Part shown: in pieces, positions 1 through 64,000 of the stretch
How the letters are laid out: every line of letters starts with the position of its first letter
Position numbering within the stretch: position 1 is the stretch's first letter
From: Salegentibacter sp. 24
GTDB taxonomy: Bacteria; Bacteroidota; Bacteroidia; Flavobacteriales; Flavobacteriaceae
Direction: 5' to 3'
Assembly: GCF_004362395.1 (NCBI RefSeq)
Contig: NZ_SNWE01000010.1
Span: 1 to 64,000, forward strand
Length of the DNA stretch: 64,000 nucleotides
The notes under the pieces: generated by a model
Seen by the model: the letters and a program-made list of their open reading frames with translations, nothing else
What the model was told of the DNA's origin: nothing
The model's database searches: none
Translations under genes and position numbers: made by a program

Positions 1-40
1 TAATAAAGAATTCATAATTTAATTTTTTGGTTGGTTAGTT

Positions 41-86
41 GGAAACCCCTAGAGACACAAAATGTGTTTCGGGGGTTTCCCGTTTT
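41..86 (+). terminator. Rho-independent terminator at the left edge
   Basis: GGAAACCCC (41-49) pairs with GGGGTTTCC (72-80). An inner helix forms between GAGACAC and GTGTTTC. The top strand continues with CGTTTTT, so the T tract follows the hairpin only in the + direction. It probably ends a + strand transcript from beyond the left edge, and meets the flippase gene, which ends at 86 on the minus strand. Bases 1-40 show no recognisable gene end. Confidence 0.6.
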
Positions 87-1549
87 TAGAAAGGTTTTAT
101 CTTTATAAGCTTACGAATTATACGAGTTAATTCTTCAGAAAAATTTAAAAAATAAGTCAAACCAATATAAGCTACACCAATTAGAATGGACTTCAGCGAA
201 ATATTCAAAATGGGATGAAAATTAAAATCCCAGAAATAAAAACCAAGAGAAAAGATTATACCTGTAAAAAGCACCAACCATGTTTTGGAGGTAAATGGTA
301 AAAAATTAAACTTCCTATAGACTAGCCAAATTTTTGCTGAATTATAGAGAAAAAAGGCTATAAAACTGGCGATGGCTGCTCCTTCTATTCCCAAAATAGG
401 AATAAATATCAGGTTTAATACAAAAGCGACTACCACCAGTAAAACGCCAGTAAATAAAACAAGTCTGTAATAATCGGAATTAAAAAGAATACTGTTGTTA
501 TTCCCTAAAAGATTATCATATAATTTCACTAACGAAATCAGTAATACTACCACGATACTTAATTCATATTCATCCGGTATCAGAGCGTATAGTTGTTTAA
601 CATTGGTAATTATTAAAATAAAAATTAGTAGACTAATGATCAATAAATTAAGAGAGCTCCTTTTATACAAGTCTTCCAGACTTTTTATGTTTTTGGTATT
701 CAGGAATTCAGCGGTTAATGGGTTGGTAATTTGGTGCATTGCTTTTTGCGGTACCGAGATTACTGTAGCAATATATATTGCAATGCCATAAACGGCTACA
801 TTTTCTATCGGCATAAAATATTCGATCATCACTTTATCTAAATCCAATAAAGCGGTCGCTACGGAACCTGCGATAAGAATTAGCGAGGTATATTTTAAGA
901 CCGATCCAAAATTATCTGGTAATTTAAAGTCTAAACGAGGTAAATAAAGTGAAAATGCATATATCTTCATGGCTATTAGCCGCAGTATAAAAACACCGGC
1001 AATACAATAAATAAATTGATGAACCGTAATCCAGTTAAAATAAACCGCCAGTAATAATATACTTATACAAAATCTATGAAAAACCTCTTTCATAAAATTT
1101 CCAAAAACACTCCTATAAAAAAGTTTAGACCAGGCAAAAAATATCTCGAAATAAGAAGTCGCAAAAGCGATTAAAAAAATTAACCATATATAGGGTCTTA
1201 CTAGCCCGTTTCCTTCTGTAAAGTAGTTTATAAGTAGGGAGTAACTAAAAGCTACAATTACTCCCAGGACAATTGAAACCACTATCGGCAAAAACAGTAC
1301 TAAGTTTAAAAGCCTGTCCTTTTGCTGTTTTGTTTTGTAAAAAGAAAAAAATTTTATAAGCGTGTTATGGACTCCAAAAGCCATAAATGGCCAAAGCAAG
1401 TTTGCTGCTGAAAGCAGGAAGGTAATCAACCCGTAATACTCTTGTTTTAGAAAATAGGTAAAAAGAAATAAAGTGTTGATCGCACCAATCCCAAAACCCA
1501 AATAGGTAGTAACCAGGTTTCTTAAAGATTGTTTGATAATCACTCCCAT
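86..1549 (-). CDS. Polysaccharide flippase, Wzx/MATE-like membrane protein
   Basis: The 487-residue protein is almost entirely hydrophobic, with about 12-14 predicted membrane helices, and starts with a short basic segment (MGVIIKQSLRNLVTTYLGFG) typical of Wzx-type polysaccharide exporters of the MVF/MATE superfamily. Such proteins flip undecaprenyl-linked oligosaccharides across the inner membrane. The length is normal for the family. It is the last gene of a minus-strand group YfhO - glycosyltransferase - flippase, with only 9 bp to the glycosyltransferase, so co-transcription is likely. Substrate cannot be read from sequence. The family is well supported; the exact polysaccharide is unknown. 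Confidence 0.85.
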   Translation of the reverse strand: MGVIIKQSLRNLVTTYLGFGIGAINTLFLFTYFLKQEYYGLITFLLSAANLLWPFMAFGVHNTLIKFFSFYKTKQQKDRLLNLVLFLPIVVSIVLGVIVAFSYSLLINYFTEGNGLVRPYIWLIFLIAFATSYFEIFFAWSKLFYRSVFGNFMKEVFHRFCISILLLAVYFNWITVHQFIYCIAGVFILRLIAMKIYAFSLYLPRLDFKLPDNFGSVLKYTSLILIAGSVATALLDLDKVMIEYFMPIENVAVYGIAIYIATVISVPQKAMHQITNPLTAEFLNTKNIKSLEDLYKRSSLNLLIISLLIFILIITNVKQLYALIPDEYELSIVVVLLISLVKLYDNLLGNNNSILFNSDYYRLVLFTGVLLVVVAFVLNLIFIPILGIEGAAIASFIAFFLYNSAKIWLVYRKFNFLPFTSKTWLVLFTGIIFSLGFYFWDFNFHPILNISLKSILIGVAYIGLTYFLNFSEELTRIIRKLIKIKPF

Positions 1550-1558
1550 ATATCTAAT

Positions 1559-2848
1559 TTAGATCCCCTTTAACAAATTGGCTAATTTTTTAGTTAAGTT
1601 TTTGCGGTGATAAGGTTCAATAGCCCCAGTGGTGAAATTGTCTGCTTCATTTTTAAATTTTCTATAGTAAGCTAAAATTGTACTCTTAAGTCGTTCTTTT
1701 TCTGAATATAGAAAGCACTCTCCGGCACCGGTTTGATTTAAAATTTTCTGGACATCCCATTTTCCTGGGCCGATTGCCAAAATGGGTCTTCTTACCATTA
1801 AATACTCAAATAATTTTCCCGGAATAATCCCTTGGGTCTCTTCTCTGTCTATTTCAATCAATAATAATAACCTGCTTTTTCGTTGCAAAGTGATTGCCTG
1901 CTCGTGACTGACATATCCCTGTAAATGAAGCTTCCCTCCTAGTCCTACAGACTTTATTGAAGCGATAACCTCTTCACTTATCGTTCCAGTTAAATTTAGC
2001 ACCAGATCCTGAGCGAAAGCTGAATTTTCTTTCATGAGTTCTGCTATAGCAGACCATAGATTCTCTGGATTTCGTTCAGAAAGTAAGGAGCCAATATGGG
2101 AGATACTAAACATTTTATCTAATTCAATATTTTCCGCCGTATTTTCATCATTATCAAATCCGTTGGTTATGACCATAATAGGGTTTTTAGTTTTTTCAGA
2201 AAACTCCGTCTTAGTTGTAAAACTTGTCGTGATAATTTGATCAGCTGAATTTAATACTTCCCGTTCCAGGTTAAGGTGCTTTTGCTCGCTGATTTTAGTT
2301 AGTTTTAATTTTTTATGATACCCGATTCGCGTCCAGGGATCCCTGAAATCCGCTATCCATTTTAAATCTAATTCTTGCTTAAGTTTTAAACCGATAAGAT
2401 GCAAACTATGCGGTGGCCCGGTTGTGATAATTTTTTTAATTCCTTCCTCTTCGAGGTAGTTTTTAAGGAATTTGACAGATGGTTTAACCCAATATTTCCT
2501 GGCATCTGGAATAAATAAATTCCCGCGAATAAAAAGAAGACTTTTTTGTAGGAAAGATTGGTTTTCTTCAGCAGCAATAATTCCTTTACTAATCGTATTT
2601 GTTTGCCTATGAGAAAATATCCTTGCTAATTGATAGGGCTCGAAAATAGGCTTCTTTAAAATCGTGATTCCCGATGGGATTTCATTCTCAAAAGATGGAT
2701 CCAACATCGGGTAGCTGGGATTTTCTGGGATATAAATTACAGGTTCAATCTCAAAGTCCTGTAAATACTTCACAAACTTTAACCAACGCTGTACCCCTGG
2801 GCCTCCGGCCGGAGGCCAATAATAAGTAATAATGAGTACCTTTTCCAT
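1559..2848 (-). CDS. Glycosyltransferase, GT4-like fold
   Basis: The 429-residue protein begins with the N-terminal signature of GT4-like (GT-B) transferases, MEKVLIITYYWPPAGGPGVQ, followed by RWLKFVKYL. A C-terminal donor-site region reads IIPGKLFEYLMVRRPILAIG. No membrane segments are evident, so it probably acts on the cytoplasmic face of the inner membrane and transfers a sugar to a lipid-linked or surface glycan precursor. It lies 7 bp from YfhO and 9 bp from the flippase, which supports a shared cell-surface polysaccharide role. Donor and acceptor are not predictable. Confidence 0.85.
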   Translation of the reverse strand: MEKVLIITYYWPPAGGPGVQRWLKFVKYLQDFEIEPVIYIPENPSYPMLDPSFENEIPSGITILKKPIFEPYQLARIFSHRQTNTISKGIIAAEENQSFLQKSLLFIRGNLFIPDARKYWVKPSVKFLKNYLEEEGIKKIITTGPPHSLHLIGLKLKQELDLKWIADFRDPWTRIGYHKKLKLTKISEQKHLNLEREVLNSADQIITTSFTTKTEFSEKTKNPIMVITNGFDNDENTAENIELDKMFSISHIGSLLSERNPENLWSAIAELMKENSAFAQDLVLNLTGTISEEVIASIKSVGLGGKLHLQGYVSHEQAITLQRKSRLLLLIEIDREETQGIIPGKLFEYLMVRRPILAIGPGKWDVQKILNQTGAGECFLYSEKERLKSTILAYYRKFKNEADNFTTGAIEPYHRKNLTKKLANLLKGI

Positions 2849-2855
2849 TTAAAAC

Positions 2856-5273
2856 TTATTCCCTTTTTCGGAATTTATAGTAGAATCCACCTAAGATAAT
2901 CAAGACCAGAATTATAGAACTGGCCAGGGCAATACTACTTCCGGTATTAACGACTTCAGGTTCAAATCTAAAAGTTACCGTATGTTCACCCTCTGGAATA
3001 TTCATAGCTCTTAGTACATAATTTGCACGCACATGATCTACTTTTTCCCCATCTAAATAAGCCTGCCATCCAGGTTGATAATACATTTCAGAAAATACTG
3101 CAAACTGCCGGGCTGAAGCATTAGTTTTATATACGAGTTCATTAGGTTGATAGCTATGCAAACGAATTTCAGCACTCTCCAGTGCCTTAAAATTCTCAGA
3201 TACCTGGTTTTTAAATTTTGAGTTTACAATTGCTGTTTGTTGAAGATCTACTTCATTTAAATTTAAGATAGCTTCATTGGCAGAATTCACCCATTTAATA
3301 TTATCAACAAACCATGCGTTTCCGAAAGCATTTGGATTTTGCTGTGCTTGTGGTTGACCATTTTCAGAAGGTACAATAAAGTATTTGGTATTAAGCATAT
3401 TGAGTACTTCCATATTGTTTCTGGAAATATAGAAATCATATAAATCCTGTATTCTTCCTGGCTTTGCAGCATGATAACCGCCAATAGCATTATGGAAATA
3501 AGAAGTTCTACCAGTGTTGAAAGGGCTCCCAGAAACATCAAAAACCCGATAATGACTTTTATCTTTAAGGATTTTTTGATCTGCCATTGTTGGTTGAAAG
3601 GGTTGGTCCATTTTGCTTGCATTCACAAAATCCTCGTTATTCACATAGCGTTTATCAACCGGAATAAGATCTGCTAAAATTAAAAGTGCCAAAACAGGTA
3701 TGAGCCAGTTTTGTTTTATTTTATTTTCTATAAATAACCAAAGAGCGGTGGCTGTTAACGCTGAAAAAATAAGTGAGCGAATAAGGTCTTCGGTATAAAG
3801 GGCTTTCCTATCTTGCTTTAAAGCCCTTACAAACTCAGCTCCCATTTGCTGAATTAAAGCTGAATCTCCAGCGCCGCTGAAATCAAACAATACCGAACGA
3901 AAAAGCAGTAAGGCAACACCTATTCCTCCAACAATAATTCCGGACCATTTTAAGGCGTGAATTTTTATTTCTTTGGGAATCGTAGTATCAAATAATTTAT
4001 AAAGTCCGAAAACAGCCAAAATGGGAACACATAATTCTATAAGAACCTGAATAGATGAAACAGCTCTAAACTTATTATAAAGAGGAACATAGTCGATGAA
4101 AAATTCCGTAAAAAAACCGAAATTCTTGCCCCAGGACAATAAAAGGGCTAGAATACTTCCTCCCACTATCCACCATTTTAAACGTCCCCGTACTAGGTAA
4201 AGTGCAAAAATGAACAAGAAAAGGACTGTAGCTCCAACATATGCAGGGGCTCCCACATAAGGCTGATCCCCCCAATATGTAGGGGCATTTTCAACAAAAT
4301 TCGCTGCCTGAACCGGAGAAGCACCTATTTGGAGTAGAACTTTATACATTTCTGAATCTTTCCCGATATTTTCAGCATTTGACCCCCCCATAAACCTGGG
4401 TATAAAGAGATTTAGAGATTCCAATATTCCATAGCTATATTCCGTAATATAATCGAAAGTTAGACCGGAAGCCGGTTTAGTAGAACCATCGGGTGCTATG
4501 GTTAAACCGGTATCGCCACGTGTGCTGTGCGCGGCGTATTCCTGGGTAGCGAGTAAATTAGTAGCGTTAGCACCGATGGCCAGCACAACCGCTACGACCA
4601 TTACTCCCAGGGCTTTAAAAAATTTTGGCAGAATATTTTTGCGGTAGGCATCAATTAAATAAGAAATCCCCAGTACAATAACCAGCAGTAGTAAATAATA
4701 AGTCATCTGGAAGTGGTTTGCACCAATTTGCAGCGCCATTGCCAGAGATAATAACAAAAATCCCCAAAGATATTTTTGCCTAAAAGTAAGAATTATTCCC
4801 CCTAAAACCATTGGCATATAAGCAATGGCGTGCGCCTTCGCATTATGACCAACTCCAAGAATGATAATGAGATAAGTGGAAAAACCAAAAGCTAAAGCTC
4901 CCAAAAAAGCTAAGCGAAAATCAAGTTTTAAACATAGAAGTAAGATGTAAAAACCGATAAAATATAGAAAAAGGTAGTCTGCAGGCCGTGGTAAAAATCG
5001 AAGAACTGAATCTAGTTTCTTGACATAATTATGGGGATAATAGGCACCCAGTTGAAATGTTGGCATTCCGCCAAAAGCAGCGTCGGTCCAGTATGGTTCT
5101 TGGCCAGTGCGGTCACGAAAATCGTTTTGTTCTTTGGCCATCCCGATATACTGTACAATATCGCTTTGGAAAATCTTTTTCCCCTGTAAAACAGGACTAA
5201 AATAAAATAAGGAAACAATTATGAAGCCTACCAGAACAAGAAGATGCGGTAGAAACTTTTTAAGATTGGCCAT
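2856..5273 (-). CDS. YfhO family membrane protein
   Basis: The 805-residue protein has a first membrane helix near residues 8-27, then a conserved periplasmic segment containing GKKIFQSDIVQYIG and WTDAAFGGMPTFQ, then about ten more helices, a large soluble domain and a final helix near the C-terminus. This is the architecture of the YfhO family. In Gram-positive bacteria YfhO takes part in glycosylating lipoteichoic acid. In Bacteroidota it is widespread and usually sits beside glycosyltransferases. It is probably the promoter-proximal gene of the group with the glycosyltransferase and flippase. Family assignment is firm and the substrate unknown. Confidence 0.88.
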   Translation of the reverse strand: MANLKKFLPHLLVLVGFIIVSLFYFSPVLQGKKIFQSDIVQYIGMAKEQNDFRDRTGQEPYWTDAAFGGMPTFQLGAYYPHNYVKKLDSVLRFLPRPADYLFLYFIGFYILLLCLKLDFRLAFLGALAFGFSTYLIIILGVGHNAKAHAIAYMPMVLGGIILTFRQKYLWGFLLLSLAMALQIGANHFQMTYYLLLLVIVLGISYLIDAYRKNILPKFFKALGVMVVAVVLAIGANATNLLATQEYAAHSTRGDTGLTIAPDGSTKPASGLTFDYITEYSYGILESLNLFIPRFMGGSNAENIGKDSEMYKVLLQIGASPVQAANFVENAPTYWGDQPYVGAPAYVGATVLFLFIFALYLVRGRLKWWIVGGSILALLLSWGKNFGFFTEFFIDYVPLYNKFRAVSSIQVLIELCVPILAVFGLYKLFDTTIPKEIKIHALKWSGIIVGGIGVALLLFRSVLFDFSGAGDSALIQQMGAEFVRALKQDRKALYTEDLIRSLIFSALTATALWLFIENKIKQNWLIPVLALLILADLIPVDKRYVNNEDFVNASKMDQPFQPTMADQKILKDKSHYRVFDVSGSPFNTGRTSYFHNAIGGYHAAKPGRIQDLYDFYISRNNMEVLNMLNTKYFIVPSENGQPQAQQNPNAFGNAWFVDNIKWVNSANEAILNLNEVDLQQTAIVNSKFKNQVSENFKALESAEIRLHSYQPNELVYKTNASARQFAVFSEMYYQPGWQAYLDGEKVDHVRANYVLRAMNIPEGEHTVTFRFEPEVVNTGSSIALASSIILVLIILGGFYYKFRKRE

Positions 5274-5351
5274 CTGAAATTTTTTAGATCACTTCTGTTA
5301 AATTGAATGGGCAGCTTCTTCCCGGTTCAATATAAAAAATTGATCCCGAAA

Positions 5352-5627
5352 TTAATCAATTTCCTCGTAATCTATATATTCCCCAACGTTTTTATTAGAT
5401 GTTCTGCCGCCATTTGGCTTTTTATCAATACTTACTTTACCCTCCTTCTTAGGAGATCCAGAATTTTGTTGTTGGCGAAATTGCTGTTCAAAACGTTTAC
5501 CTAATTTGCGCAGAAAATATTTCAGAATAAGAGGTCCAAACCATTTAATAAGTAATTTGAAGGCAAAGTATACTAATAAAATGATTAGAATCGTTTGTAA
5601 TATATCGGAAAAAGAAGCTTCTAGCAT
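5352..5627 (-). CDS. DUF4834 family small membrane protein
   Basis: The protein has 91 residues when started at the ATG at 5627 (MLEASFSDILQTILIILLVY). A TTG six codons upstream is open, but the MLEASF start matches how this family usually begins. It has one or two N-terminal membrane helices, a basic stretch, and a disordered polar tail ending in GEYIDYEEID. This is the look of DUF4834, which is conserved in Flavobacteriia and has no known function. It is divergent from the transporter-like gene at 5734. Confidence 0.8.
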   Translation of the reverse strand: MLEASFSDILQTILIILLVYFAFKLLIKWFGPLILKYFLRKLGKRFEQQFRQQQNSGSPKKEGKVSIDKKPNGGRTSNKNVGEYIDYEEID

Positions 5628-5704
5628 TTTCAGGACTTTTTGCAAAAATAAAAATAAGCCTTGAGAATAGCAGCCTTTGGCTCCTAAAAAAATAATAAAT
5701 CTAC

Positions 5705-5712
5705 TATCTTTG
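5705..5712 (+). promoter_or_regulatory. -7 box TATCTTTG for the 5734 gene
   Basis: TATCTTTG matches the Bacteroidota -7 consensus TAnnTTTG exactly. The nearest upstream TTG (5677-5679) is 25 bp away, slightly beyond the usual 17-23. A start site near 5719 would give a leader of about 15 nt before the ATG at 5734. It supports that ATG over the more upstream alternative at 5677. Confidence 0.5.
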
Positions 5713-5733
5713 AAAGTAATAAATCAATCCAGT

Positions 5734-6699
5734 ATGCAGCATCTAAAAGTAAGTATAGTCTTTATTTTCTTCGCAATTATTAGCGCAAACGGACAATACA
5801 CTGAAACCATTAACTCCAATCGCCCCGGAGAATCTCAAGGGGCTTATGCGGTTGGTAAAAATGTATTGCAATTGGAAGCAGGGGCATATATGGGTCACGA
5901 AAATCATATTTTATACAATAGTGACACCGATATTCTAGGTGCCAGCTATGGTTTACGATACGGTTTTCTAACAGAGATTCTCGAACTTAATTTCTTTGGT
6001 TCTTTTCAGGATCAGGTTACTTCTATCCCTGTAGGTAATAGTACCGATGAGTTTAAAACCAGTAATTTCACTACCAACATTATTGGTGCTAAATTTTTGC
6101 TGTTTGATCCTAATGTGAGTATTCAAGAGCGAGAGGTTAATCTTTACAGCTGGGAAGCTAACCAACGTATGGATTTTCGTAGTTTAATTCCCGCGGTTTC
6201 GATCTATGCTGGTGCTAATTTTATGTGGTGGGAAAATCCTTATATGTTTGAAGGCGAATCGGAAATAAGCCCAAAGGCTGCTGTAATTACTCAACAAAAC
6301 TGGGGACGTTGGGTTTTGGTAATGAATTTTATTGCCGATAAATTCACCGAGGAGTTTCCCTCCTATGGTGGAGTTTTCACGCTAACCCATGCTATAACTC
6401 CAGAATTCGCGATATTTGGGGAGTTTCAAACCTATATAAGTGATCTCTATGCCGATGAGCTTGTGCGCGGTGGAGCTGCTTATTTGTTATCAAAGGATTT
6501 TCAACTAGATATTTCTGGATTGGTTAATTTTAAGGACACACCTTCTCGTTGGCAGGTAGCCGCTGGAGTTTCATTTCGCTTGGATTTTCACGAAGATGAT
6601 GAATATATTGAAGATACTTACGAAGGGGAAAGAAATAAAAATGGCGAAAAGTTAGAAGAAACCGGTTTTTATAAAGAAGATGAAGAAAGAAAAAAATAA
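5734..6699 (+). CDS. Outer-membrane transporter-like beta-barrel protein
   Basis: Starting at the ATG at 5734, the product has about 321 residues: a signal peptide (QHLKVSIVFIFFAIISANGQ), a conserved start of the mature protein (TETINSNRPGESQGAYAVG), alternating beta-strand patterns, and a very acidic/basic C-terminal tail rich in E, D and K. The family is usually annotated as transporter or putative outer-membrane beta-barrel (phenol MetA-like) in flavobacteria. The ATG at 5734 is chosen because it gives a clean signal peptide and follows a -7 box at 5705. The gene is monocistronic and ends in a strong terminator. Ligand unknown. Confidence 0.75.
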   Translation: MQHLKVSIVFIFFAIISANGQYTETINSNRPGESQGAYAVGKNVLQLEAGAYMGHENHILYNSDTDILGASYGLRYGFLTEILELNFFGSFQDQVTSIPVGNSTDEFKTSNFTTNIIGAKFLLFDPNVSIQEREVNLYSWEANQRMDFRSLIPAVSIYAGANFMWWENPYMFEGESEISPKAAVITQQNWGRWVLVMNFIADKFTEEFPSYGGVFTLTHAITPEFAIFGEFQTYISDLYADELVRGGAAYLLSKDFQLDISGLVNFKDTPSRWQVAAGVSFRLDFHEDDEYIEDTYEGERNKNGEKLEETGFYKEDEERKK

Positions 6700-6727
6700 A
6701 AGGTTTTAAGAAGACCTGACTCCTGTT

Positions 6728-6769
6728 AAAAAAAGCCGTTTAAAAATTAAACTTTAAACGGCTTTTTTT
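6728..6769. terminator. Strong bidirectional terminator; insertion target of the introns
   Basis: A perfect 17-bp stem: AAAAAAAGCCGTTTAAA (6728-6744) and TTTAAACGGCTTTTTTT (6753-6769) with an 8-nt loop. The T tract is present on both strands. It ends the transporter-like gene and, before the introns arrived, would also have served the convergent capB-like gene. Group IIC introns insert just after such hairpins, and the first intron starts 4 nt past the T run. Confidence 0.9.
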
Positions 6770-6772
6770 GTG

Positions 6773-8678
6773 GTGCGCCGTGCATGACGTATTACTAGGC
6801 GGTGAAAGTCCGCTATGAGGGTTGATAGCTACCTATCATTAGCCAAGGGCAAGGGTGTCCACCGCGAGGTGGAATCTGAAGGAAGCCGGCGGCAAAGTTC
6901 CGGTCCGAGGAACACGAACATCATATAAGGCATACCTGATCTGGATGAGTTTGCCACATAAAACGAAGTCCTAAAGCTATACGGATATCAGGGTGTAGAT
7001 GATGCGGATATATGGAATGAAAGTGATATGTCTTACCGCGGGAGGTCTCACAGACACAGACTGAAACAGCGTATGAAGCTGTGGTTGAAATAAGATTTAC
7101 TGTGAGAAGTCAGCCGAGCCCATAGTACCGGAGAAAATCGACTACGCCGGGAAGGGGTGAACCTTAAGAAGTAAGTAGTCAATGACTGTTACCTTATGAA
7201 GGGAAGAATGCAGAAAATATCGAAAGATACCTGGCTGCAAAAGGATAGGGCGGAACCCGAAAGCTATGCAGGAGGGCAGACCTACATGTGGATAACTGAA
7301 AACAACCTTACTGATGTTACTACTTTAAAAGATGGATTATTAGAACAGATCCTGTCTCCTTTCAACCTTAACCGGGCCTTTAAGAGGGTTCGGAGCAATA
7401 AAGGAAAAGGAGGAGTGGACAAGATGGAAGTCGATGCCTTAAAGGCCTATCTTGTTGAAAACAGGGATGATCTATTAGCATCCATCCGGGACGGGAAGTA
7501 CCGTCCCAATCCAGTCAGACGGGTAGAGATACCTAAAGAGAATGGCAAGAAACGACTATTAGGCATACCCACTGTGGTAGACCGGGTAGTCCAACAAGCC
7601 ATCTCTCAAGTACTCTCTCCTATTTACGAACAGCAGTTCTCACCACACAGTTACGGCTTCAGACCAGGAAGGAACACTCACCAAGCACTAAGTAAATGTA
7701 GAGCCTATATCACAGACGGATATATCTATGCCGTCGATATGGATCTGCAACAGTTCTTCGATACTGTTAACCACAGTAAACTTGTGGAAGTACTATCCAG
7801 AACTATTAAGGATGGACGATTTATCTCGCTTATCCATAAATATCTTCGTGCCGGAGTGGTCACCGGAAATAAGTTTGAACAAACCAAGCTAGGGGTGCCC
7901 CAAGGAGGACCACTAAGTCCGCTTCTGGGCAACATCATGCTCCACGAGTTGGACAAGGAACTACAGAGAAGGGGGCACCGGTTCGTCCGCTACGCGGACG
8001 ATTGTATTATCCTTTGCAAAAGCAAGCGGAGCGCAGAGAGAACACTACGGAATATCATTCCTTATATCGAGGAAAAGTTATTTCTAAAAGTAAACAAGGA
8101 GAAAACCAACGTGTCGTATATCAGAAAGACCAAGTTCCTCGGATACAGCTTTTACCAATATAAGGGAAAAGGCAGACTCCGAGTTCATCCATCAAGTATC
8201 CAACAGATGAAACAGCGATTAAAAGAGCTGACATCAAGGAGCAATGGATGGGGAAATGCCAGAAGAAAAGAATTGCTCAATCAGTATGTTAGAGGTTGGG
8301 TGAACTATTTCAAAATGGCAGACATGAGAAGTCTTTTGAAGGACATAGATAAGTGGTGCCGTCGACGTTTGCGGATGTGTATCTGGAAACAGTGGAAACG
8401 CACCCGAACGAAAGGGAGAATGTTAATTAAACTCGGCCTTAACAGGGAACAAGCGTGGCAATATGCTAACACGAGGAAGAAGTACTGGCGAATAGCTAAT
8501 ACCGATATACTTCGATGGACTATTACCAATCAGCGATTATCCAAGGCCGGATATCCCTCGCTACTGGAGTACTATACTAAAGTAAAACACATACATTAAG
8601 GAACCGCCCAGTACGGAACCGTATGCTGGGTGGTGTGGAAGGTCGGAACGGGAAGTAAACCCGTTCCTCCTATCCGAT
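6773..8678 (+). mobile_element. Group IIC intron, copy 1
   Basis: The 5' end is GTGCGCC at 6773, and the structured RNA before the ORF has the conserved group IIC phrases seen in the Oceanobacillus iheyensis intron: CAAGGGTGTCC, GGAATCTGAAGGAAGC and GGAACACGAAC. Domain V is at about 8600-8636 (ACCGCCC..GGGTGGT). Domain VI is the hairpin GGAACGGG/CCCGTTCC at 8646-8667. The 3' end is TATCCGAT at 8671-8678. The intron carries its own reverse transcriptase in domain IV. It lies directly behind an intrinsic terminator, which is the standard IIC target. It has no flanking duplication, as expected for retrohoming. Confidence 0.92.
7196..8599 (+). CDS. ltrA: Group II intron reverse transcriptase/maturase, copy 1
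   Basis: The 467-residue intron-encoded protein has RT motifs in order: a conserved DMDLQQFFD (181-189), GVPQGGPLSP (233-242) and the catalytic YADD (266-269). A maturase/X (GIIM) domain follows from about residue 340, with RRRLRMCIWKQWK and YANTRKKYW. There is no C-terminal HNH endonuclease, which fits class C introns. It splices its host RNA and reverse-transcribes it into new DNA sites. The frame is intact and the catalytic residues are present, so it may be active. ATG at 7196 is the first start in frame. Confidence 0.93.
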   Translation: MKGRMQKISKDTWLQKDRAEPESYAGGQTYMWITENNLTDVTTLKDGLLEQILSPFNLNRAFKRVRSNKGKGGVDKMEVDALKAYLVENRDDLLASIRDGKYRPNPVRRVEIPKENGKKRLLGIPTVVDRVVQQAISQVLSPIYEQQFSPHSYGFRPGRNTHQALSKCRAYITDGYIYAVDMDLQQFFDTVNHSKLVEVLSRTIKDGRFISLIHKYLRAGVVTGNKFEQTKLGVPQGGPLSPLLGNIMLHELDKELQRRGHRFVRYADDCIILCKSKRSAERTLRNIIPYIEEKLFLKVNKEKTNVSYIRKTKFLGYSFYQYKGKGRLRVHPSSIQQMKQRLKELTSRSNGWGNARRKELLNQYVRGWVNYFKMADMRSLLKDIDKWCRRRLRMCIWKQWKRTRTKGRMLIKLGLNREQAWQYANTRKKYWRIANTDILRWTITNQRLSKAGYPSLLEYYTKVKHIH

Positions 8679-10618
8679 GTGCGCCGTGCATGGTGTATCA
8701 CTTGACGGTGAAAGTCCGTTATGAGGGTTTATAGCTACCTATCATTAGCCAATTGCAAGGGTGTCCACCGCGAGGTGGAATCTGAAGGAAGCCGGCGGCA
8801 AAGTTCTGGTCCGAGGGACACGAACATCATATAAGGCATATCTGGTCTGGATGAACTTACATTGCAAAGCAAAGTCCTAAAGCTATACGGAAGGCCAGAA
8901 GGTGTAAATGATGCGGATATATGGAACGAAGGTGATATGTCTTACCGCGGGAGATCTCACAGACATAGCGGAATAATATGCTATGGTTGAAATAAGATTT
9001 ACTGTGAGAAGTCAGCTGACGTCGTAGTACCCAGAGCTAACGAGGTGCATAAACTGCACAGGTCTCACAACTGGGGAAGGACTGAATCTTAAGAAGTAAG
9101 AAGTAAATGACTGTTACCTTATGAAGGGAAGAATGCAGAAAATATCGACAGATACCTGGCTGCAAAAGGATAGGGCGGAACCCGAAAGCTATGCAGCAGG
9201 GCAGACCTACATGAGGATAACTGAAAACAACCTTACTGATGTTACTACTTTAGAAGATGGACTATTAGAAAAAATCCTGTCTCCCTCCAATCTGAACCGG
9301 GCCTTTAAGAAGGTCCTGAGCAACAAAGGGAAAGGAGGAGTGGACAAGATGGAAATCGATGACTTAAAGAACCATCTTGTGGAAAACAGGGATGAACTAT
9401 TACGATCTATCAGGGACGGTAGATATCGTCCCAAGCCAGTACGACGGGTAGAAATACCCAAAGAGAATGGTAAGAAACGATTACTTGGTTTGCCCACAGT
9501 GGTAGACAAGGTAATCCAACAAGCTATTACTCAGGTACTCTCTCCTATTTACGAGAAGCAATTCTCTGCCTACAGTTACGGCTTTAGACCCGGTAGAAAT
9601 GCTCATCAGGCACTTAAGAAATGCAGGGATTATATCAGCGACAGTTATATCTATGCTGTTGATATGGACCTGCAGGAATTCTTCGACAAAGTGAGCCACA
9701 GTAAACTTGTGGAGATCTTATCAAGAACGATAAAGGATGGACGGGTAATCTCGCTCATTCACAAGTATCTTGGGGCTGGAGTGATGATCGGGAACAAATT
9801 TGAAGAAACCGAACTGGGGGTTCCTCAAGGAGGCCCTCTAAGTCCACTGATGAGCAACGTAATGCTGAATGAGTTGGACAAGGAACTCCAAAGAAGGGGG
9901 CACCGCTTCGTCCGCTACGCGGACGATCTGATGATCGTCTGCAAAAGTAAGCGAAGCGCGGAGCGGACGCTAAGGAATATTATTCCTTTTATCGAGGATA
10001 AGTTATTCCTGAAAGTGAATAAGGGGAAAACCAATGTGTCTAGTATCTTTAAGACTAAATTCCTCGGATACACCTTCTACCGATATAAAGGAAAAGGCAG
10101 ACTTCGAGCCCACCCTAGCAGTATCCAAAAGATGAAACAGCGGTTAAAACAGCTTACATCAAGGAGCAACGGGTGGGGTGAGGCCAGACGAAAGGAGGCG
10201 CTCAACCAATTTATCAGAGGTTGGGTGAACTACTTTAAACTGGCTGATATGAAAAGTTTAATGCAGAAAGTAGACCTATGGTATCGCAGACGGTTACGAA
10301 TGTGTATCTGGAAAAGATGGAAACTCATACGAACCCGACTAAGGAATCTCCGAAAATTAGGGATATCCAACTCTAAAGCGCTAAAACTTGCTTCAACAAG
10401 AAAAGGATACTGGAAAATATCAGGAACTCCTACGCTTAATGTTGCAATAACCAAAGAGCGCCTAAGAGAAGCGGGGTACACTTTCTTACTGGATTCTTTT
10501 CTAAAGTGGAATACATAAATTAAGAAACCGCTCAGTACGGACCCGTACGCTGAGTGGTGTGAGAGGACAGATAGGGAACAATAATCTTAATAAGATAATC
10601 CCTATCTTCCTACTCGAT
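8679..10618 (+). mobile_element. Group IIC intron, copy 2, abutting copy 1
   Basis: The 5' end GTGCGCC starts at 8679, the base immediately after copy 1 ends. The same IIC phrases recur (CAAGGGTGTCC, GGAATCTGAAGGAAGC, GGACACGAAC). Domain V is at about 10524-10558 (ACCGCTC..GAGTGGT). Domain VI contains GATAGGG/CCCTATC. The 3' end is TACTCGAT at 10611-10618. The two copies differ throughout, including the EBS1-region loops (8861-8880 against 6955-6975), so this is not a recent duplication but two related introns at one site. Confidence 0.92.
9121..10518 (+). CDS. ltrA: Group II intron reverse transcriptase/maturase, copy 2
   Basis: The 465-residue protein is collinear with the copy 1 protein. 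By eye it is roughly four-fifths identical in the RT part and less so in the last 100 residues. It keeps DMDLQEFFD (181-189), GVPQGGPLSP (233-242) and YADD (266-269), then a maturase domain (RRRLRMCIWKRWK, ASTRKGYW), with no HNH domain. The frame is intact. It serves the intron at 8679-10618. Whether one maturase can act on both introns cannot be told from sequence. Confidence 0.93.
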   Translation: MKGRMQKISTDTWLQKDRAEPESYAAGQTYMRITENNLTDVTTLEDGLLEKILSPSNLNRAFKKVLSNKGKGGVDKMEIDDLKNHLVENRDELLRSIRDGRYRPKPVRRVEIPKENGKKRLLGLPTVVDKVIQQAITQVLSPIYEKQFSAYSYGFRPGRNAHQALKKCRDYISDSYIYAVDMDLQEFFDKVSHSKLVEILSRTIKDGRVISLIHKYLGAGVMIGNKFEETELGVPQGGPLSPLMSNVMLNELDKELQRRGHRFVRYADDLMIVCKSKRSAERTLRNIIPFIEDKLFLKVNKGKTNVSSIFKTKFLGYTFYRYKGKGRLRAHPSSIQKMKQRLKQLTSRSNGWGEARRKEALNQFIRGWVNYFKLADMKSLMQKVDLWYRRRLRMCIWKRWKLIRTRLRNLRKLGISNSKALKLASTRKGYWKISGTPTLNVAITKERLREAGYTFLLDSFLKWNT

Positions 10619-10636
10619 TCTTATAAAATACTACTT

Positions 10637-11902
10637 CTACTCTTTACTGGCCATAGCCGCAGAAACTGAAGCAGACAATCTCTTATAAGTTCCATTTTCT
10701 AAGCGTTCTCTAATGGCTGAAAAAGCAACCAGAGTTTCCTCAATATCCTCAAGAGTATGTGATGCCGTAGGAATCATTCTAAGTAAAATGAGTCCTTTAG
10801 GTATTACCGGGTAAACCACTATGGAACAGAAAACTCCGTGATTTTCTCTTAGATCTTTCACCAAAGCCATCGCTTCAGGTATACTTCCCTTTAAGTAAAC
10901 AGGAGTCACACAACTTTGGGTGGTGCCTATATCAAATCCGTTTTCCTTTAGTCCATTTTGAAGTGCGTTTACATTTTCCCATAGCTTTTCTTTAAGCTCT
11001 GGCATTGTTCTTAGCATTTCTAAACGTTTTAATGCGCCAACTACTAGTTGCATTTGCAATGATTTAGCGAACATTTGTGAACGTAAATTATATTTCAGAT
11101 AATCTATAATTTCCTTATCTGCTGCGATGAATGCACCCGTGCTAGCCAAAGATTTTGCGAAAGTCGCAAAGTAAACATCAATATCATCCTGAATTCCTTG
11201 CTCCTCGCCTGCCCCGGCTCCCGTTTTACCGAGCGTTCCAAAGCCATGGGCGTCATCTACAAAAAGTCTAAAATTATATTTTTTCTTAAGTTCAACAATT
11301 TCTTTTAACCTCCCCTGTTCTCCGCGCATTCCAAAAACACCTTCCGAGATCAATAAAATTCCTCCCCCGGTTTGCTCTGCAATTTTAGTAGCCCGTTGCA
11401 GGTTTTTCTCTATACTCTCCAGGTCGTTATGTTTGTAGGTAAAACGTTGACCTAAATGTAATCTTACTCCATCAATAATACAGGCATGTGCATCAACATC
11501 ATATACAATAACATCAGCTTTTGAAACCAAGGCATCAATGGTAGAAACCATTCCTTGATAACCAAAATTAAGCAGGTATGCTGATTGCTTATGAACAAAA
11601 GAAGCTAATTCATCCTGTAATTTTTCATGAAGCTGAGTGTGGCCACTCATCATTCGAGCACCCATGGGGTATGCTGAACCATACTCTGCAGCTGCTTCAG
11701 CATCTACTTTTCTTACTTCTGGATGATTGGCAAGTCCCAGGTAGTCATTAATACTCCAGGTAATTACTTCTTTTCCTCTAAATTTCATTCGGTTGGAAAT
11801 TGGTCCTTCTAGCTTAGGAAATACGAAATACCCTTCTGCCTGTTCTGCCCATTTTCCTAATGGTCCTTTATCCTTATATATTTTATCAAATAAATCCCTC
11901 AT
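10637..11902 (-). CDS. capB: Alpha-oxoamine synthase, probable cysteate fatty-acyltransferase (CapB-like)
   Basis: This 421-residue fold-type I PLP enzyme belongs to the alpha-oxoamine synthase family (serine palmitoyltransferase, KBL, BioF). FVDDAHGFG holds the PLP-binding Asp (DDAHG, 216-220), H139 would stack on PLP, and K250 in FAKSLASTGAF is the Schiff-base lysine. Family members condense an amino acid with an acyl-CoA/ACP. A cystathionine-synthase-like gene lies just upstream on the same strand. The pairing matches the CapA/CapB capnine pathway of gliding Bacteroidota, in which CapB joins cysteate to an iso-fatty acyl-CoA. Serine palmitoyltransferase or 2-amino-3-ketobutyrate CoA ligase remain alternatives. 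It has its own strong promoter. Family firm, substrate inferred. Confidence 0.75.
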   Translation of the reverse strand: MRDLFDKIYKDKGPLGKWAEQAEGYFVFPKLEGPISNRMKFRGKEVITWSINDYLGLANHPEVRKVDAEAAAEYGSAYPMGARMMSGHTQLHEKLQDELASFVHKQSAYLLNFGYQGMVSTIDALVSKADVIVYDVDAHACIIDGVRLHLGQRFTYKHNDLESIEKNLQRATKIAEQTGGGILLISEGVFGMRGEQGRLKEIVELKKKYNFRLFVDDAHGFGTLGKTGAGAGEEQGIQDDIDVYFATFAKSLASTGAFIAADKEIIDYLKYNLRSQMFAKSLQMQLVVGALKRLEMLRTMPELKEKLWENVNALQNGLKENGFDIGTTQSCVTPVYLKGSIPEAMALVKDLRENHGVFCSIVVYPVIPKGLILLRMIPTASHTLEDIEETLVAFSAIRERLENGTYKRLSASVSAAMASKE

Positions 11903-11924
11903 CGATCATTTTTTAGTCGAGCCG

Positions 11925-11957
11925 CAAAAATACTTAAAATTGGCTCAATTGCACAAA
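11925..11957 (-). promoter_or_regulatory. Bacteroidota sigma promoter for capB-like gene
   Basis: On the minus strand TTTG (11957-11954) is followed by 21 bp and then TATTTTTG (11932-11925), a full match to TTTG-N19to21-TAnnTTTG. The start site would be near 11918, leaving a leader of about 16 nt before the ATG at 11902. Confidence 0.8.
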
Positions 11958-11989
11958 GTTATTTTTCTTCCATAAATTCAAATAAAAGA

Positions 11990-12013
11990 AAAGCATCCTG
12001 AAAAGGATGCTTT
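11990..12013 (-). terminator. Terminator after the capA-like gene
   Basis: A perfect 10-bp stem AAAGCATCCT/AGGATGCTTT with a 4-nt loop. On the minus strand it is followed by a T-rich run (TCTTTTATTT). It separates the capA-like gene from the capB-like gene, so despite their proximity they are probably separate transcripts. Confidence 0.75.
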
Positions 12014-12047
12014 ATGGATTTATTTTTGAAGAAATTTCAAACTGTTT

Positions 12048-13088
12048 CTATTTTATAAATTCTATAGGCTGAGCCTCTACTTCATTTTTAGTATCAAAAA
12101 AGCCTTGCTCTTCCATCCACTCATCACTAAATACTTTTCCCATATACCTTGAACCGTGGTCTGGGAAAATCACCACAACTTTACTGTTTTGATCAAACTC
12201 TCCTTCTTCAGCGAGTTGCTTTAAGCCCTGAGTAGCAGCACCACTGGTGTAACCTACAAACAAGCCTTCTGTTTTAGCCAGTTCTCTTGCTGTATGAGCA
12301 CTGTCTTCATCACTAACCTTTATAAAACGATCTATAATTTCAAAGTCCGTTGCAGATGGAATTAGGTTTTTACCTAATCCCTCTATTCTATAAGGATAAA
12401 TTTCACCTGAATCGAATTCTTTGGTTTCGTGATATTTTTTTAAAACAGACCCGTAAGCATCAATTCCTATGACTTTCATTTTTGGGTTCTGTTGTTTTAA
12501 ATATCTTGCAGTTCCCGATATTGTTCCTCCAGTTCCACTACAAGCGACAAGGTGAGTTATTTCTCCTTCGGTTTGTTTCCAAATTTCCGGACCGGTTGAA
12601 TTAAAATGAGCGTCGATATTCAAATCATTAAAATACTGATTGATATACACCGAACCTTTAGTTTCTGAATGTAACCTTTTAGCAACCTGGTAATATGATC
12701 TTGGATCGTCTGCTGAGACATGTGCCGGACAGACATATACCTTGGCGCCCATGGTTTTTAGCATATCAATCTTATCGCTCGATGCCTTAGAACTAACGGC
12801 AAGGATACACTCGTAGCCTTTTATAACACTTACCATAGCTATACTAAAGCCCGTATTTCCTGAAGTGGTTTCTATTATTGTACTTCCTGGTTTAAGAATG
12901 CCTTTTCTCTCAGCTTCTTCAATAATATAGAGGGCAATGCGATCTTTAGCGGAGTGCCCTGGATTAAAGGCTTCTACTTTAGCGAAGAATTCACCTTTAA
13001 ATCCTTGAGTTATTTTGTTGAGTTGAATCAATGGCGTATTGCCAATAAGTTGCAATACGTTATCATATACTTGCAAATCTTCTTTCAT
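12048..13088 (-). CDS. capA: PLP-dependent cystathionine/cysteine synthase family, probable cysteate synthase (CapA-like)
   Basis: This 346-residue fold-type II PLP enzyme has the lysine in [10 protein letters not shown] (K48), the substrate loop TTSGNTG (74-80) and the phosphate-binding loop GTGGT (185-189). No C-terminal CBS pair is present. Cysteine synthases normally read PTGSVKDR, while this protein reads NPGHSAKDR, closer to cystathionine beta-synthase. In capnine producers such an enzyme makes L-cysteate from O-phosphoserine and sulfite. The neighbouring acyltransferase-type PLP enzyme supports that role. A plain cysteine or cystathionine beta-synthase remains possible. The preceding 178 bp contain small hairpins (TTTCGG/CCGAAA at 13151-13166) but no clear promoter. 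Confidence 0.75.
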
Positions 13089-13266
13089 AAATCGAAGTTC
13101 TTTACAAAATTTGGGTTAAAAGATTTTGCTCATTTAATGGAGCTTAAAATATTTCGGAAACCCGAAACATTCTTTTTATATATCTCGGGCACCTGTCCCG
13201 GTCAATTTTCACCTACCAAAAAAAACAAGACTGTAAAAACATTCAAATTTAAGGCAAATTTTTTAA

Positions 13267-15354
13267 TTAGTGGTCAATTCCTTCTAAATCCAGTAAAAAT
13301 GCATATTCTTCGGCTACTTCTTTTAAAGCTTCAAAACGACCAGAAGCCCCGCCATGCCCTGCATCCATATTGGTATGAAACAACAATAAATTGTTATCAG
13401 TTTTTAGTTCCCTTAATTTAGCTACCCATTTTGCCGGTTCCCAATATTGAACCTGAGAATCATGCAAACCCGTTGTTACCAGTATATTGGGGTAATCTTG
13501 AGCTGCTACATTATCATAAGGAGAATACTGCAACATATATTCATAGAATTCCCTATTATTGGGGTTTCCCCATTCATCATATTCGCCCGTGGTTAATGGG
13601 ATGCTATCATCTAGCATCGTAGTTACCACATCTACAAAAGGAACTGCGGCAATAACACCATTATAAAGCTGTGGAGCCATATTGATCACTGCCCCCATAA
13701 GCAAACCGCCAGCCGAACCGCCCATAGCGTAAAGATGTTCTGCAGCAGTATATTTTTCCTGAATTAAATACTCTGAAACATCTATATAATCAGTAAAGGT
13801 ATTCATTTTATTAAAAAGCTTACCGTCTTCATACCAATTACGACCCAGATATTCACCACCTCGAATATGAGCAATAGCATAAATAAACCCGCGATCCAAT
13901 AAACTGAGCCTTACCGTTGAAAAATAAGGATCAATGGTCGAGCCATAGGAGCCATAAGCATATTGCAACAGCGGACTATTACCATCCAACTTAGTTTCTT
14001 TTTTATAGACCAAACTGATCGGAATTCTAGTGCCGTCTTTTGCTCTTGCCCATATTCTTTCTGAACGGTAATTGTTTTTGTCAAATTTTTTGTCTAAAAC
14101 TTCCTGTTCTTTTAATACCGTTTTTTCCCGGGTTTCCATATTAAAATCAACCACTGATGTCGGGGTAGTCATTGAATTATAAGTAAATCTTAAGATATCG
14201 GTATTAAATGAAGGGTTTATAGAAGTATATGCAGTATAGGTTTCATTATCAAATGGAATATAATATTCTTGGGAATCATCCCAATGCATCACTTTTATCT
14301 TATTAAGTCCATTATGCCGCTCACTTATAACCAGGTATTTTTTAAAGATATCCACATCTTCCAATAAATAATCTTGGCGGTGTGGAATCACGTCAACCCA
14401 GTTCTCCTTGGTTGTTTTGTCAACAGGAGTTTTCATCAGTTTAAAGTTGGTCGCTCCATCTTTATTGGTCATCACATAAAAGTCGCCTTCATAATGTGCT
14501 ATACTGTATTCTAAACCGCGTTCTCTAGGTTGAAAAACTTTAAAATCCCCGGATGGATCATCCGCCTTTAGAATTCGATATTCTGTTGTTAAAGTACTAT
14601 GACTACCGATGATAATATATTCCTTGGACTTCGATTTATAAACGTAGGTATTAAAAGTTTCATCTTTTTCTTCAAATACCAATTCATCATCAGTGGAATC
14701 AGTTCCCAGAATATGCTTGTAAATTCTATAGGAACGCAGTGTTATTTCGTCTTTTTTAGTGTAGAATAATGTTTTATTATCCGCTGCCCAGGTAGAACCT
14801 CCGGTAGCATTTTCAATTTTATCAGAGTAAATTTCTCCGGTCAGCAAATCCTTGACCTGAATAGTATACTTTCTTCTGCTTAAAGTATCTACTGCAAAAG
14901 CTATCATGTTATTGTTAGGACTCACATTTAATCCGCCAAGGCTGTAATATTCAAAACCTTCGGCCATGTCATTGACATTAAAAAGTAATTCTTCAGGAGC
15001 CTCTAGTTCTCCCTTTTTCCTGGAATAAATAGGGTAATCCTTTCCAGTTTCAAATCGAGTCAAATACCAGTATCCATTAAGTTTATAGGGAACAGATTCA
15101 TCATCTTCCTTAATTCGACCTTTCATTTCTTTGAATAACCGCTTTTGAAAATTCTTAGTGTGGGCAGTTATTCTATGATAGTAATCATTTTCCTGGTTCA
15201 GATAATCAATAACTTCTGGATTATCACGATTATTCATCCAGTAATAATTATCTATTCTCACATCTTGGTGAAATTCCAGGGTTTTTGGTATCTTCTTAGC
15301 TTTTGGCGGTATAATATTTTTTTTCAAATCTGCATTAGTTTTAAGCGCTTGCAA
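13267..15354 (-). CDS. ptrB: S9 family peptidase (oligopeptidase B / protease II type)
   Basis: The product of up to 695 residues has an N-terminal seven-bladed propeller region and a C-terminal alpha/beta hydrolase. The nucleophile serine is in GGSAGG, the catalytic Asp in GLHDSQV, and the His in AGHGGASGR. No signal peptide is visible in this reading. The frame has no ATG near the expected start. The listed start is a TTG at 15354, which overlaps a possible -7 box (TACCTTTG, 15359-15352). If that box is real, the TTG at 15327 is the better start, nine residues shorter, followed by KKNIIPPKAKKIPK, similar to how homologs begin. Enzyme assignment is firm; only the start is uncertain. Confidence 0.88.
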   Translation of the reverse strand: MQALKTNADLKKNIIPPKAKKIPKTLEFHQDVRIDNYYWMNNRDNPEVIDYLNQENDYYHRITAHTKNFQKRLFKEMKGRIKEDDESVPYKLNGYWYLTRFETGKDYPIYSRKKGELEAPEELLFNVNDMAEGFEYYSLGGLNVSPNNNMIAFAVDTLSRRKYTIQVKDLLTGEIYSDKIENATGGSTWAADNKTLFYTKKDEITLRSYRIYKHILGTDSTDDELVFEEKDETFNTYVYKSKSKEYIIIGSHSTLTTEYRILKADDPSGDFKVFQPRERGLEYSIAHYEGDFYVMTNKDGATNFKLMKTPVDKTTKENWVDVIPHRQDYLLEDVDIFKKYLVISERHNGLNKIKVMHWDDSQEYYIPFDNETYTAYTSINPSFNTDILRFTYNSMTTPTSVVDFNMETREKTVLKEQEVLDKKFDKNNYRSERIWARAKDGTRIPISLVYKKETKLDGNSPLLQYAYGSYGSTIDPYFSTVRLSLLDRGFIYAIAHIRGGEYLGRNWYEDGKLFNKMNTFTDYIDVSEYLIQEKYTAAEHLYAMGGSAGGLLMGAVINMAPQLYNGVIAAVPFVDVVTTMLDDSIPLTTGEYDEWGNPNNREFYEYMLQYSPYDNVAAQDYPNILVTTGLHDSQVQYWEPAKWVAKLRELKTDNNLLLFHTNMDAGHGGASGRFEALKEVAEEYAFLLDLEGIDH

Positions 15355-15421
15355 AGGTAATGCTTCCCATTTAAATACATAATAGTCTTTCCATATTAAC
15401 AGGATTAATACTGTAATTTAG

Positions 15422-15429
15422 TATTTTTG
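15422..15429 (+). promoter_or_regulatory. -7 box TATTTTTG upstream of ybaB
   Basis: TATTTTTG fits TAnnTTTG and lies 28 bp before the ATG at 15458, which also has an AAAGGA ribosome-binding-like stretch. No good TTG is seen at the -33 position, so this is a partial match. Confidence 0.4.
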
Positions 15430-15457
15430 TATTTGTTTAATTTTTAAAAAAAGGACT

Positions 15458-15781
15458 ATGTTTGGAGATATGATGGGTATGATGAATAAAATCAAAGAAA
15501 CCCAACAAAAGGTTGAAGAAACTAAAGAACGATTAAAGACAGTAACTATAGAGGAAAAATCTAGCGACGGATTATTAAAAGTGACAATTAGCGCTACACG
15601 TGAAATTAAAAATATTAGTGTTGCTCAGGAACTTATGGATGACAAAGAACAGCTGGAGGATTACCTGGTATTAACCCTGAACAAAGCCATAAGCAGAGCA
15701 TCAGAAATTAATGAAACCGAACTTGCTGCAGTTGCAAAAGATGGAATGCCTGATATCCCTGGATTGGACCAGTTTAAATAA
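15458..15781 (+). CDS. ybaB: YbaB/EbfC family nucleoid-associated protein
   Basis: The 107-residue protein starts [20 protein letters not shown], a Met-rich opening helix typical of YbaB/EbfC. A beta core follows ([19 protein letters not shown]) and then a C-terminal helix with [13 protein letters not shown]. These dimeric proteins bind DNA and can act as nucleoid-associated regulators. In many bacteria ybaB follows dnaX and precedes recR; here it stands alone between the S9 peptidase and a gene-free stretch. Confidence 0.9.
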
Positions 15782-15803
15782 AATATTTGTGTACAGGTAA
15801 CTC

Positions 15804-15841
15804 AAAAAGGGCTGTTTGATTTCAATACGACAGCTCTTTTT
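15804..15841 (+). terminator. Terminator after ybaB
   Basis: AAAAAGGGCTGT pairs with ACAGCTCTTTTT (one G-T pair). The right arm supplies the T tract. A second, weaker hairpin GGCACC/GGTGCC (15966-15988) followed by ATCTTTTT lies further on. The rest of 15842-16105 shows nothing I recognise. Confidence 0.7.
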
Positions 15842-16105
15842 ACTGCGTCACCTTTACTACAGACTACCCACCACTTTTAAAAATATTCTTTTTCCTAAAA
15901 TTGGCTTTTCTGCTGAAAACATTCCATATTTTTATTTAATTTCTGATCTTAACCCATATAAAATTGGCACCCTATCCCTTCTGGTGCCATCTTTTTAGAG
16001 CGTAAATTTTTCATAATTACGCTTTTATTTTTTTTTGTAAGTCAAAATATCCCACCAGCTTGTACCAAAGGTTTTATAGGGCATGATTAAATTTGCCTTA
16101 TCGAA

Positions 16106-17134
16106 TTACAGTTTGATTTGTTTTAGTACTTTCAAAAATTTTTGATGCATAGCTTCAGAATAATCTAAATGGGTGACAATTCTCAGTTTCCCCTGACCCA
16201 TATTACTTATTCTGATATTTTCCTGCTGAAGATTGTTCATAAAAGCGACTTCATCAGAGGTATTTTTTAGATAAAAAATAATGATATTGGTTTCCACTGG
16301 CTCCACTTCACCAACATAACTTGCAGCATCCAGAGTTTCAGCAATATCGGCAGCTCTTTTATGATCTTCAGCCAAACGTTCCACATGGTTATCCAGTGCG
16401 TATATTCCGGCTGCGGCCATAAATCCAACCTGTCGCATGCCACCACCAAGAACTTTCCTTACCCGAATGGCATTTTTCATAATTTCCTTATCCCCAATAA
16501 GTACCGATCCCATGGGAATTCCAAGACCTTTAGAAAGGCATACCGAAATGGTATCAAACAACTTTCCATAATCCTTCGGGTCTTCATTTTTTGCAACCAA
16601 TGCATTAAATAAACGTGCCCCGTCTAAATGCAAGCCAAGTTTATAAGTATTGCATACTTTTCTTACTTCTTTGATTTCCTTTAAATCATAACAGGCGCCA
16701 CCGCCTTTATTAGTAGTGTTTTCCAAACAAACCAATGTGGTTAACGGACTATGGTAAAAGTCGGGAGGATTTATATTTTCTTCTACCTGTGCAGCAGTGA
16801 TCATACCGCGCTCACCATCTATTAATTTACAGGAAACCCCGCTATTGAATGAAGCGCCACCGCCTTCATAATTAAAAACGTGGGCCCATTTATCACATAT
16901 TAGTTGATCAGCAGGTTGGGTGTGCAATTTTATAGCAGCCTGATTGGCCATGCTTCCGGTAGGAAAGAACAAGGCTTCTTCTTTCCCGAACATTTTTGCA
17001 AGTTTATCTTCTAAAGCGTTTACCGTAGGATCTTCCTTATAAACATCGTCACCAACTTCAGCACTCATAATTGCTTTCAACATACCGCTGGTAGGCCGGG
17101 TTACTGTATCACTCCTTAAATCTATTTCTCTCAT
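16106..17134 (-). CDS. ltaE: Low-specificity L-threonine aldolase
   Basis: The 342-residue fold-type I PLP protein begins MREIDLRSDTVTRPTSGMLK, the signature start of the beta-eliminating lyase/threonine aldolase family. It has HLDGARLFNA (PLP Asp) and CLSKGLGIPMGSVLIG (Schiff-base Lys). The enzyme splits threonine or allo-threonine into glycine and acetaldehyde in the cytoplasm. It is divergent from prfB and probably monocistronic. The 302 bp to prfB hold a perfect small hairpin TTTCCGT/ACGGAAA (17151-17168) close to this gene's start, and otherwise nothing recognised. Confidence 0.92.
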   Translation of the reverse strand: MREIDLRSDTVTRPTSGMLKAIMSAEVGDDVYKEDPTVNALEDKLAKMFGKEEALFFPTGSMANQAAIKLHTQPADQLICDKWAHVFNYEGGGASFNSGVSCKLIDGERGMITAAQVEENINPPDFYHSPLTTLVCLENTTNKGGGACYDLKEIKEVRKVCNTYKLGLHLDGARLFNALVAKNEDPKDYGKLFDTISVCLSKGLGIPMGSVLIGDKEIMKNAIRVRKVLGGGMRQVGFMAAAGIYALDNHVERLAEDHKRAADIAETLDAASYVGEVEPVETNIIIFYLKNTSDEVAFMNNLQQENIRISNMGQGKLRIVTHLDYSEAMHQKFLKVLKQIKL

Positions 17135-17436
17135 AAATAAATAATATCATTTTCCGTGAAGACGGAAATTTATCAATTTTAAATTCATTTTTTTTTAATA
17201 TCACTATAGGATCTCCCCTCTTCTATTTTCTATTGATTCCCCGGTAATATTTACTTTTTTAAATTCTTTTTCTGAATTAAATAATTCTATTTAAAAACAG
17301 AGAAACTGAATGCCAGGAAAATAAGTTAGAATCACTTCATACCACAGGTTTTTAGGAAGTCTAAAACTATAAAAATATCGTTAAATACTTTCCTGTCGCA
17401 GTCTTAAATTCTATTTTTACCTTAAAATTTAGTTAT

Positions 17437-18535
17437 ATGATGACAACTGAGCAGATCAAAGATCTCAGAGAGCGCCTTGGTGCGTTAAGGAGGTATCTTT
17501 GACATTGATGCCAAAAAAATAGAAATTTCAAATCAGGAAGAAAAAACCTTCGCTCCGGATTTTTGGGACGATCCAAAAAAAGCCGAGCTTATCATGCGTG
17601 ATCTCAATGCTGAAAAACAGTGGGTGATCGAATATGAAAAAATACTAACGTTGTTGGAAGATTTAGAAGTTTTATTTGAATTTTATAAAGAAGGAGAAGC
17701 CACACAGGAAGATGTAGCGGAAAAAAATAAGCAGGCTTTAGATCTAATTGAAGATTTAGAGTTTAAGAATATGCTTTCTGAGGAAGGTGATAAATTAAGC
17801 GCAGTTCTGCAAATTACGGCTGGTGCTGGTGGAACAGAAAGTTGCGATTGGGCAGAGATGTTAATGCGCATGTACCTGATGTGGGCAGAAAAAAGAAATT
17901 TCAGAATTAAGGAGTTAAACTACCAGGCTGGAGATGTTGCCGGGATTAAAACCGTTACCCTGGAAATTGAAGGTGAATTTGCTTTTGGTTGGTTAAAAGG
18001 TGAAAATGGTGTGCACAGGTTAGTACGAATTTCTCCATTTGACAGTAATGCAAAAAGACATACCTCTTTCGCTTCGGTCTATGTTTATCCCCTAGTGGAT
18101 GATTCTATTGAGATAGACATAAATCCTTCTGAAATTTCGTGGGAAACTATGCGTTCATCTGGAGCTGGAGGGCAAAACGTAAACAAGGTTGAAACCGCTG
18201 TTAGGCTTCGTCACGCTCCAACGGGGATTGTTGTTGAAAATTCAGAAACAAGGTCCCAGTTGGAAAATAAAACAAAAGCGATGCAACTTTTAAAAAGCCA
18301 GTTGTATGAAATCGAACTTCAGAAACAACAAGCACAACGCCGGGAAATTGAGGACTCCAAGATGAAAATTGAGTGGGGTTCCCAAATTAGAAATTACGTG
18401 ATGCATCCATATAAGTTAGTAAAGGATGTGCGAACTGCGGAAGAGACCGGAAATGTAGATGCCGTGATGAATGGGGATATTGATATTTTTTTGAAAGCTT
18501 TTTTAATGATGATGGGACAACGGCAGGAAGATTGA
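17437..18535 (+). CDS. prfB: Peptide chain release factor 2, made by programmed +1 frameshift
   Basis: The gene starts at the ATG at 17437. The zero frame encodes 21 residues and stops at the in-frame TGA at 17500-17502. The slip site TAT CTT TGA C follows an internal Shine-Dalgarno-like AAGGAGG (17487-17493), the classical autoregulatory site: low RF2 lets the ribosome slip +1 and continue with GAC (17501). The full product has about 365 residues. It has the release-factor GGQ loop (SSGAGGQNVNKVE) and the RF2 stop-codon-reading tripeptide SPF (VRISPFDSNAKR). It recognises UGA and UAA. A gene finder without the frameshift would start wrongly at about 17594. Confidence 0.95.
17487..17503 (+). 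promoter_or_regulatory. prfB programmed frameshift element
   Basis: The element consists of AAGGAGG, a 3-nt spacer (TAT), then CTT TGA C. It is the conserved RF2 recoding site. The SD-like stretch pairs with 16S rRNA and drives the +1 slip at CTT when the UGA is read slowly. Confidence 0.93.
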
Positions 18536-18605
18536 TAAGTTTACACCCATATGTTTTTAATTTAGAATTTATTGTTTATTTTAAAGTAGCCAAAATCAAG
18601 GAATA

Positions 18606-18950
18606 ATGATTACTGTTTACCACAATGCCAGATGCAAAAAATCAAGAGAAGGATTAGAATTGGTTAAAAATTCCGGTAAGGAATATCAAGTTAGAGAATA
18701 TTTAAAAGAGCCTCTCTCTGAAAGAGAATTAAAGGAAATTCTGGAAAAGCTGGGTTTTTATCCCATGCAGCTTATCCGTACCAATGAAAAGATTTGGAAA
18801 GAGGAATACAAAAATAAAGATCTTAATGATAGGGAATTGATTACTGTAATGGTAAAAAACCCAAAATTAATTGAAAGGCCTATTGTCGAGGTTAAAGATA
18901 CTGCAGTTGTAGGTCGCCCTAGCTCTAAAATTGAAGATTTATTACAGTAA
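18606..18950 (+). CDS. arsC: ArsC/Spx-family thioredoxin-fold protein (arsenate reductase-like)
   Basis: The 114-residue protein has the ArsC opening ITVYHNARCKKSREGLELVK, with Cys9 as the likely catalytic cysteine and Ser12 in place of a second Cys. The C-terminus carries RPIVEVKDTAVVGRPSSKIEDLL, a typical ArsC ending that includes the arsenate-binding Arg region. Glutaredoxin-dependent arsenate reductases have this pattern, but no arsenic genes are nearby and many members have unknown substrates. It lies 70 bp after prfB and 28 bp before a small membrane-anchored protein. Confidence 0.8.
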   Translation: MITVYHNARCKKSREGLELVKNSGKEYQVREYLKEPLSERELKEILEKLGFYPMQLIRTNEKIWKEEYKNKDLNDRELITVMVKNPKLIERPIVEVKDTAVVGRPSSKIEDLLQ

Positions 18951-18978
18951 ATATTCTGGTAAACCAAACCAATAAAAA

Positions 18979-19350
18979 ATGAAAACTCAACATAAAATAG
19001 CCATAATTGGTGCCGCTGGATTTTTGGTGGCGGGCTTTATATATTCCCATTTTTATTTGCATAAAAAAAGCAGGGAAGAGCTTATCGAAATTGCTCGTGA
19101 ATTAGCCTACACCTGGAAAAAAGAATTAGAATTGGATTTTGCAGAAACCAGTAAACTGGAAGATCTAATTATAGAATATACACTTAAAAAGAATGAAATC
19201 TTAAACGCCACGGCATTATCTGAAGATGAAATTATTTTCAAGCTTAAAGACATACAAAAAGCTGAACATAAAAAACTACAAAAAATAATGACTGAGAAGC
19301 AATTTCAAAAATATCTTGATTTAAATAAGAAAATTAGTCGTAAGTCTTAA
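18979..19350 (+). CDS. Hypothetical membrane-anchored helical protein
   Basis: The 123-residue protein has one N-terminal membrane helix (IAIIGAAGFLVAGFIYSHFY). A charged, probably helical periplasmic domain follows, rich in K and E. I do not recognise a family. The segment KLKDIQKAEHKKLQKIMTEKQFQKYL loosely recalls Spy/LTXXQ-type helical domains, which is only a visual impression. It lies 28 bp behind the ArsC-like gene, so the two may be co-transcribed. Confidence 0.6.
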   Translation: MKTQHKIAIIGAAGFLVAGFIYSHFYLHKKSREELIEIARELAYTWKKELELDFAETSKLEDLIIEYTLKKNEILNATALSEDEIIFKLKDIQKAEHKKLQKIMTEKQFQKYLDLNKKISRKS

Positions 19351-19468
19351 CTACTGAGCTTCAGAGACTAAAATCATTTTAACAATTTAAATCTGCATTT
19401 AACGCCAATTTAACCGAATTCACATTAAACCATCCGTTAAAACTGGGGTCAAAGGATAAAAATTTTCT

Positions 19469-22033
19469 ATGACCACCAAAATTTTCAATACGCTTAGTCT
19501 AGCGTTATTTCTCTTATTGACTTCCAACAGTTATTCACAATCCTCTGGCGGCCCATACGAAGTATCGGGTAAAGTAATGGACAATGAACTTAAAGTTCCC
19601 CTGGAGTATGCCACAATCTCTGTAGTAGATGCGAGTAATCCCCAAAATGTTACGGGCGGTGTTACCAATGCCAAGGGAGTTTTCAATATTGAAGTAGAAC
19701 CTGGAACTTATAATATAATTGTTGAGTTTATTTCCTACGAATCAAAACGATTTACCAATAGGAAAGTTAATTCAGATTTAAACCTTGGAACCGTGGAACT
19801 CGGTATTAGTTCTGATAATTTGGATGAAGTTGTAGTCAGAGCAGAAACTACACAGGTTAGCGTCCAACTGGATAAAAAGATTTACAATATAGGAAAGGAT
19901 CTAACCACTGCTGGAGGAACGGTAAGTGATGCTCTTAATAACGTACCTTCTGTATCTGTAGATTTGCAAGGCGGAATAAGCTTAAGAGGAAATGAGAATG
20001 TTAGAATTCTTATTAATGGCAAACCTTCTGCAATGGCCGGATTTGGAGACACAAATGTTTTAAGTAGCTTACCTGCTGAAGCTATTGAGCGTGTCGAAGT
20101 AATTACATCGCCCTCTGCTCGGTATGATGCCGAAGGGACGGCAGGTATTATAAATATTATCCTAAGACAAAAGGAAACCCTTGGTTTTAATGGTTCATTT
20201 AATTTAACCACCGGCTATCCGGTCAATGCTGGGCTTACTGCAAACCTAAATTACAGAACTGAGGATTATAACTTATTTACTACCACGGGTTATCGTTATT
20301 CAGAATCGCCGGGATACGCATATTTTGACACAAAATATTTTGAAAACCAGGAGGATACCTTCCTTGATAATATACCTTACAATAGAAATGTTGAAGATCG
20401 CGATATGGATAGGATAAATCGTGGTTTTAATACGAACGTGGGGATGGAATATTTTATAAACGATATGTCTTCTATAACCGGGGCAATTTTTTATAGGTTT
20501 GGAAATGATGATGATCTTACTACGAATATTAGCGAATATTATCTTAATAACAGTACTCAATTAGGGACCACCAGATATGAGAGAGAAACAGAAGATGAGG
20601 AAAGTTACCAGTTTTCATTGAACTATATCAACAAATTTGATAATGAAGGTCACGAACTAACTGCTGATTTTCAATTCGAAAATGACCAGGAAATGGGAGC
20701 CAGTTTTATTAGAGAACCAGTAATTTTCAATAATACTTCGCGCGACAACATTTTTATTCCCAGAGAACAAACAACTACCGAGGAAACGCAGAATGAATAT
20801 TTAATTCAGGCCGATTATGTCAAACCTTTTGGGGAAGATTCACAGTTTGAAGCCGGTTATCGCGGAAATTTTGAAAATGAAGTGACGGATTATAAGCTTT
20901 ACCAGGAAAATGGTAATCAGGAGCTTGTACTTAATGTAAATCAGACAAACATTTTTGATTATTCCGAAAACGTTCAGGCTCTTTACACACAATACGGTTC
21001 TAAGTTAGGGCAGTTTAGTTTTCTTTTAGGTTTGCGTCTTGAAAATACCCAATTAAAAGGAACCATTGATTCAGAATTAACTGAAGAAGAACTACAGGAA
21101 ATATATTCCTTTGAAATTGATACTGAATTTGACAATAACTACCTTGGTCTCTTCCCTACTGTAAACCTTATTTATGAAATTGGAGAAGAAGAAAATATTA
21201 CCCTTGGGTATAACAGAAGAATAAATAGACCTCGTGGCTGGTATATTAATCCTTTTCCCTCCAGAAGTAGTAGGAATAACGTTTTTCAGGGGAACCCTAA
21301 TTTACAACCGGCATATTCCAATGCTTTTGATTTAGGCTATTTAAAAAGATGGGAGAAAATCACCCTTACATCCTCAGTTTATTACCAACGTGAAACCGAC
21401 GCTTTTTCAAGGATTCAGGAGAATGTTAACATTACTGTAACCAATCCAGATTATGTGGAAGGTGAAGATCCAGCTTCTGAACAATATGTGCAACAGCGCG
21501 TAATAAGAAGTATTCCTTTTAACCTGGCCACTAATGATCGTATGGGAGCCGAGCTTGGTTTTCTTTATAATCCTGCCGATTGGTTGAGGCTAAATGGTAG
21601 TTTTAACTATTTCCGCTTTAAGTTGGATGGTGAATTCAACGGGACTGATTATAGTCAGGAAAACACCAGCTATTTTGGTAGGTTTAGCTCCAAGGTAACC
21701 TTACCATGGAATGTTGAATGGCAAACCAATGCTTTCTACCGGGGTCCTTCTGATGAAGTGCAGGGTACACAGGAAGGTATACTATCCATAGATCTTGCCT
21801 TGAGTAAGGAAATATTAGATGAAAGGGCTACCCTATCAATTAACGCAAGAGATTTACTTAATTCCAGAAAAAGAGAATCCTATACTCTTACAGACAATTA
21901 CGAGCAAAACAGTGAATTTCAGTGGAGACAGCGACAAATAACACTTTCATTGATTTACCGATTCAACCAGCAGAAAAGAGAACAACGTCGTGCTGAAGAA
22001 GACGGTGATGATGAACCAGGCTTTGAGGGATAA
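19469..22033 (+). CDS. TonB-dependent receptor with outer-membrane beta-barrel (OMP_b-brl_3 type)
   Basis: The 854-residue protein has a signal peptide (FNTLSLALFLLLTSNSYSQ), a CarboxypepD-regulatory-like beta-sandwich (about 30-115: EVSGKVMDNELKVPLEYATI), and a plug domain (about 125-235: DALNNVPSVSVDLQGGISLRG, RYDAEGTAGIINI). A long barrel follows to the C-terminus, ending with an aromatic strand (QITLSLIYRFNQ) and a short charged tail. It is probably an outer-membrane receptor, but members of this group often lack a SusD partner and their ligands are unknown. No SusD gene is nearby, which argues against a polysaccharide-utilisation locus. Confidence 0.88.
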   Translation: MTTKIFNTLSLALFLLLTSNSYSQSSGGPYEVSGKVMDNELKVPLEYATISVVDASNPQNVTGGVTNAKGVFNIEVEPGTYNIIVEFISYESKRFTNRKVNSDLNLGTVELGISSDNLDEVVVRAETTQVSVQLDKKIYNIGKDLTTAGGTVSDALNNVPSVSVDLQGGISLRGNENVRILINGKPSAMAGFGDTNVLSSLPAEAIERVEVITSPSARYDAEGTAGIINIILRQKETLGFNGSFNLTTGYPVNAGLTANLNYRTEDYNLFTTTGYRYSESPGYAYFDTKYFENQEDTFLDNIPYNRNVEDRDMDRINRGFNTNVGMEYFINDMSSITGAIFYRFGNDDDLTTNISEYYLNNSTQLGTTRYERETEDEESYQFSLNYINKFDNEGHELTADFQFENDQEMGASFIREPVIFNNTSRDNIFIPREQTTTEETQNEYLIQADYVKPFGEDSQFEAGYRGNFENEVTDYKLYQENGNQELVLNVNQTNIFDYSENVQALYTQYGSKLGQFSFLLGLRLENTQLKGTIDSELTEEELQEIYSFEIDTEFDNNYLGLFPTVNLIYEIGEEENITLGYNRRINRPRGWYINPFPSRSSRNNVFQGNPNLQPAYSNAFDLGYLKRWEKITLTSSVYYQRETDAFSRIQENVNITVTNPDYVEGEDPASEQYVQQRVIRSIPFNLATNDRMGAELGFLYNPADWLRLNGSFNYFRFKLDGEFNGTDYSQENTSYFGRFSSKVTLPWNVEWQTNAFYRGPSDEVQGTQEGILSIDLALSKEILDERATLSINARDLLNSRKRESYTLTDNYEQNSEFQWRQRQITLSLIYRFNQQKREQRRAEEDGDDEPGFEG

Positions 22034-22046
22034 TTTAAAAATAGAA

Positions 22047-22071
22047 AAAACCGGCTAAACAAGCCGGTTTT
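22047..22071 (+). terminator. Terminator after the TonB receptor
   Basis: AACCGGCT and AGCCGGTT form the stem around an AAACA loop, followed by a run of T. It is placed 13 bp after the receptor stop. Confidence 0.8.
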
Positions 22072-22090
22072 TAACTTATACAATAAATTA

Positions 22091-22132
22091 AAGCATAAAA
22101 AAAGGGACTTAAAATGTCCCCTTTTTTATGCT
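22091..22132. terminator. Bidirectional terminator overlapping the end of the 58-residue gene
   Basis: A long hairpin with AAGCATAAAAAAAGGGAC on the left and GTCCCCTTTTTTATGCTT on the right, T-rich on both strands. It starts at the stop codon of the minus-strand small gene and probably terminates it. Confidence 0.75.
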
Positions 22133-22302
22133 TTTTCTTCTTTCGCCTTTTTTCGTGCTTCTTTCTTTTCTTTGAGCAATTCGGAAACCGAACCGCCTAT
22201 CCAATAGGGTAAAATAGCCATTAAGAAAATCATAAGCCAGAATCCCATAGTTAAAATAACTAGGAAAGCTAGAAAACCGAGGTACTGATCGAAATCGAAC
22301 AT
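22126..22302 (-). CDS. Small conserved-type membrane protein, 58 residues
   Basis: Starting at the ATG at 22302, the protein reads MFDFDQYLGFLAFLVILTMG and continues with a second hydrophobic stretch (FLMAILPYWIGG), then an acidic-basic tail (KEKKEARKKAKEEKA). That gives two short membrane helices with a charged cytoplasmic tail. I do not know a function. Support for reality: a complete promoter at 22328-22359, a terminator at its stop, and isolation from other genes. A TTG three codons upstream is open but less likely. Confidence 0.72.
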   Translation of the reverse strand: MFDFDQYLGFLAFLVILTMGFWLMIFLMAILPYWIGGSVSELLKEKKEARKKAKEEKA

Positions 22303-22327
22303 AATTTCCAAATTTTTTTGATCTGGT

Positions 22328-22359
22328 CAAAGATACTAAGCTTTGACGGCTTATCACAA
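22328..22359 (-). promoter_or_regulatory. Promoter for the 58-residue membrane protein, inside an inverted repeat
   Basis: On the minus strand TTG (22359-22357) - 21 bp - TATCTTTG (22335-22328) fits the Bacteroidota consensus. The -7 box overlaps one arm of a perfect 7-bp inverted repeat GTCAAAG/CTTTGAC (22326-22332 and 22341-22347), a possible repressor site. The expected start site near 22321 leaves a leader of about 19 nt. Confidence 0.65.
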
Positions 22360-22453
22360 TTTAATTTTAAGAAATTGAAGATGCTCTGATTAAAATCAAA
22401 AAATTACAACCTAAATTCTTTGCGATTATACCTTTAAAAAAGCTGCTAACTTG

Positions 22454-22461
22454 TAAATTTG
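22454..22461 (+). promoter_or_regulatory. -7 box TAAATTTG upstream of fumC
   Basis: TAAATTTG matches TAnnTTTG and would give a leader of about 16 nt before the ATG at 22484. No TTG lies at the proper -33 distance (the nearest is 31 bp away). Confidence 0.4.
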
Positions 22462-22483
22462 TGACACAACTAATATTATAATT

Positions 22484-23881
22484 ATGGAATATAGAATAGA
22501 AAAAGATACCATAGGGGAAGTAAAAGTTCCGGCTAATAAACTCTGGGGAGCGCAAACAGAACGGTCCAGAAATAATTTTAAAATTGGACCTGCCGGAAGT
22601 ATGCCCCTGGAGATTATTTACGGATTTGCGTATCTGAAGAAAGCTGCGGCTTATACCAACTGTGAGCTTGGGGTTTTGCCAGTAGATAAAAGAGACCATA
22701 TCGCCAAGGTTTGCGACGAAATTCTTGAAGGAAAACACGATGATCAGTTTCCGCTGGTTATTTGGCAAACAGGGAGTGGAACCCAAAGCAATATGAATGT
22801 AAACGAAGTTATTGCCAACCGTGCTCACCAACTTGCTGGAAAAACCTTAGGCGATGGGGAGAAAACATTACAGGCAAACGATGATGTAAATAAGTCACAA
22901 TCTTCCAATGATACCTTTCCAACTGGAATGCATATCGCGGCTTATAAGAAAATCACAAAAGTTACCCTTCCCGGGGTGAAGCAACTTCGCGATACTTTAA
23001 AGAAAAAGTCAGAAGAATTTAAAGAAGTAGTCAAAATTGGACGTACCCATTTTATGGATGCCACACCTCTAACCTTAGGTCAGGAATTTAGTGGTTATGT
23101 TGCTCAATTAGATCATGGAATTAAAGCACTGGAAAATACCCTGCCACATTTGTCGGAACTGGCATTAGGTGGAACTGCCGTGGGAACCGGATTGAATACC
23201 CCAAAGGGATACTCTAAAAGAGTATCGGAATTCATTGCAAAATTCACAGAACTGCCTTTTGTTTCTGCAGGAAATAAATTTGAGGCGCTTGCGGCACACG
23301 ATGCTCTTGTGGAAACTCACGGAGCTTTAAAACAACTGGCAGTTTCCCTTAATAAAATAGGAAACGATATTAGAATGCTTTCTTCAGGTCCAAGAAGCGG
23401 TATTGGAGAAATCAATATTCCTGCAAACGAACCAGGATCTTCTATTATGCCAGGAAAAGTAAATCCAACGCAATGTGAAGCTTTAACTATGGTATGTGCC
23501 CAGGTAATGGGTAATGATGTTGCAATTAGTGTTGGCGGGATGCAGGGACAGTTTGAATTAAATGTATTTAAACCTGTTATGGCAGCAAATTTATTACAGA
23601 GTGCGGAACTTATTGGAGATGCTTGTGTTTCTTTCGATATTAACTGTGCCCGGGGAATTGAACCTAATACTCCAAGAATTCAGGAACATTTAAATAATTC
23701 TCTGATGCTGGTCACTGCATTGAATACGAAAATTGGTTATTACAAAGCTGCAGAAATTGCCAATAAAGCACACGAGGATGGGACTACACTAAAAGAAGCT
23801 GCCGTTAAATTAGGCCATCTTACCGAGGACCAGTTTGATGAGTGGGTTCAACCTAAAGATATGGTGGGAAATATCAAATAG
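22484..23881 (+). CDS. fumC: Class II fumarate hydratase
   Basis: The 465-residue protein has the FumC signature [16 protein letters not shown] and the upstream conserved stretches [17 protein letters not shown] and [17 protein letters not shown]. It is oxygen-stable, iron-free, and catalyses the reversible hydration of fumarate to malate in the TCA cycle. Length is normal for class II. It is monocistronic and convergent with the cytochrome c biogenesis gene. Confidence 0.96.
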
Positions 23882-23934
23882 TTTGTTATTTTCAAAAAAT
23901 TAAAAAAGGGCTGTAGAAAAATTTTATCATGGTC

Positions 23935-23956
23935 ATCCTGAATTTACTTTCAGGAT
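23935..23956. repeat. Dispersed palindrome, ATCCTGAA type, copy 1
   Basis: GGTC followed by ATCCTGAA..TTCAGGAT forms an 8-bp perfect stem with a 6-nt loop. The same core, ATCCTGAAA..TTTCAGGAT, occurs at 36758-36778. From memory, GTCATCCTGAA..TTCAGGAT units are dispersed in intergenic regions of many Bacteroidota genomes, like REP elements. It lies between two convergent genes. Confidence 0.6.
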
Positions 23957-23964
23957 TTAAGTTT

Positions 23965-23994
23965 TTGGTTCCCCTTGAATTCAAGGGAAACCAA
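23965..23994. terminator. Near-perfect 30-bp palindrome between fumC and ccs genes
   Basis: TTGGTTCCCCTTGAA and TTCAAGGGAAACCAA are reverse complements with one mismatch and no loop. It stands between convergent genes and may act as a bidirectional transcription stop, although no long T tract follows it. Confidence 0.45.
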
Positions 23995-24044
23995 ATTCCC
24001 TGGCATTTAATAATTTTATTTTACATCCCTTTTTCTCTTAGGGT

Positions 24045-27000
24045 TTATTTTTCAATTTTCCCCTTGGATTTCTTTGCATAGAACTTCTGAAATCTCCAAT
24101 AGGAGACAGCACCTAGCACCGCAACTGCAGCTACCGAATAATAGATAAAAGTTGGTGTTATTACTTTATCTCCACTTGCATAAGAATGTAAACCTGCAAG
24201 ATAAAAATTCACACCAAAATAGGTCATCATAATACTCGCAAAAGCTACAATAGCCATTAGGTTAAAAAACCATCTACTCCTAAGGCCAGGAACCAAACGC
24301 ATATGGATAACGAAAGCATAAACCATAATGCTAATTAATGCCCAGGTTTCTTTAGGATCCCAACCCCAATAACGTCCCCAACTTTCATTGGCCCATTGGC
24401 CACCAAGAAAGTTACCAATGGTTAACATTACCAGTCCAACCGTTAATGCCATTTCGGTAATAATGGTGATCTCCTTTATATTGAGACCCATCTTCTTTTT
24501 GTTCTTTTCTGTAGTAAAAATCATTAACAATAATGCTACCGCACCTAGAATCATTCCCAAAGTAAATGGACCGTAACTTCCAACAATAACAGAAACGTGA
24601 ATCATCAACCAATATGAATCTAGAACTGGTTGTAAATTGGCAATAGATGGATCCATCCAGTTCCAGTGGGCGATCATCAAAATCATGGAAGTTACAAATG
24701 CCGTAGATGCAATAGTCAGGCTACTTTTTCTTCCAAAGGCAAGCCCAAAGAACATAGTAGCCCAGCCAACATAAATCATCGACTCGTAAGCATCGCTCCA
24801 AGGCGCATGGCCTGAGATATACCATCGGGCAATTAATCCAAGAGTATGTAGGACAAATAGAATTATAATTATACCACCACTAATTTTCACCAACCACTTG
24901 GTAATATTATTTTCCTTAAAAATCCTGGAAATAACAAAAACCAACATTAAAAGACCAGCGGTCATATACATCCAAAATAGGTTCCTGAAAATATCGTATT
25001 TGTTATAGGTGATCTCTGCGTTAATTCTCTCTTTGGAAGGCATTACTTCCTCCCCGAATTTTTTCTGAAATCCTTTTATACTTTCCAGAAATTGATTGGC
25101 TTTGGTATAATCTCCGGATTCCTTAGCTTCCACTAGAGAACTCATATATAAAGGTAAAATTTGTTTGGTATATACTGAATCCATTCCTTTAAATGCACCT
25201 GGTGTTTCTTCCAGTTCAGGGTAAGAAACCCATTTATTATTTTCGTGCCCAGGAATTGGGAAAATTCGAAGTATTTTTCCCTGAAGGGCCCGATATAACA
25301 AATTCACTTTTTTATCCGTATTGATAAAATCCTTTTGGAATTGATTTGGCACCGCCGCCTTGTATGCATCTTCTAATAATGGAGAAAGTTTATAATTTCC
25401 CATCTTATCAAAAAAGTTGCTCAAAGTAAGGTATTGTTTTCCCTCCTCTACCCCCAGAATTTTATGTAAACTATCATTATGCTTTTCAACATAAATTATA
25501 GGCACATTGTACCAAATCATGGGGTTCTGTGTTAGTGAGACCAAAACCTGATCTGAGCTTAAACCTTCATACTCATCTGACTTGCTTAATTTGCGGAGTA
25601 ATTCTGAAGAATAAGTATTTGCAGGTTTCATTCGTCCACCAGCATCCTGAATTACAAGACGACCAAATTTAGCCGCGTGCTTTTCACTAATGGCATTGCT
25701 CTTTATAATGGAGTCTATTATCCTTTTGGAAGATTCACTATGTGTGTGATCTTCTTCCGGTGTTTGGGCGAACATAGCGCCTGCTGCCATAAAGAAAACC
25801 AGAACAGTAGATAGCTTTTTCTTTTTATCTTTTACTTTCTCCAGCATTTCCTTTAGATTACCAAAACGGGAACCTTTGTCAAATAAAATAAGCATAAGAC
25901 CTAAATAGAGTAAGAAATATCCGATATAGGTAACCCAGGTTCCCCAAAAATCATGATTTACAGAGAGGATGGTTCCTTTTTCATCGGGCATAAAACTTGC
26001 CTGAAAGAACCTGAAACCTTTATAGTCTAATACGTGGTTCATATAAATTTCGTAAGGCACATTTTCTTTCCCCTCTTCCACAATTTCTACTTTACTTTTA
26101 AATGAAGAATAACTATTTTCAGTACCGGGATATTTATTAGCGATAAAATCGTTGAGTTTTAAAGCAAATGGCAATTCTATCTCTTTACTGCCATAATTCA
26201 GGTAGAATTCCAGACCGGCAAGCTCAACTTTTTGGGGATTACTTGAAATTCCCTGTCCTCCCATTAAGGTTACTATTTCTGATTCTCCCTTAGAAGAAAT
26301 TTTTAAACGCAGGGCATCAACTTGTCCATCTGTTTTCTCAGGTGTTTTCACTATTTCATATTTCCCTTTCACCACAGGATCCGGAATTACAAATTGCATA
26401 TTTCCAATATTGTATAAGGAGCGTAACATCAAGGTTTGAGTCGAATCCTTTAGCAACTCTCCCTTTGCCTGATCTGCCATGCGCATATAATCCCCTTTAA
26501 AAGGAGAATTTATGGTGTATTTACCAGTCTCTTCATTATACCTTATATTAATAGCACCCTGGGTAGGTTCATTCAAGGCAAATAAAACATTATGAATATT
26601 TTGAACTTCCCCTTGTTTTAAATAATGATCATGGCGTTCACCCCCACCGGCTTCAACTATTTTCAGGTGATTTACCCCATCCTGTGCAGGTACCAATTCC
26701 TCTTTAGCTCCATAGATAAAATTGGTAGCCTCAATGGTAACTGGCTGTCCGTTATAATCGGTTTTCAGCACATAATCATTTTCGGTTTCAGGAGCAAAAA
26801 GAACCGGTTCTTGTAATACCCTTCGACGGGGCTCCCCATTAATCTCTCCGTCGATAAAAGTAGTGAGATAGGTTTGTTGAGAAAGCATAACATTGGTAGT
26901 CTCGCCTTCACGAATTGGCATTACACCTTCATAACTGATATAACGGGTGATAAAAGCACCGACCAAAATCAAAACAAAGGATAAATGGATTAAAAGCGAA

Positions 27001-27233
27001 GACCATTTCTCGCGTTTATGAAGATTATAACGTTTGATATTGCCGGCAAAATTTATAACAAAGAATACCATTATGGCTTCAAACCACCAGGCGTTATAAA
27101 TCAATACTCTTGCGGTCTCAATACTATACCAACTTTCAATAAAGGTCCCGAAGGCCATGGCCACTGAAAAGACCACAAATAAGACTGCCATTATACGTGT
27201 AGAAAATATGACAGAGGCTATTTTATTCTGCAT
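24045..27233 (-). CDS. Cytochrome c biogenesis protein, ResB-CcsA (CcsB-CcsA) fusion
   Basis: The 1062-residue membrane protein combines two halves of the system II cytochrome c synthase. The N-terminal ResB-like part (about 1-450) has four membrane helices and a long periplasmic domain (with KDYRFF-like VLDYKGFRFFQASFMPDEKG). The C-terminal CcsA part (about 800-1062) carries the heme-handling WWD-type motif WANESWGRYWGWDPKETWAL and conserved His residues (HVSVIVGSY, HMRLVPG). The complex exports heme and ligates it to apocytochrome CXXCH. Fused forms are known in epsilonproteobacteria and Bacteroidota. The middle (about 480-770) is a periplasmic insert following a signal-like segment. Monocistronic, with a -7 box at 27256-27263. 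Confidence 0.93.
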   Translation of the reverse strand: MQNKIASVIFSTRIMAVLFVVFSVAMAFGTFIESWYSIETARVLIYNAWWFEAIMVFFVINFAGNIKRYNLHKREKWSSLLIHLSFVLILVGAFITRYISYEGVMPIREGETTNVMLSQQTYLTTFIDGEINGEPRRRVLQEPVLFAPETENDYVLKTDYNGQPVTIEATNFIYGAKEELVPAQDGVNHLKIVEAGGGERHDHYLKQGEVQNIHNVLFALNEPTQGAINIRYNEETGKYTINSPFKGDYMRMADQAKGELLKDSTQTLMLRSLYNIGNMQFVIPDPVVKGKYEIVKTPEKTDGQVDALRLKISSKGESEIVTLMGGQGISSNPQKVELAGLEFYLNYGSKEIELPFALKLNDFIANKYPGTENSYSSFKSKVEIVEEGKENVPYEIYMNHVLDYKGFRFFQASFMPDEKGTILSVNHDFWGTWVTYIGYFLLYLGLMLILFDKGSRFGNLKEMLEKVKDKKKKLSTVLVFFMAAGAMFAQTPEEDHTHSESSKRIIDSIIKSNAISEKHAAKFGRLVIQDAGGRMKPANTYSSELLRKLSKSDEYEGLSSDQVLVSLTQNPMIWYNVPIIYVEKHNDSLHKILGVEEGKQYLTLSNFFDKMGNYKLSPLLEDAYKAAVPNQFQKDFINTDKKVNLLYRALQGKILRIFPIPGHENNKWVSYPELEETPGAFKGMDSVYTKQILPLYMSSLVEAKESGDYTKANQFLESIKGFQKKFGEEVMPSKERINAEITYNKYDIFRNLFWMYMTAGLLMLVFVISRIFKENNITKWLVKISGGIIIILFVLHTLGLIARWYISGHAPWSDAYESMIYVGWATMFFGLAFGRKSSLTIASTAFVTSMILMIAHWNWMDPSIANLQPVLDSYWLMIHVSVIVGSYGPFTLGMILGAVALLLMIFTTEKNKKKMGLNIKEITIITEMALTVGLVMLTIGNFLGGQWANESWGRYWGWDPKETWALISIMVYAFVIHMRLVPGLRSRWFFNLMAIVAFASIMMTYFGVNFYLAGLHSYASGDKVITPTFIYYSVAAVAVLGAVSYWRFQKFYAKKSKGKIEK

Positions 27234-27255
27234 GAAGTAACTCTTTTTACGGCTG

Positions 27256-27263
27256 CAAATTTA
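27256..27263 (-). promoter_or_regulatory. -7 box TAAATTTG for the ccs fusion gene
   Basis: On the minus strand TAAATTTG lies about 23 bp upstream of the ATG at 27233, so a start site near 27249 would give a leader of about 16 nt. The -33 TTG is not clear. Confidence 0.45.
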
Positions 27264-27356
27264 AGGATTTTTAACGGTTTGCGAAGCTTAATTTAATGAC
27301 AATCTCTTACAGTAATGTTAATTTTATTGCCTCATTATTTTTAATAATTTAGCCCT

Positions 27357-28118
27357 ATGAAAAAAGTGGTGATTTTAGGTGCTGGAAATGTAGCTTTCCA
27401 TTTGTTAAAAGCCTTTTCTGAAGCGCAAAACACAAAGGTAATTCAGATGTACAATCACCGGAAAGAAAGCCTGAAATATTTTGAGCGTTTTACCCACACC
27501 ACAAGTAATATCAACAAGTTAAAATCTGCAGACTTTTATATTCTTGCCTTAAAAGATGATGTTATTCCAGAGATTGCTAAAACATTTAGACCTGTAAAGG
27601 GTATAGTTTTGCATACCTCTGGGGCGGTTGGTTTAACTGCCTTGCATAATCTTACTGATTACGGAGTATTTTATCCATTGCAAACCTTTTCAAAAAATAA
27701 AGCAGTAGATTTTTCGCAGATTCCGGTTTGTATTGAAGCTAATTCCCCTGAAAATTTAGAAAAAATTAAAAATCTAGGCTTAAATATTACCACCGATGTT
27801 CGAGAAATTAATTCTGAGCAGCGTAAAGCGCTACATCTTGCGGCGGTTTTTGTGAATAACTTCAGTAATCACTTATTTGCTATTGGAGCGGAGATTTGTG
27901 AAGATCACCAGGTCGATTTTAGCATCTTAAAACCACTTATTAAAGAAACGGCTTCCAAGATCGAAAGTTTAAAACCAGAAAAAGCTCAAACCGGTCCAGC
28001 ATTAAGAAATGACGAAAAAACAATTGCAGTGCATTTAGCGCTATTATCTAATAAACATCAGGATATTTACAGATTACTAACCCAATCTATTCAAGAATTA
28101 CATGGAAAAAAATTATAA
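27357..28118 (+). CDS. Rossmann-like / DUF2520 domain protein
   Basis: The 253-residue protein begins with a dinucleotide-binding motif, KKVVILGAGNVAFHLLKAF. The second half is a helical DUF2520-type domain (HLAAVFVNNFSNHLFAIGAEIC). It resembles NADP-dependent F420-reductase/6-phosphogluconate-dehydrogenase folds, but its substrate is unknown. The last 17 bp overlap the kdsC-like gene, so the two are translationally coupled in a flavobacterial operon with SMR, UbiA and Maf genes. Confidence 0.85.
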   Translation: MKKVVILGAGNVAFHLLKAFSEAQNTKVIQMYNHRKESLKYFERFTHTTSNINKLKSADFYILALKDDVIPEIAKTFRPVKGIVLHTSGAVGLTALHNLTDYGVFYPLQTFSKNKAVDFSQIPVCIEANSPENLEKIKNLGLNITTDVREINSEQRKALHLAAVFVNNFSNHLFAIGAEICEDHQVDFSILKPLIKETASKIESLKPEKAQTGPALRNDEKTIAVHLALLSNKHQDIYRLLTQSIQELHGKKL

Positions 28119-28614
28119 AGAATACTTAAATCAAATTAACACTTTTGTGTTTGATGTTGATGGCGTACTTACCGATGGGAGCATTCAGGTTAGTACTGCT
28201 GGAGATTTGCTTCGAACAATGAATATTAAAGATGGATATTCGCTTAAAGCAGCAAAAAATGCAGGTTATACGGTTTGTATAATTTCAGGAGGGAAAAATG
28301 AAGGGGTTAGAAAAAGGCTTAGAGATCTGGGAATTTCCGATATTTATCTGGGAGTTAACGATAAAGTAGAACAAATGGATGAATTCTTTGATATTTACCA
28401 AATTAAGGCTGAAAATGTTTTGTATATGGGAGACGATATCCCTGATTATTATCCAATGAAACTCGTTGGTTTGCCTTGCTGCCCGCAGGATGCCGTGGCC
28501 GAAGTAAAAGAGATCTCTAAATATGTCTCCCATAGAAAAGGCGGGAAAGGTTGTGTTCGAGATGTTATTGAGCAGGTAATGAAAGTCCAGGGAAAATGGA
28601 TTGAAATAAATTAA
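28102..28614 (+). CDS. kdsC: KdsC-type 3-deoxy-D-manno-octulosonate 8-phosphate phosphatase (HAD family)
   Basis: The 170-residue HAD phosphatase has motif I FVFDVDGVLTDGS (Asp18 nucleophile, Asp20), motif II in CIISGGKNEGV, and motif III/IV in YMGDDIPDYYPM. The absence of a large cap domain and the RKGGKGCVRDVIE C-terminal tail match KdsC. It would release phosphate from KDO-8-P to give KDO for LPS core synthesis. It overlaps the upstream DUF2520 gene and abuts the SMR gene directly (TAAATGAAC). Confidence 0.88.
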   Translation: MEKNYKEYLNQINTFVFDVDGVLTDGSIQVSTAGDLLRTMNIKDGYSLKAAKNAGYTVCIISGGKNEGVRKRLRDLGISDIYLGVNDKVEQMDEFFDIYQIKAENVLYMGDDIPDYYPMKLVGLPCCPQDAVAEVKEISKYVSHRKGGKGCVRDVIEQVMKVQGKWIEIN

Positions 28615-28941
28615 ATGAACTGGATATTACTTATTCTTGCCGGACTTTTTGAAGTCGGATTTGCTTTCTGTCTGGGAAAAACAAAGATGAGCACCGGGGG
28701 CAGTTCCAATCTTTGGTTTATTGGTTTTTTAGTTTCTTTGAGTATAAGTATGCTTTTGCTTTATAAAGCTACTCAAACCTTACCAATAGGTACCGCTTAT
28801 TCCGTTTGGACAGGAATTGGTGCGGTAGGAACGGTATTGCTTGGAATTTTTATTTTTAAAGAACCTGCAACTTTTTGGCGCATCTTCTTTTTAAGTACGC
28901 TTATTATTTCAATTGTCGGTCTAAAATTTGTCTCTGAATAA
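28615..28941 (+). CDS. SMR-family small multidrug/guanidinium exporter
   Basis: The 108-residue protein has four membrane helices, with the essential glutamate in helix 1 (ILAGLFEVGFAF, Glu13) and the SMR motif GTAYSVWTGIGAVGT. The pattern of helix 1 and the K-x-S-x-G segment recall the SugE/Gdx subgroup, which exports guanidinium, more than EmrE, but that call is tentative. It starts one base after the kdsC-like stop. Confidence 0.85.
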   Translation: MNWILLILAGLFEVGFAFCLGKTKMSTGGSSNLWFIGFLVSLSISMLLLYKATQTLPIGTAYSVWTGIGAVGTVLLGIFIFKEPATFWRIFFLSTLIISIVGLKFVSE

Positions 28942-28949
28942 TTCGTAAT

Positions 28950-29867
28950 ATGATTGCATACCTGAAGCTTATAAGGTGGTCAAACCTCATTTTTATAGCG
29001 CTCACTTTAATCCTGATAAAATTCTCTTTTTTTGAAGTATTTGGTGCCACAGTGATGCTGAGTACATTTGGCTACATCCTACTAATTCTGGCCACACTTT
29101 GTATTGCTGCCTCCGGATATGTCATCAATGATATTTATGATGTTCAGGCAGATAAAATTAATAAACCGGAAAATCTGATTATCGGAAATAAAATTTCTGA
29201 AAAAAAGGCTAACAATCTATTCATCGTTCTGAATATAATCGGAGTTACTATAGGCTTCTATCTTGCCAATTTACTTAACAGACCGGGTTTTGTGGCCATT
29301 TTTATTTTTTCCTCCGCATTGCTTTATTTGTATGCCAGCTATTTGAAGCAAATTCCGGTTTTAGGGAATATCTTAATAAGTTTATTGGTTGCTTTTGTAG
29401 TCTTATTACCGGCCATTTTTGAACTATTTCCCGCTATTTCATCTCAGAATAAGCAAATCCAGTCTTTACTTTTTTCCATCTTGCTTGATTATGCAGTCTT
29501 TGCATTTTTGGTAAATTTATTACGGGAAATGGTAAAAGATCAGGAAGATATAAAAGGGGATTATAACGTAGGATTAAAAACATTGCCTATTCTATTAGGT
29601 CATAATCGCACTAACAAAATTATTTTTCTAATCGGGATTTTACCCATAGCTGCCATTGCTTATTATAGTTATAAATATCTCTTTGCCAATTCTTTTTTGA
29701 TTATTTATACGCTTCTATTTATTGTTGCACCCCTGCTCTATTTTCAGGTGCGCATTTGGGAAGCTGGTAAGAAAAAACATTATTCCCACCTAAGCCTTAT
29801 ATTGAAATTCATTCTATTTTTTGGACTTATTTCCATCGGGCTTTATCAATTTTTATTCCGTGATTAG
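28950..29867 (+). CDS. UbiA-family prenyltransferase (geranylgeranylglycerol-phosphate transferase-like)
   Basis: The 305-residue protein has 8-9 membrane helices with the UbiA aspartate motif NDIYDVQADKINKPE (first Asp-rich loop) and a second motif DQEDIKGDYNVGLKTLP. UbiA members move an isoprenoid onto an acceptor in the membrane. This flavobacterial subgroup is commonly annotated as geranylgeranylglycerol-phosphate geranylgeranyltransferase, with true acceptor unknown. It sits in the DUF2520-kdsC-SMR-UbiA-Maf operon. Confidence 0.85.
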   Translation: MIAYLKLIRWSNLIFIALTLILIKFSFFEVFGATVMLSTFGYILLILATLCIAASGYVINDIYDVQADKINKPENLIIGNKISEKKANNLFIVLNIIGVTIGFYLANLLNRPGFVAIFIFSSALLYLYASYLKQIPVLGNILISLLVAFVVLLPAIFELFPAISSQNKQIQSLLFSILLDYAVFAFLVNLLREMVKDQEDIKGDYNVGLKTLPILLGHNRTNKIIFLIGILPIAAIAYYSYKYLFANSFLIIYTLLFIVAPLLYFQVRIWEAGKKKHYSHLSLILKFILFFGLISIGLYQFLFRD

Positions 29868-29920
29868 AACAAAACCGAACGGCAAAATAAGTTAATATCC
29901 AATAGTTTAATAAAATTTTT

Positions 29921-30511
29921 ATGTTAAAGGAACTTCTGAAAAATAAAGAAATTATTCTTGCCTCCGGCTCACCAAGGCGCCAACAATTATTTAAAGATTT
30001 AGATATTCCCTTTAGGTCTGATGTTAGGCCGGTCAAGGAAGTCTGCCCTGCTTACCTTAAAAAACAGGAAATAACCGATTTTTTAGCGCAATTAAAAGCT
30101 GAAGCCTTTCAAAACGAATTACAATCGAATCAGATATTAATAACAAGTGACACTATTGTGTACAACGATAATTCTGCGATGGGAAAGCCAGAAACCCTGG
30201 CCCAGGCCAAAGACATGCTGGAGTCGCTATCAGGGAAAACCCATAGTGTTTTTACTTCGGTTTGTTTTTCTACACACCAAGGTCAATCGACGGTAAATTG
30301 CGAAACCAAAGTTACGTTTAAAGAACTTACCTCCGAAGAGATTAATTATTACGTAGAGAATTTCAAACCCTTTGATAAAGCCGGTGGCTATGCTATTCAG
30401 GAATGGATTGGACTTATTGGGATCACCAATATAGAAGGTAGTTATTTTAATGTTGTGGGATTGCCAACTCACCTGGTGTACAATGAACTAATTAATTTAT
30501 GTAATTCATAA
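29921..30511 (+). CDS. maf: Maf-like nucleoside triphosphate pyrophosphatase
   Basis: The 196-residue protein begins with the Maf signature ILASGSPRRQQLFKDLDIPF. It has the conserved ITSDTIVYNDNSAMGKPETLAQA and the later FDKAGGYAIQEWIG. Maf proteins hydrolyse non-canonical or canonical NTPs (dTTP/UTP or m7GTP) to monophosphates and pyrophosphate and have been linked to septum inhibition. It is the last gene of the tight operon; a 152-bp gap follows. Confidence 0.93.
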   Translation: MLKELLKNKEIILASGSPRRQQLFKDLDIPFRSDVRPVKEVCPAYLKKQEITDFLAQLKAEAFQNELQSNQILITSDTIVYNDNSAMGKPETLAQAKDMLESLSGKTHSVFTSVCFSTHQGQSTVNCETKVTFKELTSEEINYYVENFKPFDKAGGYAIQEWIGLIGITNIEGSYFNVVGLPTHLVYNELINLCNS

Positions 30512-30663
30512 GTGTAACATACTGTTTTTATTTACATTGAATTAGTTTATATAAAGTATCACATTAATTATAAATTTCGGGTAAAAATATTGAATTCACT
30601 TTAATTTTATAGTTCAATATTACTTTTAAAAAGTACCTTTATACAAAAAAAAAGAGCATCAAT

Positions 30664-31203
30664 ATGTATGAAGTTTTTTTCCACTACAGAACTGAAATCA
30701 CCTATACTATAGTAACGATTTTATTATTGTTAATAGTTCAGTTATTATTGAAGAAAGCAGCTCACAGGGTTGGAAAACGCAGTGAAATAAACTTTACCAG
30801 AACCAGACTGATGTTTCAATACATCAATATTCTCATTCTCATTATTGCGGTTTTTCTTTTAGCTATTGCCTGGGGAATGGGACTAACTGAGCTCTCCCTT
30901 ATTTTTTCCTCTGTTTTTGCAGTAATTGGTGTAGCGCTTTTTGCGGTATGGTCTATTCTTAGTAATATTACATCCGGAGTAATTCTTTTCTTTTCCTTTC
31001 CATACAAAATTGGTGATAAAATAAAGATCCACGATAAGGATATGCCTATTGAAGCTATTATTGAAGATATTAAGGCTTTTCATTTACATCTGAGAACCTT
31101 AGATGGTGAACTCATCACATATCCTAATAACTTAATTCTACAAAAAGCAGTTTCTCTAGTGGCAAAAGATGTTTACCTGGATGAGGATAAAAGTAACCTT
31201 TAA
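30664..31203 (+). CDS. Small MscS-type mechanosensitive channel
   Basis: The 179-residue protein has three membrane helices. The last is Gly/Ala rich (VFAVIGVALFAVWSILSNIT) and followed by SGVILFFSFPYKIGDKI and a short beta domain, the pore helix and MscS domain order. It lacks the long cytoplasmic cage of E. coli MscS and ends soon after the beta domain, as in many short Bacteroidota members. It would release solutes on osmotic downshock. Confidence 0.85.
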   Translation: MYEVFFHYRTEITYTIVTILLLLIVQLLLKKAAHRVGKRSEINFTRTRLMFQYINILILIIAVFLLAIAWGMGLTELSLIFSSVFAVIGVALFAVWSILSNITSGVILFFSFPYKIGDKIKIHDKDMPIEAIIEDIKAFHLHLRTLDGELITYPNNLILQKAVSLVAKDVYLDEDKSNL

Positions 31204-31247
31204 GCGTTAAAGCAATTAAAATCCTATCTTCAGGCGGGGAAAGTTTT

Positions 31248-31255
31248 TATATTTG
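31248..31255 (+). promoter_or_regulatory. -7 box TATATTTG for the PIG-L gene
   Basis: TATATTTG fits TAnnTTTG. The start site would lie near 31262, between the TTG at 31253 and the ATG at 31283, so it supports the ATG at 31283 as the true start. No clear -33 TTG. Confidence 0.45.
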
Positions 31256-31282
31256 GTTTTCTCAATAATCGCCCTGAAATTT

Positions 31283-33769
31283 ATGCGCAAACTAATTAGT
31301 TTCCTTTTTTGTTTTTTCCTGTTGAATATACAAGCACAGGAACCCGAAAAATTAAATGCTACTGAAATATTTCAGGAAATTAAAAAGCTTAATTTTTTAG
31401 GATCAGTTTTATACATTGGTGCACATCCCGATGACGAGAATACTCGGTTGATCTCTTTTTTTTCGAATAAAAAGAATGCCAGAACAGCTTATTTATCGTT
31501 AACCCGAGGGGATGGTGGTCAAAATCTAATTGGCCCAGAATTAAGAGAACAACTAGGAATTATTAGAACGCAGGAATTGTTGGCAGCCAGGCGTATTGAT
31601 GGAGGAGAACAGTTCTTTACCCGCGCCAATGATTTTGGATACTCCAAAACACCTGAAGAAACTTTAGAAATTTGGGATAAGGAACAAGTGCTAAGTGATG
31701 TGGTATGGATAATAAGAAATTTTAAACCAGATGTAATCATAAACCGCTTTGATCATCGTACTCCTGGCTCTACCCACGGACACCATACCGCTTCTGCTCT
31801 CCTAAGCCTGGAAGCTTTCGAAGCAGCTGCAAATCCTAGTAAATTTTCGGAGCAATTAAAATTCACCCAACCTCATAAAACCAACAGACTCTTTTTTAAT
31901 ACTTCTCCCTGGTTTTATGACAGCCAAGAAGCATTTAAAGAGGCCAGCAAAGATCAATTTATAGGTTTTGATACTGGAGTTTATTTTCCGCTGCTCGGAC
32001 TTTCAAACCCTGAAATTTCCGCATTAAGCCGAAGTCAGCATCAATCACAAGGTTTTGGCAGTAGCGGTTCGCGAGGTCGGCAAATGGAATATTTGGAACC
32101 TATAAAAGGCGATTCGACTCACACTGGTATTTTTGAAGGTATTAATACTTCCTGGGATAAATTAAATGGTGGTGGAGAAATTGGTAAAATCCTGACTGAA
32201 GTCCAAGAAAGTTATAATTTTAAAGACCCTGCCGCAAGTTTACCAAAACTGCTGGAAGCCTATAAGTTGATTCAGGGATTGCCAAATGAGCATTGGCGGG
32301 AATTAAAGACCAAAGAAATCAAAGACATTATTTATGCCAGCGCGGGTCTGTTTTTAGAGGCCGTGTCTTCACAGCCTTCAGCTACTCCAAAAGATAGCCT
32401 CAAGGTAAATCTGGAGGCAATAAATCGTTCCAGTTACCCTATTGAATTAACTGAGGTAAGCTTAAATCCGAACGATGTTGAAATTCAGCCCAATGTGAGC
32501 TTAATTGAAAATCAAGACTGGCATTTGGAAACAAATTTAAAACTTTCTGAAAATATCCCCTACACCACCCCTTACTGGCTGAAGCAAGATTCTGGTAATG
32601 GTATGTATAAAGTTGCAGATCAAAAATTAATTGGGTTACCTGAAACACCGAAACTTGCTAAGGCTATTTTCTCTCTGAAATTTGAAGATGATATTAGCAT
32701 AAATTTTGAAAAACCCATTGTTTATAAATATAATGATCCTGTTCTAGGCGAAACCTATCAGCCTTTTGAGATTATTCCCAAAGTTTCGCTCGTCTTTGAG
32801 GATGATGTAATGATATTTGAAAACGAAGATTCAAAAACGATTAAGGTAAAAATCACCTCAGGAAAAGCTAATGTTCAAGGATTGCTTAGCCTTAGCGCAG
32901 GAAAGGGATGGAAAATCACTCCGGAAAATCATAAATTTCAGCTTCAGCAAAAAGGAAGTTCTACAACCGTTTTTTTTCATGTTAAGCCGCCGCAAGAACA
33001 GGATGAAACTTTTATAATACCCACCGCCACAGTTGATGGAAAGGAATTTTCAGAAAAATCCGTAACTATAGAATACGAACATATTCCAAAGCAAAACCTG
33101 GTAGTGCCATCAAAACTAAAAGCGGTCCGCCTGGAGATCGAAAAGAAAGGGAAATTGATCGGCTATATTGATGGCGCCGGTGATGTGGTTTCAGAAAGTC
33201 TCGAGCAAATTGGATACAAGGTTAACAAGCTCAATGTCTCTTCCATTTCACAGACTTCACTTGAAAAATATGATGCTGTAGTAATGGGAATTCGTGCTTT
33301 AAATACGGTGGAAGCCTTAAAATATAAGTACGAGTTGCTTTTTGATTATGTACATAATGGCGGCAATCTTATAGTGCAGTATAATACAAATCGAGGTTTA
33401 GTAACTGAAAATATCTCTCCCTTTACCCTGGAACTCTCGCGTGACCGAGTAACAGATGAAATGGCAGAAGTTGAGTTTTTGGCAGAAACCCACCCTGTTT
33501 TAAATTCACCCAATACAATCACTAACAATGATTTTAATAACTGGGTTCAGGAACGAGGACTTTATTTCCCGGAATCCTGGAGTGAAGAATTTACGGCTAT
33601 CCTGTCGATGAACGATAAAAATGAAACGCCAAAAAATGGTAGTTTATTGGTAGCAAAATATGGGCAAGGCTATTTTATTTATACAGGCCTTAGTTTTTTT
33701 AGACAGTTCCCTGAAGGGGTTCCAGGTGCTTACAGGCTATTTGCCAATATGATTTCAATTGGAAAGTAA
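31283..33769 (+). CDS. PIG-L/LmbE-family deacetylase with C-terminal GATase-like domain
   Basis: Starting at the ATG at 31283, the product has about 828 residues. It has a signal peptide (RKLISFLFCFFLLNIQAQ) and a PIG-L/LmbE zinc deacetylase domain whose metal ligands are in GAHPDDENTR and STHGHHTAS. A middle beta-sandwich region follows, and a C-terminal segment (from about 640: GYIDGAGDVVSESLEQIGY, YDAVVMGIRALN) looks like a ThuA/GATase1-like fold. These proteins probably remove N-acetyl groups from sugar conjugates in the periplasm. The stop TAA overlaps the ATG of the next small gene (TAATG), so the two are coupled. Confidence 0.85.
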   Translation: MRKLISFLFCFFLLNIQAQEPEKLNATEIFQEIKKLNFLGSVLYIGAHPDDENTRLISFFSNKKNARTAYLSLTRGDGGQNLIGPELREQLGIIRTQELLAARRIDGGEQFFTRANDFGYSKTPEETLEIWDKEQVLSDVVWIIRNFKPDVIINRFDHRTPGSTHGHHTASALLSLEAFEAAANPSKFSEQLKFTQPHKTNRLFFNTSPWFYDSQEAFKEASKDQFIGFDTGVYFPLLGLSNPEISALSRSQHQSQGFGSSGSRGRQMEYLEPIKGDSTHTGIFEGINTSWDKLNGGGEIGKILTEVQESYNFKDPAASLPKLLEAYKLIQGLPNEHWRELKTKEIKDIIYASAGLFLEAVSSQPSATPKDSLKVNLEAINRSSYPIELTEVSLNPNDVEIQPNVSLIENQDWHLETNLKLSENIPYTTPYWLKQDSGNGMYKVADQKLIGLPETPKLAKAIFSLKFEDDISINFEKPIVYKYNDPVLGETYQPFEIIPKVSLVFEDDVMIFENEDSKTIKVKITSGKANVQGLLSLSAGKGWKITPENHKFQLQQKGSSTTVFFHVKPPQEQDETFIIPTATVDGKEFSEKSVTIEYEHIPKQNLVVPSKLKAVRLEIEKKGKLIGYIDGAGDVVSESLEQIGYKVNKLNVSSISQTSLEKYDAVVMGIRALNTVEALKYKYELLFDYVHNGGNLIVQYNTNRGLVTENISPFTLELSRDRVTDEMAEVEFLAETHPVLNSPNTITNNDFNNWVQERGLYFPESWSEEFTAILSMNDKNETPKNGSLLVAKYGQGYFIYTGLSFFRQFPEGVPGAYRLFANMISIGK

Positions 33770-33876
33770 TGAAGAAACTCGAAAAATTTTCCTGGAAAAA
33801 ATCATATACTTTCGTCCTTTTAGCCAACGCTGCGTACGTAATCATTTTTTATTTTATAATGTCACAATTCACCTAA
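33769..33876 (+). CDS. 35-residue single-span membrane protein between PIG-L and SSS genes
   Basis: A short frame of 36 codons including stop, starting with the ATG that overlaps the PIG-L stop codon by one base, and ending one base before the ATG of the symporter. Product: MKKLEKFSWKKSYTFVLL, then ANAAYVIIFYFIMSQFT. The N-terminus is basic and the rest forms one membrane helix. The perfect fit between two genes, with overlap on one side and a 1-bp gap on the other, suggests a translated gene in one operon. It may be an accessory subunit of the symporter, by analogy with small partners of other transporters. The family is not known to me. Confidence 0.72.
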   Translation: MKKLEKFSWKKSYTFVLLANAAYVIIFYFIMSQFT

Positions 33877-33877
33877 T

Positions 33878-35584
33878 ATGCAATTAATAGATTGGCTGGT
33901 TCTTCTTGGTACACTTGCTTTTATAGTTATTTATGGCATATATAAAACCAGAAAAAAACAAGGTGCCGAGGATTATATTCGTGGTGGTAATGATACGCGT
34001 TGGTGGACAATTGGTCTTTCTACTATGGCAACTCAAGCCAGTGCCATAACTTTTCTTTCAACCCCGGGCCAGGCCTTTCACGATGGAATGGGTTTTGTGC
34101 AATTTTATTTTGGACTGCCTTTGGCCATGGTAGTAGTTTGTATGTTTTTTATCCACATTTATAAAAGATTGAATGTCTATACTGCTTACCAATATTTGGA
34201 ATCCCGCTTCGATAGAAAAACCAGGACTTTAACGGCTTTTTTATTTTTAGTTCAGCGAGGACTAGCCGCTGGATTAACCATTTTTGCACCTGCAATTATC
34301 CTATCGGCGGTTTTGGGCTGGAATCTTTCAGGACTAACGATTCTTATTGGTTCTTTAGTAATTATTTATACTGTTGCCGGTGGAACCAAAGCGGTAAATG
34401 TAACTCACAAGCAACAAATGGCCGTGATCCTAACTGGAATGTTTGCTGCGTTTTTTATTATTTTGAGCTATTTGCCTGAAAATATAAGCTTTAATAATGC
34501 ACTTGAAATTGCGGGTGCCAGTGGTAAAATGGATATTCTGGATTTTTCATTAGATTTTGAAAACCGCTATACAGTCTGGAGCGGAATTATTGGCGGAGGC
34601 TTTTTGGCGCTTTCCTATTTCGGGACCGATCAAAGCCAGGTGCAGCGATATTTAGGTGGAAGATCTGTAAGAGAAAGTAGAAAGGGAATGATTATGAATG
34701 GTCTACTAAAAGTACCATTACAATTTTTTATTTTACTCGTTGGGGTAATGGTTTTTGTATTTTATCAATTCAACAATGCTCCTCTGAACTTCAATCCTGC
34801 TGCCACGCAGACTGTTCTGAATTCTGATTATCAAAATCAATATGAAGATCTGATGCTAAAACACGAAAGACTGCAGCAGAGAAAACAGAATTTGCATCTG
34901 GAATTTGCAGAAGCCAATAATTTTTCCTCTGAAAATAACTCAACATATCGCCAAAACCTCTCCTCCCTGAATGCTTCCGAGCAAATACTGAGAAAAAAAG
35001 CACGGACCTTAATAGATGCTTCAGATAAGGAAGCTGAAAGTAACGATAAAGATTATATTTTCATTCATTTTATACTGAACAACCTGCCTCGCGGCTTAAT
35101 AGGTCTGCTACTTGCGGTCATTCTTTCCGCAGCCATGTCTTCTACCGCATCTGAATTAAATGCATTGTCCTCTACCACTACCATAGATTTATATAAAAGA
35201 AGTCGAAAAACCGAAAAACCTGATGAGCATTACGTAAAGGCATCAAAGTGGTTTACCTTACTATGGGGAGCTATAGCCATCGCATTTGCAAGTGTGGCTA
35301 ATTTGTTTGACAACCTTATACAGCTCGTCAATATTATCGGTTCTATTTTTTATGGAAATGTTTTAGGAATATTTTTACTCGCATTTTTTATAAAATTCGT
35401 AAATAGTAATTCGGTATTTGTTGCAGCCATAATTACTCAGATTATAATTATAATTCTCTTTGAATTCGACATTATGCCTTATTTATGGCTAAATTTAGTG
35501 GGATGTTTGCTGGTTATCACCCTTGCTTTGTTTTTGGAACTATTTTTAAAAACACCCTCACATAAAATTAAAGAAAGTTCATAA
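33878..35584 (+). CDS. Sodium:solute symporter (SSS family)
   Basis: The 568-residue protein has about 13 membrane helices. It has the SSS opening DYIRGGNDTRWWTIGLSTMA and the conserved VAGGTKAVNVTHKQQ and GTDQSQVQRYLGG. A cytoplasmic or periplasmic insert at about 310-400 is polar and unusual for a minimal SSS protein. It probably imports a sugar, amino acid or similar solute with sodium. Its operon partners (PIG-L deacetylase and the 35-residue protein) suggest an N-acetyl sugar derivative, which is inference only. Confidence 0.9.
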   Translation: MQLIDWLVLLGTLAFIVIYGIYKTRKKQGAEDYIRGGNDTRWWTIGLSTMATQASAITFLSTPGQAFHDGMGFVQFYFGLPLAMVVVCMFFIHIYKRLNVYTAYQYLESRFDRKTRTLTAFLFLVQRGLAAGLTIFAPAIILSAVLGWNLSGLTILIGSLVIIYTVAGGTKAVNVTHKQQMAVILTGMFAAFFIILSYLPENISFNNALEIAGASGKMDILDFSLDFENRYTVWSGIIGGGFLALSYFGTDQSQVQRYLGGRSVRESRKGMIMNGLLKVPLQFFILLVGVMVFVFYQFNNAPLNFNPAATQTVLNSDYQNQYEDLMLKHERLQQRKQNLHLEFAEANNFSSENNSTYRQNLSSLNASEQILRKKARTLIDASDKEAESNDKDYIFIHFILNNLPRGLIGLLLAVILSAAMSSTASELNALSSTTTIDLYKRSRKTEKPDEHYVKASKWFTLLWGAIAIAFASVANLFDNLIQLVNIIGSIFYGNVLGIFLLAFFIKFVNSNSVFVAAIITQIIIIILFEFDIMPYLWLNLVGCLLVITLALFLELFLKTPSHKIKESS

Positions 35585-35759
35585 TTGACAGCTTAGTAAA
35601 TTTCTATATAGGTCTTTATATTTTTTGCAACGATACAGGTGGAAATACTGGAATAAAAGTCTACTAAGCCATCAAAGGGCAACTTTAAATTAAACTATTT
35701 GTTCAGTATTTTTAGGATCATTTATAAATAAACAGCCTTTCGAGGCTAAATATTGAAAT

Positions 35760-36728
35760 ATGAAAAAAATAAAATGGGGAATTCTTGGCCTGGGAAAAAT
35801 AGCAGGAAAATTCGCAACCGGATTAAAGGATGTTGAAGGAGCCGAACTTTATGCCGTAGCTAGCCGTTCTAAAGACAAAGCCGAAGCCTTTGCAAAAGAA
35901 CATAAGGCTACCAAATTATTCTCTAGCTACCAGGCCATGTTGGAAGATAAGGAATTGGAAGTAGTTTATATCGCCACTCCGCACGTTTTTCATCATCAAC
36001 AAAGCCTTCTTTGCTTGGACCATAAAAAGGCAGTTTTATGCGAAAAGCCTTTTGCTATGAATAAAAAACAAGTGGAAGAAATGATCGCTAAAGCCAAGAA
36101 GGAAAACATATTTCTAATGGAAGCCATGTGGACGCAATTTCTTCCGCATTTTCAGTTTGTATTAGATCAAATTAAATCGAAAAAATACGGTGAAATCAAA
36201 AATTTAAAAGCGGATTTCGGATTTCCTGCTCCTGTAGATTTAGATAAGAGACTTTACAATAAAAACCTTGGTGGTGGCAGTTTACTGGATATTGGTATTT
36301 ATCCAATTTTTATGGCGATGAGTACCCTGGGAATTCCAGAGAAAATTCAGGCAACTGCTAAATTTCATCAGTCGGGCATCGATGAAGAAACCAATATGAT
36401 TTTTGAATATAAAAATGGAGTGGAGGCTGAATTAAACAGTTCTATTGTAAGACAAACTCCCACTCAGGCGGTTATTCAGTTTGAAAAAGCAACAATTATC
36501 CTTAACACAAGATTTCACGAACCCACAAACATAAGGATACAAACTCCTGCAGGGGAAGAAATCAAAGAATTTGAAGTCCATTCCAACGGTTATAATTTTG
36601 AAGCACAACACGTACAAAAAATGCTTTTAGAGGGAAAAACTGAAAGTTCCGAAATGACTTTTGAAAAAAGCCTGCAATTAATTGACCTCCTGGATAAAGT
36701 TAGGTACAGAATTGGATTGAAATACTAG
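35760..36728 (+). CDS. Gfo/Idh/MocA-family NAD(P) oxidoreductase
   Basis: The 322-residue protein opens with the Rossmann motif WGILGLGKIAGKFATGL. It has the EKP motif (CEKPFAMN, 95-97) and the C-terminal beta-sheet domain with GGGSLLDIGIYPIF. These enzymes oxidise or reduce sugars, inositols or dihydrodiols; this one resembles the trans-1,2-dihydrobenzenediol dehydrogenase-like subgroup. It is separated from the symporter by 175 bp and probably has its own promoter. Confidence 0.9.
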   Translation: MKKIKWGILGLGKIAGKFATGLKDVEGAELYAVASRSKDKAEAFAKEHKATKLFSSYQAMLEDKELEVVYIATPHVFHHQQSLLCLDHKKAVLCEKPFAMNKKQVEEMIAKAKKENIFLMEAMWTQFLPHFQFVLDQIKSKKYGEIKNLKADFGFPAPVDLDKRLYNKNLGGGSLLDIGIYPIFMAMSTLGIPEKIQATAKFHQSGIDEETNMIFEYKNGVEAELNSSIVRQTPTQAVIQFEKATIILNTRFHEPTNIRIQTPAGEEIKEFEVHSNGYNFEAQHVQKMLLEGKTESSEMTFEKSLQLIDLLDKVRYRIGLKY

Positions 36729-36757
36729 AATTTATGAACACAAAAATCAACCTCTTT

Positions 36758-36778
36758 ATCCTGAAAATGTTTCAGGAT
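36758..36778. repeat. Dispersed palindrome, ATCCTGAAA type, copy 2
   Basis: ATCCTGAAA and TTTCAGGAT form a perfect 9-bp stem with a 3-nt loop, close in sequence to the palindrome at 23935. It lies in the 213-bp gap between the Gfo/Idh/MocA gene and trxB (convergent). A further inverted repeat CCCCAC/GTGGGG (36892-36918) near the trxB end may act as a weak terminator. Nothing else is seen there. Confidence 0.55.
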
Positions 36779-36941
36779 CGAAGTTGATTCGAATCCTTAA
36801 AATGAATAAGGTAAGGGTTTTATATACGACCAATACACTATTTGTCCGTATAGATATATCATTGTCTGGAGGCTTCTTGCTTAGTCATTAACCCCACAGG
36901 TCAGGAAGATCCGTGGGGAATTGGAGATAAAATTTAAAGAT

Positions 36942-37934
36942 TTAGGCTTCGACCTTCTTTGTGGTTTTCACCTCTTCTCCTTCTTCGCTCTCAATTTCGG
37001 CCAAATAACGTTCAGCATCCAAAGCAGCCATACAGCCGGTACCCGCTGCGGTTACCGCCTGGCGATAAATCTTGTCCTGAACATCACCTGAAGCAAAAAC
37101 TCCCGGGATATTAGTTTTGGTAGATTTGCCCTCAGTAATCAAATAGCCTGTATCGTCCATTGTTAGCTTTCCCTTGAAAATATCTGTATTAGGTTTATGC
37201 CCAATTGCAATAAATAATCCGGTAATTTCGATTTGTTCTTTCTCACCGTTTTCCTTATTTAACATTCTAAGGCCTTCTACTACCTGATCGCCAATTACTT
37301 CATCAACTTCAGTATTATAACGAACATCTATATTTTTAGTACTATTTACACGGTGTTGCATCGCTTTAGAGGCGCGCATCTGGTCACCTCTTACTAGCAT
37401 GGTCACTTTTTTACAAATATTGGCCAAATAGGTTGCTTCTTCAGCGGCGGTGTCTCCACCACCAACAATTGCAACATCCTGCCCTTTATAGAAAAATCCG
37501 TCGCATACAGCACAAGCTGATACTCCTCCACCGCGTAAACGCTGTTCACTAGGTAATCCCAGGTATTTTGCCGTAGCACCTGTAGAGATGATAATTGTTT
37601 CTGCTTCCACCCAGGTGGAATTATCCGCACAAGCTCTATGGATTCCTCCTGGTTTATCACTAAACTCCACTTCGGTGACCATTCCAATTCTTACTTCGGT
37701 TCCAAAACGTTCGGCTTGCTTTTGTAGGTCCATCATCATTTTTGGTCCATCAACTCCATCAGCATATCCGGGAAAATTATCCACTTCTGTAGTTGTCGTT
37801 AGCTGCCCTCCTGGTTCCATTCCTGTATACATAACCGGTTTAAGGTCGGCCCTGGCAGCATAAATTGCTGCCGTATATCCGGCCGGTCCAGATCCTATAA
37901 TCAAGGTTTTTATTCTTTCGATTTTATCGCTCAT
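36942..37934 (-). CDS. trxB: Thioredoxin-disulfide reductase
   Basis: The 330-residue flavoprotein has the FAD motif GSGPAGY (14-20), the redox-active pair CAVC (141-144, SACAVCDGFF), the NADPH motif GGGDTA (158-163) and a C-terminal FAD motif FASGDVQDKIYRQA. It transfers electrons from NADPH to thioredoxin in the cytoplasm. The C-terminal tail (GEEVKTTKKVEA) is slightly long. A -7 box (TACTTTTG, 37964-37957) lies about 23 bp upstream of the start. Confidence 0.96.
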   Translation of the reverse strand: MSDKIERIKTLIIGSGPAGYTAAIYAARADLKPVMYTGMEPGGQLTTTTEVDNFPGYADGVDGPKMMMDLQKQAERFGTEVRIGMVTEVEFSDKPGGIHRACADNSTWVEAETIIISTGATAKYLGLPSEQRLRGGGVSACAVCDGFFYKGQDVAIVGGGDTAAEEATYLANICKKVTMLVRGDQMRASKAMQHRVNSTKNIDVRYNTEVDEVIGDQVVEGLRMLNKENGEKEQIEITGLFIAIGHKPNTDIFKGKLTMDDTGYLITEGKSTKTNIPGVFASGDVQDKIYRQAVTAAGTGCMAALDAERYLAEIESEEGEEVKTTKKVEA

Positions 37935-37956
37935 TTTTTCTTGTTTTTCTGTTTTA

Positions 37957-37964
37957 CAAAAGTA
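37957..37964 (-). promoter_or_regulatory. -7 box TACTTTTG for trxB
   Basis: On the minus strand TACTTTTG fits TAnnTTTG and would give a 16-nt leader before the ATG at 37934. No -33 TTG is seen, so an activator or a weak promoter is possible. Confidence 0.45.
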
Positions 37965-38054
37965 CTAACTTTCGTTTTAAACTTCCATGAATCTTATTAA
38001 GTTTTACTATTTGGAAATAATCTGAAGGTATACATTTCATTGAAATTACAAAAA

Positions 38055-38087
38055 TTGGTAGCTTACCACAATTTAACTATAACTTTG
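38055..38087 (+). promoter_or_regulatory. Promoter for the TRIC channel gene with an almost leaderless start
   Basis: TTG (38055-38057) - 22 bp - TAACTTTG (38080-38087) matches the Bacteroidota consensus. The ATG is at 38096, only 8 nt after the -7 box, so the predicted RNA would start within a few bases of the AUG. Confidence 0.65.
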
Positions 38088-38095
38088 TCCCTTAA

Positions 38096-38725
38096 ATGGA
38101 ACTTACTTTATTTAACATACTTGATATTCTTGGAACATTAGCCTTCGCTATTTCAGGTGCCTTAGCAGCCATGGACCGACGCCTTGATCTCTTTGGTATT
38201 TTTATAATCGGTTTTGTAACAGCTATTGGGGGTGGGACTTTACGTGATACTTTAATTGGAAATACCCCTGTTAGCTGGATGGAAAACACGATCTATATTT
38301 ACCTGATTGGTAGTGTTACCGTTCTTGCTATTATTTTTAGGAACAAAATCAATTATCTTAAAAAGTCACTCTTTCTTTTTGATACCATCGGGTTAGGGGT
38401 TTTTACTATTACGGGGGTCGAAATTGGTATTAGAAATGATCTTGACCCTATAATTTGTATTGCTCTGGGAGCAATGACAGGTACTTTTGGTGGTGTTATT
38501 CGTGATATACTCTGTAATGAGATTCCTGTTATTTTTCGAAAAGAGATATATGCTACCGCGTGTATTTTTGGCGGTCTCGTTTTCGTTATCATGCATGATA
38601 TTGGCATAAACCAGGATATTATTTATCTCACCACCTCTCTAATTGTTATTTCGATCAGGCTTATCGTTGTAAAATACCATATTTCCCTTCCCTATTTCTA
38701 TATTTCTTCGAAAAAAAAGAATTGA
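38096..38725 (+). CDS. TRIC-family cation channel (UPF0126)
   Basis: The 209-residue protein has seven membrane helices in two repeated halves, each with a Gly-rich pore segment: FVTAIGGGTLRDTLIGNTP and GTFGGVIRDILCNEIP. This repeated GGG-R-D pattern is typical of prokaryotic TRIC channels, which conduct monovalent cations as trimers. It is divergent from trxB. Confidence 0.92.
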   Translation: MELTLFNILDILGTLAFAISGALAAMDRRLDLFGIFIIGFVTAIGGGTLRDTLIGNTPVSWMENTIYIYLIGSVTVLAIIFRNKINYLKKSLFLFDTIGLGVFTITGVEIGIRNDLDPIICIALGAMTGTFGGVIRDILCNEIPVIFRKEIYATACIFGGLVFVIMHDIGINQDIIYLTTSLIVISIRLIVVKYHISLPYFYISSKKKN

Positions 38726-38773
38726 AGATGCCTATTTCTGGCTTTCGATCCTGTACAGATTACCATATTGGGC

Positions 38774-39187
38774 TTAATGTGGCAATTTATTCCTAATCAA
38801 TCCATACAGAAATGTACCAAAAATAGATCCAATAAAGACAATTAAAATCGGTAAAAAACCTGCACCAATTAAGGTGAAAATTGGTCCCGGACATGCACCG
38901 GCCAGCCCCCAGCCTAACCCGAATATAATTCCACCATACATATATCGGCTAAAGCTTTTTTCCTTTGGCACAAATACAATTCGCTGACCGAAGAAAGATC
39001 TCAGTTTTTTTCTTTTTATTAACTGAACACCAATAATCCCTAAAAACAAGGCAGATCCAATAATTCCATACATATGAAAGGAATGAAACTGGAACATTTC
39101 ATAAATCCTGAACCAAGAAGCTGCTTCAGATTTAAACATAACGATCCCAAAAAATATTCCAATCAGTAAATATCCTATACTTCTCAT
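38774..39187 (-). CDS. YeeE/YedE (TsuA-like) half-protein, C-terminal partner
   Basis: The 137-residue protein has four membrane helices with GLGWGLAGACPGPIFTLIG, the Cys-containing motif of YeeE/YedE sulfur transporters. The DUF6691 subgroup encodes this half as a separate gene. It lies 10 bp behind the other half, and together they would rebuild a full-length thiosulfate transporter-like protein. The pair is driven by the operator/promoter at 39778-39821. Confidence 0.85.
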   Translation of the reverse strand: MRSIGYLLIGIFFGIVMFKSEAASWFRIYEMFQFHSFHMYGIIGSALFLGIIGVQLIKRKKLRSFFGQRIVFVPKEKSFSRYMYGGIIFGLGWGLAGACPGPIFTLIGAGFLPILIVFIGSIFGTFLYGLIRNKLPH

Positions 39188-39197
39188 TATTTCAATT

Positions 39198-39755
39198 TTA
39201 AAAAATTATGGGGAATAATAAATGTACCATGATCAAACCTCCGATAAAAAATCCTATTACTGCGATTAAAGAAGGTAACTGCAAGTTGCTAAGCCCGGAA
39301 ATTGCGTGTCCTGAGGTACACCCCCCGGCATAACGGGCACCAAAACCAATTAAGACCCCACCAACAAGAAGAATAATAAGAGCTTTAATTTCCCCTAACG
39401 CATTCCAACTGAATAGTTCAGCAGGCAGGTAAGCTTCCCCTGCGCTCCTAAAACCTAATTTTTCCAAGCTTACTATAGTTTTAGGATTTATTGCTACTGA
39501 TAAATCATAGGTCAACAAATTTGCACCAATAAAACCTCCGATTATAGCTCCAGCAACTACAATTAAGTTCCAGCGTTGCGATTTCCAGTCGAAATCGAAA
39601 AAATCAGCTTTAGAACCAGCACCACACATTGTGCACATTGTCCTAAGATTTGAAGACATTCCAAAACCTTTTCCGATAAAAATGAGTAAAAACATGATTA
39701 TTGCGATCAGGGGACCCGATACATACCAGGGCCAGGGCTCAAAAATCCATTCCAT
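39198..39755 (-). CDS. YeeE/YedE (TsuA-like) half-protein, N-terminal partner
   Basis: The 185-residue protein has about five membrane helices and a conserved Cys motif ARYAGGCTSGHAISGLSNLQ. E. coli YeeE and its relative TsuA import thiosulfate through such cysteines. A second Cys pair (TMCTMCGAG) is also present. The gene is followed at once by its 137-residue partner. The palindrome GTAACAATTGTTAC upstream links it with the persulfide dioxygenase and TauE/SafE loci. Exact substrate (thiosulfate, sulfite or polysulfide sulfur) is inferred. Confidence 0.85.
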   Translation of the reverse strand: MEWIFEPWPWYVSGPLIAIIMFLLIFIGKGFGMSSNLRTMCTMCGAGSKADFFDFDWKSQRWNLIVVAGAIIGGFIGANLLTYDLSVAINPKTIVSLEKLGFRSAGEAYLPAELFSWNALGEIKALIILLVGGVLIGFGARYAGGCTSGHAISGLSNLQLPSLIAVIGFFIGGLIMVHLLFPIIF

Positions 39756-39777
39756 ATTTCTTATTTTAAATGAAATG

Positions 39778-39821
39778 CAAATTAAGCAGAATTTACCTGG
39801 GTAGAAAGTAACAATTGTTAC
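39778..39821 (-). promoter_or_regulatory. GTAAC-N4-GTTAC operator plus promoter for the YeeE/YedE pair
   Basis: A perfect palindrome GTAACAATTGTTAC lies at 39808-39821. Its centre is 36.5 bp from the G that ends the -7 box TTAATTTG (39785-39778, one mismatch to TAnnTTTG). There is no -33 TTG; the palindrome takes its place, as expected for a class II activator. Two other copies with identical geometry occur at 47494 and 54604. Confidence 0.75.
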
Positions 39822-39826
39822 AAGGA

Positions 39827-39869
39827 AAAGGCCTCACTATATCGATTTCATCGGAACAGTGAGGCCTTT
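39827..39869. terminator. Hairpin after the hydroxyacid dehydrogenase gene
   Basis: AAAGGCCTCACT (39827-39838) pairs perfectly with AGTGAGGCCTTT (39858-39869). It lies between the end of the dehydrogenase-like gene (39891) and the operator of the YeeE/YedE pair and insulates the two minus-strand units. Confidence 0.7.
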
Positions 39870-39890
39870 CAAGTTTATTAAGGTATTTGA

Positions 39891-40793
39891 TTACCTACAA
39901 TATGATTTTACATGCTGTAGCACTTTTTCCGATAATCGTCTTTGAGTTTCGGCGCTCCATCCTGCACTTTTCTTATGTGCAATTACCCCTTTTAATTTTT
40001 TAATTTCTCGGGAAAGAGATGCCCCGCCATCACCGTCAAAAATTCCAAAATTACCTTCCTCTTTTACCCAATTTTCAAAGGCCTTTATATGCATAGGAAG
40101 ACCAAGGGAAGTATTTATCACAATTTTTCCGGAACCAAAAATTTTAAATTCCTTTTCACCAAAGATTTTAGTATTCTTAGGAAGATGTATTGAAATGATA
40201 TCAGCGGTTTCTAATAACTTATCAAGGGATAGATATAGCAAGCCTTTAGCTTCCCAATCTTTCTTCCTGTTTCTACTGAAATAATAAATTTCTGCTCCTA
40301 ATGGTAACAAAGCTTCGGCCAGCATTTTACCGGTGGTTCCCAAACCTATAATTCCTATCTTTTTACCACTAAGCTCTACAGGCATTTTTCGCCATTGATT
40401 TTCACCAAAACCGTGCAGTAGCCTAATTAGTTCAGAAAGGATAAATTCTATTACCCCGGGATCTCCATAATCAGAAATTCCTTTTACGGTAATTCCATGA
40501 TCCTGTGCAAAATCTACAGCTACGTTGGCTGACTCATTATCATAAAGACTGCAGGCCATTCCGATGTATTTAAGATCACGACATTCTTTTAGAACACTTT
40601 CTGGAATTTGCGTTTTCCAGGAAACGATTAGGGCTTGGGCATTACCGATTCTTTCTATAAGTTCCTTTTCAGACTTCGGACTTTTATTATAAATCTTAAC
40701 TTCAGCTTCACAATAGTTATTAAGTTCTTCTAAAGCCCAGTCTTCAAGTTTTGTGTGATCCACACAAACTATTTTATTGAATTTTACTCCCAT
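39891..40793 (-). CDS. D-2-hydroxyacid dehydrogenase-like NAD-binding protein with altered active site
   Basis: The 300-residue protein has the fold of D-isomer 2-hydroxyacid dehydrogenases, with an NAD-binding GIIGLGTTGK (148-157) and the order of a split catalytic domain. The usual catalytic arginine motif N-x-x-R-G reads NTSLG (Leu230), and the C-terminal His that acts as general base (H-x-x-G) is not in its normal context (IAHKKSAGWSAETQRR instead). It may be non-catalytic, or use other residues. Its ATG overlaps a 46-residue ORF immediately upstream, so the two are probably coupled. Confidence 0.7.
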   Translation of the reverse strand: MGVKFNKIVCVDHTKLEDWALEELNNYCEAEVKIYNKSPKSEKELIERIGNAQALIVSWKTQIPESVLKECRDLKYIGMACSLYDNESANVAVDFAQDHGITVKGISDYGDPGVIEFILSELIRLLHGFGENQWRKMPVELSGKKIGIIGLGTTGKMLAEALLPLGAEIYYFSRNRKKDWEAKGLLYLSLDKLLETADIISIHLPKNTKIFGEKEFKIFGSGKIVINTSLGLPMHIKAFENWVKEEGNFGIFDGDGGASLSREIKKLKGVIAHKKSAGWSAETQRRLSEKVLQHVKSYCR

Positions 40794-40924
40794 TCTGGTA
40801 GTATCGTCTCATCATAAACCTGATTTAATAAAATACCATCTTCTCGAATACTATGGGATGTTTCAAATTCCAGTTCCAGTCCTTTTCTCTCAAATTTTAG
40901 GTTGGCTATAATAGTTTTAGACAT
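40784..40924 (-). CDS. 46-residue conserved-looking ORF overlapping the dehydrogenase-like gene
   Basis: The ATG at 40924 and the stop at 40784-40786 define MSKTIIANLKFERKGLE, continuing with LEFETSHSIREDGILLN and QVYDETILPEWE. The stop lies 10 bp inside the next gene (ATG at 40793), a translational-coupling overlap. The composition looks like real protein, with a beta-rich N-terminus and an acidic C-terminus, and no membrane helix or Cys. I know no family for it. It is too short for usual gene-finder cut-offs. Confidence 0.6.
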   Translation of the reverse strand: MSKTIIANLKFERKGLELEFETSHSIREDGILLNQVYDETILPEWE

Positions 40925-40973
40925 ATTTAAACTTAGTAAGGGTTAATTTTTATAATTTTAAGAACACATCAAA

Positions 40974-42515
40974 TTACAAAGGTATATTTCCATGCTTTCT
41001 CTCAGGCCTAAGCACTTTCTTATTTTCCAGCATACTAAAACCCTTCAATAATTTTCTTCTTGTATCCCGGGGCATAATTACCTCATCAATGAATCCCCGT
41101 TGAGCAGCCTCAAAAGGATTTGCAAAAGTTTCAGCATATTCAGCCTCCTTTTCGGCCAGTTTAGCTTGGCTATCTGCAGCTTCCTGTATTTCCCTTCTAA
41201 AGATAATTTCACTGGCACCCTTGGCGCCCATTACTGCGATTTCTGCCGTTGGCCACGCAAAATTAAGATCAGCTCCGATGTGCTTGGAATTCATAACATC
41301 ATACGCCCCACCATAAGCTTTCCGGGTAATCACAGTTACCTTAGGTACCGTAGCTTCACTCAGGGCATAAAGCAATTTAGCTCCGTTTAAAATAATACCA
41401 TTCCATTCCTGATCTGTTCCTGGTAAAAATCCGGGAACATCAACCAACACCAGTAATGGAATATTAAAACAATCGCAAAACCGGGTAAAACGAGCGGCTT
41501 TTTTAGAAGAATTTACATCTAAAACCCCCGCTAGGCTCATTGGTTGATTGGCGACTATTCCAATACTTCTTCCGCCCAGACGTGCGAAACCAACAATTAT
41601 ATTTTCGGCATAATCCTTATGGATTTCATAAAAGGAACCTTCATCTATAATTCCACGGATAACCTCGTGCATATCATAAGGCTTATTAGAACTATCAGGA
41701 ACTATACTATCGAGCTCCTTCCTCATTTCATCGCCAACTTCATAAGGAAGTTTCTCCGGCGCTTTTTTGTTGTTTTGAGGCATATAGCTTACCAATTTCT
41801 TAATATCTTCCAGGCAGGCAATATCATTAAAAGAGGTGATATGGGTTACTCCCGATTTTGTAGCATGGGTTGAAGCGCCTCCAAGTTCCTCTGAAGTGAC
41901 TTCCTCATTTGTTACTGTTTTAACAACGTTGGGTCCGGTAACGAACATATAACTGGTATCCTGAACCATAAGAGTAAAATCTGTCATAGCGGGAGAATAA
42001 ACTGCACCACCTGCGCAAGGTCCCATTATCGCCGAAATCTGGGGAATAACGCCAGAAGCTTTTACATTCCTGTGAAAGATATCAGCATAACCTCCCAGTG
42101 ATTTCACCCCTTCCTGAATCCTGGCTCCACCTGAATCGTTGAGACCGATCATTGGTGCGCCGACTTTTACAGCCAGGTCCATGACCTTGCAAATTTTTTC
42201 GGCGTGCGTTTCAGATAAGGAACCTCCAAAGACAGTAAAATCCTGGGCAAATATATAAACCAGCTTTCCGTTTACTGTACCGTAGCCAGTTACCACTCCG
42301 TCACCATAGAATTTTTGGTCTTCCATTCCAAAACCGGTTGTTCGGTGGGTCACCAAAATCCCGATTTCTTCAAAAGAGCCTTCGTCCAGTAAATAATCTA
42401 TACGTTCACGGGCAGTAAGTTTCTTTTGGGAGTGCTGTTTGGCAATACGCTTCTCACCACCGCCAAGTTTGGCCATTTTTATTTTATCCTCTAACTTCTG
42501 TATATTCTGACTCAT
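40974..42515 (-). CDS. Acyl-CoA carboxylase carboxyltransferase subunit (propionyl-CoA carboxylase beta type)
   Basis: The 513-residue product starts at the ATG at 42515; the codon before it is an open TTG. Two crotonase-like domains are seen: N-terminal [23 protein letters not shown] and C-terminal [22 protein letters not shown] with [17 protein letters not shown]. This family transfers CO2 from biotin to propionyl-CoA (or another acyl-CoA). It is the last gene of a BCCP - biotin carboxylase - carboxyltransferase group. Which acyl-CoA it uses is not certain. Confidence 0.92.
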
Positions 42516-42544
42516 CAATTTTTTTTTACTTAAATGAACTAATT

Positions 42545-43987
42545 TTAATTTTGAGGAATACGCAATTGATTTTTGTCCTTAAAGTATTTTTTTAAGGCTA
42601 CTAATGCAGCGAGTTTTGCTTCTTCTTCAATTTCATCCTCAAGCTTTTCTGCGGAATAAAAGTTTTTGACAAAATGGGTGTCAAAATTCCCACTCCTAAA
42701 TGCTTCATGCTCAAAAACAAACTTTCCGAAAGGAAGCGTGGTCATAACACCTTCAATTTCATATTTGTTTATGGCTTTAAGCATCAATTGAATTGCTTCT
42801 TCACGGGTTTTTCCATAAGTAATCAATTTTGCCAGCATCGGGTCATAATAAATTGGCACTTCCATCCCTTCTTCAAATCCATTATCTACCCTTATATTTT
42901 CACCCTTAGGAATCCTGTATTTTTTCAGTTTTCCCACACTTGGCATAAAATTATCCATGGGATCCTCAGCATAAACTCTAAGCTCTACCGAATGTCCTTT
43001 TATCTTTAAATCCTCCTGAAGAATGCCCAACTTTTCTCCACGAGCAATTCTTATCTGCTGCTCGACTAGGTCTATTCCAGTAATATATTCGGTAACGGGA
43101 TGTTCAACCTGTAAACGAGTATTCATTTCCAGAAAATAAAAATTTTGATTTTCATCAAAAAGAAACTCTACAGTTCCAGCACCCACATAATCGCAGGCTT
43201 TTGCCACTTTTACAGCGGCTTTTCCCATTTGTTTCCGAAGCTTGGAATCCAGCACTACAGATGGTGCTTCTTCTACCACCTTTTGATGTCTACGCTGAAT
43301 ACTGCATTCGCGTTCAAATAGATGAATATAATTCCCGTGCGAATCAGCTAAAACCTGTATTTCTATATGCCGTGGTGAGGATACGTATTTTTCGATAAAA
43401 ACCGATCCATCTCCGAAAGCCGATTCGGCTTCGCTAATAGCACGTTTCATCTGATCCTCCAAATCTTTTTCTTTTTCAACAATACGCATGCCTTTCCCAC
43501 CGCCCCCGGCAGAGGCTTTTATTAAAATTGGAAAACCAATCTCCTTAGCAATCTTTTTCGCTTTGTCAGGATCGGTAATCGCCTGGTCAATTCCAGGAAC
43601 CATAGGTATATCATAATCCTTAACCGCATCTTTGGCAGCCAGTTTGCTTCCCATAATTTTAATAGCTTTGGAACCAGGGCCTATCCAGGTGATCCCGTTT
43701 TTCTCCACATTCTGAGCAAACTCGGCATTTTCACTTAAAAAACCGTAGCCGGGATGAATTCCATCTACGCCCAGGTCTTTAGCTACTTCAATAATTCTGT
43801 CTCCTTTTAGATAAGATTCATTAGATGGTGCTTCTCCAATACAAAAGGCCTCATCGGCAAATTTTACGTGGGGTGCATTCCTATCGGCCTTAGAGTACAC
43901 TGCTACGGTTTTGATTCCCAACTTCTGAATGGTTTTCATTATCCGTAGAGCAATCTCACCCCTGTTAGCTACTAATATTTTCTTCAT
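42545..43987 (-). CDS. accC: Biotin carboxylase subunit of acyl-CoA carboxylase
   Basis: The 480-residue ATP-grasp enzyme has [17 protein letters not shown] at its start, the glycine-rich [14 protein letters not shown] loop, the metal site [20 protein letters not shown] and the C-terminal biotin-carboxylase domain. It carboxylates biotin on the carrier protein. It lies between the carrier gene (51 bp upstream) and the carboxyltransferase gene (29 bp downstream). Confidence 0.95.
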
Positions 43988-44037
43988 ATTCTTTTATAAA
44001 TTTTTAATTCTATAAAAATTGCTTACTACGCTTTTAA

Positions 44038-44523
44038 TTATTCCATTTCAATTAACAGCTGATTCTTTTCTACGGTTTCACCTTTATTCACTGAAACTGA
44101 TTTAACCACTCCGTCTCTGGGTGCAGTAAGTGTATTCTCCATCTTCATAGCTTCCAAAACCAACAAATAATCGCCCTCTCTGACCTGGGAGCCTTCTTTT
44201 ACGTTTACTTCTAGAATAAGACCCGGCATGGGCGCTTTGATGTCATTAATCATTTGGGCAGTTCCCAGGGAAAGCCCCATTTCTTCAATGAGTAAATCCA
44301 ACTCGTTGGAGATGGCAACTTTATAGGTATTTGAATTGATCTTGATATCGTATTTACGCTTAAGAAAGTTTTCAGTAAAAACCTCCGCTTTAAAGCTGCG
44401 GTTTTCCTTAAGTAAGTGGTAATGTCTTTGAGTAATTTCCTGTGTGTCTAAAGCGAGAATCTGGTCTTTCGTAAATTCAAATTCATACTTGTCATTTACT
44501 TTAACCTTATATTTTTTTTCCAT
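44038..44523 (-). CDS. Biotin carboxyl carrier protein of acyl-CoA carboxylase
   Basis: The 161-residue protein has a C-terminal biotinyl domain with the lysine in LEAMKMENTL (Lys127) after MPGLILEVNV. A longer N-terminal part (residues 1-90) has a beta-sheet pattern, as in the carriers of Bacteroidota three-subunit carboxylases. It is first in the operon and provides the swinging arm between biotin carboxylase and the carboxyltransferase. A -7 box TAGATTTG (44544-44537) lies 14 bp upstream of its start. Confidence 0.9.
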   Translation of the reverse strand: MEKKYKVKVNDKYEFEFTKDQILALDTQEITQRHYHLLKENRSFKAEVFTENFLKRKYDIKINSNTYKVAISNELDLLIEEMGLSLGTAQMINDIKAPMPGLILEVNVKEGSQVREGDYLLVLEAMKMENTLTAPRDGVVKSVSVNKGETVEKNQLLIEME

Positions 44524-44536
44524 ATTTCGTAGTTTT

Positions 44537-44544
44537 CAAATCTA
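44537..44544 (-). promoter_or_regulatory. -7 box TAGATTTG for the acyl-CoA carboxylase operon
   Basis: On the minus strand TAGATTTG fits TAnnTTTG. The ATG is at 44523, so the leader would be about 8 nt. No clear TTG at -33. Confidence 0.4.
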
Positions 44545-44689
44545 ATTTGAAGCTTGTTTTGTAAATATAGAAAATCGTTTGAGAATTGTTTTACGATCAA
44601 TCAATTTAACCAGAGATAAATTCACAAAAAATTAAAATAATACCGAAATACATTCCCTATTTTAGTATTTAAACCAAAATTTAAGAATT

Positions 44690-45103
44690 ATGAAGAAATT
44701 ATGTATAACAGCTTGTTTGTTAATTTTCGCGATTAGCCTGGGACACGCACAGAAATCTGAATTACCTGAAATGGTCGCTGCTTATGTTTCTCAAATATTC
44801 CCGAATGAAAAAATTAAGAATGTAAAAGTGGAAAACGGAGTTGATGGTAAGGATTATAATATAACCATGTCCGGAGGTACCAAACTTATTTTTAATCAAC
44901 AAAATCAGCCGACTGAAATAGAATGTAAAAACGGAATTCCAATTGCTGGATTGCCCAGGACAATTGCTTCATACGTTGCTGAAAATCATCCTAATACAAA
45001 AATTATTGAATACGAAATGGAAAAAGAAGGTTTTGAAGTTGAGCTTGAAAACGGTGATGAGTTAGCCTTTGATCGAAAAGGAAAGTTTTTAAAAATCGAA
45101 TAA
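44690..45103 (+). CDS. Secreted PepSY-like (DUF2874) protein with two repeats
   Basis: The 137-residue protein has a clear signal peptide (CITACLLIFAISLGHA, cleaved before QKS). Two tandem PepSY-like repeats of about 55 residues follow: LPEMVAAYVSQIFPNEKIKN and LPRTIASYVAENHPNTKIIE mark their starts. This type is common in Bacteroidota periplasm and of unknown function. It is monocistronic, with a strong terminator behind it. Confidence 0.85.
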   Translation: MKKLCITACLLIFAISLGHAQKSELPEMVAAYVSQIFPNEKIKNVKVENGVDGKDYNITMSGGTKLIFNQQNQPTEIECKNGIPIAGLPRTIASYVAENHPNTKIIEYEMEKEGFEVELENGDELAFDRKGKFLKIE

Positions 45104-45126
45104 TAACTGCTGTTTCTTAGAAATAT

Positions 45127-45162
45127 AAATCCCCGTGGAATATAGAAATACGGGGATTTTTA
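45127..45162 (+). terminator. Terminator after the PepSY-like gene
   Basis: AAATCCCCGT and ACGGGGATTT form a 10-bp stem, followed by TTT. It also faces the convergent rhodanese-fusion gene (end at 45184). Confidence 0.8.
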
Positions 45163-45183
45163 ACTTATAAAAAAAATTAAATC

Positions 45184-46530
45184 TTAGTTTGGACTAAATT
45201 CTTTAATCGCTTCACTTAGATCATAAACTTTAGAATTCTTAAATTTATTCTCAAGAATACTACTTCCTGCAGCTGAACGATAGCCTCCTGCACAATGAAC
45301 CATAAAAGGTTTACCTTCTGGTAATTCATCTGCACGGTTTCTAAGCTCATTTAATGGAATTGCTTTGGCATCATCAAATATCTTACCCTCTGCTATCTCA
45401 CTCTGGTTTCTAATATCTACGATAGTATACTTATCTATATTGGCTTTAAAGTCATCCAACTTAAAAATATCTGATGATTTTGAAACTTTTTCAGATAAGG
45501 TAAGCACAGCTCGCATTTGTTTTTCATAACCAATTTTTGCCGTTCTATCCAGTAGTTCATCAAGCTGAGCTACGGTTTCCACGACAAGATAAAATTCCTC
45601 TTCTGGCTCAATAATAGCACCCAGCCAGGTTTCAAACTTATCTCCCTCCGATCGCGCCATTATATTTATACTATTTGCTAAATGTCCTTTTTTATAAATA
45701 TCTCCGTCACGCGTATCCACTATTGTTACGCCCTCTTTATCTATAGCGTCTACATTAAGTTGAATCGGAACGCTATATTTAGCTTTTTGAACATTCAAAG
45801 CACCTTTACGGTTTATTTCCACATTAAATCCGAAATAAGAGGGAATAAAGGGTTGATCTTTAAGAATTTCTTTTACAAATTCCTCTTCGGTTTGTTCTTT
45901 AAATGCCCAGTTTCCCTGCCGTTCATTCCCAAGGGTACTGGAGGAAGCATCACTCATGTTTTTTCCGCAAAGTGAACCTGCTCCGTGAGCCGGATAAATT
46001 AGGGTATCATCTGGTAAGTCATTAAATTTTGTCTTTATCGTTTGATACATTTTTTTTGCTAATTCTATCCGTTTTGCCTTCATATTGCCTGCTTTTTCAC
46101 GTAAATCAGGTCTTCCCACATTTCCAATAAAAAGAGTATCTCCGCTAAACATAACGGTTTCACCATTGTCCTTAGCAATAAAAGTTAAACTATCTGGCGA
46201 ATGTCCTGGGGTATGTATGGGTTTAATACTGGTGGTCCCTATTAGCACTTCATCTCCTTCATCAAAGGATGTACTGGGATAATCTACACCAACTTTCTCA
46301 CTAATATAAATTGCGGCTCCTGTCTCCTGCTGAATTTGTAAATGACCACTTACAAAGTCGGCATGGGGATGCGTCTCAAAAACCGCCACGATCTTTGCAT
46401 TATTTTCTTCAGCAAATTTATAGTATTGCATAGGATTACGACTCGGGTCTACCAATGCCATTTCTCCATTACTAATCAGGGCATAAGAATAATGTGCCAG
46501 AGGTTCGTCCTTAAACTGTTTTATTTTCAT
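45184..46530 (-). CDS. Persulfide dioxygenase-like MBL protein fused to two rhodanese domains
   Basis: The 448-residue protein begins with a metallo-beta-lactamase domain of the ETHE1 type: FETHPHADFVSGH (H54, H56, D58), HTPGHSPDSLTF and SGDTLFIGNVGRPDL, with H-x-H-x-D-F variations typical of persulfide dioxygenases. Two rhodanese-like domains follow. The first (about 265-355) has no catalytic Cys. The second has CAGGYRS (Cys413) and should be active. It would oxidise glutathione- or other persulfides to sulfite while the rhodanese domain handles sulfane sulfur. It is downstream of and overlaps by 20 bp the sterol desaturase gene. Confidence 0.9.
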   Translation of the reverse strand: MKIKQFKDEPLAHYSYALISNGEMALVDPSRNPMQYYKFAEENNAKIVAVFETHPHADFVSGHLQIQQETGAAIYISEKVGVDYPSTSFDEGDEVLIGTTSIKPIHTPGHSPDSLTFIAKDNGETVMFSGDTLFIGNVGRPDLREKAGNMKAKRIELAKKMYQTIKTKFNDLPDDTLIYPAHGAGSLCGKNMSDASSSTLGNERQGNWAFKEQTEEEFVKEILKDQPFIPSYFGFNVEINRKGALNVQKAKYSVPIQLNVDAIDKEGVTIVDTRDGDIYKKGHLANSINIMARSEGDKFETWLGAIIEPEEEFYLVVETVAQLDELLDRTAKIGYEKQMRAVLTLSEKVSKSSDIFKLDDFKANIDKYTIVDIRNQSEIAEGKIFDDAKAIPLNELRNRADELPEGKPFMVHCAGGYRSAAGSSILENKFKNSKVYDLSEAIKEFSPN

Positions 46531-47440
46531 TTTCTGTCTCTTTTAAATTGTAAACTGATTTCTGTTTCTTATTTTTTCTAAACGGAAACACCATTTGATT
46601 TTTAAAGTCTTTTGGAAATTCTTCATCTCCTTTAAAACCTAATTCTAAATTCTTTCCTTCTTGAGGAATATATGCCGTACCGAATAAATAATCCCAAATG
46701 CTAAGGCTGATACCGAAATTCATTCCATAAGGCCTGTTTTCCGGTAAGGCTTTTGAATGATGCCATATATGCATTTTAGGATTATTTAGAAGATATCCGA
46801 AAACACCATAGTTCCAGCCCAGGTTCGCATGATTTAAATGCCCGATGAATACTGTGAACATATGCACCACAAAGAATTCCTGGATTCCAAAGCCAATCAT
46901 AGCCAGGGGTATATACTGTACACTCTTATAAATAATGGTTTCCATAAAATGAAACCTGAACTGTGCGCCAAACCCCATTTCTTTTACGCTATGATGCAAT
47001 TTGTGAAATTCCCAAAGCCATGCCTGTTTGTGCAATTGCCGGTGTACATTCCACTGAATAAAATCTGCTACAATGAACATTATTAGCAGTTGAACCCATA
47101 CTGGAAAATTCTGTACTTCTATAGCCACGATATTTGTGATTTCTAATAAACCGAGAAAATCATTGAACAATTCTACAGCTACGTTAGAGATCGCATTATA
47201 ACCAATCAGGGAAAACAGAAAAAAATTAAATAAAATATAGAATGTATCCAGCCAGAAATCCTTTCGGAAAATCTTCTGATCCCTTCTCCAGGGAATTAGT
47301 ATTTCCAACAACCAAACCAATAGGGACAATCCGATTAGCCAATAAAAATAATTGGTCCACGATGGATTGGTAATTTCGCTAATCAGGTAATTAGAATATC
47401 CGTTAAATGAATCAGCAATTATGTTTAAATACTTTTCCAA
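46511..47440 (-). CDS. Sterol desaturase / fatty acid hydroxylase superfamily protein
   Basis: The 309-residue membrane protein has four or five helices and the three histidine clusters of the superfamily: HRQLHKQ, HKLHHSVKEMG and HLNHANLGW with HIWHHSKALP, which bind a di-iron centre. Such enzymes hydroxylate or desaturate lipids. Its stop overlaps the start of the persulfide dioxygenase gene by 20 bp, so co-translation is likely. The pair has a GTAAC-N4-GTTAC controlled promoter. Substrate is unknown; the genetic link suggests a role in sulfide or redox stress. Confidence 0.87.
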   Translation of the reverse strand: MEKYLNIIADSFNGYSNYLISEITNPSWTNYFYWLIGLSLLVWLLEILIPWRRDQKIFRKDFWLDTFYILFNFFLFSLIGYNAISNVAVELFNDFLGLLEITNIVAIEVQNFPVWVQLLIMFIVADFIQWNVHRQLHKQAWLWEFHKLHHSVKEMGFGAQFRFHFMETIIYKSVQYIPLAMIGFGIQEFFVVHMFTVFIGHLNHANLGWNYGVFGYLLNNPKMHIWHHSKALPENRPYGMNFGISLSIWDYLFGTAYIPQEGKNLELGFKGDEEFPKDFKNQMVFPFRKNKKQKSVYNLKETENENKTV

Positions 47441-47463
47441 CAGCTCTTTTAAGTTTTACAAGG

Positions 47464-47507
47464 CAAAAATATAATAATCCTGCACTTTGGGAAGTAACCT
47501 TTGTTAC
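47464..47507 (-). promoter_or_regulatory. GTAAC-N4-GTTAC operator plus promoter for sterol desaturase-persulfide dioxygenase
   Basis: The palindrome (GTAACAAAGGTTAC on the minus strand) lies at 47494-47507. Its centre is 36.5 bp from the last base of the -7 box TATTTTTG (47471-47464). No -33 TTG is present. Geometry is identical to the copies at 39808 and 54604. Confidence 0.8.
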
Positions 47508-47658
47508 AGTAATTAGTTTCAAAATGATTTTACTGAAGTTTTTCTTAACAAAATTGTTTCCTCGAATGTTAGTCTATGTTAAAAGCTTATCAGAACCGCG
47601 TTTTCTATTTATTTTTACGATGAAGATTTTATAATGAACTAAGCAAAAATATAATATT

Positions 47659-48651
47659 ATGAGCCAATTTAAATTGCAGCACAAATTTGGTTTAGGAGGA
47701 GTGGCTATCGGTAACGGATTTAAGGAAATAAGCGATGCTCAAGCCGAAGAAACACTGAAAGGCGCGTGGGAAGCTGGAGTAAGATATTATGATACTTCCC
47801 CCTGGTATGGTTTAGGATTAAGTGAAAGACGATTTGGGCATTTTCTACATACTAAAAAAAGAGATGATTATGTGCTTTCCACTAAAGTCGGCCGGATTTT
47901 AACTGCCACTAATAATATTCCCAAAACAATGTGGAAAAATCCTTCCCCCTTCGCTTATAAATACGATTATTCAGCGAAGGCTGTTAGGCGTTCGGTAGAA
48001 GATAGCCTGCAGCGATTAGGTATAGAACGTATAGATTATGCATTTATTCACGATCTTTCTCCAGACCATAATGATGAATATGAAGAAGGTACGACCTGGG
48101 AAGATCATTTTGAAGTTGCAAAAAATGGTGCAATGCCGGAGCTGGAAAAAATGAAAAAAGAAGGTCTAATAAAAGCCTGGGGGTTAGGAGTTAACACTAT
48201 AGAACCCATTTTAAAAACTTTAGAAGTCGCTAGGCCCGATGTATTTCTTTCGGCTATTCAGTATTCGCTGGTGAACCACAAAGATTCACTGAAGCGTTTA
48301 CTACCGGCCATAGCACAAAGTGACGCCACTTTGATAAACGCAGCGCCCTTTAATGCAGGATTACTTGCTGGGCAAAAACGTTATAACTATTCAGGAGAAA
48401 TGCCTGATGACATATCGGATCGGTATAAGAAAATTCTTAAAATTGCTAAAAAACATAACGTAGATCTAATTGCGGCTTCACTTCAGTTTTCTTTAGCTCC
48501 AAAATATGTGGGCACGGTTTTGGCCGGAGCCAGCAAACCAGATCAGGTTCAGGAAAATATGAATGCTTTTGAAAAGAAAATTCCTTCCGAATTTTGGTCA
48601 GAATTAAAACAGGAAAACCTCATTGAACAAAAAGCAGAAATTCCTGTATAA
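47659..48651 (+). CDS. Aldo/keto reductase
   Basis: The 330-residue TIM-barrel protein has an N-terminal LQHKFGLGGVAIGNGF and the AKR active site YYDTSPWYGLGLSERRFG (Asp and Tyr), with FIHDLSPDH later. It looks like the L-fucose/pyridoxal/D-threo-aldose dehydrogenase subgroup and uses NADP(H). Monocistronic, divergent from the sterol desaturase. A terminator hairpin follows. Substrate not predictable. Confidence 0.88.
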   Translation: MSQFKLQHKFGLGGVAIGNGFKEISDAQAEETLKGAWEAGVRYYDTSPWYGLGLSERRFGHFLHTKKRDDYVLSTKVGRILTATNNIPKTMWKNPSPFAYKYDYSAKAVRRSVEDSLQRLGIERIDYAFIHDLSPDHNDEYEEGTTWEDHFEVAKNGAMPELEKMKKEGLIKAWGLGVNTIEPILKTLEVARPDVFLSAIQYSLVNHKDSLKRLLPAIAQSDATLINAAPFNAGLLAGQKRYNYSGEMPDDISDRYKKILKIAKKHNVDLIAASLQFSLAPKYVGTVLAGASKPDQVQENMNAFEKKIPSEFWSELKQENLIEQKAEIPV

Positions 48652-48656
48652 AATTA

Positions 48657-48695
48657 AAGCTACGAGAATGCATTTCGTTCGCATACTCGTAGCTT
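48657..48695 (+). terminator. Hairpin after the aldo/keto reductase gene; remaining gap to 49130
   Basis: AAGCTACGAG pairs with CTCGTAGCTT, with an inner ATGC/GCAT pair. It stands 6 bp after the stop. The rest of the 479-bp gap (48696-49130) has no intact gene. A minus-strand stretch at 48719-48808 encodes VYRGVRLNKEDIEDYIKKT before a stop but is interrupted by a TAG, and may be a decayed gene end. Confidence 0.6.
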
Positions 48696-49130
48696 ATTAA
48701 AAACCCTAGATTCTTAGTTTAGGTTTTTTTAATATAATCTTCAATGTCTTCCTTATTGAGCCTGACTCCTCGATAAACCTAATTTTGGATGATTTCCCTT
48801 ATTGACCCCATTAAATGCAGTATAATAATTTTTTAAGATCATTACGCAAAATCATCGCGTGTGGCAACCCTCTAAATTTAAATAAGGTTTATAGCCACAT
48901 GCACTGTACTACCATTTCTATCAAAAAAAGGTGAATCCAAACTAATTTATCATACAAAAACCATAGACATTTATATAGCATTTAACTCCTACAGGTTTTA
49001 TTTTGCATAATTCACAAAGTCATCAACTATGCCGGAAAGCTTTTGCGTTTTAAGGGGAACAAATTCGTTCCTGCATTTCGCATACCGGAATTTTAGAAAA
49101 AGGCTTTTTAAAAACCCGGTTATAATTTTT

Positions 49131-49745
49131 TTATTTTTTTCTGAAATAACAAAAGGTGAAATTTTGAATAGTTCCACCTGGGGTTTTATGATCTATATTT
49201 TCACATCTTAAAAGTTCAAATTTATCCCGTAACAATTTCTCCAAATCTTCTTTCGAATATTGCTTAATTGTCCTTCCACTACATTTTTCAGGGCCATTGG
49301 CAGAAAATGTAGCCAGGATTACAAAGCCTCCTGAAACAATTGAATTCTCAAGGGTTCGGACATAATTTTGAATTTGATCCGCTTTGGTAAGGAAATGAAA
49401 AGTAGCTCGATCATGCCAAAGATGATATATTTGTGTGGCCTCGAATTCTGAGGCATCAGCAATAATCCAGTTTATTTTTTCAGCCTCCTCAGCAAGTCGT
49501 TTTTGTGCTTTTACCAGCGCTTTTTCAGAAATATCCAAAACAGAAATATCTCGGAAACCTTCTTTTAATAAGTAATCCACTAGGTTTGAATCGCCACCAC
49601 CAATATCAATGATTTTTGATGTTTTGGGTAACTCCAGCTCTTTAATAAATCTTAAAGAAGTCTCAGGTATCTCCTGGTACCAACTGGCATCTTCATAAGA
49701 TTTTTTATCATATACATTCTCCCAATGTATTTTTGCTTCTTTCAT
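49131..49745 (-). CDS. Class I SAM-dependent methyltransferase
   Basis: The 204-residue protein has motif I SKIIDIGGGDSNLVDYLL, a downstream acidic motif (ISVLDISEKAL) and the seven-stranded methyltransferase fold. The opening IHWENVYDKKSYEDASWYQE is typical of a subgroup often found beside sulfur-related genes in flavobacteria; it may methylate a thiol or other small molecule. The gene starts 2 bp after the MBL gene ends, so it is probably the last gene of a unit with it and the cyd genes. Confidence 0.82.
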   Translation of the reverse strand: MKEAKIHWENVYDKKSYEDASWYQEIPETSLRFIKELELPKTSKIIDIGGGDSNLVDYLLKEGFRDISVLDISEKALVKAQKRLAEEAEKINWIIADASEFEATQIYHLWHDRATFHFLTKADQIQNYVRTLENSIVSGGFVILATFSANGPEKCSGRTIKQYSKEDLEKLLRDKFELLRCENIDHKTPGGTIQNFTFCYFRKK

Positions 49746-49747
49746 CC

Positions 49748-50791
49748 TTATTTTTTTTCATTGAAATTCCACCATTCATCTTGCACAAATTTATTACCAA
49801 AAGTATAGGGCTCCCCTATTTTTGGAGCAACTACTTCCTGATCCTGTTTCCGGGCTTGAGCCATTAGTCGCTTAACTGGTTCGTTCCATGGATGGGTGGA
49901 GAGCACAAATTTCCCCCAATGCACAGGAAATAAAATTTTGGCATTCAAGTCTTTTGCAGCCTGCACCGTTTCCTCTGGAAACATATGTATTTGGGGCCAG
50001 TATTTTCCGTATTGTCCACACTCCAAAAAAGCAATATCGAAAGTTTTAAACTTTTTTCCTATTTCTTTAAACTGCAGACTATACCCAGAATCGCTACCAA
50101 TATAGATATTGAAATTTTCCCACTCCAAGGCATAGGAGGCCCACAAACTGGTGTTTCTCTTTATACCTCTTCCGGAAAAATGCCTTGAAGGCAGGGCAGT
50201 AATCTTGAGATTACTATTAATTATACTGCTTTCATTCCAGTTTAATTCAGTTATCATTTTTGGGCCTATTCCCCAAAGTTCTAAATGTTCTCCTACCCCC
50301 AGTGATGTCAATACTGCAGAAATTTTCGGTTTTAATTCTTTTAAAAATTTATAATCTAAATGATCATAATGATCGTGAGTTAGGAGCAACAAATCTATTT
50401 TCGGAAAATCTTTAGCTGAATATAAATCGGTCCCCTTAAAAGATTTGCCGAAAAACTTAAAAGGTGACGCAAATCCGCTAAAAACAGGATCTACAAGAAT
50501 ATTATAACCTTTAAAACTTAATAAGTATGAGGAATGTCCAAACCATACAACGACAGGTTTATCTGTTATTATATTAAGTAGATCAGCTTTTGTATGAGGA
50601 ATTTTCTGGGAAGGCCGAACGGATTTAGGACGGTTCAACATGTGTTTTAAGATCTTAAATGTTGAGACGTCTTTAGGTTGCACTGAAGTTGGCTCTATAT
50701 TACAAAAATTGCCATTCTCAGTGTTATCAGCTTTTTTAATTCGAGTTAATCTATCGCCCGAGGGTTCTTTTCCAAATCTTTTTAAGATCAT
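49748..50791 (-). CDS. MBL-fold metallohydrolase (UlaG / NAPE-PLD-like)
   Basis: The 347-residue protein has the metallo-beta-lactamase motif LLTHDHYDHLDY, with FGHSSYLLSFKGYNILVDPV before it and HMFPEE / FPVHWGKF later. It resembles the UlaG/phosphodiesterase (NAPE-PLD) branch, a cytoplasmic dinuclear metal hydrolase. It lies 45 bp behind cydB and 2 bp before the methyltransferase. Substrate unknown. Confidence 0.85.
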   Translation of the reverse strand: MILKRFGKEPSGDRLTRIKKADNTENGNFCNIEPTSVQPKDVSTFKILKHMLNRPKSVRPSQKIPHTKADLLNIITDKPVVVWFGHSSYLLSFKGYNILVDPVFSGFASPFKFFGKSFKGTDLYSAKDFPKIDLLLLTHDHYDHLDYKFLKELKPKISAVLTSLGVGEHLELWGIGPKMITELNWNESSIINSNLKITALPSRHFSGRGIKRNTSLWASYALEWENFNIYIGSDSGYSLQFKEIGKKFKTFDIAFLECGQYGKYWPQIHMFPEETVQAAKDLNAKILFPVHWGKFVLSTHPWNEPVKRLMAQARKQDQEVVAPKIGEPYTFGNKFVQDEWWNFNEKK

Positions 50792-50836
50792 TAAAAAATT
50801 TTTAGTTTCAATTATACTATTTAATTACAGAAAAAT

Positions 50837-51874
50837 TTATTCATACTCTTTTTCGTTTTTCTCCAGAACCTTAATCATATTAAACGATTTCATTAAATGA
50901 AATAGTCCCGGTAAAATTATAAACCCACCAATAAGTAACATTATTGCCAAATTGCTTATAGTAGCCTCAGGTGCTATATTTTTTAAAAGACTTATTTCCT
51001 CCTGTGCAGTAATTATAATATAGGGAAAGTGGGCATACAGAGCTGCAAAGAGTATTAACACAACCTGAAAACCGGCAAGATACCTACTGGCAATTCTATA
51101 TTCTTTTTTAATAAATTTCCAAAGCGGAATTAGAAGTATCCCTGATAAACCTACACAGAACAGGGAAACGGGGTTATGAATAAAATCTATGGCAAATTTA
51201 ATATCATTGAAATACCCATAACTGATAAGAAGAAAACCCAAGCCTACTAATACAATGGTGAAAAACGCTGAATTTTTAGCATAATGTTTTCTGGCTTTTC
51301 CCTCAGCTTCCCCAATTAAAAGTGTGGACGCTAAAAATGCACATAATGCAGCATAAAACAAACCGACTAGCAAACTAAAAAGATTCAGCCAGTGCTGCAT
51401 AAAAAGGTCGAAGAACCCGTAATTTTCATAATCTTCGGTGATGATTATTTCTCCGCCAATTAAGGCTCCGAAAGACATTCCAAGAAATATAGGAGTTACA
51501 AAACTTCCTATTCTAAAAAGCCAGTTATACCAAAATTGAGACTTGTCGAAAACTGCGTCATAATGGCGAAAAACAAAGGCAACACCCCTTAGGGTAATTC
51601 CCAGTAATACCAAACTTAGAGGAATATGCAGGTATATAATCAATACGTTAAAATAGCCGGGGAAAGCCACCCACAAAATTACCAACATGATAATAAGCCA
51701 AATATGATTTGCCTCCCAAATTGGTCCCATAACGCGATAAATTGTGTCCCGGGTATATTCTTTATTCCTGGTTGAAGAAAACAATTCAACTATTCCAGCA
51801 CCAAAATCTGCACCACCCAGAAGCACATACAATAAAAGAGAAAATAACAGAAAAAACAGAACGATATAAAGCAT
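50837..51874 (-). CDS. cydB: Cytochrome bd ubiquinol oxidase subunit II
   Basis: The 345-residue protein has eight or nine membrane helices and the CydB opening LYIVLFFLLFSLLLYVLLGG followed by ADFGAGIVEL and PIWEANHIWLI. It forms the quinol oxidase with CydA. Bd oxidase has high oxygen affinity and resists sulfide and NO. It follows cydA by 61 bp. Confidence 0.95.
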   Translation of the reverse strand: MLYIVLFFLLFSLLLYVLLGGADFGAGIVELFSSTRNKEYTRDTIYRVMGPIWEANHIWLIIMLVILWVAFPGYFNVLIIYLHIPLSLVLLGITLRGVAFVFRHYDAVFDKSQFWYNWLFRIGSFVTPIFLGMSFGALIGGEIIITEDYENYGFFDLFMQHWLNLFSLLVGLFYAALCAFLASTLLIGEAEGKARKHYAKNSAFFTIVLVGLGFLLISYGYFNDIKFAIDFIHNPVSLFCVGLSGILLIPLWKFIKKEYRIASRYLAGFQVVLILFAALYAHFPYIIITAQEEISLLKNIAPEATISNLAIMLLIGGFIILPGLFHLMKSFNMIKVLEKNEKEYE

Positions 51875-51935
51875 AATTAATCTTGGATTTTATATTACAA
51901 GCCTTGTGAGGATAAAACTTATTTTTCACTCAAAC

Positions 51936-53252
51936 TTATGTATCCTTGTCCTCAGTAGGTTGATTTAGAGATTTTATTTGACGGTTCATTAACCAGGTTA
52001 CAGTTATGGCTAAAACCGTATAGAGAAATAAATAATAAAAAAAACTGTACTTCATTCCCGGCATTGGTGTCACAGCATCTTCGGTTCTCATAATCTGATG
52101 GATAATCCAGGGTTGTCTTCCAACTTCCGTTACAACCCAGCCAGCTTCTATGGCTACAAAACCAAGTGGAGCGACTACAATAAATAACAGCCAGTAATAT
52201 TTACTTTTTAGCCAACTTTTCTTCTTTAAACTTATAAAATAAATTAAACCTGCAAACATTAATAAAGTGCCTAAGCCTACCATAATTTGAAATGCATAAT
52301 GCACAATGGCTACCGGAGGTAATTCATCGTCCGGAAAATCGTTGAGCCCTTTGACCTTTGCATTAAAATCGCCAAAAGCCAAAAAAGATAAGGCTTTAGG
52401 GACCTCGAGTTTATAGGAAACGGTCCGGTTTTCTTCATCTACAATTCCACCAATGTAAAGCGGGGCACCTTTTTGAGTTTCGTAATGAGCTTCCATAGCA
52501 GCGAGTTTTACCGGTTGGCGCTCCGCCACATCCTTTGCTGAAAGATCACCGCTAATGGGTTGTAAAAAAGCAGTAACGGCTCCAAAAACAATAGCGATTT
52601 TAAATGCTTTGGTGTGCAATGCTACATTTCTTCCACGAAAAATTTGGAAAGCGTGAATTCCGGCCACTCCAAAACTAGTTGCAATAAAAGCGGCTAAAGT
52701 CATATGTAATGCTTGTGTAAACCAGGCCGGATTTAAAAATGCCGCAACAGGATCTATGTTGGTAAATTCACCATTTATATAATCAAAACCAGAGGGTGCA
52801 TTCATCCAACCATTGGCCGAAACCACCAGAATTCCGGAAGCTACTCCAGCAATACCAATTATTACGCCGGTGAACCAGTGAAATTTTTCCGGAAGTTTAT
52901 TCCATCCGTAAAGATAAAAACCAAGAGCGATGGCTTCTACAAAAAATGCTGCACCTTCCAGGGAAAACGGCATCCCAATAATGGGCCCGGCGTGTTTCAT
53001 AAATTCAGGCCAAAGCATTCCCAGTTCAAAGGAAAGTGCGGTACCTGAAACAGCACCAGTCACAAAAAAAATAGCCACTCCTTTTAACCAGGCCATGGTT
53101 AATCTTTTATAGATAGGGTTTCGGGTTTTTAGCCATTTATGGTGGGAGACTACCATAAAAAAAGGCATTACCATTCCTATACAAGCAAAAATGATATGAA
53201 AACCTAAGGTAAAGGCCATTTGCAGGCGTGCGTAATCTAAATTCTCCATCAT
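51936..53252 (-). CDS. cydA: Cytochrome bd ubiquinol oxidase subunit I
   Basis: The 438-residue protein has the CydA opening NLDYARLQMAFTLGFHIIFA (heme ligand His19), GRQPWIIHQIMRTEDAVTPM and a short quinol-binding Q loop, as in the short-Q-loop class of Bacteroidota and Firmicutes. It binds hemes b558, b595 and d. Two adjacent ATGs (53252 and 53249) start it. The upstream 503 bp hold no recognised operator of the GTAAC type. It is first in the unit cydA-cydB-MBL-methyltransferase. Confidence 0.95.
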   Translation of the reverse strand: MMENLDYARLQMAFTLGFHIIFACIGMVMPFFMVVSHHKWLKTRNPIYKRLTMAWLKGVAIFFVTGAVSGTALSFELGMLWPEFMKHAGPIIGMPFSLEGAAFFVEAIALGFYLYGWNKLPEKFHWFTGVIIGIAGVASGILVVSANGWMNAPSGFDYINGEFTNIDPVAAFLNPAWFTQALHMTLAAFIATSFGVAGIHAFQIFRGRNVALHTKAFKIAIVFGAVTAFLQPISGDLSAKDVAERQPVKLAAMEAHYETQKGAPLYIGGIVDEENRTVSYKLEVPKALSFLAFGDFNAKVKGLNDFPDDELPPVAIVHYAFQIMVGLGTLLMFAGLIYFISLKKKSWLKSKYYWLLFIVVAPLGFVAIEAGWVVTEVGRQPWIIHQIMRTEDAVTPMPGMKYSFFYYLFLYTVLAITVTWLMNRQIKSLNQPTEDKDT

Positions 53253-53452
53253 ATTCTATTTTACAGATTTCAAATCTCTTAATTAAGAGCAATGACATAT
53301 ATTTTCAGCGACTAAATTTAGGGAAAAATCTACCGGTGGTCTGCCGCTAATCACGATAATTTGAATACTTTCAGCACAATTGTATTTTCTTATGTCCGGG
53401 TTTATACCAAGATAAAATTAGCAGGATAAATCCTACCCCATCTTATAGCCTG

Positions 53453-53587
53453 ATGGGAAATCAGTTGAGAGGTAAAACAATACTCCTGGGATTTGGGATG
53501 CCTTATTTTTTAATTTCATTGGTAACAAAAACATGGTCTTACCTTGGTTTGAGAAATGATATTAGATCAGGTTTAACTGCAATATGA
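53453..53587 (+). CDS. Possible 44-residue ORF divergent from cydA
   Basis: ATG at 53453, stop TGA at 53585-53587. The product MGNQLRGKTILLGFGMPYFL continues with ISLVTKTWSYLGLRNDIRSG and LTAI. It would hold one membrane helix. Similar small proteins with a G-K-x-I-L-x-G-x-x-x-P start exist in flavobacteria, by my memory only. There is no ribosome-binding stretch or promoter I can support, and it could be a decayed fragment. The rest of the 53253-53755 gap shows only a short GCTTAA/TTAAGC hairpin at about 53632-53649. Confidence 0.25.
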   Translation: MGNQLRGKTILLGFGMPYFLISLVTKTWSYLGLRNDIRSGLTAI

Positions 53588-53755
53588 CAAATTCCCTCAT
53601 CAAAAAATTGAAGTCGCCTAATACAAAAACGCTTAAAACATCTTAAGCCGTTTAAAAATTTGAAGTTTCAAGAACACCCGAGCTAAAAAACTCGATTTTC
53701 ATCCCAACACAAAATTAGTTTTAAAAGGTATTTCTGTAGGTTTAAAATTTCAGAC

Positions 53756-54553
53756 CTATGAAATTTCAGCATAGACGATGTAGATTCCCATTAAAAGTAC
53801 GAACCAGCCAAAACCCTTTTTTAGTTTTTTTCCGTCTATAAATTTATTTAGGTAAATCCCTATAAACATACCAATGATGGAAAGACCGGTGAAAATGCAT
53901 AAAAATACCCAATTGATATCCATATTTTGAATATCGCCTATAAAACCGATCAAGGATTTAAGTGCAATAATCAATAAAGAGGTTGCTACTGCTTTTTTCA
54001 TAGGGAGCTTTGCCAGTAGCACCAGGGCAGGAATAATTAGAAATCCTCCACCTGCACCTACAATTCCAGTAAGGATACCAACTACAATTCCTTCAACAAT
54101 AATCAGTGGATAATTATAACGTATCTCTAGGGTTTCAGTATTTTTCTTACCATTCTCCTTTATCATAGAGATCGATGCCAGGATCATTATAATGGCAAAA
54201 AAAAGCATAATCCCAATATTCTTGGTGATTTCAAAATTACCAATATTGAAAAGAGACTCGGGGATTGCTGGCACCATCCATTTTCTTGTGGCATACACTG
54301 CAATAAAGGCCGGAATTGAAAATACAATTGCCGTTCTAAAATCAACAAGTTTCTTTTGCATATTTTTAGCTGCACCTACCAGAGCTGAAGCACCTACCAC
54401 AAAAAGAGAATATGCGGTAGCCGTAACAGGATTAATAGCCAGTAAATACACCAATACGGGAACGGTTAATATAGAACCGCCACCACCAATAAGTCCCAGA
54501 ACAACACCAATTATCAATGCTCCAAAATAACCTAGTAAGTCTAATACTTCCAT
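53756..54553 (-). CDS. TauE/SafE-family sulfite/anion exporter
   Basis: The 265-residue protein has seven or eight membrane helices with repeated TauE/SafE motifs: GVVLGLIGGGGSILTVPVLV and GILTGIVGAGGGFLIIPALV. The family exports sulfite, sulfoacetate or other organosulfur anions. It is transcribed from a GTAAC-N4-GTTAC-controlled promoter placed just behind the crp/fnr-type gene. With the persulfide dioxygenase (which makes sulfite) this suggests sulfite disposal. Confidence 0.9.
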   Translation of the reverse strand: MEVLDLLGYFGALIIGVVLGLIGGGGSILTVPVLVYLLAINPVTATAYSLFVVGASALVGAAKNMQKKLVDFRTAIVFSIPAFIAVYATRKWMVPAIPESLFNIGNFEITKNIGIMLFFAIIMILASISMIKENGKKNTETLEIRYNYPLIIVEGIVVGILTGIVGAGGGFLIIPALVLLAKLPMKKAVATSLLIIALKSLIGFIGDIQNMDINWVFLCIFTGLSIIGMFIGIYLNKFIDGKKLKKGFGWFVLLMGIYIVYAEIS

Positions 54554-54573
54554 ATCTTAATTCTATTAGGCTG

Positions 54574-54617
54574 CAAAAATAGAGGCTAAATGAGCATTCT
54601 ACAGTAACAAGGGTTAC
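54574..54617 (-). promoter_or_regulatory. GTAAC-N4-GTTAC operator plus promoter for TauE/SafE
   Basis: GTAACAAGGGTTAC lies at 54604-54617 with its centre 36.5 bp from the end of the -7 box TATTTTTG (54581-54574). It is 7 bp from the stop codon of the crp/fnr-type gene. No -33 TTG. It is the third copy with identical geometry. Confidence 0.8.
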
Positions 54618-54623
54618 ACAGAC

Positions 54624-55256
54624 TCAAAGTTCAGTAACTTCAATACTATTTCGCTGAAGTTTTATTTTCCCGTCCAATTCCAGTTTTTTTAATAATCTGG
54701 AGATAACCACCCGAGAAGTATGCAAATCATAAGCGATTTGCTGATGGGTAACTGCAATTGTTTCATTCTGATTGACCTTAGCTTTATCTTGAAGATATTT
54801 CATTAAACGTTGGTCCATATTCATAAACGCAATGGTATCTATGGTATCGAGCATTTCTGAAAGACGGGTATGATAACTTTCAAAAACAAAATTGCGCCAG
54901 GATTTATATTTGGAAGTCCATTCTTCCATCTTTTCAATAGGAATCATAATTATTTTGGTATCGCGTTCAGCTACAGCCCTAATTTCACTCTTAGTCTGGC
55001 CTAGACAACAGGAAAGCGTCATGGCACAGGTGTCGCCACGCTCCAAAAAATACAATAAAAGTTCATCCCCATCTTTATCTTCCCGCATAATTTTAATAGC
55101 TCCTTCAAGCAACAAAGGCATCATCTTTACGTAATCCCCAATTTCAATTATTGTTTCACCGGCACCGACAAACTGAAGATTGCCCACCTGATTAATTTCA
55201 CTAAGAAGTTCATCTTCAAATATAAATCCGTAGGCTTCTTCTAACTGCTGTAACAT
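54624..55256 (-). CDS. Crp/Fnr-family transcription regulator with Cys cluster
   Basis: The 210-residue protein has a cyclic-nucleotide-fold sensor domain (about 20-120), a dimer helix (about 120-145) and a C-terminal winged helix with the HTH THQQIAYDLHTSRVVISRLL (170-189). Ser186-Arg187 match the FNR Ser-Arg pair that contacts DNA, while the FNR Glu position is Val183. It lacks the four N-terminal FNR cysteines. Instead Cys77, Cys83 and Cys84 (GDTCAMTLSCCLG) lie where ligands bind in CRP, suggesting thiol or persulfide sensing. It is likely to bind the nearby GTAAC-N4-GTTAC sites. Regulator call firm; ligand and targets inferred. Confidence 0.88.
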   Translation of the reverse strand: MLQQLEEAYGFIFEDELLSEINQVGNLQFVGAGETIIEIGDYVKMMPLLLEGAIKIMREDKDGDELLLYFLERGDTCAMTLSCCLGQTKSEIRAVAERDTKIIMIPIEKMEEWTSKYKSWRNFVFESYHTRLSEMLDTIDTIAFMNMDQRLMKYLQDKAKVNQNETIAVTHQQIAYDLHTSRVVISRLLKKLELDGKIKLQRNSIEVTEL

Positions 55257-55356
55257 ACAATACTAGTTGGGCTATTTTTTAGTAGGAAAATCCATTTTTT
55301 TCAGAAACTAAAATTAGTATTTAAATTGTAAAAATGGAAGATTTTTATTTGAAAGT

Positions 55357-56007
55357 CTATCCCGGGAGCACATAAAAATAAATAGAAAGATAATGACAAA
55401 AAGTACCAAATAGCACGAAAACATGAAAGATGGCATGGTTGAACCTTATTTTATCAAAACTAAAAAGCACTGCCCCAATGGTATAAGAAATTCCCCCGGC
55501 CAACAGCCACCATAAACCTTCTGAACTCAAATTGTCGTACAAAGGTTTGATTGCAAATACAATAATCCATCCCATTACTACATACATAATGGTAGAAAGT
55601 CTTTGGTATCTCCCGGTGTAGAAAAGTTTAAGAATAATTCCGGCTAAGGCAATGCACCAAACCACTGTGAAAATGGTCCACCCTATCCAACCCTCCAGAG
55701 TCACAAGAGCAAAGGGAGTGTAACTTCCGGCAATAAGTACGTATATTGACGCATGATCAAGAATATTGAGCTTATAACGCAAATTCTTATTGGTCGCACT
55801 ATGATAAAAAGTTGAAGCAGCATAGAGCAAGATCATACTGGCTCCAAAAATACTGAAACTAACAAGGTGGATCGTTCGGCCTAATTCATTCGCCCTTAAC
55901 AGCAGTAAAATAAGTCCTAGGATGCTTAAGGCCAAACCAAAACCATGAGAAACTACATTTAATTTCTCTTCTAAAGCTTCGTATTTCTGTTGTGGTCCTG
56001 TTTCCAA
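55357..56007 (-). CDS. Hemolysin III / PAQR-family membrane protein
   Basis: The 216-residue protein has seven membrane helices with the family motifs LNVVSHGFGLALSILGL, YHSATNKNLRYKLNILDHAS and HAIFHVFVLFGTFCHY, whose His and Asp residues form a metal site. It starts with a TTG (LETGPQQ) behind an AAGGA stretch; no ATG is available upstream. Function is unclear; the family is named from a Bacillus hemolysin. Monocistronic. Confidence 0.87.
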   Translation of the reverse strand: METGPQQKYEALEEKLNVVSHGFGLALSILGLILLLLRANELGRTIHLVSFSIFGASMILLYAASTFYHSATNKNLRYKLNILDHASIYVLIAGSYTPFALVTLEGWIGWTIFTVVWCIALAGIILKLFYTGRYQRLSTIMYVVMGWIIVFAIKPLYDNLSSEGLWWLLAGGISYTIGAVLFSFDKIRFNHAIFHVFVLFGTFCHYLSIYFYVLPG

Positions 56008-56130
56008 GTTTCCTTAAAATTATTATGCAGTATAAAATTAAAAAGTTTCAGGTTTAAATGGAATATTTTATACGCTCAATTTTTACTATTTTCGAACCTT
56101 CACACCTACATAAATCCTTAAGCAATTCCA

Positions 56131-57354
56131 ATGAAAATTTTGCATACCGCCGATTGGCATCTTGGTAAAAAATTGCATAAACATAGTCTTCATAGCGATT
56201 TTAATCTTTTTATCGATTGGCTTTGTGATTGTATCACAGATAATAAAGTTGAAGTTCTATTAGTTTCGGGCGATGTCTTTGATCTGGCCAATCCTTCTTC
56301 AGAAGCCAGGCAACAATATTTTAGAGCTTTAATGAAACTCAAGCGTTTGGATTGTAAGATCATTCTTACCGGTGGTAATCACGATTCACCTCTGATGCTA
56401 AATGCTCCCCAAGAGGTGTTACGAGCACTGGATATTCATATTATTGGTGGACTGCCAGAGGATATATCAGATTGTATCATTCCTATAAAAAATAAAGAAA
56501 ATAAAATCGAACTACTTGTCGCTGCACTCCCCTATCTACGTGATGCGGATTTAAGAACTGCCAGTGAGGCAAACTCTTATGAAGACCGAATCGATGCCCT
56601 GCGAAAAGGAATTCAAAGAACCTTCCTGGCTACCGCTGAAATATGTAAAAATCGATATCCCGGCGTGCCTGCTATAGCTATGGGACATCTTTTTGCAGCA
56701 GGTGCCGAAACATCAGAAAGTGAACGGGATATTCAAATTGGAAATCAGGCGGCATTTAATGCGCTTCAGTTCGGTGATTATTTCCGTTATATCGCCTTGG
56801 GCCATATTCATAAACCTCAAAGGGTAAATGCGGCTACTCCTACCTATTATAGCGGTTCCCCCATTGCGCTTTCCTTTAGTGAACGCACCAATAAAAACAG
56901 GATCTTACTACTGGATACTGATATGGGTTGGGAACCCCAAAGTATTGAAATTCCCATTTTTAGAAAATTATTGAAAATCACCGGTGATCTAGAAAAACTT
57001 CGTCGGAAATTGTTGGAACTGGAACCTCGCAGCGGTCTGGATTTTTTGATTGAGATTGAACTAAAACAAGAAAATTATGACATCAATAAAATCTATGAAC
57101 TTGATCAGTTAGTTGATACCTTTCATGTTGAAGGCTATGAGATCGTAAAACATCGCGCCAGTTTTGAAAATAAAATAAGTGGAAGCGGGGAACTTTATGA
57201 GCAAAAGCAACAATTGGAGGACCTCCAGCCGTTAGATGTTTTTCAAAAATTAATAGATCGACAGGAAGAAGCTGAAGATACGCGAGAGGAATTAATGAGC
57301 GCATTTAATGAAATTCTTGAAGAAGCCTATCAATTAAACAAGTCTAAAAAATGA
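56131..57354 (+). CDS. sbcD: Exonuclease SbcCD subunit D
   Basis: The 407-residue metallophosphoesterase has MKILHTADWHLGKKLHKHS, VLLVSGDVFDLANPS, LTGGNHDSP and ALGHIHKPQ, the Mre11 metal-ligand motifs in order. It is the nuclease of the SbcCD (Mre11-Rad50) complex that opens DNA hairpins and ends. Its stop overlaps sbcC by 4 bp (ATGA), so coupling is clear. Confidence 0.95.
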   Translation: MKILHTADWHLGKKLHKHSLHSDFNLFIDWLCDCITDNKVEVLLVSGDVFDLANPSSEARQQYFRALMKLKRLDCKIILTGGNHDSPLMLNAPQEVLRALDIHIIGGLPEDISDCIIPIKNKENKIELLVAALPYLRDADLRTASEANSYEDRIDALRKGIQRTFLATAEICKNRYPGVPAIAMGHLFAAGAETSESERDIQIGNQAAFNALQFGDYFRYIALGHIHKPQRVNAATPTYYSGSPIALSFSERTNKNRILLLDTDMGWEPQSIEIPIFRKLLKITGDLEKLRRKLLELEPRSGLDFLIEIELKQENYDINKIYELDQLVDTFHVEGYEIVKHRASFENKISGSGELYEQKQQLEDLQPLDVFQKLIDRQEEAEDTREELMSAFNEILEEAYQLNKSKK

Positions 57355-60300
57355 AGATACTGAGTATTGCTTTTAAAAATATAAACTCCCTAAAAGGTGA
57401 AAATTATATAGATTTTGAAGCTCCTCCTTTTTCCGGAAATACGCTTTTTGCCATTACTGGTCCAACAGGAAGCGGTAAAAGCAGTATTCTGGATGTGATC
57501 TCCCTGGCACTTTTTAATCAGGTGCCCCGATTGGGTAAAATCACTAAAAAGGAAATCAGGGAAAAAGGTGCCATCCTTACACGAAACCAAAAACAAGCCT
57601 ACGCAAAGGTCACTTACCAAACTAATGCCGGGCGCTTTACTTCTTCCTGGAGTATTGAAGTAAACAGAAATGGAAACTTAAACGATTATAATATGGAGAT
57701 TGCCAACCTTCAGGATAATTCGTTATTAGACCTTAAGAAATCTGAAGTCCCATCAAAAAATGAAGATTTGATCGGATTAAATTATGATCAGTTTATCAAA
57801 TCGGTTTTATTGGCGCAGGGCGATTTTGCCAAATTTCTTTCAGCTAAAAAAGAGGAACGAGGTGAATTGCTCGAAAAGATTACCGGCACTGGAATTTACC
57901 GTCAACTAGGCATTTTGGCTTTTGAACGTTTTAGAGCAGAGACTGCAGAAATTGAAACGCAACAGAACGAAATAAAACTTATAAATTCCTATTTGCTTTC
58001 CAATGAAGATCAAAAATCCCTTCAGAATGATTTGAAAGAGAAATCAGCACAGGCCGAGAGCCTAAATAATGATTTAAAGCTGATTGAAAAACAACTCGAA
58101 CAAAAAGAAATTATAAGAAATCAGGAAAAGGAAATTAACAGTTTAGAAGAGAAGAAAATAGCTCTAAATATTCAGCTAAAAGAATTTGAAAATGCATACG
58201 GGGATAGCCTTAGAAATCATGAGAAAGTCCAAGCTATTGCTGAAGAATTACAGGCTTGGAAGCGATATCAGCTAGAATTATCAGATTTTAAAGCCGGGAT
58301 CAATAAAACTTGTGAAAAAATAAAACTGAATAAGGAGAACTCAAAACACTTTATACAGAAGGTGAAAAACTTTATTCATCAAGAATTATCTGCAGAAAAC
58401 CTTAGAGAAAAACTTCAAACTTTTACTGATGAAATCTTAAAACTCCAAGAAGATAAAAAATCACTTGGTCTGCATTACAAAAGTCAGCTACAATTATTTA
58501 AAACCGAAATCCGGCAATTAAATTTAGATTTTCCAGAGAATAATCTAAGAGCAGGAAAAAAAATACTTGAAGATCTCAAAGCTGATAAGGAACATCAAAA
58601 GCAACAACTAGAGATTAATTTAAAGGAAATTGATTTAAAAAACTTGGTTAGAGAAAAAAACAGGTTAAAAACCGAATTGGAAAAAAGTCGGCAGGCACAG
58701 AAGTTTTCTGATAAAAACCTTAACCATACTGAGAATCGTTTAAGATTGCAAAAAGAAGTAGAAGGGTTTCAAACTGATTTAAAACGCCTGCCGGAAATTA
58801 TTCAGAAAGAAAAAAATTCTGTTGTTTTCTTAAAAAAAGAATTGGAGATTCTTCAGTTAAAAAAGGAGAACCAACTAATCAGTTCGAAACTTGAGGAACT
58901 AAGAAGTTCTTTAAAAGCTGGAGAAGCCTGTCCCCTGTGCGGCTCTACAGAGCATCCTTATTCTAGCCATCTACCCGATTTTGAAAATGATCTTGCGCTT
59001 AAAATTTCAGCAAAAACAATTGAAATAGATCAACATACTACTGAGCTCACCCAGGCGCAATCTAAATTAGTGCATTTAGAAGACTCCCTACGAAAAAGTA
59101 ATAGCGAAATAGGTAAAATAGAAGAAGAGATCACTAGAATTAACGACAATTTCAAAATAAAATTCCCTGAATTTGAGTCCTTGGATTCTGTCAACTGGGA
59201 ATCCCATATTCTGAGACTTAATTCAAAAATTGAAAATATTGAGAGCTTTGAAACCTTAACTCAGCAATTGAAAGCTATAGCAACAGGATTACCAATTTTA
59301 GGAGAATTAGAAGAAATACTAAAGCGGGGGAAATTACTACAGCAAAAACTTGAAAAGCAATACTCAGGAAAAAATATTGGTGAGGAAAGTAGGCAATTAA
59401 TAGAGGGGTGGAATTCATTAATGCAGGAAAAAAAATACCTACAGCAAGATGAAAAAGACCAGAAACAACTGCTAGAACAGAAATTAAATAATTATAATGA
59501 ACTATTAGAGCGATTAGAAAAGCAGCTTATAAAATTTGATTTTGAAAGTATTGAAAAAGCATACCAATCACTTTTACCTGGGGATAAATTCTTTCGATTA
59601 AAAAAAGAGAAAGATAATTTTCTTAATCAAAAAAATACCATAGAGACGGGAATTTCTACCCTTAAGAAGCAATTAGAACAGTTTAAGGAACATGAAAGTG
59701 GAAAATCTATAGAGGACTTAAACTCAGAGCAAAAACAGAAGCTTGAGATTTTTCAAATGAAGCAATCAAAATGCGAAGAAATGAGAAGAAAACTGGCCAA
59801 TAATAACGAATACCTCTCACGTTTAAAAGACCTTAATAATCAAATTGCAGCAAAGGAAAAGCAATGCAAACGCTGGCGCCTTTTGAATACCCTTATTGGG
59901 GATAGTCAGGGAAAAAAATTCAATGATTTTGCTCAGGATCTCACCTTAATTCAGCTCATCTATTTGGCAAATATTCGTTTAAAAGACCTGAGCCGACGTT
60001 ACAAAATTGACAAAGCTATGGATGGAGAGGATGACGGCTTGGTTGCCATAGATGAAGATATGGGCGGACAAAGACGATCGGTAAAAACACTTTCTGGTGG
60101 TGAAACTTTTTTGCTGAGCTTATCCCTTGCTCTTGCCTTATCAGATCTTGCTTCCCGAAATGTGGAAATAAACAGTCTTTTTATCGATGAAGGTTTTGGT
60201 ACATTAGATCCTGAAACATTGGACCAAACATTAGATACTTTAGAAAAACTTCAGGCTGAATCAGGTAAAACAATTGGAATTATAAGTCACGTAGCTTCGC

Positions 60301-60374
60301 TAAAAGAGCGTATTACCATTCAAATTCAGCTTAGCCTAAATGGACAAGGATATAGTAGTTTTGTAGTTAAATAG
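57351..60374 (+). CDS. sbcC: Exonuclease SbcCD subunit C, Rad50-like ATPase
   Basis: The 1007-residue SMC-like protein has Walker A GPTGSGKSS (37-45), two long coiled coils around a zinc-hook CPLC (Cys527 and Cys530), the signature LSGGETFLLSLSLALALSD and Walker B NSLFIDEGFGTLD (about 940). Length and order match Rad50/SbcC. With SbcD it forms an ATP-dependent nuclease for DNA ends and cruciforms; the long palindromes in this window are the kind of structure it acts on. Confidence 0.95.
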   Translation: MKILSIAFKNINSLKGENYIDFEAPPFSGNTLFAITGPTGSGKSSILDVISLALFNQVPRLGKITKKEIREKGAILTRNQKQAYAKVTYQTNAGRFTSSWSIEVNRNGNLNDYNMEIANLQDNSLLDLKKSEVPSKNEDLIGLNYDQFIKSVLLAQGDFAKFLSAKKEERGELLEKITGTGIYRQLGILAFERFRAETAEIETQQNEIKLINSYLLSNEDQKSLQNDLKEKSAQAESLNNDLKLIEKQLEQKEIIRNQEKEINSLEEKKIALNIQLKEFENAYGDSLRNHEKVQAIAEELQAWKRYQLELSDFKAGINKTCEKIKLNKENSKHFIQKVKNFIHQELSAENLREKLQTFTDEILKLQEDKKSLGLHYKSQLQLFKTEIRQLNLDFPENNLRAGKKILEDLKADKEHQKQQLEINLKEIDLKNLVREKNRLKTELEKSRQAQKFSDKNLNHTENRLRLQKEVEGFQTDLKRLPEIIQKEKNSVVFLKKELEILQLKKENQLISSKLEELRSSLKAGEACPLCGSTEHPYSSHLPDFENDLALKISAKTIEIDQHTTELTQAQSKLVHLEDSLRKSNSEIGKIEEEITRINDNFKIKFPEFESLDSVNWESHILRLNSKIENIESFETLTQQLKAIATGLPILGELEEILKRGKLLQQKLEKQYSGKNIGEESRQLIEGWNSLMQEKKYLQQDEKDQKQLLEQKLNNYNELLERLEKQLIKFDFESIEKAYQSLLPGDKFFRLKKEKDNFLNQKNTIETGISTLKKQLEQFKEHESGKSIEDLNSEQKQKLEIFQMKQSKCEEMRRKLANNNEYLSRLKDLNNQIAAKEKQCKRWRLLNTLIGDSQGKKFNDFAQDLTLIQLIYLANIRLKDLSRRYKIDKAMDGEDDGLVAIDEDMGGQRRSVKTLSGGETFLLSLSLALALSDLASRNVEINSLFIDEGFGTLDPETLDQTLDTLEKLQAESGKTIGIISHVASLKERITIQIQLSLNGQGYSSFVVK

Positions 60375-60465
60375 AAGAATTGGATATAATGAAAATTCAA
60401 TTTTTAAGAAACCTTAATTTTCGTAGGATGATTATAGCCATGATATTAGCAGTCTAATCTGATTC

Positions 60466-60940
60466 ACTTTTAAAATTTTTCTGCAGGAAAGAAAAGAGCA
60501 GTATCAAGCTAATATGGAGTCAGCTAATTACTATCAACAAGGCGAGACCTTAACTGAATTAAAGAAGAAGCAAGAAACTATCTGGCTTAAAGAGTTTAAT
60601 AGTCTAGAGCCCTACAATTTGCATTAAGTTCATTAGATGCTGCACAACTTAACTTCCAGGGAAGGCTAAATTTCACAGATTGAAGTCGAAAAAAAAAAGC
60701 TTTACCATCCCGCAATTTGCTCAACTTGAAGAGGGCAAATTTTTCGTTCCGAAGTTTAAAGAAGAAATTAAAGTAAATGTTCACCGTGAAGTAAAGGGCA
60801 AAATGGGCCAATGTACCATAAGTAAAACCTCAACGGGTAAACATTTTGTATCCATACTCTCAGAAGAACCCTACCTGCCAAAAGAAAAATCTGATGCTGT
60901 TGGTGGTGTGGATTTAGGATTGAAGCTCTCCATATTTATT
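60466..60940 (+). pseudogene. tnpB: Decayed IS200/IS605-type TnpB remnant
   Basis: Three frames together spell an N-terminal TnpB. LQERKEQYQANMESANYY..LTELKKKQETIWLKEFNS is followed, after a frameshift near 60610, by LQFALSSLDAAQLNFQGRL. After a second frameshift near 60670 comes KSKKKSFTIPQFAQLEEGKF..KTSTGKHFVSIL and VGGVDLGLK, the RuvC-I motif with its catalytic Asp. The sequence leaves TnpB just after RuvC-I (60927); RuvC-II/III and the zinc finger are missing. No partner TnpA, ends or omega-RNA are recognised. The rest of the 60375-61113 gap shows nothing. This explains the short frame at 60680-60973. Confidence 0.82.
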
Positions 60941-61113
60941 TTAATTATTATTGGTATAGAATTTAAGTTGTAAAAAAAGTATTGTAAACCACATTTTTAG
61001 TATTACTATTACAATGTTATTGCTTATAATCCAACTGCATACTGGGTTGATATTAGTTTCAGATTTTATAGCTATGGTCAATCGCTGCAACTTAATATTT
61101 TTATATTTTTAAA

Positions 61114-62307
61114 ATGGAAGAAATTCAGATGGAAGAAATTTCAGATAATGTAGAATACAAAAGAGTTAGACATCTGGCAGAGCTTGATTTGGATTACCAG
61201 AAGTTGCATAAGGAGTTCGAAGATCTTACCCGGCTAGCGGCTTCTATAGCAGAAACTGAGATCTCTCTGGTAAACCTCCTGGATTCCCATATACAATGGT
61301 CTGTTTCTGGTAATGTTGCATTTAATCCAATGCCAAGAGAGGATTCAGTTTGTACCTATACTTTAAAGGAACCTGAATTTTTGGAAGTATCCCGGTTAGA
61401 TCAGGATTCTCGTTTCTTAGATAAGCAATATGTGAAAGGGGAAAACGGTTTAAAATATTATTATGGTATTCCATTAAAAATGGAAACCGGAATTCCGGTA
61501 GGTGCACTCTGCGTATTAAGCAATAAAACCAAAGAACTAAGCGAGGATCAGATTGAAAAACTACATATAATTGCCGGAGAAATCATTAAAAAACTAGAGT
61601 TGAAGCTTAAACTGAGAAGAACAGAGCGAAAAGCAGATAAGGAGCAACAGTTAAAGCAAAGGCTCGCTCATGATATCCGGGGTCCCATCGGCGGGATCGT
61701 GCAACTTCTTAATCTTGCTCAAGAAGACAATTATACTACAGCAGAAATGCGAGAAATTCTTAATCTGGTTAAGGAGAGTGGCCAAGATGTGCTTAATCTT
61801 ACAGAGGATATTTTACAGGAAGCCCTTGAAGCACGTAAACAAGCTATATATACCTTCAACCTTTCCGTTTTTGCAGAAAAACTTCGCTCCCTATATACAC
61901 CACAGGCGCAAAGTAAAAGAGTAAATTATAAGGTAAGTTTTAGCCAAGGCATATCAACAACATTTCCCAGAAAAGATCTTTTACCAATTTCAGGGAACCT
62001 GATTTCAAATGCTATTAAATTTACGCCCCCAAATGGTATGGTTTCTGTTTTTCTGAGCATTGAAGAAAATAATCAGAAAAACGAACTCCTAATTGAGGTA
62101 AAGGATACAGGAATGGGAATGTCCCAAGAGAAGTTAAACCAATTTAGCTCTGGAGCGGTAAATTCAGAAAAAGGTACCCAGGGAGAGAAAGGTTTTGGTT
62201 TTGGACTGAAATTAGTGACAGACCTAGTCGATGAAATGAATGGTATGCTTAAGGCTTCATCTAGCCCGGAAGGAGGAACAAAAATTACTGTTCGACTTCC
62301 CATATAA
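61114..62307 (+). CDS. GAF-domain sensor histidine kinase
   Basis: The 397-residue cytoplasmic kinase has a GAF domain (about 25-160: LTRLAASIAETEISLVNLLD, YYYGIPLKMETGIPVGALCV). A dimerisation/phosphoacceptor helix follows with RLAHDIRGPIGGI (His186), then N box GNLISNAIKFTP, G1 VKDTGMGMS and G2 GFGFGLKLV. No membrane helix, so it senses an intracellular signal. No response-regulator gene is adjacent, so it is probably an orphan kinase. The following 193 bp to 62500 show nothing recognised. Confidence 0.9.
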   Translation: MEEIQMEEISDNVEYKRVRHLAELDLDYQKLHKEFEDLTRLAASIAETEISLVNLLDSHIQWSVSGNVAFNPMPREDSVCTYTLKEPEFLEVSRLDQDSRFLDKQYVKGENGLKYYYGIPLKMETGIPVGALCVLSNKTKELSEDQIEKLHIIAGEIIKKLELKLKLRRTERKADKEQQLKQRLAHDIRGPIGGIVQLLNLAQEDNYTTAEMREILNLVKESGQDVLNLTEDILQEALEARKQAIYTFNLSVFAEKLRSLYTPQAQSKRVNYKVSFSQGISTTFPRKDLLPISGNLISNAIKFTPPNGMVSVFLSIEENNQKNELLIEVKDTGMGMSQEKLNQFSSGAVNSEKGTQGEKGFGFGLKLVTDLVDEMNGMLKASSSPEGGTKITVRLPI

Positions 62308-62500
62308 TCCTTCTTTGAGCAGTGTATGGCGGCATCTTTACCTAAGTACATTAAAAACTAGGAATAATTTTCTATTCCGCTCGTTTATTTATTTTAAACA
62401 ATAGCCTACAACTCTAACTTTCTAAGACCCATAGTAGTTTCTGACTTAGCCGGTTTTTATGAATTATAAAGGAAAGAAGCCCACAAAATAAAGGATAGGT

Positions 62501-64000
62501 TTAAATAGAAATCTCTGTATTCAAATTAATTTTAATTATTTGGTCCTTAATAAGATGTAGTTCCTGCAACAGTTGCCCGTTTTTAAAGGGTATGTTTTTT
62601 TTAATGAATAGTTGCTGGTAATAGGATATACCTTCCAGAATATTGGCTTTAAATTTTTCCAGTTTATTCTTCTGTTTAATAGAAGGGGCCTCCTTAAATT
62701 CTTCAATTTCATTCTTGAAATAATCCAGGTATATCTTGAGTTCCTTGATAAACATATTAGGACGGTTAGGCATATTCATCACGGAAATTTTCCCGTAGAT
62801 GTGTTGTACCATTTTAGAAAGCGATATAACTTTAGAAAAATAGGCCAGATTTGGTCCCGGGCAGATAGCGACTCCCTGGGCCTGCCCTTTTATCACCATA
62901 TCATTTTCAATAAAAGAAGCGTTTCCTAAGCCTACGCACAAACAAGCTTTTTCGGTTATTTTATTTTTCTCTTTTTCCAAAGCCAACGCTGAGAGGTTTT
63001 CCTTCCTGTCTTCCAATTCCTTGAGTTTTAAATCCTGGAACTTCTTAGATGCGGAACAAAGTCCCATTTCAACATATTCTTTATTTAGTGCTAGGTATTT
63101 TTTTGGACAGGAACTCCCAGCTTTGTTAGCAGCAATTCGTTTTATTTTCAATTGTTCATTGGTAGTCCCTTTTACGGTATTAAATGGGATTCCCAAAGGA
63201 GAAATGTGACTTAAATAAAGATCCTCCTCTTTAGCTTTAACAAGTAGTTGCCGTGTTTTGATATCAACCGAGGTAGCCTCTGGGACAAGTAAAAATGGAG
63301 TACCCCATCCTACTGAAGAAACCTGGTAATAATCTAACAAAAAATCATGTTCTTCGGCGGTTCCTACACCTCCCTGCACCGTAATTTTTACATCATAAGG
63401 TTTTTCAGGTACAGGCAATTCTTTCTGTCTTAAGGCTTTGCTCATTAACTGATGAGCAGAACCAATAAGTTCTATTTTCTTTTGATTAAATTCCTCCAAA
63501 ATTGGACCTAAAAGATGTCCATCAGTTGCAAAAGCATGTCCGCCACAGTTCAGTCCGGATTCAATACGATACTCTGACACCCATAATCCTTTCTTTGCCA
63601 GGTAATTTCCCTGTATTGAAGCAGATCTATAATCACTTACCTTTAGGATAATTTTCTTTTTTAAAATACCATTAGTATCTGGAAAGAAATCTTTAAAATT
63701 TTCAAAATAACTATAAAGCCTGGGATTAAGTCCTGCCGAAAGCACAACTGAAGAAGAAAGTTTGGAATTGGCAAATCCTCGAAGGGCAGCATGTGCATCA
63801 TTGAATTCTACCGGCAATTGTTCATTCTTTTCGTAATTGTCTTTATCGATCTTGGCCATAATATTAACATCTATACTTCCTGGGCTTAGATGTTTGTCAA
63901 TATAATCACTCAGTTTCCTTTTGGCACCAGCTCCCTTATTGAGCCAATATTGCAAGCCTTCCTTTATCTCAGAATGATTGGGTAAAATAGCGATGTAATT
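62501..64000 (-). CDS. Unrecognised conserved-type protein, 5' end beyond the window
   Basis: The frame is open to base 64000: codons before the first listed start still read IAILPNHSEIKEGLQYW, so the gene continues past the edge and at least 500 residues are seen. I do not recognise the family. Visible features: GLNCGGHAFATDGHLLGP, TVQGGVGTAEEHDFLLDYYQ, SSVGWGTPFLLVPEATSVD, which have the look of a TIM-barrel flavin enzyme. Conserved-looking Cys lie in SSCPKKYLALNKEYVEMGLC, EKACLCVGLG and AICPGPN, possibly a metal or Fe-S site. No signal peptide is seen. Monocistronic as far as visible. Confidence 0.6.
   Translation of the reverse strand, partial: NYIAILPNHSEIKEGLQYWLNKGAGAKRKLSDYIDKHLSPGSIDVNIMAKIDKDNYEKNEQLPVEFNDAHAALRGFANSKLSSSVVLSAGLNPRLYSYFENFKDFFPDTNGILKKKIILKVSDYRSASIQGNYLAKKGLWVSEYRIESGLNCGGHAFATDGHLLGPILEEFNQKKIELIGSAHQLMSKALRQKELPVPEKPYDVKITVQGGVGTAEEHDFLLDYYQVSSVGWGTPFLLVPEATSVDIKTRQLLVKAKEEDLYLSHISPLGIPFNTVKGTTNEQLKIKRIAANKAGSSCPKKYLALNKEYVEMGLCSASKKFQDLKLKELEDRKENLSALALEKEKNKITEKACLCVGLGNASFIENDMVIKGQAQGVAICPGPNLAYFSKVISLSKMVQHIYGKISVMNMPNRPNMFIKELKIYLDYFKNEIEEFKEAPSIKQKNKLEKFKANILEGISYYQQLFIKKNIPFKNGQLLQELHLIKDQIIKINLNTEISI

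Follow-up and report, generated by a model that had tools for sequence, protein, structure and literature searches.

The window (the whole stretch of DNA that was analysed, 64,000 nucleotides from Salegentibacter sp. 24) contains three copies of the perfect palindrome GTAAC-N4-GTTAC, each with a -7 box and a sulfur-related gene or operon behind it, and a gene for a Crp/Fnr-family regulator that adjoins one of them. The features are listed below, with scores from an operator profile that was trained on sites of relatives.

38774..39187, minus strand: second YeeE/YedE-like protein (DUF6691/Sulf_transp; Pfam PF20398 and PF04143)
39198..39755, minus strand: YeeE/YedE family (Sulf_transp) protein (Pfam PF04143)
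39778..39785, minus strand: -7 box TTAATTTG, 22 bp from operator; predicted start site about 39773
39808..39821, minus strand: operator GTAACAATTGTTAC, upstream of the YeeE/YedE pair; profile score 31.2
45184..46530, minus strand: metallo-beta-lactamase-rhodanese protein, probable persulfide dioxygenase (PDO; activity inferred; Pfam PF00753 and PF00581)
46511..47440, minus strand: fatty-acid hydroxylase/sterol desaturase family protein (Pfam PF04116)
47464..47471, minus strand: -7 box TATTTTTG, 22 bp from operator; predicted start site about 47459
47494..47507, minus strand: operator GTAACAAAGGTTAC, upstream of the fatty-acid-hydroxylase/persulfide-dioxygenase operon; profile score 35.7
53756..54553, minus strand: TauE/SafE family exporter, putative target gene (Pfam PF01925, E 9e-45)
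54574..54581, minus strand: -7 box TATTTTTG, 22 bp from operator; predicted start site about 54569
54604..54617, minus strand: operator GTAACCCTTGTTAC, upstream of TauE; profile score 39.9
54624..55256, minus strand: Crp/Fnr-family regulator, proposed binder (Pfam PF00027 and PF13545; Cys77, Cys83 and Cys84; helix HTSRVVISR)

Proposed operators and predicted promoters in Salegentibacter sp. 24

All three palindromes were found where the sequence-only reading had placed them, and its figure of 36.5 bp from palindrome centre to the end of the -7 box held at each site, with 22 nt in between on the minus strand. Its judgement that chance was an unlikely source was borne out by 100 dinucleotide shuffles, which produced 0.02 palindromes on average, one at most and never three. 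The same reading had put the palindrome near -42 to -44, in class II activator geometry. In a start-site map of F. psychrophilum, the TAnnTTTG box spans -12 to -5 (PMC9723704); together with the 22-nt gap, this places the palindrome centre at -41.5, so that the geometry stands and the position is amended. The class II criterion, an operator near -41.5 at constant spacing, is thus met, within a start-site frame taken from another flavobacterium. The missing -33 TTG was also confirmed, at the three window sites and in most relatives, but it is weak evidence by itself because most control boxes lack a TTG too: one starts 19-22 nt upstream of the -7 box at 4 of 178 operator sites versus 16 of 232 control boxes, in a comparison that covered only part of the -33 region. 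The cytochrome bd operon of the window (50837-53252) lies between TauE and the PDO operon, and no operator-profile match was found there.

The whole genome (4.15 Mb in 61 contigs) was scanned for the perfect palindrome, and sites outside any ORF of more than 75 aa were taken as intergenic. Thirteen copies were found, versus 8 for the reversed-pattern control. Seven are intergenic, and all seven fall in two sulfur-gene islands, three on contig C10, which is that of the window, and four on contig C4 that lie within 10 kb of one another (130403, 131280, 136688 and 139949). A -7 box or near-match lies exactly 22 bp behind every one of them, scoring 6/6 in three cases (TAAGTTTG, TATTTTTG and again TATTTTTG), 5/6 in three (TTAATTTG, TATCTTTA and CAATTTTG) and 4/6 in one (GAATTTCG). 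The other six palindromes lie inside ORFs of 243-802 aa, without TAnnTTTG at the operator-box distance.

The C4 island encodes a second TauE, a second metallo-beta-lactamase-rhodanese protein, a rhodanese and a second YeeE pair. Its site at 139949 is adjoined, in opposite orientation, by a degenerate eighth site, GTAACATTAGTCAC with box TATCTTTG, which is one of the two occurrences of GTAAC-N4-GTCAC in the genome; behind it lie an ORF without an assigned family, a DoxX protein and a SoxB-like phosphoesterase. The eight sites of both islands scored 24 to 40 with the operator profile, and the best score in the reversed window was 4.9. A reverse-transcriptase-like ORF (L015:704-2101), of group II intron type as judged by eye, lies directly upstream of the second TauE operator, and the C4 island may for this reason have been mobile once.

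Conservation of the proposed operator and its predicted target genes

Of 120 genomes sampled from the family, 103 contain a relative of the regulator (E ≤ 1e-20); across the phylum, a profile search (E ≤ 1e-25) detected relatives in 99 of 247 sampled genomes. Three sets of loci were examined. The named set consisted of 80 loci around the regulator, each at most 20.6 kb and together the best 80 of 560 confirmed stretches, and includes Salegentibacter, Salinimicrobium, Christiangramia, Gillisia, Aequorivita, Olleya, Dokdonia, Aquimarina and others. The smaller set, which overlaps with it in genera, comprised 30 loci, each about 3.6 kb long: that of the window and those of the 29 relatives that were nearest among the other genomes sampled. 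The distant set was made up of 100 loci, from 6.7 to 19.9 kb in length, around less closely related regulators.

In the named set, 196 palindromes were present in 77 of the 80 loci, with no perfect palindrome in the other three. When the half-site was permuted, the best of 59 other patterns gave 7 sites versus 196, and spacer lengths of 0-12 other than 4 gave at most 2. Where TAnnTTTG occurred within 108 nt on either side of a palindrome, it ended exactly 30 nt away in 103 of 132 cases. A box of at least 5/6 stood at the fixed distance at 178 of the 196 sites, and 68 other offsets gave a mean of 5.3 boxed sites and a maximum of 15. The smaller set held 43 palindromes, with 23 of 29 boxes at offset 30; the palindrome accompanied 24 of the 29 nearest relatives, and for five no perfect copy was found within 1.5 kb of the regulator. 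The enrichment before -7 boxes that had been predicted for the genome and its relatives was therefore upheld. Orthologous promoters, whose lack of the palindrome would have counted against the earlier proposal, gave a divided answer: close relatives retain it, as above, but among the 100 distant loci only 41 contain a boxed match to GT[AG]AC-N4-GT[CT]AC (24 of 58 loci with valine at the helix residue described below, 16 of 40 with glutamate and 1 of 2 with both), and many TauE, YeeE and PDO promoters of the distant loci are without one. Among relatives of Salegentibacter sp. 24, the finding is real.

Palindrome number tells a different story from palindrome placement. Across the 120 family genomes, the raw count was above that of the reversed-pattern control in 36, equal in 7 and below in 77, and since raw counts do not exceed the control, the count alone is no evidence. 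What stands above chance is the palindrome together with a box at one spacing, not the number of palindromes.

At the 178 boxed sites, the palindrome is preceded by T in 89% and followed by T (65%) and then G (63%); from this unequal preference, the operator appears to be slightly asymmetric. One branch (L206, L207, L208, L211, L214, L217, L240 and L244) has GTAAC-N4-ATTAC upstream of YeeE, the degenerate half being the one nearer the -7 box, and several of its PDO operators have G at the fifth base from the centre. At another locus (L293; G031:C20:178882 and 179068), two palindromes lie 186 bp apart before a TolC-like gene; one is boxed, and the unboxed copy is possibly a second upstream site.

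Target families were assigned by Pfam matches of representatives. The tally comprised 196 oriented site-to-gene assignments with a box of at least 4/6, drawn from the 80 loci, the window and L015; palindromes with boxes on both sides were counted twice, and 19 further oriented sites without an ORF were dropped. The first genes were PDO-like (54), TauE (51), YeeE (22), SQR-like (12), fatty-acid hydroxylase (10), the regulator itself (10), cytochrome c protein (7) and peroxiredoxin (6), followed by smaller groups. SQR, SoxB and SorA were the best NCBIfam matches of three representatives, all of them under the curated cut-offs, and the SorA-like gene has a box of only 4/6.

Because the 80-locus sample is centred on the regulator, all palindromes of four other whole genomes were also taken; these genomes were chosen for their many palindromes (11-15) and not at random. 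Their 51 palindromes comprised 30 with a box of at least 5/6, 7 at 4/6 and 14 below, 8 of the last group lying inside ORFs of at least 170 aa. By profile searches, 18 of the 30 boxed sites precede PDO/rhodanese, TauE, YeeE, SQR or fatty-acid hydroxylase genes, rising to 24 when cytochrome bd, peroxiredoxin and the regulator (two each) are included. Of the remaining six, two stand before TolC-like genes and one each before genes for an HMA protein, a SoxA/TsdA-domain cytochrome, a cyclase-domain protein and a protein without family; some boxed sites, such as those before the TolC-like, HMA-domain and cyclase-domain genes, thus have no clear sulfur link. The proposed placement before sulfur genes was nonetheless sustained, with the same kinds of target recurring in the whole-genome lists of five genomes. 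Boxed sites were also observed at cydA in L128 and L274 (by Pfam) and in L283 (judged by its start, which is like that of L128). In a genome of the same genus, a gene for a protein with a PF00211 adenylate/guanylate cyclase domain (L261:260-1384) has a perfect operator and a 6/6 box, from which a cyclic-nucleotide enzyme may be part of the regulon.

The regulator and its comparison with known systems

The protein encoded at 54624-55256 meets the criterion for membership of the Crp/Fnr superfamily, with matches to PF00027 (E 9.8e-11) and PF13545 (E 2.4e-8) that are both above cut-off. Its structure model has a pLDDT of 88.8, and the fold matches CRP, NtcA and HcpR at TM-scores of about 0.5-0.65. 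A search of the genome gave a single close Crp/Fnr relative, which adjoins an operator; the other Crp/Fnr-like match, on contig C6, is distant (23% identity, E 6e-4). With a close relative defined by a best E below 1e-45, the 120 genomes contained 1.97 palindromes/Mb where a close relative was present (95 genomes), 0.77 where there was none (17 genomes) and 0.69 where there was a distant one only (8 genomes). The difference between the 95 genomes and the other 25 was clear (Mann-Whitney p 2e-10), and the control pattern also differed, more weakly (p 0.02). The suggestion that the neighbouring Crp/Fnr gene encodes the binder is supported by this density and by the tracking of operator base with recognition helix; binding itself is unproven.

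That tracking concerns residue 183, which follows the helix arginine and is valine in 58 distant loci and glutamate in 40, two loci with both being excluded. At the fifth base from the centre, boxed operators of the valine loci were AA in 21 cases and contained G in 8, versus AA in 1 and G in 16 (11 with one G, 5 with two) for the glutamate loci (Fisher 1e-5). The 74 valine loci of the named set gave 177 AA sites and 15 with one G. On a regulator tree of 49 loci, built with the helix columns masked, operators were mostly G-bearing in 16 of 16 glutamate loci and 7 of 33 valine loci. Four valine/glutamate changes are needed on this tree, but there are no more than 2 to 4 independent pairs; over 200 random pairings, 1.9 of 2 independent pairs on average went in the same direction and none in the opposite one. 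With so few independent switches, the covariation cannot reach significance after descent is taken into account. In E. coli CRP, a glutamate at the equivalent helix position contacts a G:C pair, which fits the association of the glutamate helix with G operators. A bias of the operator base towards A or G by valine or glutamate at this one residue is a hypothesis.

The regulator has only three cysteines, in the arrangement C77-x5-C83-C84 (motif GDTCAMTLSCC). All 30 aligned close relatives, among them the window protein, have both C77 and C83. C77 is present in 185 of the 186 relatives found in 180 loci, with C83 and C84 in fewer. One criterion for a reactive-sulfur sensor, a conserved cysteine or cysteine pair, is therefore met. 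C83 is absent from 48 of the 100 distant loci, some of which have a full sulfur neighbourhood. Sulfur neighbours were seen at 38 of 52 loci with C83 versus 18 of 48 without, an association that is confounded by descent and includes some weak PDO-profile matches of 55-85 bits. The case for C83 as an obligatory part of a sensor is weakened by several loci that have PDO, TauE and YeeE neighbours without it. By eye, C77 aligns with the loop of CRP in which the cAMP phosphate is bound.

NtcA is described as a class II activator that binds GTAN8TAC centred at about -41.5, and for one of its sites a distance of 22 nt to the -10 box is reported (PMC3898017). GTAAC-N4-GTTAC is a special case of GTAN8TAC, and an NtcA-type operator, GTAN8TAC about 22 nt from the -10 element, is present by those figures (PMC3898017). 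NtcA is also the second-best PDB sequence match and likewise has a valine after the helix arginine (strvtvtr in the alignment). The regulator differs from it in its sulfur rather than nitrogen targets, its effector-domain cysteines and the Bacteroidota -7 box TAnnTTTG, and it does not meet the NtcA equivalog model (46.8 bits versus a curated cut-off of 244.95). E. coli FNR and CRP share the Crp/Fnr fold and the class II position but have other operator sequences, and the CRP equivalog model is not met either (52.9 bits versus 266). FNR has operator lengths of 5-4-5 and four cysteines that ligate an iron-sulfur cluster. The likeness to FNR sites that had been remarked upon extends to the half-site lengths only, as the operator sequence follows the NtcA pattern (GTA-N8-TAC) and the four-cysteine set is absent; with three cysteines only, FNR-like iron-sulfur sensing is not favoured. 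The best PDB match (E 6e-18) was 3dv8, which is annotated only as a putative Crp/Fnr regulator and has cysteines aligned to C77 and C83, suggesting that the cysteine-bearing type is wider. Its source, Eubacterium rectale, lies outside the Bacteroidota.

Mode of action, signal and significance

We favour, with a probability of roughly 0.8, a sulfur-handling regulon under a class II Crp/Fnr activator as the overall explanation. The palindrome would be the operator of the protein encoded at 54624-55256, a dimer of which would bind GTAAC-N4-GTTAC centred at -41.5 and activate sigma-A promoters that have a -7 box, the operator covering the -33 region as with NtcA. The main predicted targets are persulfide dioxygenase/rhodanese, TauE, YeeE, SQR, the fatty-acid hydroxylase in an operon with the dioxygenase and, often, the regulator; in some genomes, cytochrome bd and peroxiredoxin may be added. 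Reactive sulfur might be sensed through Cys77, with the help of Cys83/84 where present, in the place of CRP's cAMP-phosphate loop. The fixed geometry, the target set, the conservation among relatives and the adjacency of the regulator can be read from the DNA as such. Binding by this protein together with class II activation is inferred, there being no binding, start-site or induction data, and we hold it to be highly probable.

Chance palindromes in AT-rich DNA would account for raw counts that, in 84 of 120 genomes, do not rise above those of the reversed pattern, but not for the failure of permuted half-sites, other spacers and other offsets to give comparable numbers, nor for the gap between the reversed window (4.9 or less) and the island sites (24 to 40) with a profile trained on relatives; we regard a chance origin as excluded by these controls. 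Use of the palindrome by another DNA-binding protein, with the neighbouring Crp/Fnr gene a bystander, is conceivable given the distant Crp/Fnr-like match on C6. Palindrome density follows close relatives of the neighbouring regulator, however, helix residue 183 tracks the operator base, and 10 sites stand before the regulator gene itself, which together make a different binder very improbable. A repressor whose site overlaps the -33 region, and whose release under sulfur stress would free the genes for transcription in the manner of CstR, SqrR and BigR, has in its favour that most reactive-sulfur regulators named in the available part of a review are repressors (PMC9774590). We consider it unlikely, because a repressor needs no single exact spacing: the base-exact distance at 178 of 196 sites is explained by contact between an activator and RNA polymerase and not by steric repression. 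The TTG is also very rare in the examined part of the -33 region, where control boxes are not rich in it either.

The nature of the signal is much less settled than class II activation by the regulator. Thiol sensing of reactive sulfur is suggested by the near-universal Cys77 and by the target set, and persulfide or polysulfide as the signal is an inference to which we give about even odds, as redox, nitric oxide or another ligand is not excluded. The same regulator could act from the same class II position as a respiratory switch that responds to oxygen or redox state, nitric oxide or a small ligand, which we regard as quite possible, though less likely than not. In some genomes, sites stand before cytochrome bd and peroxiredoxin genes, Cys77 is present also without C83 and without sulfur neighbours, and a Crp/Fnr protein of P. 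gingivalis, PgRsp, has been described as redox-sensing and heme-binding (PMC6955866). Against this, sulfur-specific targets dominate (149 of 196 near regulators and 18 of 30 in the four genomes), and three cysteines in one motif are not the set of four found in FNR.

CstR, SqrR, BigR and FisR belong to other families (CsoR, ArsR and Fis). They resemble the present system in that they control sulfide/persulfide genes through cysteine thiols (PMC9774590). The reactive-sulfur sensors named in that review include CstR, SqrR, BigR, PigS and FisR, and "Crp" occurs in it only twice, both times in the reference list (PMC9774590). A Crp of A. baumannii is reported to be persulfidated, with unknown effect (PMC7315123). 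We put forward only tentatively, at slightly less than even odds, that a Bacteroidota-wide Crp/Fnr branch is a thiol-based reactive-sulfur sensor in which Cys77, often with Cys83/84, would switch a class II activator of sulfide/persulfide oxidation, and in which the Val/Glu helix residue would bias the operator base to A or G.

A class II Crp/Fnr activator is of a known kind, and the sulfur regulon itself is apparently undescribed: a full-text literature search, which did not cover regulon databases such as RegPrecise, found no prior description of it. Flavobacteria are major heterotrophs. No account of the control of their sulfide, persulfide and thiosulfate genes was found in the literature searched. 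The present analysis supplies a regulator, operator geometry at base level, a predicted regulon readable in related genomes, predicted start sites and a one-residue specificity hypothesis. If the thiol-sensor reading is correct, the protein would be the first Crp/Fnr-type persulfide-responsive activator known to us, and if Cys77 does sense persulfide, that would be a new signal for the Crp/Fnr superfamily. The palindrome looks like the mark of a widespread sulfur-response switch in related bacteria.
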